Assembly (NCBI RefSeq): GCF_001577525.1
Contig: NZ_CP013015.1
Location: forward strand, 128,433-166,878
Direction: 5' to 3'
DNA: 38,446 bases
Source of the DNA: Candidatus Desulfofervidus auxilii
GTDB lineage: Bacteria; Desulfobacterota; Desulfofervidia; Desulfofervidales; Desulfofervidaceae
This document shows positions 1 through 38,446 of this stretch, piece after piece (the stretch's first letter is position 1; each line of letters begins with the position of its first letter). The position numbers and the translations under genes were made by a program. The notes under the pieces are model-generated. The model saw only the letters and a list, made by a program, of their open reading frames with translations, searched no databases and was not told the DNA's origin.

Positions 1-28
1 TGCAAACTTTCCAACTTGCAACTTTGTA

Positions 29-151
29 AACGTGCTAACGTTCCAATTTGACAGAAGGCGATTTTGCATTTTTCAATTTGCATTCTGCATTCTGCATTGA
101 GCCATTGCGCTTAACATTTGGATCTCCGTTAAAATTACTTTGACGAAGTCC
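29..151 (-). repeat. Dispersed repeat, copy A (inverted relative to copies B and C)
   Basis: The reverse complement of this stretch matches 37770-37905 almost base for base, from GGACTTCGTCAAAG through GGAACGTTAGCACGTT. This copy lacks a 20-base palindromic insert found in copy C and has one extra 7-base GCAGAAT unit. It lies just downstream of the PilB-type gene. Positions 152-192 contain a weak imperfect hairpin (AAGAG/CTCTT plus GTGT/ACAC arms) without a convincing T-run for the minus strand. I see no gene in 1-192. Confidence 0.85.
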
Positions 152-192
152 TAGCGTGAAGAGTAAAGTGTTAAAAAAGACACGACTCCTCT

Positions 193-2538
193 TTATTTTA
201 TACAAACCCTTCTAACTTCCTTTATGTCAGTATAGCCTTTAAAGACCTTTTGAATACCATCTTGCTTTAAGGTAGTCATGCCGGCTAGAATGGCAGCTTT
301 TCTTATTTCTTCAGTAGGGGCTTTTTTCTTAATGAGGGTTTTAATCTCATCATTATTTATAAGCAACTCATGAATCCCCATCCGTCCTTTGTAACCCGTG
401 CCTCCACAAATATCACAACCTTTAGCCCGATAAAGGGTTAAATTTTTATTGTATTTTATGCCTGTGCGGTCAAAATATGCTTTACCATATTCCTCAACTA
501 TTTCCTCAAATTCTTCTTTACTGGGATGATAAGCTTCTTTACATCTACACAGGGTTCGCACCAGTCTTTGAGCTAGAATGCCCAAAAGAGAGTCTGAGAA
601 ATTGTGGGGGTCTAATTTCATTTCCAGTAATCTAGTTATGGTTTCAGGGGCACTGTTAGTATGAAGGGTAGAAAATACTAAGTGTCCAGTAAGAGAGGCC
701 TCTATGCCAGTGAGGGCTGTTTCTTCGTCCCTCATTTCCCCAATCATGATTACATCTGGGTCGGCTCTTAAAAATGACCTCATGAGACGGGCAAAGGTAA
801 GGCCTATTTTGGGATGGACTTCTACCTGTCTGAGACCAGGCTGGGTAATCTCTACTGGGTCTTCAGCTGTCCAGATTTTTCTATCAGGTGTATTTATGTA
901 ATATAAGGCAGAGTGCAAAGTAGTGGTTTTACCAGAACCCGTGGGTCCTACTACCAATACTAGACCATAAGGTTGAGAGACAATCTCTTTAAACTTCTTA
1001 AGATTTTCTTCAGACATACCTATTTCATTTAATTTTAGCGGAATTCCAGTGTGAAGCAATCTTAATACAGCATCTTCATTGCCACCTACCGTAGGTATAG
1101 TGGCTACACGCAATTCCAAAAGGGTTTTTCCTTTCTGCCTAAATTTTATCTTTCCATCCTGAGGAAGCCTTTTTTCAGCAATATCTAATTTGGACATAAT
1201 TTTGATTCTAGAAATCACAGCTTTGGTAAAACTGTTTGGTATTTGAATATATGGCTGACAGACTCCATCAATCCTGAACCTGACCTGGGTAATCTTATTT
1301 GAAGGCGATGGCTCTATATGGATATCTGATGCCTTTTTCCGCCAGGCATCTAAAATCATTTGATTTACAAATTGAACTACCCGACTATCTGTTTCGTCAA
1401 TCTCCTCTGTTTCTGAAACTAACTCTTCTTCTGTTATTCCCTCTTCTTCTACATCTGCTACTAAGTCTTGAATAGAACTTCCTCTTTGTTGTCCCCAAAA
1501 ATAGTCCACGAAACTTTCTATATCTTCTTTGGTACTTACTACCAATTCAATATTTGGTGTCTGCAATAAATTTTTAATTATATCTACACGGGATAAGTCA
1601 TGCGGGTTATCAATAGCTACTATTACCTTATTATTTTCCCTTTTTAGAGGAACCCAGTGATTATATTTTAAATATTGATACTTTAATTCCTTTATCAAAT
1701 CCAAGGGGATAGGGATATTAGGGTCAAAGGAAACAAAAGGACAGCCAAAAAACAAAGAAAGGGCCTCTAAGATGTCTTTTTTACGAACCTTATATTTCTG
1801 CATAAGGATAAATTCAACACTTTTCTTTTCCTTTTCAGCCTCCGCTTGGGCCTTTTCTAAATCTTCTTTTTTAATAACACCTTTTTGAAGGAGATAATCA
1901 AATTTAGTGCCACTTTTTACTTTGGTAGATAAAGATTGTATTTTTTGTTTCAGGTCTGGAAATTGCTCCTTATTTTTAATTTGTTTCAAATAAGATAAGG
2001 CTTTGCCATAGATATTTATTCTTTCATATAAATTGGCTAATTTATATTTAATTTCCTCTTTTTTTTCAAAAGAAAGAGTGTCTTTACTGGTTAAAATTTC
2101 TTCTAAAAATTTAATAGCACTTAATTTTAAGCCTTGTTTTTCATAACAATAAACAATATTTGAAATGCAATCTTCTATTTTATAATCTGCATTAAGTGCC
2201 TTTTTAAATTCCTCTACTGCTTCTTTAAACAGCTTTATATCTTTTAACACCAAAGCCTTTTGGTATATTTCTGAAGGATTTTCTGATTCTAAAATAGGGA
2301 AGGGAACTACATTATCTTGGTCTTTGATATTATTTTCAATATTTTCAATTTTTTCTTCTAATAACTTCTTTTGAGCCTCAACTTCAGGAGTAACAGGCAT
2401 TTCTTCCAGATTTTTTAGCAAGTTTATATAAATCTTCTTTGCATCAGTATATAGACCCTGCTCATAACAAACTTCAGCTTCTTTCAAAAGAGAGGCAAAT
2501 TCAGTTTGGTCTAAAATATTTTCTCTTTCCACAGACAT
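193..2538 (-). CDS. PilB/GspE-type assembly ATPase with N-terminal TPR region
   Basis: This is a hexameric secretion ATPase of the type II secretion/type IV pilus family, predicted to power pilin or pseudopilin assembly at the inner membrane. Residues 1-205 or so are helical and TPR-like. An MshEN-like domain follows at about 213-350, then the T2SSE ATPase domain. The Walker A motif GPTGSGKTTT is near residue 530, followed by the Asp box/Walker B (DPDVIMIGEMRDEETA). A zinc-binding Cys set (CRC near 664, CDICGG near 707) precedes GRMGIHELL. At 781 residues it is about 200 longer than a usual PilB or GspE, and the excess is the TPR part. It is the last gene of the eleven-gene run and begins 3 bases after the CheW-like gene. 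No pilin, PilC or PilT is in the window, so PilB cannot be separated from GspE. Confidence 0.93.
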   Translation of the reverse strand: MSVERENILDQTEFASLLKEAEVCYEQGLYTDAKKIYINLLKNLEEMPVTPEVEAQKKLLEEKIENIENNIKDQDNVVPFPILESENPSEIYQKALVLKDIKLFKEAVEEFKKALNADYKIEDCISNIVYCYEKQGLKLSAIKFLEEILTSKDTLSFEKKEEIKYKLANLYERINIYGKALSYLKQIKNKEQFPDLKQKIQSLSTKVKSGTKFDYLLQKGVIKKEDLEKAQAEAEKEKKSVEFILMQKYKVRKKDILEALSLFFGCPFVSFDPNIPIPLDLIKELKYQYLKYNHWVPLKRENNKVIVAIDNPHDLSRVDIIKNLLQTPNIELVVSTKEDIESFVDYFWGQQRGSSIQDLVADVEEEGITEEELVSETEEIDETDSRVVQFVNQMILDAWRKKASDIHIEPSPSNKITQVRFRIDGVCQPYIQIPNSFTKAVISRIKIMSKLDIAEKRLPQDGKIKFRQKGKTLLELRVATIPTVGGNEDAVLRLLHTGIPLKLNEIGMSEENLKKFKEIVSQPYGLVLVVGPTGSGKTTTLHSALYYINTPDRKIWTAEDPVEITQPGLRQVEVHPKIGLTFARLMRSFLRADPDVIMIGEMRDEETALTGIEASLTGHLVFSTLHTNSAPETITRLLEMKLDPHNFSDSLLGILAQRLVRTLCRCKEAYHPSKEEFEEIVEEYGKAYFDRTGIKYNKNLTLYRAKGCDICGGTGYKGRMGIHELLINNDEIKTLIKKKAPTEEIRKAAILAGMTTLKQDGIQKVFKGYTDIKEVRRVCIK

Positions 2539-2541
2539 TAT

Positions 2542-4008
2542 TTATTCCCCCTTTAAAAGATAAGCAGGATTGATCAAATAAGCCATACCTTTTGGGGTTT
2601 CAATTTCTGCTTCTATTTCTTTCTCCCCTATTTTATTACCTGTTTCAGAAAGATAAGGTTTTTCAAAAATCATTTTATTTAAAAATAAAATACCATATTT
2701 TCCATTATATTGCAACAAAACTGCCGTATTGTATACAGTGTCTTCTGTTTGCTCCCATGAGAGTTTTAATACAGGAACTTCTAGGTTTTTTAAATCCTTT
2801 TCTTTTAAATTTTTCAGCTCACCCTTCATATTCTTACTTAGTTTTCGCCAAAAAGACTTAAATTCCTTAAGCAAGATAGAATCTCTTTGAATGAGACTTT
2901 TGGCTTTCTTAGGAGAAACAGGATAAATGTTAGCTATATTATTTAGAGGTAAGGCTATTAGTTTTTCTTCTAAGGAAAAAACTAAAACATAAGGCCATGT
3001 TTCTGAAACAGGAAGTTCTTTGGTTTCTGACTCTTCAGGGATTTCTGTTTTTAATTCAGGTTGTGGTGGGGCTTCTTTAATTTGAGGTTTCTCTTCTATT
3101 GGTTCTGGTTCAACTTTTCTCTCTGAGACTGCTTCTTTTTGTTGAATAAAAATGTTTTCTAAGTGTGTAATCTTCTCTTTTAGCAAATCAAATTCTGACT
3201 TAAATGTTTCCATGATTACAAACTTAGCATTTATTTCTTCTATTTGTTTCAAAAAATCGGAAATTTTAGCATTAAGATGTTGAATCGGGCTAATAGTTTG
3301 TTCTACTTTACTTTCTAAAGTATCATTTAGAGATTGAATAAGTCCTTTCAGCATAGAAAAGCCTGTTTCTATTCTATTTGTTAATTCTTCAGGCACAGGA
3401 GTTGCTGCTGAAGCAACGGGTGTTTCTGGTTGAACCCGAGGCATTTCTGTCAGAGGACGTTCTTTAGCTTGGACTTCTGGTTTAATTTCACGAGTTTCTG
3501 TAGGCACCACTTCTTCGGGAGCAACTTCTGGAGGTTTTGGCGGCTTTGCTTCTTCGGCCTGTACAGCCTTTTTTATACTGGGTATTTTATCCCGTAACTG
3601 AATAAATAAAGTGTAAACTTTTCTTACCTTTTGCCTTTTTTCCCTTTCAGGCAAAGCAGTAGTATTTATTTCTTTGAATGTTTTAGCTATCTTACCTAAT
3701 ATATTAAGGGTATCTGATGGTGCTAACTCTTTTGAGATAGTAAGAAACTTAGTAATACTTCCCATCATAGCAAGTAAAATGTTACTAAATTTATCTGCAT
3801 AAGCACCCTTTAACTCTTCAATAGTTTTCCTAAGGTTACTCAAATCCTTATCACTAAATTCCCAATCTAGACTTAAAATAGATTCTTCAAGCCGTGAAAT
3901 ACGAGGGTCAATTTCTGAAGGTGTCTCTGAAAAGAGCTCATCTATAGCGGAAAATGCCTCCTCTTCTATTTTTTTCAAATCCAATTCTTTTTCTTCTTTT
4001 TCTTCCAT
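2542..4008 (-). CDS. CheW-like C-terminal domain protein with helical N-terminus (paralogue 1)
   Basis: No specific family name is recognised. Residues 1-150 are mainly helical. Residues 155-215 and 295-335 are Pro/Glu-rich linkers around a coiled coil at about 215-290. Residues 338-488 look like a diverged CheW fold: an opening strand pair (VFSLEEKLIALPLNNI), and a second half (TAVLLQYNGKYGILFLNK, then PKGMAYLINPAYLL) that fits the CheW subdomain 2 pattern. Between them is a roughly 50-residue segment with SPKKAKSLIQ and GELKNLK. The 8138-9232 protein has the same architecture and the same insert signatures, so the two are paralogues. I infer a scaffold or adaptor role in the pilus signalling operon. 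No CheA or MCP signalling domain is encoded nearby. Confidence 0.7.
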   Translation of the reverse strand: MEEKEEKELDLKKIEEEAFSAIDELFSETPSEIDPRISRLEESILSLDWEFSDKDLSNLRKTIEELKGAYADKFSNILLAMMGSITKFLTISKELAPSDTLNILGKIAKTFKEINTTALPEREKRQKVRKVYTLFIQLRDKIPSIKKAVQAEEAKPPKPPEVAPEEVVPTETREIKPEVQAKERPLTEMPRVQPETPVASAATPVPEELTNRIETGFSMLKGLIQSLNDTLESKVEQTISPIQHLNAKISDFLKQIEEINAKFVIMETFKSEFDLLKEKITHLENIFIQQKEAVSERKVEPEPIEEKPQIKEAPPQPELKTEIPEESETKELPVSETWPYVLVFSLEEKLIALPLNNIANIYPVSPKKAKSLIQRDSILLKEFKSFWRKLSKNMKGELKNLKEKDLKNLEVPVLKLSWEQTEDTVYNTAVLLQYNGKYGILFLNKMIFEKPYLSETGNKIGEKEIEAEIETPKGMAYLINPAYLLKGE

Positions 4009-4042
4009 TTTTAAACCTCTTTTTAAAGAGTTATTTTCTATT

Positions 4043-4552
4043 TTATCTATAAAACCCCTTTATCTTAAGGTGTTTAATAATCTCCTCTACCTTTTTTTGC
4101 TTATGTCTGAGTTTTTTTTGAATCCTTTTTTCTTCTTTTGATACCTTTGTTTTTTCAATATGACATCTATCACATTCTATAGTAGGTACATCGGCTGGGA
4201 GATATATTTCCTTTATCCTTTTGTGGCAACCCCAACATTTCATATGATAGGCAATAGTAAGTTCTTGTTTGGTCTTGCCATGACAATCTGAACATTCCTG
4301 TACTTCTCTTTTAGGGGTCCAGATATTTTGGCCATTTTTATATAAGTGGTGACAAGAATTACATGTTACCTGGTATTCTTCAGCATGGAGTTCATGAGAA
4401 AACCAAACAGGAGGATGTCTGTATGGACCAAATTGTTCAAATTTGGAATCTCTTATCTCTAATAACTCAACTGGGGGTTTTTGTTGGGCATATACTTGTA
4501 CCACAATCAGGACAATTGCAGATATTAGCAATATAAAATAATATTTTCTCAT
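4043..4552 (-). CDS. Tetraheme c-type cytochrome (cytochrome c3-like)
   Basis: This is an exported electron-transfer protein. A hydrophobic signal segment spans residues 5-22 (cleavage probably near VYA/QQ). Four CxxCH motifs follow, with haem-binding His at 68 (CNSCH), 91 (CSDCH), 110 (CWGCH) and 131 (CDRCH). Four further His suit distal axial ligands: H53 and H56 in FSHELH, H69 directly after the first motif, and H103. This is the order seen in class III tetraheme cytochromes c3, so four bis-His haems are likely. A Lys/Glu-rich tail of about 35 residues follows. It sits 11 bases after the Cache-HAMP gene and 34 bases before a CheW-like gene. A cytochrome inside an Mgl/PATAN/PilB run is unusual. 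Confidence 0.92.
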   Translation of the reverse strand: MRKYYFILLISAIVLIVVQVYAQQKPPVELLEIRDSKFEQFGPYRHPPVWFSHELHAEEYQVTCNSCHHLYKNGQNIWTPKREVQECSDCHGKTKQELTIAYHMKCWGCHKRIKEIYLPADVPTIECDRCHIEKTKVSKEEKRIQKKLRHKQKKVEEIIKHLKIKGFYR

Positions 4553-4563
4553 TTTTTCCCCTT

Positions 4564-5451
4564 TTATAAAGTTGTCCTCCTTTGTAATCTTTGAATGGCC
4601 TTTCTCAAGCTTACCTGCATTCTCCTTAAGGCATCAGCCAAATCCCCAATTTCATCAGTAGAAGTGATTTCAATAGGAACATTTAGTTCGCCTAAACTAA
4701 TTCTGTTTGCTACATCAGTTAAGTGCAAAACAGGCTTGGTCATTCGCATAGCAAAGACAATGGCTAAAGAGATTACTATTACTATAGTAACAATTCCACC
4801 CAAAAAGAATTCCCATAAAAACCTTTTTTGAGTTGAAACAAGGATAGATTTTAATTCTTTTAAGGGAGCTTCTATTTCTTTAGTATAAATGGCAGTTGCT
4901 ACCATTAAGGGTGTATTGGGAATAGGCATAACTACCATGAATTTTCTTTCTATCCGCCCATCTGGTTCTTTCCAAAAATAGTAACCTCTACTAAAACGTT
5001 CTCCTGATTTTGGCCCTTGAACGATACGCCAAAAATCAGGGTTTTTCTTGGCCATGGATGTCAATTCTGTCCCAACCAACTTGGGATTGGGATGTAAAAA
5101 ATAGGTTATTTTCCCTGCTTCTTTCATAAGCAAAAATGAATAACCAGTCTTTCCTACTGTTTGAACGCCATTTTGAAGAAGCACAGGGTCGTATTGCCAC
5201 TCATCCCAATTAACTTTCCCTCTGGTTTTTCTTGTTATTTGTGTTTGGAAATATAGTTGAATCATTTTCATGATGTCTTCAGCCTTTTGCTCTACCAAGA
5301 CTTCAGCCGAACTTCTTAAACTTTGTTCTGCTTGGATGGATGCAAATTGATTTATTTTAGTGATGTGATAATAACCTGCACCAGTAGCTAATAATAAAGG
5401 AATAATAGAAATGGCTAAAAATACTAAAATGAACTTTGTTCTAAGACTCAT
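4564..5451 (-). CDS. Cache-HAMP membrane sensor lacking an output domain
   Basis: This looks like the sensory half of a chemoreceptor. There is a membrane segment at residues 7-27, then an extracytoplasmic domain at about 30-205 with single-Cache features (ED-IMKMIQLYF, a VGKTGYSFLL stretch, then SRGYYFWKEPDG). A second membrane segment spans about 213-235, and a HAMP domain (MTKPVLHLTDVANRISLGEL to DEIGDLADALRRM) follows. The protein stops about 15 residues after HAMP, so it has no MCP, kinase or GGDEF domain. It probably passes its signal by protein contact to other members of the operon, such as the CheW-like proteins. That partner assignment is an inference. Confidence 0.85.
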   Translation of the reverse strand: MSLRTKFILVFLAISIIPLLLATGAGYYHITKINQFASIQAEQSLRSSAEVLVEQKAEDIMKMIQLYFQTQITRKTRGKVNWDEWQYDPVLLQNGVQTVGKTGYSFLLMKEAGKITYFLHPNPKLVGTELTSMAKKNPDFWRIVQGPKSGERFSRGYYFWKEPDGRIERKFMVVMPIPNTPLMVATAIYTKEIEAPLKELKSILVSTQKRFLWEFFLGGIVTIVIVISLAIVFAMRMTKPVLHLTDVANRISLGELNVPIEITSTDEIGDLADALRRMQVSLRKAIQRLQRRTTL

Positions 5452-5466
5452 AACTTCCTCCTATTC

Positions 5467-6255
5467 CTATATGCGTTTTAATATTTCTAGCATCTTTTTT
5501 TGAAAAATTATTTTTTTATTTGGGTCATCAATTTCTTTTGAAATGCGTTCAAGAATAATAGAAATCTTATCATAAGGAAATCTTTCTTTTATCTCTTCTA
5601 AGTTTTCTATTTCATCATCAATCACAGCCTCAGCAATAGGTCCAATAAGGGTAGCTAGTTCGGTCTTTAAGGTTTTCCAGAAGAGGGGGGGGATATATTT
5701 TTGTTCTTTTTCTTGTGGCATTATTTCTTCTTTATCTTGAAGTTTAGCCAATCCCTGCTTTTCTAATTTATTAGCTATTTTAAATACCTGGTTGATATCC
5801 ATCCCAATTTCCTTAGCAATTTTAGACAGACTTAGTTGTTTTTGACTTAAGGCAATAACCATCCACTCTTGGGGTTGTAAACTTACTTCCTTTCCTTTAG
5901 GAATCAAAGAAAGGACTTTGTTTTGCAATGCTCTTGTTGAAACACTAGCTTGTAATTCTGTATTAAGTTTTTCTAAAATACTTTTTGTGTCTTCATCAAA
6001 GTGACGTTGAGATGTGGTCAGTTCATCTTGAAAGCTAAAATCGCCTTGAGTTAAGGCTGTTAATTTCAAAAGGGCTTCATACCCCTTTTTTTCTTCAAAG
6101 TTGGCTGCATATATTTCTCCTCGCTTTAAAAAGACAAAACCCTGTTCTTTGTCTGTTTTAAGCGATAATCTCCCAGAATGCTTAGCTTTAGTTAATAAAG
6201 ACAATAGGTCTATTACATTTATTTGACTAAGGTTTCCTTTTAATACCTCTACCAT
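5467..6255 (-). CDS. PATAN (DUF4388) protein with winged-helix-like centre
   Basis: Residues 1-80 match the PATAN/DUF4388 pattern: LKGNLSQINVIDLLSLL, then SGRLSL, then GFVFLKRGEIYAA, a helix, and GDFSF. Residues 125-165 read as a helix-turn-helix (QLSLSKIAKEIGMDINQVF then ANKLEKQGLAKL). The last 75 residues are helical (FWKTLKTELATLIGPIAEAVIDD...) and look like the C-terminal helical domain seen in other bacterial PATAN proteins. PATAN domains occur in pilus-linked and gliding signalling systems, which fits the MglA context. A run of eight C on the coding strand (5685-5692) encodes Ile-Pro-Pro-Leu near residue 190 and is a possible slippage site. Confidence 0.8.
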   Translation of the reverse strand: MVEVLKGNLSQINVIDLLSLLTKAKHSGRLSLKTDKEQGFVFLKRGEIYAANFEEKKGYEALLKLTALTQGDFSFQDELTTSQRHFDEDTKSILEKLNTELQASVSTRALQNKVLSLIPKGKEVSLQPQEWMVIALSQKQLSLSKIAKEIGMDINQVFKIANKLEKQGLAKLQDKEEIMPQEKEQKYIPPLFWKTLKTELATLIGPIAEAVIDDEIENLEEIKERFPYDKISIILERISKEIDDPNKKIIFQKKMLEILKRI

Positions 6256-6261
6256 CTGTTT

Positions 6262-6618
6262 TTACCAAAACTTCAATTTTTTTAAACCCTTACTTTTTCT
6301 AGATACCCATTCATTTAATGTTACTGTTACTTCCATACGCAATAAGGCTAAAGGAATATCTCTTTTTACCCAGATCACTATCCAATCTTTATTTACTTTT
6401 TTAAAAAGAAGAAAATCAGATTCAAATACACAACCAACTTCTTCTTTAAACATTCTATCCTCAAAAAGCTTAGATAATTTAGGTAAAATATCTTTTAATT
6501 GTCTGGTGGTATTTATATCCAGAGGGATATTTAAAAATTCTTTAATTTTTTTATTATTCCACCACCAAACCCCCTTTACCTTATCCATACTTGCCATTTT
6601 TCTCAAAGCTTCTTCCAT
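6262..6618 (-). CDS. Small protein, diverged roadblock/LC7-like
   Basis: This 118-residue protein has no recognised family name. Its pattern is an N-terminal helix, the strand VKGVWWWNNKK, a long central helix region, then two strands (VGCVFESDFLLFKKVN and DWIVIWVKRDIPLALLRMEV) and a helix. This order resembles roadblock/LC7 proteins such as the 9892-10278 gene, although the usual Gly-rich turn is poor. It starts 1 base after the two-module PATAN-like gene and ends 6 bases before the PATAN-HTH gene. I infer a partner or decoy for the MglA-type GTPase. Confidence in the fold is low, but as a gene it is well supported by its position. Confidence 0.6.
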   Translation of the reverse strand: MEEALRKMASMDKVKGVWWWNNKKIKEFLNIPLDINTTRQLKDILPKLSKLFEDRMFKEEVGCVFESDFLLFKKVNKDWIVIWVKRDIPLALLRMEVTVTLNEWVSRKSKGLKKLKFW

Positions 6619-6619
6619 T

Positions 6620-7555
6620 TCAAATTCCCAAGAGAGAAGATAAACCTGTGTTTTCTATAAAGATTTTATATTTTTGTTTTAAATAACTTGCTTCTTGAAC
6701 TATCTTTTTCTCTAAATCCTTGTTGTGTTTAATTATTTCTGTACACACTTCTTTCAAGGCTTCTAATAACTCTTTTTCTGAGGCATCTCCATAAAAAGCA
6801 ATTTTTCCTTCTTTATATTCAAATTCATTGGCAAATGGGTCTAAAAAGGGATACTTCTCAGCCTTTTCTACACCCTTTTGACGCCATAAAAGGGAAAAAT
6901 TTTTTTCACCTATAATTTTCTCCAATACAGCTAGATATTCTTGAAAAAAATTGGTGATGTTCTCTAAATTTATGTTTGTGGATATTTGTTCTAAAGGTAA
7001 TTTATAAACATTAAAAACAGCTTCTGAAGTACGTTCTGTAATCTCAGGAAGATGAGCTTCTCCTTTTTCAAATAACCAATTTTTCCAAGAACTACAAGTC
7101 CCTATTACTATCCCATTTTGAAAATAGATAAAACTTTTTTCATTTCCAGAGAGGATGATTTCAGCCCAGCCGGTTATTTCTTCTCTTTTTAATTTATGTA
7201 AAAGTCTGATCAAATCTGTGAAATCAGTGCTCAAATTGGGATAAAGGATTTCTGCAGTTACTAAATTAGCCCAAAAGGGAGCTGTTTCTTCAGGGAGGCG
7301 ATAAACATTAACAATTCCCTCATTAATATTACTTAATATTCCTTCTAAAGATAAAAATTTATACTCGTTATTAAGTATTTCAAAAGTATTAATGACTTGG
7401 CCATGGTCTAAAAAAATCAAGCATTCTTTTTCTGAAGTCTTAATTTGAATATAGCCTGTAAATAAATCATTCTTTAGAAAATTAATAAAATTACTTAGAT
7501 TCAAATAAGAAGTATGAAGATTTTCATGGTAAACTTCAAATTGGGGTAAAAACAA
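6620..7555 (-). CDS. Protein with two PATAN-like modules, TTG start
   Basis: Two PATAN-like segments can be seen. The first is at about residues 18-85 (NLSNFINFLKNDLFTGYIQI, then KECLIFLDHGQVINTFEI). The second is at about 110-185 (TDLIRLLHKLKREEITGWAEI, then KSFIYFQNGIVIGTC). Both have the 'effector strand, F/L-x-x-G-x-I' turn of DUF4388. The C-terminal 120 residues are helical and end in a probable coiled coil. The start is TTG, two bases after the upstream stop, with a strong AAGGAGGA site about 7 bases before it. No ATG in this frame lies near the upstream gene, so TTG is preferred. Function is unknown, probably binding to the Mgl or CheW-like partners. Confidence 0.65.
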   Translation of the reverse strand: MFLPQFEVYHENLHTSYLNLSNFINFLKNDLFTGYIQIKTSEKECLIFLDHGQVINTFEILNNEYKFLSLEGILSNINEGIVNVYRLPEETAPFWANLVTAEILYPNLSTDFTDLIRLLHKLKREEITGWAEIILSGNEKSFIYFQNGIVIGTCSSWKNWLFEKGEAHLPEITERTSEAVFNVYKLPLEQISTNINLENITNFFQEYLAVLEKIIGEKNFSLLWRQKGVEKAEKYPFLDPFANEFEYKEGKIAFYGDASEKELLEALKEVCTEIIKHNKDLEKKIVQEASYLKQKYKIFIENTGLSSLLGI

Positions 7556-7557
7556 AC

Positions 7558-8133
7558 TTAATCCTCCTTAACAATTTCTTTGATTTTAAAAATAAGTTCT
7601 TCTAATCCTACATGGGGGAGTAAGTTGATTTTTATTATGCCTTTACTTGTTTTTAAGAATAAACAAAAATGATTATTATCTTTACTCCATAAACACTCCA
7701 CTTTCCCTCCTTCTAAAAGTTGACCTGTTTTAGAAAAAAGTAGATAAATTTCTTCAAAAAAAAATTCCTCTTCAACCTGAGATACCTTCCCTGCAAGTTT
7801 TTTCTCAATACTTTCCAAATAATTTTTTGTCTCATCCTGTTGTCTAACTGCTTCTAAAAATAGATACTCATAAGGAAGATCAATCTCCTGTTCAGGGAAG
7901 GAAACATTGTTTTCAAACAAGAATTCTCCTTTTTTTAAACTTATCAATTTATAAAAGGCCTTTTCTCCTTTTACATTGCCCATGTGAGCGGCGATTATTT
8001 GTCCGTTTTTCAAAAAAATCTCTCCTATTTTAGTTTTATCGTTATATAAAGATAAACATCCGCTCTTTTTTTCTTGATAACAGAGTTGTATCACAGTGGA
8101 CACTGAGATAATATCTATGTCACCTTTTAACAT
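7558..8133 (-). CDS. PATAN (DUF4388) domain protein
   Basis: Residues 1-80 form a standard PATAN/DUF4388 domain: MLKGDIDIISVSTVIQLC, KSGCLSLYN, then IGEIFLKNGQIIAAHMG, an AFYKLISL helix and GEFLF. The remaining 110 residues have no recognised domain. They contain a helix (about 95-110), an acidic stretch, and beta strands (GKVECLWSKD, HFCLFLKTS) that could form a small sheet. It begins 4 bases after the first CheW-like gene and is followed 2 bases later by the two-module PATAN-like gene. It is one of three PATAN-type proteins in this operon. Confidence 0.8.
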   Translation of the reverse strand: MLKGDIDIISVSTVIQLCYQEKKSGCLSLYNDKTKIGEIFLKNGQIIAAHMGNVKGEKAFYKLISLKKGEFLFENNVSFPEQEIDLPYEYLFLEAVRQQDETKNYLESIEKKLAGKVSQVEEEFFFEEIYLLFSKTGQLLEGGKVECLWSKDNNHFCLFLKTSKGIIKINLLPHVGLEELIFKIKEIVKED

Positions 8134-8137
8134 AATT

Positions 8138-9232
8138 TTATATTAAGCCAAATTCCACTTGCTTTTTGAGCCAGAGAGATTTCACATCTAAAGCAGGAAA
8201 GTTTCCTTCTGATGTTTCTATCTTATCTTCCATCTTCCTGCCCTTGATTACTTCCTTTAAGGGCTGATTTACAAATATAACTCCATAATTTTCCATATCT
8301 GGAATTTTTACTACCACAGCAGCATGGTATTCTCCTTCAGTATCCGTTTCGGGTTGGAGCACATTAAGAAACATATTTTCTAATTCGCCCTTTTTCTTTT
8401 CTTTCAACTCTCCTGTAAGTCCCTTAGTAATAGGATTTAAAAAACTCCCAATTTGACCAAATTTAATTAAAGGTTTTTGCACTAATTTTTTTGCTTTTTT
8501 TGAAGAAATTTTATACACATTTATTACTACTTCAGTAGGAAGAGCAAATCTTTCTTCACCTATACCTATAAGGTAAAAAGGAACTTCTTCTATTTCTTCA
8601 GTTTCTGAGGTTTCTGGTAATTTAATAGGAGTTTCTTCTGGAGATGGAATCCTTTCAGAACTAGCTATTAATCTCTGTAAGATTCTTTGATTTTCTTCAA
8701 TTTTAATGTTTATTTCGTGCAACTTAGTTTCTACTGTTTCTATTATTTTTTCGGTCAAGACTTTTATTTCTTTAGGCCTTTCACTGGGGGTTTCTGAAAA
8801 AGTAGGGGAGGGGGATTGGGTCTTTAAATCCTGATACTGCCTATAAAAATCCTGAATTAAGCCTTCCTTTTCCGAAGGTTTTGTCTCAGAAGAAAGAATT
8901 AAAGGTAACTTATCTGTCATAGTGGTAAATAACTCAGAAATATTTTCAAATTTCAATAGAGCCCTGGTCATGTTTTCAAGCATTTTTAAATAAGTTTGGG
9001 TGTGTTTATCTACCCTAGAAAACAACTCTTTACAATCAGATATAATTTCTTCACCTAGAGTTTTGTCTTTAGACTGAATAAAACTTTCTAATTTCTCCTG
9101 AAATGAAGAAGGTAAAGATTCTTTTTGAGTTGTTTCTTCTACCAAAATATCTTGAAAAGAAGCAACTTCCTCATTTAATTCTTTCTCCCATTCTTCTAAA
9201 GAAATTTCTGGGGATTTTTCTTTTTTATCCAT
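8138..9232 (-). CDS. CheW-like C-terminal domain protein with helical N-terminus (paralogue 2)
   Basis: This is a shorter paralogue of the 2542-4008 protein. Residues 1-145 are helical and acidic. A coiled coil spans about 155-200 (KIIETVETKLHEINIKIEEN). The CheW-like region is residues 217-364, with opening strands (FYLIGIGEERFALPTEVVI), the shared insert signatures SSKKAKKLVQ and GELKEKK, and a second half (YHAAVVVKIPDMENYGVIFV, then GNFPALDVKSLWL). The gene starts 1 base after the MglA-type GTPase gene, which suggests it works directly with the GTPase. I infer an adaptor linking the GTPase and PATAN proteins to the membrane sensor. Confidence 0.7.
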   Translation of the reverse strand: MDKKEKSPEISLEEWEKELNEEVASFQDILVEETTQKESLPSSFQEKLESFIQSKDKTLGEEIISDCKELFSRVDKHTQTYLKMLENMTRALLKFENISELFTTMTDKLPLILSSETKPSEKEGLIQDFYRQYQDLKTQSPSPTFSETPSERPKEIKVLTEKIIETVETKLHEINIKIEENQRILQRLIASSERIPSPEETPIKLPETSETEEIEEVPFYLIGIGEERFALPTEVVINVYKISSKKAKKLVQKPLIKFGQIGSFLNPITKGLTGELKEKKKGELENMFLNVLQPETDTEGEYHAAVVVKIPDMENYGVIFVNQPLKEVIKGRKMEDKIETSEGNFPALDVKSLWLKKQVEFGLI

Positions 9233-9233
9233 C

Positions 9234-9884
9234 TCAGCCTCCTGCGACTTTTACCATTCCTTTCGGAAAGATAAGCTTTCTAATTACTGACTGAATGGTA
9301 AGTTTTGCCGCTGTTTTTAAGGTTTCAAATACATTATAACCTGTCAGGGCACTAGCAGGAAAAGATGGTGCTTTAAGTTCTGCATTTAAATCGTTCTCTA
9401 AAGTATCTATATCTAATAAAGGTATACCATTTTCAGCTAAGTCTCTTTTATTCCACTGGAATACTAGAGGTATATCCTCCAACCTTAAATTGTGATAAGC
9501 TAAATTTTTTTTCAGATTTTCTAGGCTTTCTATATTAGCCTCCCTCCTTGCTAAAATAGAATCCGCAGTAAAAATAAGCCCATCTACTCCTTTTAACACT
9601 AATTTTCTAGTCGCGTCATAGATTACTTGGCCCGGGGTAGTATAAATCTGGAGCTTTAAATCAAGACCGTGTATCTTACCCAATTCTATGGGAAAAAAAT
9701 CGAAAAAAAGTGTTCTATCTCCTTTAGTATTTATAGTAATTAATTTACTAGTCAATCTATCTTTTAGTTTTTCCTGAAGCTTGTTATAGATATACACTAA
9801 ATTTGTGGTTTTCCCACTTCTCCCAGGGCCGTAATATACAATTTTGACTTGAATTATCCTTTCTTTCAAATTGACCAAGGCCAT
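9234..9884 (-). CDS. mglA: MglA-type small Ras-like GTPase
   Basis: This is a cytoplasmic GTPase of the MglA family, which sets cell polarity and directs type IV pilus or gliding machinery in the family's known members. The P-loop is G19-P-G-R-S-G-K25-T26. Switch-region sequence TTPGQVIYDATRKL is followed by LKGVDGLIFTADS, the MglA-type pattern with TPGQ in place of the Ras DxxGQ. The guanine-specificity motif is NKRDL (QWNKRDL). At 216 residues it is slightly longer than the roughly 195 of Myxococcus MglA. It directly follows the roadblock gene (7-base gap), the usual mglB-mglA order. Confidence 0.93.
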   Translation of the reverse strand: MALVNLKERIIQVKIVYYGPGRSGKTTNLVYIYNKLQEKLKDRLTSKLITINTKGDRTLFFDFFPIELGKIHGLDLKLQIYTTPGQVIYDATRKLVLKGVDGLIFTADSILARREANIESLENLKKNLAYHNLRLEDIPLVFQWNKRDLAENGIPLLDIDTLENDLNAELKAPSFPASALTGYNVFETLKTAAKLTIQSVIRKLIFPKGMVKVAGG

Positions 9885-9891
9885 AGATTTT

Positions 9892-10278
9892 TTATTCCTC
9901 TAACAACCTTTGGATTTCCTTCTTAATACTTTCTACCTTCAGACGAAGTAATCCCAGTGAAACATAGGGTTTAAAAAGAACAATAAGTAGTATCTCAGGA
10001 GATATTCTAGTAAAATGAATATTTTCTTTCTGTCCACGATGAAATAAAAGAGAAAATTCTTCTTCGCCTATAAGACGAGCAATCTCTTTAGTAGCCGCAA
10101 AATTAGCCGCAGCCAATACTGCCAGACTGGTAGCATCTACAGCCCCTTCTCCATTTTTGCAAATAAGATTACCTGCCATATCTGTAAGAAGGGTATAGCT
10201 TGCTCCTCCTTCCTTTATCAGTTTGGTTAAAAGGCCTCCTAACTGGCTTAACTTATCTTCTTCTAAAACTAAATTCAT
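9892..10278 (-). CDS. Roadblock/LC7 domain protein (MglB-like)
   Basis: This is a predicted partner, and possibly the GTPase-activating protein, of the adjacent MglA-type GTPase. The 128 residues follow the roadblock pattern: N-terminal helix (LSQLGGLLTKLIKEGGA), strand ASYTLLTDMAGNLICKNGEG, the central helix with LAVLAAANFAATKEIARLIG, then strands FSLLFHRGQKENIHF and ILLIVLFKPYVSLGLLRLKV and a final helix. It is the first gene of the eleven-gene minus-strand operon. An AAGGGG site lies about 8 bases before the ATG, and two candidate promoters lie upstream. Confidence 0.87.
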   Translation of the reverse strand: MNLVLEEDKLSQLGGLLTKLIKEGGASYTLLTDMAGNLICKNGEGAVDATSLAVLAAANFAATKEIARLIGEEEFSLLFHRGQKENIHFTRISPEILLIVLFKPYVSLGLLRLKVESIKKEIQRLLEE

Positions 10279-10295
10279 ATCAAAACCCCTTATTT

Positions 10296-10324
10296 TTCAT
10301 ACTCCATTTGTATTTTTAAGTCAA
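10296..10324 (-). promoter_or_regulatory. Promoter P1 of the mgl-pilB operon
   Basis: On the minus strand TTGACT (10324-10319) and TATGAA (10301-10296) are separated by 17 bases, close to sigma70 consensus. The predicted start lies about 12 bases before the roadblock gene, so the leader would be very short. Confidence 0.5.
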
Positions 10325-10342
10325 GCCTGCAAGTTACCAAAG

Positions 10343-10371
10343 ATTATGTCGGATAATAAATATTATGTCAA
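10343..10371 (-). promoter_or_regulatory. Promoter P2 of the mgl-pilB operon
   Basis: On the minus strand TTGACA (10371-10366) and CATAAT (10348-10343) are separated by 17 bases, a near-consensus sigma70 promoter. It reads toward the roadblock gene with a leader of about 55-60 bases. The octamer ATTATGTC occurs twice here (10343-10350 and 10362-10369, plus strand) and could be a regulator site. Confidence 0.55.
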
Positions 10372-10416
10372 ATTTAGTTACCAAGTGGCGGGGGCAGTTT
10401 ATACTCAAAGAGACGG

Positions 10417-10446
10417 TTGACAAAATGTAGTTTTTCACTCTAAATT
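10417..10446 (+). promoter_or_regulatory. Promoter of the putative lipoprotein gene
   Basis: TTGACA (10417-10422) and TAAATT (10441-10446) are separated by 18 bases. A ribosome site AGGGAG at 10464-10469 precedes the ATG at 10477. It diverges from the mgl operon promoters. Confidence 0.5.
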
Positions 10447-10476
10447 TAGGAGTCATAAATTAAAAGGGAGTGCAAC

Positions 10477-10926
10477 ATGAAAAAAATACAAAAGAGAATG
10501 TATTATTTATTTGTCTTGGGAGTTTTTTTATGTGAAAGTTGTACCACCACAAAAACTATATTTGTTCCCCCTCTGAAAAAGGAACCTACTGTTTATCAAA
10601 TCTATCAAGTTGTTCTGGATACCTTTCAAGATTTAGCAGTGCCGGTTGAATTTCAAGACCCTCCTTATTCCTTAGAAACTTCTTGGATATATTGGCCACC
10701 TAGTGCATACAACAAAATTTTGGGGTTTCCTCTTACCTGGTGGAAATACCGGGTAATAACTAGTGAAAAAACAATTATATTAGAAGCCAAAGGACGGGGA
10801 TTTAGTTTAACTACCCTATTTTTAGTGAATTTTATACCTGCTCCGGTTAGCTGGATAAGCAAGATGTTGGAAGATAATTTAAAGGCTTTAGATATAAATA
10901 TTGAAACCCGTATAATCTTTAACTAA
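10477..10926 (+). CDS. Putative exported lipoprotein, function unknown
   Basis: This 149-residue protein is not recognised. The N-terminus is basic (MKKIQKR) with a hydrophobic run YYLFVLGVFLCESC. Cys22 before TTTKT could be a lipidated Cys, but -3 to -1 (Cys-Glu-Ser) is a poor lipobox. The rest is mixed alpha/beta with a Trp/Pro-rich middle (SWIYWPPSAYNKILGFPLTW) and a hydrophobic segment FSLTTLFLVNFIPAPVSW. It is followed 13 bases later by the aminotransferase gene and has its own promoter. Functional linkage to its neighbours is unclear. Confidence 0.65.
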   Translation: MKKIQKRMYYLFVLGVFLCESCTTTKTIFVPPLKKEPTVYQIYQVVLDTFQDLAVPVEFQDPPYSLETSWIYWPPSAYNKILGFPLTWWKYRVITSEKTIILEAKGRGFSLTTLFLVNFIPAPVSWISKMLEDNLKALDINIETRIIFN

Positions 10927-10939
10927 ATTAGAGAAAAAT

Positions 10940-12130
10940 ATGTCTATTTCTCGGAAAATTCAGGGTTTTATAGAATCTGCCTCCTGGATTAGGAAGATGT
11001 TTGAAGATGGTGCCTATTTAAAACAAAAATATGGGGCTGAAAATGTATTTGATTTTAGTTTAGGAAATCCTCATTTAGAGCCCCCTGAAGAATTTTATAT
11101 TGCCTTAAAAGAAGAATCAGAAATTCATAGGCCTCTTCAACATGGCTATATGCCAAATGCTGGTTTTTGGGAAACTAGAGAAGCCATTGCTAATTATCTT
11201 ACCCAGGAACACCATATAGAGTTCTCTCCTCATGAAATAATAATGACTTGTGGTGCTGCTGGGGCATTAAATGTTATCTTAAAATCCATTTTGGAGCCAG
11301 GAGAAAAAGTCATTGTCCCTCTACCTTATTTTGTGGAATATAAGTTTTACATTGATAATCATGGTGGAATAATAAAAACTATACCTACCAAAGAAACATT
11401 TGATCTAGATATAGAAGCCATTGAGAAACATTTAGATTTAAATACTAAGGCCATTTTGGTTAACTCTCCTAATAATCCTACAGGACAAATTTATCCCGAA
11501 GATACTTTAAAAGAACTGGCTGATTTACTTTATCAGCATAAAGAAAAATATAATCGTATTGTCTATCTTATTATGGATGAACCATACCGAAAATTGATTT
11601 ATGACAATGAAAAATTACCTAATATATTTCAAATTTATTCAGAGACTATATTAGCCACTTCCTTTTCCAAAGACCTTTCTTTAGCTGGAGAAAGAATTGG
11701 TTATTTAGGCATTCACCCTCAAGCTACATATAAAAAAGAGCTTATAGAAGCAGCCATTTTAGCCAATCGGATATTAGGATTTGTCAACGCCCCTGCATTG
11801 ATGCAAAGAGTAATCAAACATATTTTAAATACTTCAGTAGACATAGAGCGCTATAAACGCAACCGGGATTTTTTATGTAATGGCCTTGCTGAGTGTGGTT
11901 TTTCTTTTCTACTTCCTAAGGGTGCCTTTTATGTATTTCCTAAAACCCCTATTGCTGATGATATAACTTTTGTAAAGGCATTACAAAAAGAACTTATCCT
12001 GGCTGTCCCTGGGAGTGGTTTTGGTGCACCAGGATACTTCCGCCTGGCCTTTTGTGTAGAGGAAAAAGTAATAGAAAATGCCCTTCCCCATTTTCGGAAA
12101 ATAGCCAAGGAATTTGGGCTGTCAAAATAA
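10940..12130 (+). CDS. Class I/II PLP-dependent aminotransferase
   Basis: This fold-type I aminotransferase transfers amino groups between amino and 2-oxo acids in the cytoplasm. It has FSLGNPHLEPP near the N-terminus, the PLP phosphate-binding CGAAGALNVIL, VNSPNNPTGQ with the conserved Asn-Pro, MDEPYRKL with the PLP-ring Asp, and SFSKDLSLAGERIGYL with the Schiff-base Lys. The C-terminus has PGSGFGAPGYFRLAF with the carboxylate-binding Arg. At 396 residues it has the usual length for an aspartate aminotransferase-like enzyme. Substrate cannot be read from sequence. Confidence 0.9.
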   Translation: MSISRKIQGFIESASWIRKMFEDGAYLKQKYGAENVFDFSLGNPHLEPPEEFYIALKEESEIHRPLQHGYMPNAGFWETREAIANYLTQEHHIEFSPHEIIMTCGAAGALNVILKSILEPGEKVIVPLPYFVEYKFYIDNHGGIIKTIPTKETFDLDIEAIEKHLDLNTKAILVNSPNNPTGQIYPEDTLKELADLLYQHKEKYNRIVYLIMDEPYRKLIYDNEKLPNIFQIYSETILATSFSKDLSLAGERIGYLGIHPQATYKKELIEAAILANRILGFVNAPALMQRVIKHILNTSVDIERYKRNRDFLCNGLAECGFSFLLPKGAFYVFPKTPIADDITFVKALQKELILAVPGSGFGAPGYFRLAFCVEEKVIENALPHFRKIAKEFGLSK

Positions 12131-12241
12131 TGTCAAAGGTCAAAACTCAAATGAAAGACAATAGACAGTAGACACCAGGAAATATCTATAGTCCACTTTT
12201 ACCCTTGTAGACTTTGGTGCAACCTGTATCTCTGAAAATGT

Positions 12242-12250
12242 TGCTATAAT
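12242..12250 (+). promoter_or_regulatory. Possible extended -10 promoter for mnmA-mtaB-rsmG
   Basis: TGCTATAAT is a consensus extended -10 element 36 bases before the mnmA start. No good -35 is seen at 16-18 bases. The mnmA start lacks a clear Shine-Dalgarno sequence. Confidence 0.4.
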
Positions 12251-12285
12251 TGTAATAATAGTTAAGAAAATGCTACAATAAAAAA

Positions 12286-13329
12286 ATGAAAAAAGTAATA
12301 GTAGCCCTAAGTGGAGGAATGGACAGTGCAGTTACTGGGTATTTACTTAAACAAAGGGGTTATGAAGTTAAGGCGGTGTTTTTAAGATTAACGGATAATT
12401 ATCCCCCCTACCCTCCATCGGCTATTGCCCAGTTTTTAGGAATTCCTTATACAGAGCTTGATTTAAGAGAAGATTTTAAAAAATTAATTATTGAACCATT
12501 TGTCAAATTTTACCTTTGTGGAAAAACACCAAATCCCTGCATCTGGTGCAATCAAAAGATTAAGTTTGGGATTTTACTGGATAAAGTTAAAAAAATGGGC
12601 GCAGATTATTTAGCTACTGGCCATTATGCTAGAAAAATCTATCAAAAAGGAAGATACCTCCTTTTAAAGGGTATAGACAGGAAAAAAGAGCAATCCTATT
12701 TTTTATTTTATATCTCTCAGACGCAATTATCCCATATTTTATGGCCATTAGGGGAATTATCCAGAAATAAAGTTGAAAATATTGCTTCAAATATCGGATT
12801 TTATATTAATAAATTTAAGGAAAGCCAGGAAATTTGTTTTATTCCTGATAATAATTACCGATTATTTTTAGAAAACTACGCTAGAGATAAATTAGATAGA
12901 TTAAAGGATAGGGGGGAAATCGTTAATGAACAAGGAAAGATTTTGGGGAAACATAGAGGTTTTTGGCGCTATACTATCGGGCAAAGACATGGTATTGGGG
13001 TTTGCAGTAAAAAACCATATTATGTAAAAAAAATAGATGCAGAGAAAAACTTACTTATTGTAGCCCCTCGCCCTGCTCTATTTTTTAAAGAGGCTATAGT
13101 AGAAAAACCAAATTTTTTCCCATTTGATTATTTGAAATCAGTTTTAGAGGTTTCCGTTAAAATTCGCTATAGACAGGAGGAGACACCAGCAATAATCCAA
13201 CCTTTAAATAAAGAGTTAATTAGGGTAGTATTTAAAAAGCCTCAATTTGCAGTAACACCTGGTCAGGCAGCCGTATTTTATCAAGGAGACATTTGTGTAG
13301 GAGGTGGCCTAATAAAATCTGCCCAATGA
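12286..13329 (+). CDS. mnmA: tRNA-specific 2-thiouridylase MnmA
   Basis: This enzyme adds sulfur to U34 of tRNAs for Lys, Glu and Gln, using ATP to adenylate the uridine and a persulfide relayed through Cys. The PP-loop ALSGGMDSAV is at residues 7-16. The catalytic Cys pair is C88 in NPCIWCN and C184 in QEICFIP, matching the two Cys of the family. ATGHYAR and the GQRHGIG motif of the tRNA-binding domain are present. Its 347 residues match the family. Its stop overlaps the mtaB start in an ATGA, so the two are probably translationally coupled. Confidence 0.95.
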   Translation: MKKVIVALSGGMDSAVTGYLLKQRGYEVKAVFLRLTDNYPPYPPSAIAQFLGIPYTELDLREDFKKLIIEPFVKFYLCGKTPNPCIWCNQKIKFGILLDKVKKMGADYLATGHYARKIYQKGRYLLLKGIDRKKEQSYFLFYISQTQLSHILWPLGELSRNKVENIASNIGFYINKFKESQEICFIPDNNYRLFLENYARDKLDRLKDRGEIVNEQGKILGKHRGFWRYTIGQRHGIGVCSKKPYYVKKIDAEKNLLIVAPRPALFFKEAIVEKPNFFPFDYLKSVLEVSVKIRYRQEETPAIIQPLNKELIRVVFKKPQFAVTPGQAAVFYQGDICVGGGLIKSAQ

Positions 13330-14633
13330 ATATAGCCATTTTTACTATAGGTTGTAAAGTTAATCAGTATGAATCTGATTCCCTGGCTAGTTTGTTTAAG
13401 AAAAAAGGCTATAGTATAATTGATAACATAGAAAAGGCTCATATTTGTATAGTTAATACTTGCACTGTAACCCACCGGGCAGATTATGATAGCCGGCGTC
13501 TTTTGCGTCAAATAATCAAAAAAAATCCCCAGGCTATTTGCGTTGCAACTGGTTGTTACGCTCAAATAGCTTATAAAAAATTGGCTCAAATAAAGGGGAT
13601 TGATTATATCGTTGGAAACAAAGAAAAGGCAGAATTAATAAAACTTTTGCCTTATTTAAAAAAACAATCTTTTCCCCAAATATTAGTGGAGAAAAATCCT
13701 ACCACTTTAGATACTTTAGTTTGTTTTCCTCCTTCTGATGGAGACACTATAAAACGAACTCGGGCCTATTTAAAAATTCAAGATGGTTGTGATGCCTTTT
13801 GCAGCTATTGCATTGTGCCTTATGCCAGGGGAAGGGCTAGAAGTCTAAGTCCTGAAGAAGTAATAAAACATATTTATTACCTACAAAATCAAGGATTTAA
13901 AGAGCTTGTGCTTTGTGGTATCCATTTAGGAGAATATGGGAAAGACCTTTCTCCACCTATTTCTTTTTTATCGCTCTTAAAACTACTTAAAGACCAGGGA
14001 TTGAATTTACGTATACGGTTAAGTTCAATGAATCCTGCCGAAATTAATTACCAATTTATAGAGTTATTTGAAAATTGGCCAAATCTTTGTCCCCATTTAC
14101 ATATTTCCCTTCAAAGTGGCTCTGAGAACATACTTCAGAAAATGGGGAGACCTTATACCATAGATAAATTTAAAGAAATTGTGTTGGATTTAAAATACAG
14201 TTTTCCCTACCTTGCCATTGGTGTAGACATTATTGTAGGTTTCCCAGGAGAAACAGAAAGAGACTTCTTGCAAACCTATAATTTAATAAAAGAAATGCCT
14301 GTATCTTACTGCCATATCTTTTCTTATTCTGATAGGCCTGGAACAAAAAGTGCAAAAATGAAAGAAAAAGTGCCATTAGAAATTATTAAAAAAAGAGTTA
14401 AAGCACTTAGACAATTAGATAAAAATAAAAGAGCCCAATTTTTTAAAGAAAATATGGGAAGAACAGTTCAGGTATTAATTGAACAAAAAGTGGATGGTTT
14501 TTCTAAGGGACATAGTGAAAATTATATTTCTGTTTATATGGAGGAAAAAACCGAAATAAATCAAATCATTCCGGTTAAACTCATTGATTACTTTCATGAT
14601 GGAGTATATGGAAAGATACACAAGGGTGAATAA
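13326..14633 (+). CDS. mtaB: tRNA t6A37 methylthiotransferase MtaB
   Basis: This radical SAM enzyme converts t6A37 to ms2t6A in tRNA. The N-terminal auxiliary [4Fe-4S] cluster Cys are C10 (TIGCKVNQYESD, the MtaB-type opening), C46 (NTCT) and C77 (TGCY). The radical SAM Cys are C155, C159 and C162 (CDAFCSYC). A TRAM-like domain forms the C-terminus (VLIEQKVDGFSKG). The start at 13326 is chosen because the family begins MxIAIFTIGCK and because it overlaps the mnmA stop by 4 bases. A longer in-frame start at 13293 would add 11 residues without homology. Confidence 0.95.
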   Translation: MNIAIFTIGCKVNQYESDSLASLFKKKGYSIIDNIEKAHICIVNTCTVTHRADYDSRRLLRQIIKKNPQAICVATGCYAQIAYKKLAQIKGIDYIVGNKEKAELIKLLPYLKKQSFPQILVEKNPTTLDTLVCFPPSDGDTIKRTRAYLKIQDGCDAFCSYCIVPYARGRARSLSPEEVIKHIYYLQNQGFKELVLCGIHLGEYGKDLSPPISFLSLLKLLKDQGLNLRIRLSSMNPAEINYQFIELFENWPNLCPHLHISLQSGSENILQKMGRPYTIDKFKEIVLDLKYSFPYLAIGVDIIVGFPGETERDFLQTYNLIKEMPVSYCHIFSYSDRPGTKSAKMKEKVPLEIIKKRVKALRQLDKNKRAQFFKENMGRTVQVLIEQKVDGFSKGHSENYISVYMEEKTEINQIIPVKLIDYFHDGVYGKIHKGE

Positions 14634-14635
14634 TT

Positions 14636-15286
14636 GTGGAGAAAAACATTAAAGAAATTTTACAAACAGGCAGTAGCCTTTTAGGTATAAATTTAAATCA
14701 AAGGCAATTACATCAATTTCAACTTTATCTATTAAGGTTGAAAAAATGGAATAAACATATCAATTTAACCTCTCTAAAAAATGACAAAGAAATAGTTATA
14801 AAGCACTTTTTAGATTCTCTCACACTAATTTCCTTTTTAAAACTCTCCTGGGAGGTAATAGACATTGGTAGTGGAGCAGGATTTCCTGGTTTACCTTTAA
14901 AAATTGCCCTACCCTCTCTTAAGGTAACTTTAGTAGAAGCTAGACGGAAACGTGTAGCTTTTTTAAAAGAAATTAAACGCCTTTTAGACTTAAAAAATAT
15001 AGAAATTATTCAAGCCTACCTTGAGTCTAAGCGCTCAATTTTACCTCTGGCCAGCTTTGATGCTGTATTTAGTCGCGCAGTGGCACCATTATCTGAATAT
15101 ATAGAACTAGCACTTCCTCTGGTTAAAGAAGGTGGATTGATTTTATCTATGTTAGGAGAAAAAAAATCAAGAGAAACATTAGGAAATATTTGTCAAAAAT
15201 ACCCAGTTTCTATCGCAGAATGCAAAAGTTTTATACTGCCCTTTAGCAATATCAAAAGAGAAATAGTGGCATTTAAGAAGACTTAA
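14636..15286 (+). CDS. rsmG: 16S rRNA (guanine-N7)-methyltransferase RsmG
   Basis: This SAM-dependent enzyme methylates G527 of 16S rRNA. It has WNKHINLTSL near residue 38, the SAM-binding VIDIGSGAGFPGLPLKI, and VTLVEARRKRVAFLKEI. VFSRAVAPL follows, then the glycine-rich MLGEKK. The length of 216 is normal. The start is GTG, 2 bases after the mtaB stop, and no ATG exists near it. The 3' end overlaps the convergent SPL-family gene by 14 bases. Confidence 0.94.
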   Translation: MEKNIKEILQTGSSLLGINLNQRQLHQFQLYLLRLKKWNKHINLTSLKNDKEIVIKHFLDSLTLISFLKLSWEVIDIGSGAGFPGLPLKIALPSLKVTLVEARRKRVAFLKEIKRLLDLKNIEIIQAYLESKRSILPLASFDAVFSRAVAPLSEYIELALPLVKEGGLILSMLGEKKSRETLGNICQKYPVSIAECKSFILPFSNIKREIVAFKKT

Positions 15287-16349
15287 AAACATCATCTAAC
15301 ATCTCTTTTAACTTGCCCTTATCAGGAATAAATCCAAATACCCTTTCCCATACATCAGGCAATTCCATACATAAATAAACCACCACATTTGGTGCATATT
15401 CTCTAATCCAACTCAGTATTTTTCTATAAACATGAATGCGAATAGGCTTGAAGTAACGGCGTTTACCATCTATAGCCGGGATGAATTCTCCATAAATAAT
15501 GTCACTCTGGGGAAACCGACGCTTAATAATATGTTTTAAACGGGGCATAAAGCGAAAACTACCTAAACTAATCCAGGCAATACCTTCAGGTTGAATGTAT
15601 TTAAAAAGCCAATCAATGGTTTTTTTATAGTCCTCTTCCCAGCCTGGATAATAAATTATGGGGTCAAAATGAAAACCTACCCAGTAACCCCATTTTTGAC
15701 ATTTAGCAGCCGCCTTAAGGCGCTCTATTAAGTTAGGTGCCCCGTGTTCTTCCTGAAAAGTGATTTTTTCTGTATTAAGAGACCAGGAAACTACCGTATG
15801 CCTATTGTGTTCCAATTGGGATAAGTTTTCTATTACTGTGCTTTTAGTTTTTAATTCCAGAATAAGATTATCCCGTTTAGCAAAATAAGGCACCAATTTT
15901 TTGCTTAAATGGGTGATATGGTCACAGAAAAGGCTATCTGTTAACTCTCCGGTGCCAATGCGATAAAAACCTGTTTTTATATTATCTAATTCTCTAAATA
16001 AATCTTTTAAATTGGTATAGATTTGGATAAAGGGCTTATTTAAATAACTTTGTAAAATACAATAACTGCAATCAAATCCACAATTTGTGCCCACTTCTAA
16101 GATGCGATATTCACAACTAAGATAAAACTTTTTATTTGTGCAAGGACAAGGGCGGAAAAAACGTCCTTTGTTTTTGGTAAGATAGAGAATGTGTTTGTCA
16201 TAAATACTGCCATTTGATTTATCAGATAATACTATCTGTTGAGAAATATGAGATAGCCTGCTCAGAATTTCTTGAGTATAAGATAAATTTATGACCGATT
16301 TATCTATGAATACCTTTTGAGGAAAATAGCGTTTCAAACCATTGTTCAC
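15273..16349 (-). CDS. SPL-family radical SAM protein (not typical spore photoproduct lyase)
   Basis: This resembles spore photoproduct lyase: KRYFPQKVFIDK at the start, a Cys-rich PCPCTNKKFYLSC stretch, the radical SAM motif CGFDCSYC at Cys 90/94/97, and a TIM-barrel with YIQPEGIAWISLGSFRFMP. In the segment YRIGTGELTDSLFCDHITH the position I align with the hydrogen-donor Cys of true lyases appears to be Glu, and a different Cys lies 7 residues later. No sporulation gene is nearby. It is therefore probably a family member with a different, unknown substrate. GTG at 16349 is 7 bases from AGGAG. TTG at 16352 is an alternative. It overlaps the preceding gene by about 50 bases. Confidence 0.82.
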   Translation of the reverse strand: MNNGLKRYFPQKVFIDKSVINLSYTQEILSRLSHISQQIVLSDKSNGSIYDKHILYLTKNKGRFFRPCPCTNKKFYLSCEYRILEVGTNCGFDCSYCILQSYLNKPFIQIYTNLKDLFRELDNIKTGFYRIGTGELTDSLFCDHITHLSKKLVPYFAKRDNLILELKTKSTVIENLSQLEHNRHTVVSWSLNTEKITFQEEHGAPNLIERLKAAAKCQKWGYWVGFHFDPIIYYPGWEEDYKKTIDWLFKYIQPEGIAWISLGSFRFMPRLKHIIKRRFPQSDIIYGEFIPAIDGKRRYFKPIRIHVYRKILSWIREYAPNVVVYLCMELPDVWERVFGFIPDKGKLKEMLDDVFKSS

Positions 16350-16827
16350 CAATCAACTCCTGCCAGGCCTTAGTTTGAGATATTTTAAACAATTGTTGCA
16401 ATTTTTCCGAGAATTCAATAGCATTCTTAAAATTTAATTTCAATTTATATTCACCATCTTCCCAATATAACGGAGGAATGATATCACAACCAGAAGGTAA
16501 ATTTAATGATTTTAGTTTACTTCTAAAAATTTCTTCGGCTGTAAACAATAGAGGAAAACGCACTTGACGCAAATATGCTCTTATCTGATTTAATTTTTTC
16601 TCTCTAGGAATATTATAATTATTAAGGGTTTTTTCAATCTTTTGATTTATAATTTCCTCTACCGAAACCTTATCTCTTCCCCGAATATCCAAGATGTATT
16701 CTACTATCTCTTTTTGTAAAGAGTAACTGGGACCAAGCTCTGTAAATAAAACATGGATCTTTTCTCTTTCTTTATCAGATAAAGATTCTATTTGCTTAAG
16801 AATATCAGGGAAAATTTTAAAACTCAT
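16300..16827 (-). CDS. Unknown protein preceding the SPL-family gene
   Basis: This 175-residue protein is not recognised. It is mainly helical with an acidic/basic N-terminal half (DILKQIESLSDKEREKIHVL). A middle segment reads LNQIRAYLRQVRFPLLFTAE, followed by PPLYWEDGEYKLKLNF and a helical C-terminus with two Trp. No Cys cluster or signal peptide is seen, and it looks soluble. The start overlaps the HAD gene stop by one base (TAATG), and the end overlaps the SPL-family gene by about 50 bases. The three genes are therefore probably translated together, and I infer a partner role for the radical SAM enzyme. Confidence 0.7.
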   Translation of the reverse strand: MSFKIFPDILKQIESLSDKEREKIHVLFTELGPSYSLQKEIVEYILDIRGRDKVSVEEIINQKIEKTLNNYNIPREKKLNQIRAYLRQVRFPLLFTAEEIFRSKLKSLNLPSGCDIIPPLYWEDGEYKLKLNFKNAIEFSEKLQQLFKISQTKAWQELIGEQWFETLFSSKGIHR

Positions 16828-17309
16828 TATCTTCTCAATGTGGCTACTAACCGTTTAGGAAATAAAAATAAATCCAAGGCATCATTAATATTATTGACTA
16901 TTATATGGGCATTGAGTAAGGCCTCTACTGCTGTCCCCTCTTCTCCTAAAATGCAAATACTGAGTGCGGCTTCCTTAAACATAAGGCTATCATTTACCCC
17001 ATTGCCAATAGTTACGCAATATTTATTGTTCAAGTTTTTAATAAATGTTTGTTTTTCTACTGCACCATTTAAAGAAGCAATTCTATGAATTTGCACAGGC
17101 AAATTTTGAAAAACTTGTGCTACTGTGCCATAAGTGTCTGCGGTAAGAATAAAAATTCTCTCAAAAATGGTGCTTAAGTGCTTTAAACGTTTTTTTACAC
17201 CAGGTAATAATTTTCCATCAAGGGCAAGAGTGCCATTTAGGTCCAAAATCAAATATCTAATATCTAATTGACCCCATCCGGGAATGGAGATATTTAATCC
17301 TTTTTTCAT
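16827..17309 (-). CDS. HAD-family hydrolase, soluble P-type ATPase-like
   Basis: This 160-residue HAD protein resembles the phosphatase-like domain of P-type ATPases without any membrane part. Motif I is D23-L-N-G-T27, with the nucleophile Asp kept and the second Asp replaced by Asn. Motif II is ILTADTYGT. The motif IV region reads TIGNGVNDSLM, where P-type ATPases have GDGxND. The Asn replacements raise the question whether it hydrolyses phosphate esters efficiently. The gene starts directly after the LysR stop (0-base gap). Confidence 0.8.
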   Translation of the reverse strand: MKKGLNISIPGWGQLDIRYLILDLNGTLALDGKLLPGVKKRLKHLSTIFERIFILTADTYGTVAQVFQNLPVQIHRIASLNGAVEKQTFIKNLNNKYCVTIGNGVNDSLMFKEAALSICILGEEGTAVEALLNAHIIVNNINDALDLFLFPKRLVATLRR

Positions 17310-18206
17310 TTACTCACTCTCAGTTTTTTCTAAAGCAAACTCTAAAAATGCCTGAGCAAAAGGAGAAAGTGTTTTATGTTCCAGATATACAAGGTAGAAA
17401 TCTCTCTTTAAGGGCTTTTTGTCAAAATAAACAATTTTTATGAGACCTGCCTTTAGTTCTATTTCTATTGCCCGTTTAGAAAGAATAGAAATTCCTATGC
17501 CATTTATAATAGCCTGACGAACTGCTTCGGTACTACCTAGCTCAGCTACTATGTTCAATTTATCTATATTAATTCCTCTTTGGTTTAAAAAATGTTCCAT
17601 AACCATCCGAGTACCAGAGCCCTGTTCCCGAAGGATAAATGGTAGATTTTGAAGAGAAGTAAGACTAAATTCTTTTGGAGATAGAGCATAATCACTAGGC
17701 ATAGCTAGAACCAATTCATCCTTGGCAAAGGGCACAAAAGCCAATTTTGGTTCAGACACCTTTGCCCCAACTGTTCCTATTTCTATCTCTCCATTAAGCA
17801 CAAAATCTACAATTTGCTTAGTATCACTAATTTTAAGAAAAATTTTTACATCAGGATAAATAGATTTAAATTTTCCTAATAACTTTGGTAAAATATATTG
17901 ACCAGGAATAGTGCTTCCCCCTAATTTTAAATTCCCCTTTTTATATCCTAAAAATAAATTTACCTCATTCTCTGCTTCTTCTTTAAGGGCTAAAAGACGT
18001 TTGGCATATTTATAAAATATTTCTCCTGCCTGAGTAGGAGTTACCTCCCTTCCCTGCCGGTCAAAAAGGCGAGTGCCCAATAAATTTTCCAAGGAAGCAA
18101 TATAACCACTCACTGAAGGCTGAGTGAGATATGCCTGTTGAGCTGCCTTAGAGAAACTGCGAAGTTCAAATACCTTACAGAATAATGAGAGTTTTTTAAA
18201 ATCCAT
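17310..18206 (-). CDS. LysR-family transcriptional regulator
   Basis: The N-terminal winged helix-turn-helix (residues 3-62, SFSKAAQQAYLTQPSVSGYI) is standard LysR. The effector domain (about 90-295) begins LKLGGSTIPGQYILPKLL and includes GEIEIGTVGA and REQGSGTRMVMEHF. This pattern recalls the LysR subgroup often called selenium-metabolism-associated. That is suggestive here, because the window encodes a selenoprotein hydrogenase, but it is only a resemblance. GGGGAAGG precedes the ATG. It lies 51 bases after the U32 gene, and the gap contains only an AATTGCCAATT palindrome. Confidence 0.9.
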   Translation of the reverse strand: MDFKKLSLFCKVFELRSFSKAAQQAYLTQPSVSGYIASLENLLGTRLFDRQGREVTPTQAGEIFYKYAKRLLALKEEAENEVNLFLGYKKGNLKLGGSTIPGQYILPKLLGKFKSIYPDVKIFLKISDTKQIVDFVLNGEIEIGTVGAKVSEPKLAFVPFAKDELVLAMPSDYALSPKEFSLTSLQNLPFILREQGSGTRMVMEHFLNQRGINIDKLNIVAELGSTEAVRQAIINGIGISILSKRAIEIELKAGLIKIVYFDKKPLKRDFYLVYLEHKTLSPFAQAFLEFALEKTESE

Positions 18207-18257
18207 TTAATCCTTCCCCAAAAAGTTTAACCTAACTATTGATAATTGGCAATTGAG

Positions 18258-20294
18258 TCATGCCCATTTTCTTTTATAATTGAAAGAATACTCCCGTGGT
18301 AAAAAAATTCCTTTTTTAGTTACAATTTTATTTATTTTATTCCGCAAAATATACCTCAAATCTATGCCAAATTGGCTAATTCCCAGAGATTGCAATTCTT
18401 TTAGATATGGCCCCAGAGATATAGGAGTTTCAGGCAAAATATAGGTTATTTCATCCCGAATAATAGGATAAAATGACTCTCCTAAAGGAGAAACAAGCGG
18501 GGCGTTTTGCCAAAATGGTTTTAAACTAAAACGAGAGGTCCAAAGAGGGGGACGGGTATAAACCATTATAATTAAGTTCTGAGGTGACCAGTAGTTGATA
18601 ATTTTCCTGATAGTTTCTCTATCCAGTTCTAAAGAAAGGGTTAAATTTCTTATCCCCAAAGACTTTAAACTACGCAATGCCAAATGATTGGCTATATTCA
18701 AGGTATAGTCACTACTTAAAATTAAATCTTTTATTCCATCAAGCAGCAGGAAATGACCAATATTAGCTAAGTGCCAGTGCTGAAATCCTAGATTAGAAAG
18801 ATGGACAATAGCCCTCTTAAAAAAATTAAGTTGTTGAGGTAAAATTATTGGTGGAAGACTTAAAACAATATTGGGAAATTTATTCAATAACTTTCTAAAG
18901 TTGGACACTAACTTGGGGTAAATCTGAAAATTCAGGGACAGAATGGGTATACTATTAGAAGGTAAAGGGTGTTGAAGGAAATAATCTATTTCCTCATGGC
19001 GAATCCACCATATAATTTTCTTTGATACTTTTTGGGATTTTTTTAATCCTTGAGTGTAAATCCATTGAGAAAGATGTTTTTCTTTTGAAGAAGAAGGTTT
19101 AAACTTTATGGGAGCAACCAATTGTTTTAGTTTTGACTTTAATTTTTTATCTGATTTAGCTATCTTTATTTCTGGAGTGATGGTTTTAAAAAGCAAGTAT
19201 CCAAGCTCTATTTCTTCTGGAGCATTAATTTTTAATAAATTACCTGCCTTTTCTAACTTCTTTACTTTCCAAGACACTCCCTTGCCCACACTTTCGTTTT
19301 GTGCCCTTAACCTGTCTCCTATTTGGATTTCTGTCTCTGGGAGCAAGAAAATTTCTCCTTTTTCTTTGCGTATCACCCTACCTACATAGAGCCCAAATGC
19401 CCCTGGCTGTTTAGGATTGATTACATCCTTGGGATTAATTCCCAGAAAAAAACCTTTAGTAAGTTTTCTACCACCTGCTTGAAGGATTAAAGACTTAGCA
19501 TATTCAAGGGCGGATTTCTTTTCATCTCCTGAGGCATCCCGGACTAGACGATAGGCCTCCACTACACTAGCTACATACTCAGCGCTTTTCATACGTCCTT
19601 CTATTTTTACAGAAGTAATGTCCAATTTCTGCAATTGAGGAATTAATTCCAGGGCAGATAAATCTCCACAGGATAAAAAATATCCCTTTTCTTTTCCCCA
19701 TTGATACAAAAAGCGACAGGGCTGTCTACACCTGCCTCTAAGGCCACTCTGGCCTCCAATATAACTACTGGCTAAACAAAGACCTGAGTAGCTAAAACAA
19801 AGAGCACCATGGACAAATATCTCTAATTCCACAGAAGTGTTTTTTTTAATAGTAGTAATTTCATCCAAGGTAAGCTCTCGGGCCAAAACAACTCGCCTAA
19901 AACCCATTTCTGCTAGTTTTTTTACTCCCGTTAAATTATGACAGTTCATTAAAGTACTCGCATGTAAAGGAAGGTGAGGAAATTTATTTTTAAATAGCCA
20001 AAAAATACCCAAATCTTGAATAATAAGGGCATCAGGTTTAATTTGGTTTAGGGCCAAAGCAATTTTAATTATTTCAGGCCATTCATTTTCCTTTATTAAA
20101 CTATTTAGAGCTACAAACACTTTCCTCCCTTTTTGGTGGGCAAAGGCCACCAAAAAGTTTAATTCTTTCAAAGAAAAATTACGGGCATAAGCTCGGGCAC
20201 TAAATCCTTTAATGCCTACATAAACTGCGTCGGCCCCTTTTTCTATGGCAGCAAAAAAAGCCTCAAAATTACCTGCTGGGGCTAAGATTTCCAT
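18258..20294 (-). CDS. U32-family protein, RlhA/TrhP-like RNA hydroxylation enzyme
   Basis: It begins with the U32 signature MEILAPAGNFEAFFAAIEKG then ADAVYVGIKGFSAR. The Cys set CFSYSGLC...GRCRQPC (residues about 165-195) fits the [4Fe-4S] site of UbiU/TrhP/RlhA proteins. E-x-F-VHGALCFSYSG and VKIEGRMKS are typical. At 678 residues it has the long C-terminal extension of RlhA (23S rRNA C2501 hydroxylation) rather than short TrhP. Despite the peptidase label, known members act with prephenate-derived chemistry on RNA or ubiquinone precursors. It starts directly after the creatininase stop. Confidence 0.85.
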   Translation of the reverse strand: MEILAPAGNFEAFFAAIEKGADAVYVGIKGFSARAYARNFSLKELNFLVAFAHQKGRKVFVALNSLIKENEWPEIIKIALALNQIKPDALIIQDLGIFWLFKNKFPHLPLHASTLMNCHNLTGVKKLAEMGFRRVVLARELTLDEITTIKKNTSVELEIFVHGALCFSYSGLCLASSYIGGQSGLRGRCRQPCRFLYQWGKEKGYFLSCGDLSALELIPQLQKLDITSVKIEGRMKSAEYVASVVEAYRLVRDASGDEKKSALEYAKSLILQAGGRKLTKGFFLGINPKDVINPKQPGAFGLYVGRVIRKEKGEIFLLPETEIQIGDRLRAQNESVGKGVSWKVKKLEKAGNLLKINAPEEIELGYLLFKTITPEIKIAKSDKKLKSKLKQLVAPIKFKPSSSKEKHLSQWIYTQGLKKSQKVSKKIIWWIRHEEIDYFLQHPLPSNSIPILSLNFQIYPKLVSNFRKLLNKFPNIVLSLPPIILPQQLNFFKRAIVHLSNLGFQHWHLANIGHFLLLDGIKDLILSSDYTLNIANHLALRSLKSLGIRNLTLSLELDRETIRKIINYWSPQNLIIMVYTRPPLWTSRFSLKPFWQNAPLVSPLGESFYPIIRDEITYILPETPISLGPYLKELQSLGISQFGIDLRYILRNKINKIVTKKGIFLPREYSFNYKRKWA

Positions 20295-21008
20295 TTATTC
20301 TTTTAACTTTTCTATAATGACCATCAACTTTTGTACTAATTGGGCAAAGAACTTCTTTCCTTTAGTAGGATTGGCTACCTTGGGATTACCCCAGATTCCG
20401 CTTGGCCAATATTTTCTTTTATTCTTAACAAGAAGAAAAGAAGGAAAATGCGGGTAATCCTCAATAGCTTCTCCTTTTACCCAATTAAGGTGAAGATATT
20501 GCATAAGAGATGTTTCTAACTCTCCAGCATGACTATCATTTTTTGTTTCCAAACCAAGTTTCTCATCAATTAAATCCAGAATGCTTAAAATCACTATTTT
20601 TTCTACTACATTCTCTTCCAATAATTCTTCTCCTACTTCTTTTAAAGAAGCCATGTGAATGCTACCAGCATGACCAGAAAAAAGGATAAACCGTGTGCAC
20701 CCCTGACGTACAAATCCTTTTATAATATCCCTGGTCAAATTCCTCAAAACTCTGCCAGAGATAGTGATTGTGCCAGGATGCTCTTTTGTACTCCGACACA
20801 CACCGTAATAAATGGGTGGAGCAGCTAAAATATCAGTTTTTTGGGCTGCAGCTAAAACTAGCTCATAAGCAATAATAGCATCTGTTCCAAGGGGCAAATG
20901 TGGTCCATGTTCTTCAATAGAGCCAAAGGGAATGATAATAAGTCTTCCTTTTGTTTTTTCAAATTCAGACATGGTGAGTATTTCTAAACGCATTTCCTTT
21001 ATTCCCAT
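20295..21008 (-). CDS. Creatininase-family amidohydrolase
   Basis: This is a metal-dependent amidohydrolase of the creatininase/MftE type. Metal-site motifs are [16 protein letters not shown] (residues about 30-45), the [11 protein letters not shown] segment, and [12 protein letters not shown] with the conserved Asp, His and Glu. The length of 237 is normal for the family. Substrate is unknown, and the family includes creatininase and FAPy-type amidohydrolases. The start at 21008 overlaps the guaA end by 10 bases. A second ATG at 20993 would remove five residues and avoid the overlap, so the start is uncertain. Confidence 0.88.
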
Positions 21009-22537
21009 TCTATAGTGCTTGGAGGTTTAGAAGAAATGTCATAGACTACCCGATTGATTCCTGAAACCTCGTTAATGATGCGGTTGGAAATCCGCTCCAG
21101 GATATTATAAGGTAAACGTGCCCAATCTGCCGTCATGCCATCCACACTCTCTACCACTCTCAGGGCAATAACATGTTGGTAAGTCCGTTCATCACCCATA
21201 ACTCCCACTGTCTTTATAGGGAGTAAAATAGCAAAGGATTGCCAAACTGTATCATATAAATTAGCCTTGCGCATTTCTTCTAGCACAATTTTATCCGCCT
21301 TACGAAGTATAGATAGACGCTGGGGGGTTACCTCACCAATAATCCGGATAGCCAATCCTGGTCCAGGGAAAGGTTGACGTTTAATGATAACTTCAGGTAG
21401 TCCTAGCTCTCTAGCCAATATTCTTACCTCATCCTTAAATAACTCCCGTAAAGGCTCTATAAGCTTTAAGGGCATACGTTCTGGCAACCCACCTACATTG
21501 TGGTGTGATTTAATTATGGCTGCAGGACCTTTAAAGGAGACACTTTCTATTACATCGGGATAAAGAGTTCCTTGAGCCAAAAAAGAGACATTTTTTATCT
21601 TCTTAGCCTCTTGTTCAAAGACATCAATAAAAAGGTTACCAATAATTTTACGCTTTAGTTCTGGGTCAATCACACCTTTTAAGTGTTTTAAAAATAGTTT
21701 AGTTTTATCTACATAATGAAAATTTAACGGAATTTTTTTGGTAAATACTTCTTTTACTTCTTGGGCCTCACCTGTTCTTAAAAGTCCATTATCAACAAAA
21801 ATTGCGTGTGCTTTATCCCCGATAGCACGATGTAAAAGGACTGCTACCACTGAAGAATCTACTCCTCCACTCAATGCACATACAACTTTATTTTTACCCA
21901 CCTCTTCTCTTAATTTAGGAATAATATACTCCATAAAAGACCCCATTGACCAATCTGCTTTGCATTGACAAATGCGAAATAGGAAGTTTCTAAAAATCTT
22001 TTTGCCCCGGGGAGTATGGACAACTTCAGGGTGAAATTGAACACCCCAAAATTGTCTTTTCTCATCCCCCATGGCAGCAACAGGCGAATTCTCACTGGTA
22101 GCTAACAGTTTAAAACCAGGAGGTAATTGGATAACCCTATCTCCATGACTCATCCAAACCTTCAATGGTTTATCCAAAGGGAGATTCCAAAATAGTGCGT
22201 TTTCTTTCAAAATCTTAATAGTAGCTGAACCAAACTCTCTCTTTTCTCCTCTCTCTACTTTCCCTCCTAAAATTAAGGTCATCAATTGTAAGCCATAACA
22301 AATACCCAATACAGGTATATTTAAAGAAAAAATAGAGTCATCACACCTTGGTGCTTCTTTTGCTAAAACACTAGAGGGACTTCCTGAAAGGATAATTCCT
22401 TTAGGGCAAAACTCCTTAATTTTTTCAAGGGGATAATTGTAAGGCTGAATCTCTGAATATACTCCTAACTCGCGCACTCGACGTGCAATAAGCTGAGTAT
22501 ATTGAGAACCAAAGTCTAAAATAAGGATTTTATTCAT
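20999..22537 (-). CDS. guaA: GMP synthase (glutamine-hydrolysing)
   Basis: This enzyme converts XMP, glutamine and ATP to GMP. The N-terminal class I glutamine amidotransferase has the Cys nucleophile in GICYGLQLM and the His-Glu pair in WGVQFHPEV. The ATP-pyrophosphatase part has the PP-loop [16 protein letters not shown]. The C-terminal dimerisation domain ends [13 protein letters not shown], the universal GuaA ending. Its 512 residues are full length. It is the first gene of the minus-strand run down to 15273. Confidence 0.97.
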
Positions 22538-22620
22538 GTAATAAAACTACAATATTTTGGGTGTTTTTACAAGTTAAGTCTAAATTCTCCACCATAAAAG
22601 GCAACACAAAAAGCACAGAA

Positions 22621-22649
22621 TTGAAAAACTTCAGACAAAGTGGTACATA
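22621..22649 (+). promoter_or_regulatory. Promoter of the zinc-ribbon/HD gene pair
   Basis: TTGAAA (22621-22626) and TACATA (22644-22649) are separated by 17 bases. The predicted start is only a few bases before the ATG at 22661, so the mRNA would be nearly leaderless. Confidence 0.45.
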
Positions 22650-22660
22650 ATCTGGATTAA

Positions 22661-22891
22661 ATGATAACCATAAAATGTGCTAAGTGTAAGAGAAAAATTT
22701 TTAGGTACTTAAAGATCGGGAAAGGACGGGTCTTACGCTGTTGGAAAACGCGTATAAGCAAAGATTATAGCATTAGAGAAGGAAACATAGTGAAATGTCC
22801 GTGTGGTAATGTAATTGGTATTGAAAATGGGAAAAAGATTAAAATGAAACAAAATTCCTTTATATATTCGGGAACAAAGGTCAGGAGGTAA
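22661..22891 (+). CDS. Small zinc-ribbon protein
   Basis: This 76-residue protein has two Cys pairs, CAKCKRKIF near the N-terminus and CPCGNVIG at about residues 46-53, which should bind one zinc. Between them is a basic stretch (KIGKGRVLRCWKTR), and the C-terminus is basic. Similar small zinc ribbons occur in archaea and phage Com-like proteins. A role in nucleic-acid binding is possible but not shown. It is followed 3 bases later by an HD-domain gene. Confidence 0.7.
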   Translation: MITIKCAKCKRKIFRYLKIGKGRVLRCWKTRISKDYSIREGNIVKCPCGNVIGIENGKKIKMKQNSFIYSGTKVRR

Positions 22892-22894
22892 AAA

Positions 22895-23488
22895 TTGGAA
22901 ACATTGAATAAGACAGACATTCCTGCAGATGTTTTTAAAATCTGGGAAAAATATAGTTTAAAAGAAAACATCAGAAAGCACTGTATAAAGGTTATGGAAG
23001 TGGCGTTAAAAATTGCTCAACATGTTAAAGTTAATAAGGAAATTGATATAGAGGCTATAAAAATTGGTGCTCTTTTACATGATATAGGATGGGCTGTAAC
23101 AAATAACCCATTTGAACACTTTATAGAAGGTGCCAAAATTTTAGAAAAAGAAGGCTTTTCTGAGAAGATAGTACTTATTGTAGAAAGACATTTTGGATCG
23201 GGTCTCTCTAAAGAAGAGGCAAGAAAACTAGGACTACCAGAAAGAAATTATCTACCTCTTAGTTTGGAAGAAAAAATTGTTTGTTATGCAGATAACCTTG
23301 TTGAGGGAAACAAAGAAAGAAGTTTTGAACAATACTTAAATTGGCTCTCTAAAATAGAAGAAAAAAGCCCCGAATTAAAGTGGTTAGTGGAAAAAACAGA
23401 AGAAAGGGCTAAAAGACTAAGGGATGAGTTAGATTACAATTTTAAAACAACATTCTGTAGATACCCAAAATCCGCGATTGATTTTTAA
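22895..23488 (+). CDS. HD-domain phosphohydrolase, TTG start
   Basis: This metal-dependent HD protein has H29 (RKHCIKVMEVALKIA), the H62-D63 pair in GALLHDIGW, a further His (ERHFGSG) and a C-terminal Asp in CYADNLVEG. It resembles the roughly 170-residue HDIG-related family common in archaea. Substrate is unknown, with nucleotides or nucleic-acid monoesters the likely range. TTG at 22895 is chosen because AGGAGGT at 22883-22889 sits 5-6 bases before it and no other start lies nearby. Confidence 0.83.
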   Translation: METLNKTDIPADVFKIWEKYSLKENIRKHCIKVMEVALKIAQHVKVNKEIDIEAIKIGALLHDIGWAVTNNPFEHFIEGAKILEKEGFSEKIVLIVERHFGSGLSKEEARKLGLPERNYLPLSLEEKIVCYADNLVEGNKERSFEQYLNWLSKIEEKSPELKWLVEKTEERAKRLRDELDYNFKTTFCRYPKSAIDF

Positions 23489-23605
23489 GGTTGAGTATTG
23501 AAAAAAACTGCACTTTTTCTTTAAGGGACGGTCTTAAGTAGAATTCTCATGGGGGATGCGGTTTTGCAGGAGCTTTTTTGATGTTTGTCGTTTCACCTTT
23601 TAGGT

Positions 23606-23662
23606 GCAATGGCTCAATGCAGAATGCAAATTGAAAAATGCAAAATCACCTTCTGTCAAATT
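23606..23662 (+). repeat. Dispersed repeat, copy B (short)
   Basis: This 57-base stretch (GCAATGGCTCAATGCAGAAT through CTTCTGTCAAATT) matches the core of copies A and C in the same orientation as copy C, with a single difference (CACC for CGCC). The flanks do not match, so this is a partial copy. Confidence 0.8.
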
Positions 23663-23745
23663 TGACTTTTGCACTTTACAATTTTCATTTTGCTTTTGGA
23701 GCGAAACAGGTGGGTTTTCTTTTAAAGTTACCCCGGTTTTGGGGG

Positions 23746-23784
23746 ATAAAAAAGAAGGGCTGGGTATTAAATAATACCCAGCTC
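23746..23784 (-). terminator. Intrinsic terminator of the HU gene
   Basis: There is a perfect 10-bp stem GCTGGGTATT/AATACCCAGC (23759-23782) with a four-base loop. On the minus strand it is followed by a T-rich tract (CTTCTTTTTT). It lies 27 bases after the HU stop. Confidence 0.88.
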
Positions 23785-23810
23785 TTAAAATGAATAACTT
23801 TGACATACAA

Positions 23811-24083
23811 TTACTTAACGGTTTTGGCTAAATTAGCCCCTACTTTGAACTTAACCACTTTTTTAGCAGGAATTTTAATTTCTTTACCTGTCTGGGGATT
23901 CCTTCCCTTTCTAGCCTTTCTCTTCACAATAGAAAATGTCCCAAATCCAACTAGACTAACCTTATCTCCCTTTTTTAGAGCCTTTGTTACTGTATCAATA
24001 ATACTGTTCAACACCTTCCCAGCTACGGCCTTAGAAATACCAGCATCTTTAGCAACAGCATCTACTAATTCTCCTTTATTCAT
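23811..24083 (-). CDS. HU-family DNA-binding protein
   Basis: This 90-residue histone-like protein bends and compacts DNA as a dimer. It has MNKGELVDAVAKDAGISKAV at the N-terminus and the HU/IHF arm signature GFGTFSIVKRKARKGRNP, then TGKEIKIPAKKVVKF. The ATG at 24083 is chosen because AGGAGGG lies 8 bases before it and HU proteins begin MNK. A longer open frame to 24116 would add 11 unrelated residues. Confidence 0.95.
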   Translation of the reverse strand: MNKGELVDAVAKDAGISKAVAGKVLNSIIDTVTKALKKGDKVSLVGFGTFSIVKRKARKGRNPQTGKEIKIPAKKVVKFKVGANLAKTVK

Positions 24084-24126
24084 TTCATCCACCCTCCTTT
24101 CTTCTGAAAATATCAATGTTTTTTGT

Positions 24127-24156
24127 AATATGACATAAAACGCTACTAAATGTCAA
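24127..24156 (-). promoter_or_regulatory. Promoter of the HU gene
   Basis: On the minus strand TTGACA (24156-24151) is followed after 17-18 bases by TCATAT/CATATT (24133-24127). It gives a leader of about 35 bases. Confidence 0.55.
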
Positions 24157-24266
24157 TACTTTTTTTGTAGGATTTAAAAATTTTTCAAAGTTTTAGCTGA
24201 GTTTCACCAAGAAGGTCAAAAAAATCTGTAGCTGTAGTAAAAAAGATTTAAAATGGCCCATGATTA

Positions 24267-25274
24267 TTAACAAATTCTAGGAAGTGGCTCTCCTATAAGC
24301 ATATCTAAAAGGTGCTTCCCACCAATTTTGCTCTTAAGCCATACCTTTCCTTTGGGCTCTGGCTTTACTTCACCAATGATAGTTGCTTCTTTCCCATAAG
24401 GATGGCTATACATAACATTTAATACCTTGTCTACTTCATCTCTTTTTATGAATGCCAAAAATTTTCCTTCATTAGCCAGATAAAGGGGATCAATACCCAA
24501 GATTTCTGCTGCCCCTAAAACACTTTCAGAGAAAGGAAGTGCTTCTTCCCAAATCTCAATCCCTACTTTTGATTGCTGTGCAATTTCATTCAGGCTAGTA
24601 GCTACACCTCCTCTTGTTGGGTCACGCATGGCATGAATATCATTTGTTTTTTTTAATATTTTTTCTACTAACTTATTTAAAGGAGCTGTGTCGCTTTTAA
24701 TAGGGGTTTCAAAATTAATGCCTTCCCTTTGACACAAAATGGCCATTCCATGATCACCAATAGTTCCATTAATAACAATTAAATCACCCACCTTTGCGTT
24801 TTTACCAGAAATATTACAATTTGTTTCAACAATGCCTATTCCAGCAGTGTTGATAAAAATCTTATCTACTTGCTCTTTTGGCACTACTTTTGTATCACCA
24901 GTAATTATTAAAACTTCTGCCTCAGCTATGGCCTTTTTCATAGAGGAGATAATAATTTCTAAAATTTCAAGAGATAATCCTTCTTCTATAATAAATCCTA
25001 CACTGAGATAAAGAGGTCTAGCTCCACACATGGCTAAATCATTTACTGTGCCATGAATGGCCAAGGAACCAATATCTCCCCCAGGGAAGATAATAGGATT
25101 TACAGTATAAGAATCAGTTGTAAAGGCAAGGCGTTTTCCACCAACTTCAAATACAGCACTGTCATTCATCTCTGCAAGAAGTGGGTTATCAAAGAATGGT
25201 AGGAATGCTTCTTTTATTAAATCATGAGATGCCTTTCCACCACTTCCATGATCCAATATGATTTGTTTAATCAT
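24267..25274 (-). CDS. hypE: Hydrogenase maturation factor HypE
   Basis: HypE dehydrates the thiocarbamate on its C-terminal Cys to thiocyanate, supplying CN ligands of the hydrogenase iron. It has the AIR-synthase-like ATP-binding fold with LDHGSGGKASHDLI at the start. The C-terminus ends LPRIC, with the essential terminal Cys that HypF carbamoylates. ATG at 25274 overlaps the hypD stop in an ATGA. A TTG at 25286 would add four residues and is less likely. It is the last gene of hypCDE, and I see no strong terminator in 24157-24266. Confidence 0.95.
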   Translation of the reverse strand: MIKQIILDHGSGGKASHDLIKEAFLPFFDNPLLAEMNDSAVFEVGGKRLAFTTDSYTVNPIIFPGGDIGSLAIHGTVNDLAMCGARPLYLSVGFIIEEGLSLEILEIIISSMKKAIAEAEVLIITGDTKVVPKEQVDKIFINTAGIGIVETNCNISGKNAKVGDLIVINGTIGDHGMAILCQREGINFETPIKSDTAPLNKLVEKILKKTNDIHAMRDPTRGGVATSLNEIAQQSKVGIEIWEEALPFSESVLGAAEILGIDPLYLANEGKFLAFIKRDEVDKVLNVMYSHPYGKEATIIGEVKPEPKGKVWLKSKIGGKHLLDMLIGEPLPRIC

Positions 25275-26365
25275 GCTATCTCCCAATCCCTATATTTATA
25301 ATAGGCTGCACAACTACCTTCAGATGAAACCATACAAGGGCCTATAGGATTGGCAGGCCGGCATACTTTAGCAAACAATGGACATTGAGGGGGAATGATC
25401 TTCCCTTTTAGTACATCTCCACAGCGGCAACTAAGGGGTTCTTTCGCCTCATCTACCTTTATATCAAAGTGAGAATTCACATCAAATTCTTTATATTCTT
25501 CTTTGAAACATAAACCACTTTGGGGAATAAGGCCAAATCCGCGCCAATTCGCATCACAAGGGGAAAACACCTCCTCCATAACTTCTTTTGCTTTCCAATT
25601 ACCTTCTTCCTTAACTGCACGTGTGTATTGAATCTCGGCTTTTGCTTTACCCTTTTCTATTTGTTTTATTAACATAAGGATGCCTTGAAGAATATCTAAA
25701 GGCTCGAATCCTGTTATCACACATGGCACTTTATATCTCTCAGCTAAAACTTTATAAGGCCTTAGACCAATTATTACAGATACATGACCTGGGCAGATAA
25801 ATCCATCTATTCTCAAATCAGGACTACTAACAAGAGCTTCCATAGCGGGTGGAATAAGCTTATGTGCAGAAAAGACAGAAAAATTTCTCACTCTTCTTTT
25901 TTTTGCCTCTATTATTGTGGCAGCAACAGTAGGGGCTGTAGTCTCAAAACCCACCCCTAAAAAAACTACCGGCTTTAAATTTTTTAAGGCCAGGCCCAAT
26001 GCATCAAAACTTGAATATACTACCCTTATATCTGCCCCCCTAGCCCGCTGGTGGTTAAGGTTGGTGTGTGAACCAGGGACACGCATCAAGTCACCAAAGG
26101 TAGCTACTGTTACATCTTCCTCTGCCAATTTAATCATCATATCTATTTCTTTAGTAGTAGTAACACACACAGGACAACCCGGACCAGAGATTAATTGAAC
26201 ATGATGAGGTAAAAGTCCTCGTAAACCATAGCGTCCAATATTCATAGTATGAGTGCCACAGACTTCCATTAACCTTACAGGCCTACGAGAAATCTTTTTT
26301 ATTTCAGAAAGCAATCTTCTGGCAACTTCTGGATCCCTGAATTCATCAATGTAACGGAGCTTCAT
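25271..26365 (-). CDS. hypD: Hydrogenase maturation factor HypD
   Basis: HypD is the iron-sulfur scaffold that, with HypC, assembles the Fe(CN)2CO unit. Conserved motifs are MEVCGTHT (Cys near residue 36), ISGPGCPVCVT, and GVGFETTAPT. The [4Fe-4S] ligand region at the C-terminus is LSCRCGDVL, QCPLFAKVCRP, and SEGSCAAYYKY. At 364 residues it is full length. It overlaps hypC by 20 bases and hypE by 4 bases, a compact hypCDE operon. Confidence 0.96.
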   Translation of the reverse strand: MKLRYIDEFRDPEVARRLLSEIKKISRRPVRLMEVCGTHTMNIGRYGLRGLLPHHVQLISGPGCPVCVTTTKEIDMMIKLAEEDVTVATFGDLMRVPGSHTNLNHQRARGADIRVVYSSFDALGLALKNLKPVVFLGVGFETTAPTVAATIIEAKKRRVRNFSVFSAHKLIPPAMEALVSSPDLRIDGFICPGHVSVIIGLRPYKVLAERYKVPCVITGFEPLDILQGILMLIKQIEKGKAKAEIQYTRAVKEEGNWKAKEVMEEVFSPCDANWRGFGLIPQSGLCFKEEYKEFDVNSHFDIKVDEAKEPLSCRCGDVLKGKIIPPQCPLFAKVCRPANPIGPCMVSSEGSCAAYYKYRDWEIA

Positions 26366-26585
26366 GCCTTAGCATTTCCTCAAATAAAGAGAGGGTCTCC
26401 TGAGCCTCTTTTTCATCTAATCGATAAATGGCAAAGCCTGCATGGACTATGACATAATCACCAATTTTTGGTACCTCATTAACGATATCCAATCTTATCC
26501 ATTGCTGTGTCCCCCCTATATCTACCTTAGCTACATTTTTGGCTAGGTTGACTTTTACCACCTTCATTGGGATTCCTAGGCACAT
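26346..26585 (-). CDS. hypC: Hydrogenase maturation chaperone HypC
   Basis: HypC is a small chaperone that carries the Fe(CN)2CO group with HypD and hands it to the large subunit. It starts MCLGIPMKVV, with the essential Cys2 directly after the initiator Met, and has the VHAGFAIYRLDEKEA segment of the family. Its 79 residues are normal. A TATAAT at 26705-26700 suggests a promoter about 110 bases upstream. Confidence 0.96.
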   Translation of the reverse strand: MCLGIPMKVVKVNLAKNVAKVDIGGTQQWIRLDIVNEVPKIGDYVIVHAGFAIYRLDEKEAQETLSLFEEMLRHEAPLH

Positions 26586-26777
26586 AGTATCTTTTAATTT
26601 AACAGATTTGGATATAAAGGCAAGGAATCTTTCCAGGCGATAGTATATTAGATTTTGAAAGGAGATAAAAACGCGGGAGGCAAACCTTCCTTGTTTTAAA
26701 TTATAGCTGAACTAATGTTTGTCTAAAACTCTACTTTATCTAGGTAAAAAAACCAGACCAGGGTAAAGGTCACATTC
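26586..26777 (-). promoter_or_regulatory. hypC leader with possible promoter and hairpin
   Basis: A consensus TATAAT lies at 26705-26700 (minus strand). The -35 is weak (TTTAGA or TTAGAC at 15-16 bases). The predicted leader contains a GG(A)AGG-loop-CCTCC hairpin near 26670-26692 followed by CGCGTTTTT, possibly an attenuator. Just after the nikK stop is GACC-loop-GGTC and T7 near 26750-26770, a weak terminator. Confidence 0.35.
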
Positions 26778-27554
26778 TTATCTTCCAATCGGCTTATATG
26801 CCCTCACCCACATCACTGCACCAATTTCTACATCCTTACCATTAATCTTCTCTCCTTCAGTAAGGACAGCAAAGCCCCACCAGCCATCCCAAGGAATGGT
26901 ATAGGTAAAAATGCCATTGTCATCTGTGGTGATTACCTGCGTATTAAAAGTTTCAGATGGTGTTTTTATTCTATGTTTTTCATTGTAATATTCTACCTCT
27001 ACTGAAGCATGGGCTGCAGGTTTACCATTGACCAACGCCTTGCCACAAAAGGTGTTCCCAGCCCATAAACCATAGGGTCTGGTGAGAGGTAAAATTTCAG
27101 CCTTAAGGCCTACAGGTTTATTCCATCCCTCCTCCATGCCAAAGGCATTTACCACTACCTTGGTAATGTGAATGATGTACTTCTCTTCAGCTTGTTCCCA
27201 ATAGGGCTTTGGTATTACATAAAAAATATGGTCACCTGGCCTTTTAATCTTATAAGTTGCTTCCCAGGTTTTTAACCCCTTAATTTTATGTATCTTTAAA
27301 GTATCAATAAGATTGTTTCTTTTACCCATTATTACAACCCCAAATTTTTCTGGCTTCTCCATATTCATAAGGCCTTCGAGATACTCAAAAGGATGATTAA
27401 AGAGTAAATCAAGTTGGATTTGTTGGTTTTCTCCTTGCTCTACTATGTCATCTGAGGGAATGAGCATCTGAAAATGAGCCTCGGCTTTTACAATGAATAA
27501 ACATAAGAAACCCATAAACATAACCACTAAAATCTTCGTAGATACTCCTTTCAT
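26778..27554 (-). CDS. nikK: DUF4198 protein, nickel transporter component NikK-like
   Basis: This is a periplasmic accessory of ECF-type nickel transporters. A signal peptide (hydrophobic MFMGFLCLFIV) ends AEA/HF, so the mature protein would start with His, a possible metal ligand. The mature part begins HFQMLIPSDDIVEQGEN as in DUF4198 proteins. It has beta-sandwich repeats and ends VMWVRAYKPIGR. It lies downstream of nikO with its own promoter and a candidate NikR operator. The symbol rests on family and context. Binding specificity for nickel over cobalt is inferred. Confidence 0.82.
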   Translation of the reverse strand: MKGVSTKILVVMFMGFLCLFIVKAEAHFQMLIPSDDIVEQGENQQIQLDLLFNHPFEYLEGLMNMEKPEKFGVVIMGKRNNLIDTLKIHKIKGLKTWEATYKIKRPGDHIFYVIPKPYWEQAEEKYIIHITKVVVNAFGMEEGWNKPVGLKAEILPLTRPYGLWAGNTFCGKALVNGKPAAHASVEVEYYNEKHRIKTPSETFNTQVITTDDNGIFTYTIPWDGWWGFAVLTEGEKINGKDVEIGAVMWVRAYKPIGR

Positions 27555-27572
27555 AACTTTCTCCTCTAATTC

Positions 27573-27600
27573 GTATTACTTTTTTAGAAAAAGTTAACAC
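27573..27600 (-). promoter_or_regulatory. Predicted NikR operator upstream of nikK
   Basis: This is a 28-bp partly palindromic site, read on the minus strand as GTGTTA-N16-TAATAC with a T-run/A-run centre. It is 23/28 identical to the site at 30346-30373. Total length and spacing equal the classic NikR box (GTATGA-N16-TCATAC). It covers the predicted -10 of the nikK promoter. Confidence 0.7.
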
Positions 27601-27620
27601 AATAAACTTAAATTTGTCAA
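27592..27620 (-). promoter_or_regulatory. Promoter of nikK
   Basis: TTGACA (27620-27615) and TTAACT (27597-27592) are separated by 17 bases on the minus strand. The -10 lies inside the predicted NikR operator, as expected for nickel-dependent repression. Confidence 0.6.
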
Positions 27621-27651
27621 GATAAAAATGCTAATGCAAAAAGATATGTTA

Positions 27652-28308
27652 CTAAATGGATATAACGTTCAACTTACTATCTTTTAATCTGTATATGGTA
27701 TTTGTAGTCTTTTGTAATAAATCCATGTCATGGGAGGTAATAATATACGATGCAGATAAACCTTTGATGATGTCTATAATCCTCTCTCTATTCCTTTCAT
27801 CAAGGTCTGTAGTGGGTTCATCTAGAAGTAATACCTGGGGCTTCATGGAAAGCACAGTGCCTATTGCTACTAACTTCTTTTCGCCTTCTGAGAGCCTGTA
27901 GGTCACTCTATCTTCAAAACCATGTAACCCCAAGGCCGCTAAGGTGTCTTTGATAATTTTATAAATTTCATCTCTTGGTCTGCCCAGATTTAAAGGCCCA
28001 AAGGCTATATCCTCTGCCACTGTGAGAGAAAAAAGCTGATCATCTGGATTTTGAAAAACTAAGCCTATTTTTTCTCTTACTTCTTTAAAATCTTTTTCGT
28101 CTTTTCTAATCTTATCAAATATTTTAACCTCTCCCCTAACTGGTTTTAAAATACCAACTATAAGATGAAGAAGGGTGGTCTTGCCACTTCCATTGGGTCC
28201 TATTATCCCTACCTTCTCTCCTTCTTTGAGGACAAAATTAAGTCCTTTGAATACATTTTTTTCATTAGAGTAACCAAATGTAATATCTTTGAGCTCAATT
28301 GTATTCAT
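27652..28308 (-). CDS. nikO: ECF transporter ATPase NikO (CbiO type)
   Basis: This is the energy-coupling ABC ATPase of a nickel/cobalt importer. The Walker A is GPNGSGKTTLLHL, the Q-loop VFQNPDDQLF is typical of CbiO-type proteins, the signature is LSEGEKKLVAIG, Walker B is VLLLDEPTTDLD, and the H-loop is TSHDMDLL. At 218 residues it is shorter than many CbiO proteins but all catalytic motifs are present. It begins 2 bases after nikQ. Confidence 0.92.
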   Translation of the reverse strand: MNTIELKDITFGYSNEKNVFKGLNFVLKEGEKVGIIGPNGSGKTTLLHLIVGILKPVRGEVKIFDKIRKDEKDFKEVREKIGLVFQNPDDQLFSLTVAEDIAFGPLNLGRPRDEIYKIIKDTLAALGLHGFEDRVTYRLSEGEKKLVAIGTVLSMKPQVLLLDEPTTDLDERNRERIIDIIKGLSASYIITSHDMDLLQKTTNTIYRLKDSKLNVISI

Positions 28309-28310
28309 TG

Positions 28311-29060
28311 TTATTTCCAGCCAAGTGTGGCAAGAAAGCAGATGTAGATAAGGGATAAAACCAGAAATACCCTATCTTTTCCCTCCATTTTAAAGTGATA
28401 AAGTAAAGGAAATGTGCCTTTAAAACCCCTACAAACCATGGCCTTCCAAACCATTTCAGCCCTGTCAAAACTTCTTAAAATAAGATTTCCTATTAAATAG
28501 GCATAGCTTCGGTAGGTATGGATGTTTGTGCCCGGACTAAAACCCCTGAGTTTCATGGCATTGGTGAGTTTTTTGTATTCTTTATATAAAACATGGGTAT
28601 AGCGGAAGGTGAAAAATGTGAGATGCACAAGTTTATCAGGGATATGGAGGTGATGGAGTGCATGAACAATGGAAAATACAGAAGAGGTAGCAATCAGAGT
28701 AATCATAGAAAGAATGATGATATTAGATTTTAAGGTAATAAGGGCAACATATTCTATTCTATCTTTAAAAACAGTAAGAGGTCCTAAATCAAACCATGGC
28801 ACACCTCCCCCTGTAAAGGGAAGGAAGATCCAAAGAAATAGGATAAACCCATTCACAATAAGCAGGCCTTTTAAGACCTCTTTTAAATTTACCTTAGAGA
28901 CAAGGATAAGGGATAGGGGATAAAGAAAGGATATAAAAATTACAGGAAATTTATAACTAGTCGCTACTACTACAGAGAAAAAGGAGAATGTTATTATCTT
29001 TACCCGTGGATCCAGTTTGTGGATGGAGGAGTTTCCTTTAGAAAACTTCTCTTTAACCAT
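28311..29060 (-). CDS. nikQ: ECF transporter transmembrane protein NikQ (CbiQ type)
   Basis: This is the T component that couples ATP hydrolysis to the substrate-binding membrane protein. It has about five hydrophobic segments (residues about 25-60, 65-85, 110-135 and near the C-terminus). Two Ala/Arg-Gly coupling motifs are visible, AMKLRGFSPG and WKAMVCRGFKG. The N-terminus includes HKLDPRVKI, common to the family. At 249 residues it is full length. It overlaps the nikL end by 8 bases. Confidence 0.9.
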   Translation of the reverse strand: MVKEKFSKGNSSIHKLDPRVKIITFSFFSVVVATSYKFPVIFISFLYPLSLILVSKVNLKEVLKGLLIVNGFILFLWIFLPFTGGGVPWFDLGPLTVFKDRIEYVALITLKSNIIILSMITLIATSSVFSIVHALHHLHIPDKLVHLTFFTFRYTHVLYKEYKKLTNAMKLRGFSPGTNIHTYRSYAYLIGNLILRSFDRAEMVWKAMVCRGFKGTFPLLYHFKMEGKDRVFLVLSLIYICFLATLGWK

Positions 29061-29652
29061 TTTTTCTGTTTCTAAAATAGATTATAAGCCCCATAATCCC
29101 CAAGATATAACCAATCCCTGCCAAAACTTTGCTCAAAGTTGGCTTTGTTAAATCCATGGCAATTTTCTTTAAAAGCCTATAAATGGGCTGGAGCTCTTTG
29201 GAAACTTCTTCCCTGATAATCTTCCTAAGCTCATCTTCTGAAATACCTATTTTGATTTTGACCTTCTTTTCCTCTGCTCCTTTATTAAAAATGCCTTCTA
29301 ATTCAGTTTTTGGCACTATTGCCTCTGCCCTGTGGCCCATTCCAGCATTAAGGACAATTTTTAATCCTGTCATTTTAGGTGGGACAAATGAAAATTCACC
29401 ATCTGTATTTGTCTTACCCTGTAAAAGCTTTTCACCCGTGATGTTGTCGTAAACAATGATTTCACAACTTTTACATTTTTTCCCATCAGAAAAATAATTT
29501 TCTGTATTCACTTTTCCATGTTCTATATAGTAAAATGTGATAACTTTGTGGGCAAAGGCATTGGTTGTTAAAATAGAAAAAAATACCATTAAAAACAAAA
29601 ATTTTACCTGAAAATAGCCCTTTATTTGACCCTTTGTCAATTTTGCTTTCAC
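29053..29652 (-). CDS. nikL: Nickel transporter accessory NikL-like protein
   Basis: This is a membrane-anchored exported protein. A signal peptide ends AFA/HKV, so the mature N-terminus would be His, as in nikK. The exported part is a carboxypeptidase-regulatory-like beta sandwich (EIIVYDNITGEKLLQG, then DGEFSFVPPK). A helix follows, then a C-terminal membrane segment (VLAGIGYILGIMGLIIYF) and a short basic tail. This layout matches NikL, which with NikK replaces NikN in some nickel ECF systems. The start is GTG with AAGGA upstream. Confidence 0.8.
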   Translation of the reverse strand: MKAKLTKGQIKGYFQVKFLFLMVFFSILTTNAFAHKVITFYYIEHGKVNTENYFSDGKKCKSCEIIVYDNITGEKLLQGKTNTDGEFSFVPPKMTGLKIVLNAGMGHRAEAIVPKTELEGIFNKGAEEKKVKIKIGISEDELRKIIREEVSKELQPIYRLLKKIAMDLTKPTLSKVLAGIGYILGIMGLIIYFRNRKNG

Positions 29653-29719
29653 TTCATATCCTTGTTATTTATAGCAAGCCCGAATGCCAACATCCAAACG
29701 ATCCATTATACATATTGGT

Positions 29720-30337
29720 TTACACAGTTTTTTGGCTCCGTATTCTTAATACCTCTGGTTTGACCCTCCTTAGAAAGGCTATTACACTAGCAGTAATGAT
29801 ACCTTCAATAATCATAATAGGGATATGGGCCACAACTATAGCCTTGGCAGCCACTATAAAAGAACTTCCTGTAAAAACTAAAGCAGTGCCTACCAATAAG
29901 CCCGATAGAAATACAGAGACAGCCCCTGCTAAGAAGGCGCCAAAAATGGCTAATTTTGGATTTTCTCCTCTAACAGCAGGGGTAAAAATATAATAACAAA
30001 AGATAGCAGGAAAGGCCATGGTAAAGGTATTTACTCCCAATACTGTAAGACCACCGAATTGGAAGAGTATTGCCTGAAGGGTCAAAGCAACAAGAATGGC
30101 AGGAAACACAGACCAGCCCAAGATAAGACCCAAAAGACCATTTAAGATTAAATGAATACTAGATGGACCTAAAGGAATATGGATTAATGAGGCAACGAAA
30201 AAAGTTGATGTGAGAATAGCTACAAAAGGGATTCTATCATAATCCATCCTTTTTAAACCCAAACAAACTCCCCCTGCTGAAAACGAAGCACCTGCTGCTA
30301 ATACGGGCGCCGATAGGACACCCTCGGAGATATGCAT
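29720..30337 (-). CDS. nikM: ECF transporter substrate-binding membrane protein NikM
   Basis: This is the S component of the nickel importer. The mature start MHISEGVL places His2 at the N-terminus, where CbiM/NikM proteins bind the metal with their N-terminal loop, so the ATG at 30337 is chosen over a 54-base longer frame that would bury it. About six hydrophobic helices follow, with FVASLIHIPLGPSSIHLIL (further His ligands) and FQFGGLTVLGVNTFTMAFPA. The 205 residues are normal for an unfused NikM. No NikN gene is present. Confidence 0.93.
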   Translation of the reverse strand: MHISEGVLSAPVLAAGASFSAGGVCLGLKRMDYDRIPFVAILTSTFFVASLIHIPLGPSSIHLILNGLLGLILGWSVFPAILVALTLQAILFQFGGLTVLGVNTFTMAFPAIFCYYIFTPAVRGENPKLAIFGAFLAGAVSVFLSGLLVGTALVFTGSSFIVAAKAIVVAHIPIMIIEGIITASVIAFLRRVKPEVLRIRSQKTV

Positions 30338-30345
30338 TTTATTTT

Positions 30346-30373
30346 GTAATACCTTTTTGCAAAAACTTAACAC
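30346..30373 (-). promoter_or_regulatory. Predicted NikR operator upstream of nikM
   Basis: This 28-bp site reads GTGTTA-N16-TATTAC on the minus strand with a perfect palindromic core TTTTTGCAAAAA. It matches the nikK site at 23/28 positions and overlaps the -10 of the nikM promoter. It lies 8 bases before the chosen NikM start. Confidence 0.7.
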
Positions 30374-30391
30374 AATCATGGTTCTTGTCAA
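30364..30391 (-). promoter_or_regulatory. Promoter of nikMLQO
   Basis: TTGACA (30391-30386) and TAAGTT (30369-30364) are separated by 16 bases on the minus strand. The -35-to-operator spacing is 12 bases here and 14 at nikK, a shared promoter/operator design. The predicted start lies within the operator, giving a leader of about 20 bases. The remaining gap to hypF (30392-30504) holds nothing else I can identify. Confidence 0.6.
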
Positions 30392-30504
30392 GACCTTCTT
30401 CTGTAAATAGCTGCTCTTCTTGATATTAAACCTTATATTCCTGAGTTTAGTAAAGAGGAAGTCATTAAACTAGGTTGGTTAGAAGGTAAGATAAAGTTCT
30501 AATC

Positions 30505-32766
30505 TCAGGATAATAATGCTATTTTCATTGCCTGACCCAGAGAAATTCCACCATCATTACAGGGAACTTGAGAATGACTATAGACTACAAACCCTAGTTC
30601 TTTGAGTCTATTTTCCATTTGAGTTAGCAAATAGGCATTTTGAAAGACTCCTCCAGAGAGTGCAACCTTTTTTAAACCTGTTTTTTCTCTGGCTAGATTA
30701 CAAATCCTAACTAAAATGTTTACTATCCCTTTATGAAACTTACCACAGATAATCCCTCTTGAAACCCCTCTTCTTAAATCCTCTACTATGGCTGAAATTA
30801 CAGGATTTGGGTCAATCTTCCAGGGCATCTCTTTTGTATCTATGAAAAACTCATAACCCTCATCTGTCTCTTCTTGACACATCTCTAATTCAATAGCTGC
30901 CTGAGCACTATAATCAATATAATATTTAATCCCTAGCATTGCAGAAACAGCATCAAATAACCTTCCCAACCCAGAACTTAAAGGACAATTTATGTCATGC
31001 TCTATCATATAAATTATCTTTTCTATCTTTTTCTTTTCTATGACCTCTTTAAGGGGTAAAGATAACTCCAGAAGCTTCCTTCCATAGATAGGATAAAGAT
31101 AACTAATGGCCATGCGCCAGGGTTCTTTTATGGCTTTTTCTCCTCCAGGCAAAGGACGGTAAGCAAGATGGGCAAGCCTTTTATAACTTGCCTTATCTAC
31201 TACCAATACCTCACTACCCCAAAGCCTTCCATCCTCCCCATAGCCTGTCCCATCTAAGGCAAGTCCAATAACTTTTGAAAAATCACCATTTTCTGCTAAA
31301 CAGCTAAGAATATGGGCATGATGATGCTGTACACCTATAAGTTTTATCCCTTTTTGTTCTAAGGCCCATTTGGTGCTTAAGTATTGTGGATGGAGGTCAT
31401 AAGCCACAATTTCTGGTTCTATCTCTAGGATGCGCTTTAGGTGGGATATTACATGTTCAAAAAATTGTAAGCTCTCTAAATTTTCCAAATCTCCAATATG
31501 TTGGCTAATAAAGGCCTTATTCTCCTTTGTTAAACAAATGGTATTTTTTTCTAAAGCTCCACAAGCCAAAACCTGGGGTAAATCTCTGTCAAAAAATATA
31601 GGTAAAGGTACATAACCTCTACTTCTTCTTATAAGACGCACTTTCTCATTTATAATCTGGCACACAGAATCATCGCTTCTCTGCAAAATATCGCGATCAT
31701 GAATAAGAAAATAATCTGCAATCCCCTTTAATTTGGAAAATGCCTCATCATTTTTTATGCAGATGGGCTCTTCGCTTATATTTCCGCTAGTCATCACCAA
31801 GGCCAAAAACTCCCTCTCCATTAGCAAATAGTGTAAAGGCGTGTAAGGAAGCATTACACCAAAGTTTTTTATCCCTGGGGCAATCCCCTCTGCCAACGTA
31901 TTTGGCTCCTTTTTTGGCACAATCACAATAGGGCGCTGAAAGGAGGTAAGGAGTTCTCTATCTGCCTGAGAAATGTTGGCATATTGGGAGATGGCATTTA
32001 AATCCTTGGACATAATAGCAAACGGCTTTCCTTTACGAGGCTTTTTCTTCCTAAGTTTCATTACTGACTCGCTGTTTTCTGCATCTACTGCCAGGTGAAA
32101 GCCACCAAGCCCCTTAATAGCTACAATAAACCCCTTTTTTAAAAGTTTAATAGTTTCTAAAATTGGGTCATTGCAAAAGATAGGTCTTTTTTCTTTATCA
32201 TATAAAAATACTTTTGGACCACACTGAAAACAGGCATTTGGCTGGGCATGAAAACGACGGCTTTTAGGGTTGTTATATTCAGCAGCACACTCCTTACACA
32301 TAGGAAATTTGCGCATAGAGGTATTGGCTCTATCATAGGGAATATCATCAATAATAGTATAGCGAGGTCCACAATTGGTACAATTTATAAATGGATACCG
32401 ATATCTTCTATCATTTTTATCAAATAGCTCACGTAGACAATCTTCACAGATACATACATCAGGAGAAATCAATGTGCTACGGTGGGCATAGACCTGGCTT
32501 TCCTTAATTAAAAATGCCTCTTCTCCTAAAGGGGTTAAAGGATAAGTCTTAATAGAATTGATTAAAGCAAGTGGAGGGCTTTTTGTAGATATATCCTTTA
32601 AGAATGCCTCAATGTCTTCTTCTTCCCCCTCTACTTCAATTTCCACCCCAGTAGAAGTATTGGTCACACAACCTCCCAACCTATGCTTCTGAGCAAGTTG
32701 ATAAATAAAAGGGCGAAATCCTACCCCTTGAACAACACCATAAATAATGACCTTAACTCTATGCAT
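30505..32766 (-). CDS. hypF: Carbamoyltransferase HypF
   Basis: HypF uses carbamoyl phosphate and ATP to carbamoylate the HypE C-terminal Cys. Domains in order: acylphosphatase-like (residues 1-90, GVVQGVGFRPFIYQLA); a double zinc finger with CEDC, CTNCGPRYTII, CKEC and CFQCGP (about 105-190); a YrdC-like domain (about 205-385); and a Kae1-like domain with VQHHHAHILSCLAENG and GLALDGTGYGEDGRLWG. All are intact in 753 residues. The start overlaps the hypB end by 8 bases. Confidence 0.96.
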   Translation of the reverse strand: MHRVKVIIYGVVQGVGFRPFIYQLAQKHRLGGCVTNTSTGVEIEVEGEEEDIEAFLKDISTKSPPLALINSIKTYPLTPLGEEAFLIKESQVYAHRSTLISPDVCICEDCLRELFDKNDRRYRYPFINCTNCGPRYTIIDDIPYDRANTSMRKFPMCKECAAEYNNPKSRRFHAQPNACFQCGPKVFLYDKEKRPIFCNDPILETIKLLKKGFIVAIKGLGGFHLAVDAENSESVMKLRKKKPRKGKPFAIMSKDLNAISQYANISQADRELLTSFQRPIVIVPKKEPNTLAEGIAPGIKNFGVMLPYTPLHYLLMEREFLALVMTSGNISEEPICIKNDEAFSKLKGIADYFLIHDRDILQRSDDSVCQIINEKVRLIRRSRGYVPLPIFFDRDLPQVLACGALEKNTICLTKENKAFISQHIGDLENLESLQFFEHVISHLKRILEIEPEIVAYDLHPQYLSTKWALEQKGIKLIGVQHHHAHILSCLAENGDFSKVIGLALDGTGYGEDGRLWGSEVLVVDKASYKRLAHLAYRPLPGGEKAIKEPWRMAISYLYPIYGRKLLELSLPLKEVIEKKKIEKIIYMIEHDINCPLSSGLGRLFDAVSAMLGIKYYIDYSAQAAIELEMCQEETDEGYEFFIDTKEMPWKIDPNPVISAIVEDLRRGVSRGIICGKFHKGIVNILVRICNLAREKTGLKKVALSGGVFQNAYLLTQMENRLKELGFVVYSHSQVPCNDGGISLGQAMKIALLS

Positions 32767-33421
32767 TTATTTTTTTCTTTGTGACTTCAAGAATCCAATC
32801 AAACCAAGGCTCTAACCCTTGTTTTTTCTTGCAAGAGATAGGAAAGATATTAAGGCTGGGATTTGCCTTAAGAGACTGTTCTTTTATTCCTTCTATACTT
32901 ACATCCAGGTAAGGAGCTAAATCAATTTTATTTATTAAAAGCACAGAAGATTCTTGAAACATAAGTGGGTATTTGAGAGGTTTATCCTCACCTTCAGGCA
33001 TGCTCAAAACCATTACTTTATAATCCTCGCCTATCTTAAACTCGGCTGGGCACACCAAATTGCCCACATTTTCCACTATCAGCAAATCCAATTCCTCTAA
33101 ATTTAAAGAAGGTAAAGCGTCCCTAATCATGTTTCCATCCAGGTGGCAGGCCCCGTGGGTATTTATCTGAACTGTCTGCACTCCGTAGTGACTGATCCTT
33201 TCTGCATCCAATGTACTCTGTATATCTCCCTCTATTACACCAATGCGCAATCTTTCTTTAAGGGTTGAAATAGTGAGCTCTAACAGGCTAGTCTTTCCAG
33301 AACCAGGTGAGCCCATAAGATTTATTACCAATACTTTATATTTATCAAACAATGCCTTATTTTCTAAAGCAATCCTCTCATTTACCTCTAGTATATTCCT
33401 CACTACAGGTATTTTGACCAT
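32759..33421 (-). CDS. hypB: Nickel-inserting GTPase HypB
   Basis: HypB hydrolyses GTP to drive nickel insertion into the large subunit together with HypA. The P-loop is GSPGSGKTSLLE (near residue 38). The metal-binding G-domain motif reads HGACHLDGNMI, and NKIDL gives guanine specificity. The N-terminus (MVKIPVVRNILEVNERIA) lacks both the CxxCGC nickel motif and a His-rich stretch, so it is the short HypB type that depends on HypA or other sources for nickel. It overlaps hypA by 44 bases. Confidence 0.95.
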   Translation of the reverse strand: MVKIPVVRNILEVNERIALENKALFDKYKVLVINLMGSPGSGKTSLLELTISTLKERLRIGVIEGDIQSTLDAERISHYGVQTVQINTHGACHLDGNMIRDALPSLNLEELDLLIVENVGNLVCPAEFKIGEDYKVMVLSMPEGEDKPLKYPLMFQESSVLLINKIDLAPYLDVSIEGIKEQSLKANPSLNIFPISCKKKQGLEPWFDWILEVTKKKINA

Positions 33422-33767
33422 CTTGCTCTCCTTCTATTTCTTGTATATAAAGTTCTCTACCATTAATTATCTCAATTTCACTACCACAATAAGGGCAAAG
33501 AAAATAAAAATCTTGATTTTTGTAATTAAACTCCCTTTTACAACCTAAACACCTTCCCTTCACTGGAACTTTGTCTATCTCTAGACTCACACCTTCTAAT
33601 TCTGTATCCTTTACTAAAATAGAAAAACAAAAATCCAAGGATTCTGGTACTATTGAAGTAAGTTCCCCAATCTTTAATTTTATAGTGGTAACATGACACA
33701 ACTGATGTCTTTTTAACTCCTCTCTTATTACCTTCAATAACCCTTGAGCAATAGCAAGTTCATGCAT
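33378..33767 (-). CDS. hypA: Hydrogenase nickel chaperone HypA
   Basis: HypA binds nickel with the N-terminal Met-His-Glu (MHELAIAQGLL) and carries a structural zinc ribbon with CLGC and CPYC. It delivers nickel to HypB and the large subunit. At 129 residues it is about 12 longer than usual. The extra tail is encoded in the overlap with hypB, so it may have no function of its own. It is the first gene of hypABF. Confidence 0.95.
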   Translation of the reverse strand: MHELAIAQGLLKVIREELKRHQLCHVTTIKLKIGELTSIVPESLDFCFSILVKDTELEGVSLEIDKVPVKGRCLGCKREFNYKNQDFYFLCPYCGSEIEIINGRELYIQEIEGEQDGQNTCSEEYTRGK

Positions 33768-33785
33768 AGATATGACTTACAAAAT

Positions 33786-33814
33786 TGTATATCACACATG
33801 CCTATTTGACTCAA
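33786..33814 (-). promoter_or_regulatory. Promoter of hypABF
   Basis: On the minus strand TTGAGT (33814-33809) and TATACA (33791-33786) are separated by 17 bases. The leader would be about 12 bases. No copy of the 28-bp nik operator is present here. Confidence 0.5.
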
Positions 33815-33866
33815 GTAGCCAATAGGATTTTCACTTTTTAGACTAGTATTGGTATCAAACTTGAGA

Positions 33867-33872
33867 TATAAT
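33867..33872 (+). promoter_or_regulatory. -10 element upstream of nikR
   Basis: There is a consensus TATAAT 35 bases before the nikR ATG, and AGAGGGAG at 33892-33899 is the ribosome site. No clear -35 is seen (TAGTAT at 17 bases is poor). I see no full NikR box here, so autoregulation is not supported. Confidence 0.4.
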
Positions 33873-33906
33873 GAATTTTAAATTTAATTGAAGAGGGAGA
33901 TAAGTA

Positions 33907-34311
33907 ATGTCAAACCTAGTCCGTTTTGGAATTTGTATGAATAAAGATTTATTAAAAAATTTCGATGCTTTTCTTCGGAAGAAAGGGTTTAAAAACCGCT
34001 CGCAAGCCATTGCTCAGTGTCTTCGTGATTGCCTCTCCCAGCAATGGGAAGAAACATCCAGTAAGGAAACTACAGGAACAATTATCTTGGTTTATAATCA
34101 CGAAAAAAGGGAATTAGTTGATAATTTAATAGATTTACAACATGAGTTTGTAGGTAGTGTAGTTTCTACTCTTCATGTCCATTTAGACTCTCATAATTGT
34201 CTTGAGGTTATTGTGGTAAGGGGTAAAGCAAAGGATTTAAAAATATTGGCAAATAAATTAATCAGTGTAAAAGGTGTAAAACAAGGATATTTTAGGGTTG
34301 TTACCCCCTAA
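33907..34311 (+). CDS. nikR: Nickel-responsive repressor NikR
   Basis: NikR is a ribbon-helix-helix repressor with a C-terminal ACT-like nickel-binding domain. The N-terminal strand and helices are residues 1-45 (VRFGICMNKDLLKNFDAFL, then NRSQAIAQCLRDCL). The nickel ligands can be matched by spacing: His in LQHEFVG, then HVH 11 and 13 residues later, then Cys 19 residues later (SHNCLEV), the same spacing as His76, His87, His89 and Cys95 of E. coli NikR. The length of 134 is normal. It is the only plus-strand gene in the hydrogenase locus and probably controls nikM and nikK. Confidence 0.95.
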   Translation: MSNLVRFGICMNKDLLKNFDAFLRKKGFKNRSQAIAQCLRDCLSQQWEETSSKETTGTIILVYNHEKRELVDNLIDLQHEFVGSVVSTLHVHLDSHNCLEVIVVRGKAKDLKILANKLISVKGVKQGYFRVVTP

Positions 34312-34337
34312 GTCTCTATTAAAATTTATTTTCTTTA

Positions 34338-34799
34338 CTAACTGTTCAAAAATTCTTCTATTTTTTCTGTAACTAATCTTATTATCTCAGGCAATTTTTG
34401 GTTTATCTCAGGAGTGAGCTCCATTCCCCAGTCTATCTCCTTGGGCTCTATTCCAAAAATAACTACAGACCTTGGGCTTTTCCCAATTTTCTTTGCCATA
34501 TCCAAAGCCTCTAACAGCCCTAAATCATGTAAAGAGATAGATGCCTTCTTTGTAGGCATTAAATCATTTAAACCAAGTTGGTAAATAGTGCCTGGTGACA
34601 TTTTGCCTTTAACCGCATCGATGACGATCAAATGGTCTGTCTCAGTAAAAATAGGAAATAAACTTGCCGTCGCAGTGCCTCCGTCTATCAATTCAACCTC
34701 TTTAGGCAGATTATACTTTTTAAGGTGCTCTACAACCCTTACTCCCACCCCTTCATCTTTTAATAAAATATTTCCTATTCCTAAAACCGTAATCTTCAT
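34338..34799 (-). CDS. Hydrogenase maturation endopeptidase (HyaD/HycI family)
   Basis: This protease removes the C-terminal tail of the [NiFe(Se)] large subunit after nickel insertion. It has the GIGNILLKDEGVGVRVVEHL signature with a nickel-sensing Glu/Asp, DGGTATASLFP, VIDAVKG with the second Asp, and a conserved His in ISLHDLGLLEAL. The length of 153 is typical. It lies 60 bases after the true large-subunit stop. A hairpin/T-run between them may limit its expression. It is the expected partner for the 17-residue tail of hysA. Confidence 0.93.
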   Translation of the reverse strand: MKITVLGIGNILLKDEGVGVRVVEHLKKYNLPKEVELIDGGTATASLFPIFTETDHLIVIDAVKGKMSPGTIYQLGLNDLMPTKKASISLHDLGLLEALDMAKKIGKSPRSVVIFGIEPKEIDWGMELTPEINQKLPEIIRLVTEKIEEFLNS

Positions 34800-34811
34800 A
34801 AATCATAAATT

Positions 34812-34853
34812 AAAAAAGGCAGAGGCAAAGATTTTTTCTCTACCTCTACCTTT
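34812..34853 (-). terminator. Terminator between hysA and the maturation protease
   Basis: On the minus strand AAAGGTAGAGG (34853-34843) pairs with CCTCTGCCTTT (34825-34815), 11 pairs with one U-G wobble and a 17-base loop, followed by a T6 tract. It ends about 12 bases before the protease ATG, which has no visible ribosome site of its own. Confidence 0.7.
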
Positions 34854-34859
34854 ACTCAA

Positions 34860-36368
34860 TTAAATACGGGGTAAGTCTACCACATATCTTTTCCCATTAT
34901 CTATGTGCAACACGTGCACAGCACAAGCCAGTCAAGGGTCAAAGGAGCGGATAACCCTTAGCACGTTCACTGGATTCTTGACATCCTCTACAGGAGTCCC
35001 AATCAATGCTTGCTCAATAGGACCAGGTGCACCTGCATCATCTCGAGGAGAGACATTCCAACTGGTTGGGGCAATCACCTGATACTGGGCGATCCTTTTT
35101 CCTTTGATTTTCATCCAGTGGCCTACTGAACCACGTGGCGCCTCAGTTACTCCATAGCCTATAGCCTCGTTGGGCACCTCAGCCTTCACATACACGGGTT
35201 GATCTAGTTTTATCTCCATTATCCAATTCTTCATTGCCTGCACTTCTATCCACCCCTCTTCTGCTCTGGCTACAATACGCCCCAAAACAGAAAATGCCTT
35301 TTCGCCCAAATCCCTAAAGTGTACATCCTTATCTTCAGGCATTCCTAAGAACTTATTGGCATGTTTACTAATTACAGGATTTTCTATCCACATCCTTGCT
35401 AGTGGTCCCACTTCATGGGGTAGCCCATCATAACGTGGAGCCTTAGCAAAGGAGTATGCAGTTTTTTTATCAATTTTAGGTACAGTCTTTCCTTCTTTAG
35501 GATTTAACCCTGTAGTTTTATCATCATACCAGGAATATTTTACAGATTCAGTAATTTTATTTAGATCCAAAGGCCTATCTTTACCATTGGTATACACTCC
35601 TGGTTTGAATAAAAATTTATTATATTGGTCATTTAATGGATATACACCATAAGATAGAAAATTTTTACAACCTACCCCCACTTTAAAAAGCTCTGGATAG
35701 TACTTTGCCACTGCATAGATAGTAGGAAGATATGTCTTATTGTAAAATTCTTCTACCTTATTTAATCTCCACAAATAACCAGCAATACCGTCTACGGTAG
35801 GTGCCTCTGTCACACCTCCCACTACTAAACCATGAACATGAGGGGCTCTACCACCAAGAATTGCAGTCATCTCATGTCCTATTCTCCTGATGTTTAATGC
35901 CTCTAAATAACCCTTTACCCCAAACTCATTTATTTCAGGTGGAAGTTTATAAATTTTTGGACCATCATACCGAGGGGTAAAAGGAGGTGCATCTGGACCT
36001 TTAACATAATCCAAAGCTACTAGGTGATAGAAGTGTAAAATATGGTCCCAGACATGGTCTGCACCCAATATAAGATTTCGAAGAATACGGCCATTGCTTG
36101 TGGGTTTTACAGAAAAGGCATTATCTAGACAGAGCACTGATGCAGTACCATGAGAAGTAGGGCATACTCCACAAATACGCTGCGTAATCTGGGAAGCATC
36201 TCTGGGGTCTCTGCCTTCTAAAATAAGTTCAAAACCTCTAAAAAGCATATCACTACAATGGGCATTAATCACCTTGCCTTTACTTACCTCTACCTCCACT
36301 TTTAAGTGACCTTCAATCCTGGTCACTGGGTCTATTACTATTTTTTTGACTTTTGGCTTTCTGGTCAT
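34860..36368 (-). CDS. hysA: [NiFeSe] hydrogenase large subunit with selenocysteine
   Basis: This is the catalytic subunit of a periplasmic uptake hydrogenase. The N-terminal nickel ligands are C66 and C69 (RICGVCPTSHG). The frame reaches DP then TGA at 34934-34932, then continues LACAVH and 17 more residues to TAA at 34862-34860. Read as Sec479, this restores the C-terminal DP-U-x-x-C motif (C482) and the H485 cleavage site. The full length is 502 residues, and stopping at TGA would remove both C-terminal nickel ligands. A hairpin suited to SECIS lies after the TGA. It starts 10 bases after hysB. Sec insertion machinery is not in the window. Confidence 0.94.
34904..34931 (-). promoter_or_regulatory. 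Predicted bacterial SECIS element in hysA
   Basis: On the minus strand, 11 bases after the TGA, TGTGCA (34920-34915) pairs with TGCACA (34909-34904) around the loop CGTGT. The loop starts 17 bases after the TGA and has G in its second position. This fits the usual bacterial SECIS rules for loop distance and a guanine among the first two loop bases. The element lies in coding sequence, as expected in bacteria. Confidence 0.72.
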
Positions 36369-36378
36369 CTTTTACCTC

Positions 36379-37296
36379 CTATATACTTTCATAAAGTGGG
36401 GTAAACTCATCCCAAAAATTAGGTTCTACACAGCCAATGCAGACAGCATTTTGCACACACCAGTTTACACCGCCATTCCAGCGTCTCTTCCAGGCATCAC
36501 AACAAGTTTCTGGCCCCTTACAGCCTAAGCTATAACGGCATCCTTCCTTATCAGGAAATTCTTTACAAAAGACTTCATCATCATAAAAACTGCGATATGG
36601 GCAGTGATCATGCAACAATTTGTCAAAGAATACTTTTGGCCTGTTAAGATAATCTAATTTGGGTATTCCATAGAGTAAGATATGAGCAATGGTTCCTACC
36701 ATCCAATCTGGATGAGACGGACAACCTGGCACATTTATCACTGGCGTTTTAATTTTTTTCATATCAAAGAGCTTTTTTACACCTACTGCACCAGTGGGAT
36801 TTGGTTTTGCGGCTTGAATTCCTCCAAATGTGGCACAGCTTCCAAAAGCCAGTACTGCTAGTGCATCCTTCCCTAGATCCGTTGTCCATTCTAGCATACT
36901 AAATTCCTTCCCTTTCTTCTCACCTACCATACAATATCTTCCACCTTTTCCAGTAGGAATAGCACCTTCCACAACCAGCACATATTTTCCTTTGTTTTCA
37001 GAAGCTGTTTTTTCTAAAGCATCTATTGCCATTTCCCCATCTGCTGCCATAATGGTAGGATGAAATTTAAGGTCAATTATCTTCAGCAACACTTCAGCAA
37101 TAGTTGGGTGTACAGTATTTAACAAAGACACTGAACATCCTGAACAACTTGCCCCTTGAATCCAAAGCACAGGTGGTTTCCCAGCCGCCGCCTTTTCCAA
37201 TGCCTCCACTACCTCAGGGATAACCATCTGTGAAAGGCTTATCCCTGCTATACCCCCTCCACAAATTCTTAAAAACTCACGTCTTGTTAAACCCAT
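36379..37296 (-). CDS. hysB: [NiFeSe] hydrogenase small subunit, Tat-exported
   Basis: This is the electron-transfer subunit with three iron-sulfur clusters. The Tat signal has TRREFL at residues 4-9 and a hydrophobic GGGIAGISLS. The proximal cluster starts with CSGC (C51, C54) and GCPSHPDW. The distal cluster uses HDHC and CRYSLGC. In the medial cluster region NWCVQNAVCIGC, C280 stands where [NiFe] enzymes have Pro (NWP), so a four-Cys [4Fe-4S] medial cluster is predicted, as in [NiFeSe] enzymes. There is no C-terminal membrane anchor in 305 residues. The start has a G7 run as ribosome site 6 bases upstream. Confidence 0.95.
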   Translation of the reverse strand: MGLTRREFLRICGGGIAGISLSQMVIPEVVEALEKAAAGKPPVLWIQGASCSGCSVSLLNTVHPTIAEVLLKIIDLKFHPTIMAADGEMAIDALEKTASENKGKYVLVVEGAIPTGKGGRYCMVGEKKGKEFSMLEWTTDLGKDALAVLAFGSCATFGGIQAAKPNPTGAVGVKKLFDMKKIKTPVINVPGCPSHPDWMVGTIAHILLYGIPKLDYLNRPKVFFDKLLHDHCPYRSFYDDEVFCKEFPDKEGCRYSLGCKGPETCCDAWKRRWNGGVNWCVQNAVCIGCVEPNFWDEFTPLYESI

Positions 37297-37327
37297 AACA
37301 CACCCCCCCTTGCCTAAATAGCAAATT

Positions 37328-37393
37328 TTATAAAAAACGTGTTAACCCCAAAAAAAAGCTTGTGGATAATCCACAAGCCCTTCTCAAAACCAT
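37328..37393 (-). CDS. Candidate 21-residue leader peptide of the hydrogenase operon
   Basis: The ATG at 37393 is preceded by a very strong AGAGGAGGT 4 bases upstream. It opens a 21-codon frame (MVLRRACGLS...FFLGLTRFL) ending at TAA 37330-37328, 31 bases before hysB. The intrinsic terminator lies inside this frame, so a translating ribosome would block the hairpin. The last residues GLTRFL echo the hysB start MGLTRREFL. Expression is unproven. Confidence 0.5.
   Translation of the reverse strand: MVLRRACGLSTSFFLGLTRFL
37350..37378 (-). terminator. Intrinsic terminator in the hydrogenase leader
   Basis: There is a perfect 9-bp stem GCTTGTGGA/TCCACAAGC with a 3-base loop (37358-37378), followed on the minus strand by T8 (37357-37350). 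It lies 54 bases before the hysB ATG and inside the 21-codon ORF. Transcripts from the 37680-37708 promoter must pass it to reach hysBA. Confidence 0.82.
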
Positions 37394-37434
37394 ACTTACC
37401 TCCTCTAAAAATGGAAGGCAAGTTTAGAAAATAC

Positions 37435-37626
37435 TTAATGAAAATTGTTTTCACTCTGCCTAGTAACTACATTGTATCTGTGGTCAATACCTACTCCAGC
37501 AAGTCCATAGAGATTCACATTGAGTAAGAGATTTCTTAGTGTGTACTTGATATTTGCATTTACTGTTGTTTGAACAATCGCAATTGCAGGCACTTCTGTG
37601 GTAGTCATTGTAAGCAAGTCCATCAT
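37435..37626 (-). CDS. Possible small ORF in the hydrogenase leader
   Basis: This 63-codon frame begins ATGATG with AAAGGGG about 7 bases before it and sits 46 bases after a near-consensus promoter. The peptide (MMDLLTMTTTEVPAIAIVQT...) has no recognised domain, signal or Cys pattern. It may be a genuine small protein ending before the terminator, or only a chance open frame in the leader. Confidence 0.3.
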   Translation of the reverse strand: MMDLLTMTTTEVPAIAIVQTTVNANIKYTLRNLLLNVNLYGLAGVGIDHRYNVVTRQSENNFH

Positions 37627-37679
37627 AGAATAACCCCTTTCCGCATGATTTCAGAATTTGTGAATCTCTCCTTTTCTCT

Positions 37680-37708
37680 TACATAACATAATTTTATCCT
37701 TTTGTCAA
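37680..37708 (-). promoter_or_regulatory. Promoter of the hydrogenase leader
   Basis: TTGACA (37708-37703) and TATGTA (37685-37680) are separated by 17 bases on the minus strand, close to sigma70 consensus. Transcription would start near 37673, giving a leader of about 375 bases before hysB. Confidence 0.65.
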
Positions 37709-37769
37709 AAATTTCGCAAAATGCAATTGATTTTGGGACAAAGCTGTTTTAAAAGTGAACAATATAATA

Positions 37770-37905
37770 GGACTTCGTCAAAGTAATTTTAACGGAGATC
37801 CAAATGTTAAGCGCACCTGTCTGCCGACAGGCAGGATGGCCCAATGCAGAATGCAAATTGAAAAATGCAAAATCGCCTTCTGTCAAATTGGAACGTTAGC
37901 ACGTT
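37770..37905 (+). repeat. Dispersed repeat, copy C, with palindromic insert
   Basis: This matches the reverse complement of 29-151 across its length. It carries a 20-base insert at 37816-37835 (CCTGTCTGCCGACAGGCAGG, with CCTGTC/GACAGG arms) absent from copies A and B. It lies between the hydrogenase leader promoter and low-complexity DNA next to an IS110-type gene. Confidence 0.85.
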
Positions 37906-38131
37906 AGAATTGGGAAATGGGAACTGGGAATTGGGAAATGGGAATTTCTATTTTCTGTTTCCCGTTTCCCTTTCCTTCTTTTCTTTCTTTATGCGCGTTA
38001 ACACGTTTACACATTGACACGTTTACATGTTAGAATTGGGAATTTCTGTTTTCCGTTTTCTATTTTCTTAACTGTATTTTGTAGGTTTGAACTTTCCATT
38101 TAAAAAGTCAAGTAAAAAATGGAAATATTTT
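37906..38131. repeat. Low-complexity GGGAA/TTTCC and ACGTTTACA-type repeats
   Basis: Several imperfect tandem units of TTGGGAAATGGGAA are followed by pyrimidine-rich TTTCCCGTTTCCC, then CACGTTTACA-type units repeated around 37995-38030 and again GAATTGGGAATTTC. A 9-bp hairpin TTTCCATTT/AAATGGAAA lies at 38093-38125, just past the transposase stop. No gene is seen. Confidence 0.65.
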
Positions 38132-38446
38132 TTAAGCAGCCTTCTCCATTTCCTCCTTTAAGATATAGTCTCGATCTTCTTTTAACATCTTAAAAATAAC
38201 TTTTATCAATTGTCTAGCAAGGCAGCGCAAGGCATGGTTATGCTCTTTCCCTTCAGTCCGTTTTTTAGCATAGTAAGTAGCGGATTCTGAAACATACCGA
38301 ATTGTGCAGCCCGCAATTTCAATCATAGTTGCTTTACATATCTTATTAGCCTTATATACAACTCTTGTCCTTTTGTGTTTACCAGACTCATCATCTATAC
38401 AGGCTACACCACAATAGATCGCAAGTTGCCTCTCGTTTTTAAATCT
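38132..38446 (-). CDS. IS110-family transposase, C-terminal part (cut by window edge)
   Basis: The frame is open to the window end, giving at least 104 residues of the C-terminal IS116/IS110/IS902 transposase domain: ERQLAIYCGVACIDDESGKHKR, then KANKICKATMIEIAGCTIR, SATYYAKKRTEGKEHNHALR, and CLARQLIKVIFKML. (IS110 enzymes use a DEDD N-terminal and a Ser-containing C-terminal domain and are guided by bridge RNA; both the N-terminal part and most of the element lie outside.) An internal ATG at 38326 is not the start. Whether the element is intact cannot be judged. Confidence 0.85.
   Translation of the reverse strand, partial: RFKNERQLAIYCGVACIDDESGKHKRTRVVYKANKICKATMIEIAGCTIRYVSESATYYAKKRTEGKEHNHALRCLARQLIKVIFKMLKEDRDYILKEEMEKAA

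Follow-up and report, generated by a model that had tools for sequence, protein, structure and literature searches.

Predicted NikR operators upstream of nikK and nikM in Candidatus Desulfofervidus auxilii, and NikR-type boxes at [FeFe]-hydrogenase genes in a sister genus

Two near-identical 28-bp inverted repeats precede the nickel-transport genes nikK and nikM in a 38,446-nucleotide stretch of the Candidatus Desulfofervidus auxilii genome (the window), and on the strength of sequence comparisons we consider it very likely that both are operators of the nickel-responsive repressor NikR. In a sister genus of the same family, NikR-type boxes are found at [FeFe]-hydrogenase genes.

Results

The genes around the two sites encode an ECF-type importer, NikKMLQO, of predicted nickel specificity, of which the M, L, Q, O and K components are all present. 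On the minus strand the order is nikM (29720..30337; CbiM models above cut-off), nikL (29053..29652; NF058648 NikL family at 161.9 bits, cut-off 100), nikQ (28311..29060; T component of the CbiQ family, TIGR02454 above cut-off), nikO (27652..28308; transporter ATPase by TIGR01166 and related ATPase models, the best score of 196.9 bits being under the cut-off of 211.8) and nikK (26778..27554; DUF4198 protein, Pfam PF10670, E 2e-59), with hypF, hypB and hypA before this group and hypC, hypD and hypE after it. The name of nikK and its predicted role, that of an extra component of the nickel transporter, are taken from PMC545781. Models assigned hypC and hypA, and the other four hyp genes were read from their own sequences. 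The divergent neighbor of hypA is nikR (33907..34311, plus strand; NCBIfam equivalog NF003381, 167 bits against a cut-off of 105), beyond which lies a NiFeSe-type hydrogenase; nikR begins 3534 bp from the nearer site, in line with the 3.5 kb given by the initial annotation of this DNA. While nikK stands at the head of a nikKML(QO) operon in several relatives, it is the 3′-most gene of the cluster here, which accounts for its having a predicted operator of its own. A second nikK-like DUF4198 gene of the same genome (L103:1489-2307; C1:1454916-1455728) has no NikR box and adjoins the C-terminal part of an FeoB-like gene.

Both sites were correctly placed in the initial annotation, in the gaps 5′ of nikK and of nikMLQO. 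On the minus strand the nikK site (27573..27600, GTGTTAACTTTTTCTAAAAAAGTAATAC) reads GTGTTAA-N14-GTAATAC and the nikM site (30346..30373, GTGTTAAGTTTTTGCAAAAAGGTATTAC) reads GTGTTAA-N14-GTATTAC, each with a T5/A5 core. Rodionov et al. (2004; PMC545781) described GTGTTAC-[N13/14]-GTAACAC as the deltaproteobacterial NikR signal and placed it before one operon for an Fe-only hydrogenase, before nikMQO and nikKMLQO, and before a nikK standing alone. Against GTGTTAC-N14-GTAACAC the window sites score 12/14 (nikK) and 11/14 (nikM), each scores 13/14 against GTRWYAC pairs, and the heptamer spacing of 14 in both is within the published range. The half-sites fit the PMC545781 consensus and represent no new type. 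The window sites share with the published box the form of a 27-28 bp inverted repeat, half-sites that are the same except at two or three positions, and a position in front of nikMQO and in front of a nikK placed apart. Both precede genes for nickel transport, and their genome has nikR. They differ from the published box in having the 14-base spacing in both sites where 13 is commoner elsewhere, an A replacing the innermost C of one half-site, a strong T5/A5 core, and two boxes within one split nik cluster. As had been stated earlier, the E. coli NikR box, GTATGA-N16-TCATAC (PMC7055735), is of the same length and spacing but has different half-sites, the window sites matching it at just 9/12 and 8/12 positions. 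The targets differ as well, an ECF-type importer in the window and NikABCDE for the E. coli box.

The window NikR has an N-terminal ribbon-helix-helix and a C-terminal NikR domain (NF003381 above cut-off, PF08753), and aligns with solved NikRs from residue 3 (2bj1) or from residue 6 (E. coli NikR, 1q5v). Its residues H79, H90, H92 and C98 line up with the nickel ligands of the solved proteins, and these three histidines and one cysteine are invariant in 22 aligned sequences. In E. coli NikR, Arg3, Thr5 and Thr7 contact bases. The DNA-contact strand reads RVTIT in that protein and RFGIC in the window NikR, a change that may be the reason for the different half-site. Residues 30-41 read NRSQAI(A/S)QCLRD in the window NikR and in those of two sister-genus genomes (G003 and G004), and approximately NRSEAIRDLIR in most of the other 19 aligned; on this alignment it is a clade-specific change in the ribbon-helix-helix domain.

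The motif was tested independently in its symmetric form, GTRWYAC-N13/14-GTRWYAC. The nikR, nikM and nikK loci of relatives (294 kb) contain 12 boxes of at least 13/14, with 11 distinct sequences, compared with 0-2 in shuffles, and those examined lie at nikR, nikM(N), nikKML and OMP-nikKML promoters. The relatives G034, G056 and G028 carry the box. The surroundings of 80 nikR genes from other genomes of many phyla yielded 35 boxes (8 in the reversed control), 13 of them perfect (none in the control). Only the spacings 13 (29 boxes, a sharp peak) and 14 (6 boxes) are enriched, the others having 0-4, and of the 35 boxes 27 are directly 5′ of nikR, nikM, nikK or nikL. Within the phylum, 17 of 395 genomes have matches to the exact consensus, five matches being directly upstream of nikM; matches in genus g68 (L111-L115) have no recognised nik genes nearby. 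From these three surveys it follows that the assignment to NikR is well founded and that the element belongs to a known class. Two boxes in relatives have other neighbors. In G034, a TonB-dependent receptor gene, whose product is a candidate outer-membrane nickel receptor, has a 13/14 box (L250:2185-2211) 63 bp upstream, and in G028 a box (L100:3213-3239) lies 14 bp before an outer-membrane-protein-like gene heading a cluster with nikK, nikM and nikL.

Could another metal regulator, of the Fur/Zur or RcnR type or some other repressor, act on the transporter through these sites? Assigning a regulator from a motif is indirect, and comparison of orthologous nik promoters gave a divided result, with the box at the nik promoters of other nikR-bearing genomes and absent from those of G003 and G004. 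We nevertheless judge this quite improbable given that the motif follows nikR genes across phyla, often directly 5′ of nikR itself, and agrees with the NikR box already published for nik genes. The NikR regulon proposed in the initial annotation is supported by a NikR with intact nickel ligands 3.5 kb away and by the same motif and spacing at the nikR and nik promoters of relatives and of other phyla.

The likeness of the two sites to each other was also examined. Aligned, they are identical at 23 of 28 positions, as first reported, and this is beyond chance, the maximum in 2000 dinucleotide-shuffle trials of both upstream regions being 22/28. Each is self-complementary at 10 of 14 positions, and palindromy by itself is not significant, with about 16% of shuffles holding an equally palindromic 28-mer. 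The short pattern GTGTTA-N16-TAWTAC used in the initial annotation proved weak as a statistic (14 window matches with up to two mismatches against 8 ± 2.6 expected), and the relaxed hexamer pair was at chance level genome-wide (15 sites, 16 in the control); hexamer-only scans were therefore not used as evidence. The full palindrome GTRTTANNTTTTTNNAAAAANNTAAYAC, with up to three mismatches, matches only the nikK and nikM sites in 2.54 Mb and nothing in the control. A duplicated AT-rich promoter segment that has no operator function could have left such a resemblance as a by-product. This would suit the AT-rich region and the unremarkable palindromy, but we regard it as very improbable, since continuous similarity between the two upstream regions ends with the 28 bp, except for a short TTGACA element, and the box recurs at nik promoters in unrelated genomes.

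Upstream of hypA/nikR, hypC and hysB, pattern scans of the window's own genome found no box scoring above 10/14, which bears out the earlier statement that hypA, hypC, nikR and hysB lack a full copy. The degenerate site upstream of hysB (37318-37345; GTGTTAA plus an A/T tract, 10/14) is not above background. The 13 further hexamer-pair sites were rejected, all being within open stretches of at least 80 codons, as was a site at 583029 inside a long open stretch, and none of the remaining sites of at least 13/14 has a T5/A5 core. A recurring element, GTTTCACCTTTTAGGTG, has near-identical copies at 524055, 646275 and 1526044 of the same genome (G000:C1) and a partial copy at 23590-23617 of the window; it is perhaps a small repeat family.

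On the minus strand, a -35-like TTGACA lies 14 nt upstream of the nikK operator (27615..27620) and another 12 nt upstream of the nikM operator (30386..30391). The nikM start is the ATG at 30337 (MHISEG) and not the TTG at 30391, with the same MHI start in orthologues, so the nikM operator ends 8 bp before the start codon; the corresponding distance for nikK is 18 bp. It had been proposed that the operators overlap the -10 regions of TTGACA promoters. The TTGACA elements are present at both genes, but a recognisable -10 is present at neither, the best hexamer reaching just 3/6 at each promoter and a promoter scan making no call at either, so the overlap is plausible by position only. The short distances to the two ATG codons would also suit a palindrome that works at the mRNA level, as a leader hairpin or a riboswitch close to the ribosome-binding site. 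We reject this reading as extremely improbable, since the stability of the predicted leader folds does not clearly exceed that of shuffles (z -1.29 and +0.97), no hairpin is common to both copies and the window has no Rfam family match.

G003 and G004 belong to the same family as the window's genome, and their NikRs are 73-74% identical to the window NikR. Their nikKMLQO operons have no NikR box upstream. Instead, searches of the genomes and of PF02906 genes showed that their [FeFe]-hydrogenase genes are preceded by NikR-type boxes, four strong and one weak. In G004 (loci L262 and L252), one box (C37:52521-52548) is just behind nikR and 11 bp before an FlpD-ferredoxin gene that is followed by a 599-aa HydA, a second (C37:55089-55116) is 25 bp before another FlpD-ferredoxin gene, and a third (C34:13155-13182) is upstream of an FlpD-HydA fusion that follows an hdr and mvhDGA cluster, these last names being read from sequence and gene order. 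In G003, boxes at L269:2705-2732 and L260:94-121 are upstream of [FeFe]-hydrogenase transcription units; a 13/14 box with a 12/14 neighbor stands 31 bp before HydA, and the weak site (12/14) stands 19 bp before the other FlpD-ferredoxin-HydA pair.

Across the PF02906 loci of nikR genomes there are 7 matches of at least 13/14 against none in the reversed control, or 6 distinct ones because one box sits in two overlapping loci. The excess disappears at 12/14 or better (14 matches, 15 in the reversed control), and the weak G003 site therefore rests on its position and its likeness to the G004 site. Matches away from promoters occur in G036, within a gene, and in G055, about 190 bp upstream of a gene. 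Strong [FeFe]-hydrogenases (E below 1e-40) are encoded in 9 of 27 genomes with nikR and in 0 of 32 without it, in a limited genome sample; the Fisher p for this association is 0.0004, on the same limited sample and with phylogeny ignored. The window's genome has no PF02906 match and no [FeFe]-hydrogenase. The suggestion in the initial annotation that only uptake is nickel-repressed fits the window's genome, as scanned by pattern, but not the sister genus.

Discussion

The model of NikR control builds on the sequence of the sites, their uniqueness in the genome, the comparative enrichment and the intact NikR. When nickel is sufficient, a nickel-loaded NikR tetramer would set one ribbon-helix-helix dimer on each GTRWYAC half-site. 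Since the operators follow TTGACA by 12-14 nt and come within 8-18 bp of the start codon, NikR on the DNA should stand in the way of RNA polymerase, so that nikMLQO and nikK would be repressed together. When nickel is scarce, NikR would release the DNA and nickel uptake would go up. Binding, its dependence on nickel, repression and the promoter positions are predictions of this model. Counting against it are the nikKMLQO operons of G003 and G004 without a box, the poor -10 hexamers, the rarer 14-base spacing and the departures from consensus at two or three positions.

The window sites belong to an already known class, and the less expected part is the difference in regulon between sister genera. 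NikR control of the periplasmic Fe-only hydrogenase (hydAB) of D. desulfuricans has been predicted (PMC545781), and in methanogens under nickel limitation Mvh is replaced at Hdr (PMC12350162). The sister-genus boxes fit the 2004 hydAB prediction and resemble the methanogen switch. G003 and G004 share with D. desulfuricans a NikR box upstream of a nickel-free hydrogenase; they differ in being other organisms and in their hydrogenase types, which are FlpD-ferredoxin plus HydA and, following an hdr-mvh cluster, an FlpD-HydA fusion. We lean toward a NikR regulon that was swapped within the family, directed at uptake in the window's genome, where [FeFe]-hydrogenase is absent, and at the [FeFe] units in G003 and G004, among them the FlpD-HydA fusion beside the hdr-mvhDGA [NiFe] cluster, where Hdr would pass from a nickel to a nickel-free hydrogenase when nickel is scarce.

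For one AT-rich lineage of the phylum the analysis provides a concrete predicted NikR regulon. The independent genomes show a wide distribution, far outside the deltaproteobacteria, of the NikR box described in 2004. Comparing the genomes suggests that NikR can move between sister genera from the control of uptake to the choice of hydrogenase isozyme. If true, the Hdr switch of G003 and G004 would be a bacterial counterpart of the methanogen response to nickel limitation, and the shift would explain how hydrogen-living anaerobes cope with scarce nickel.
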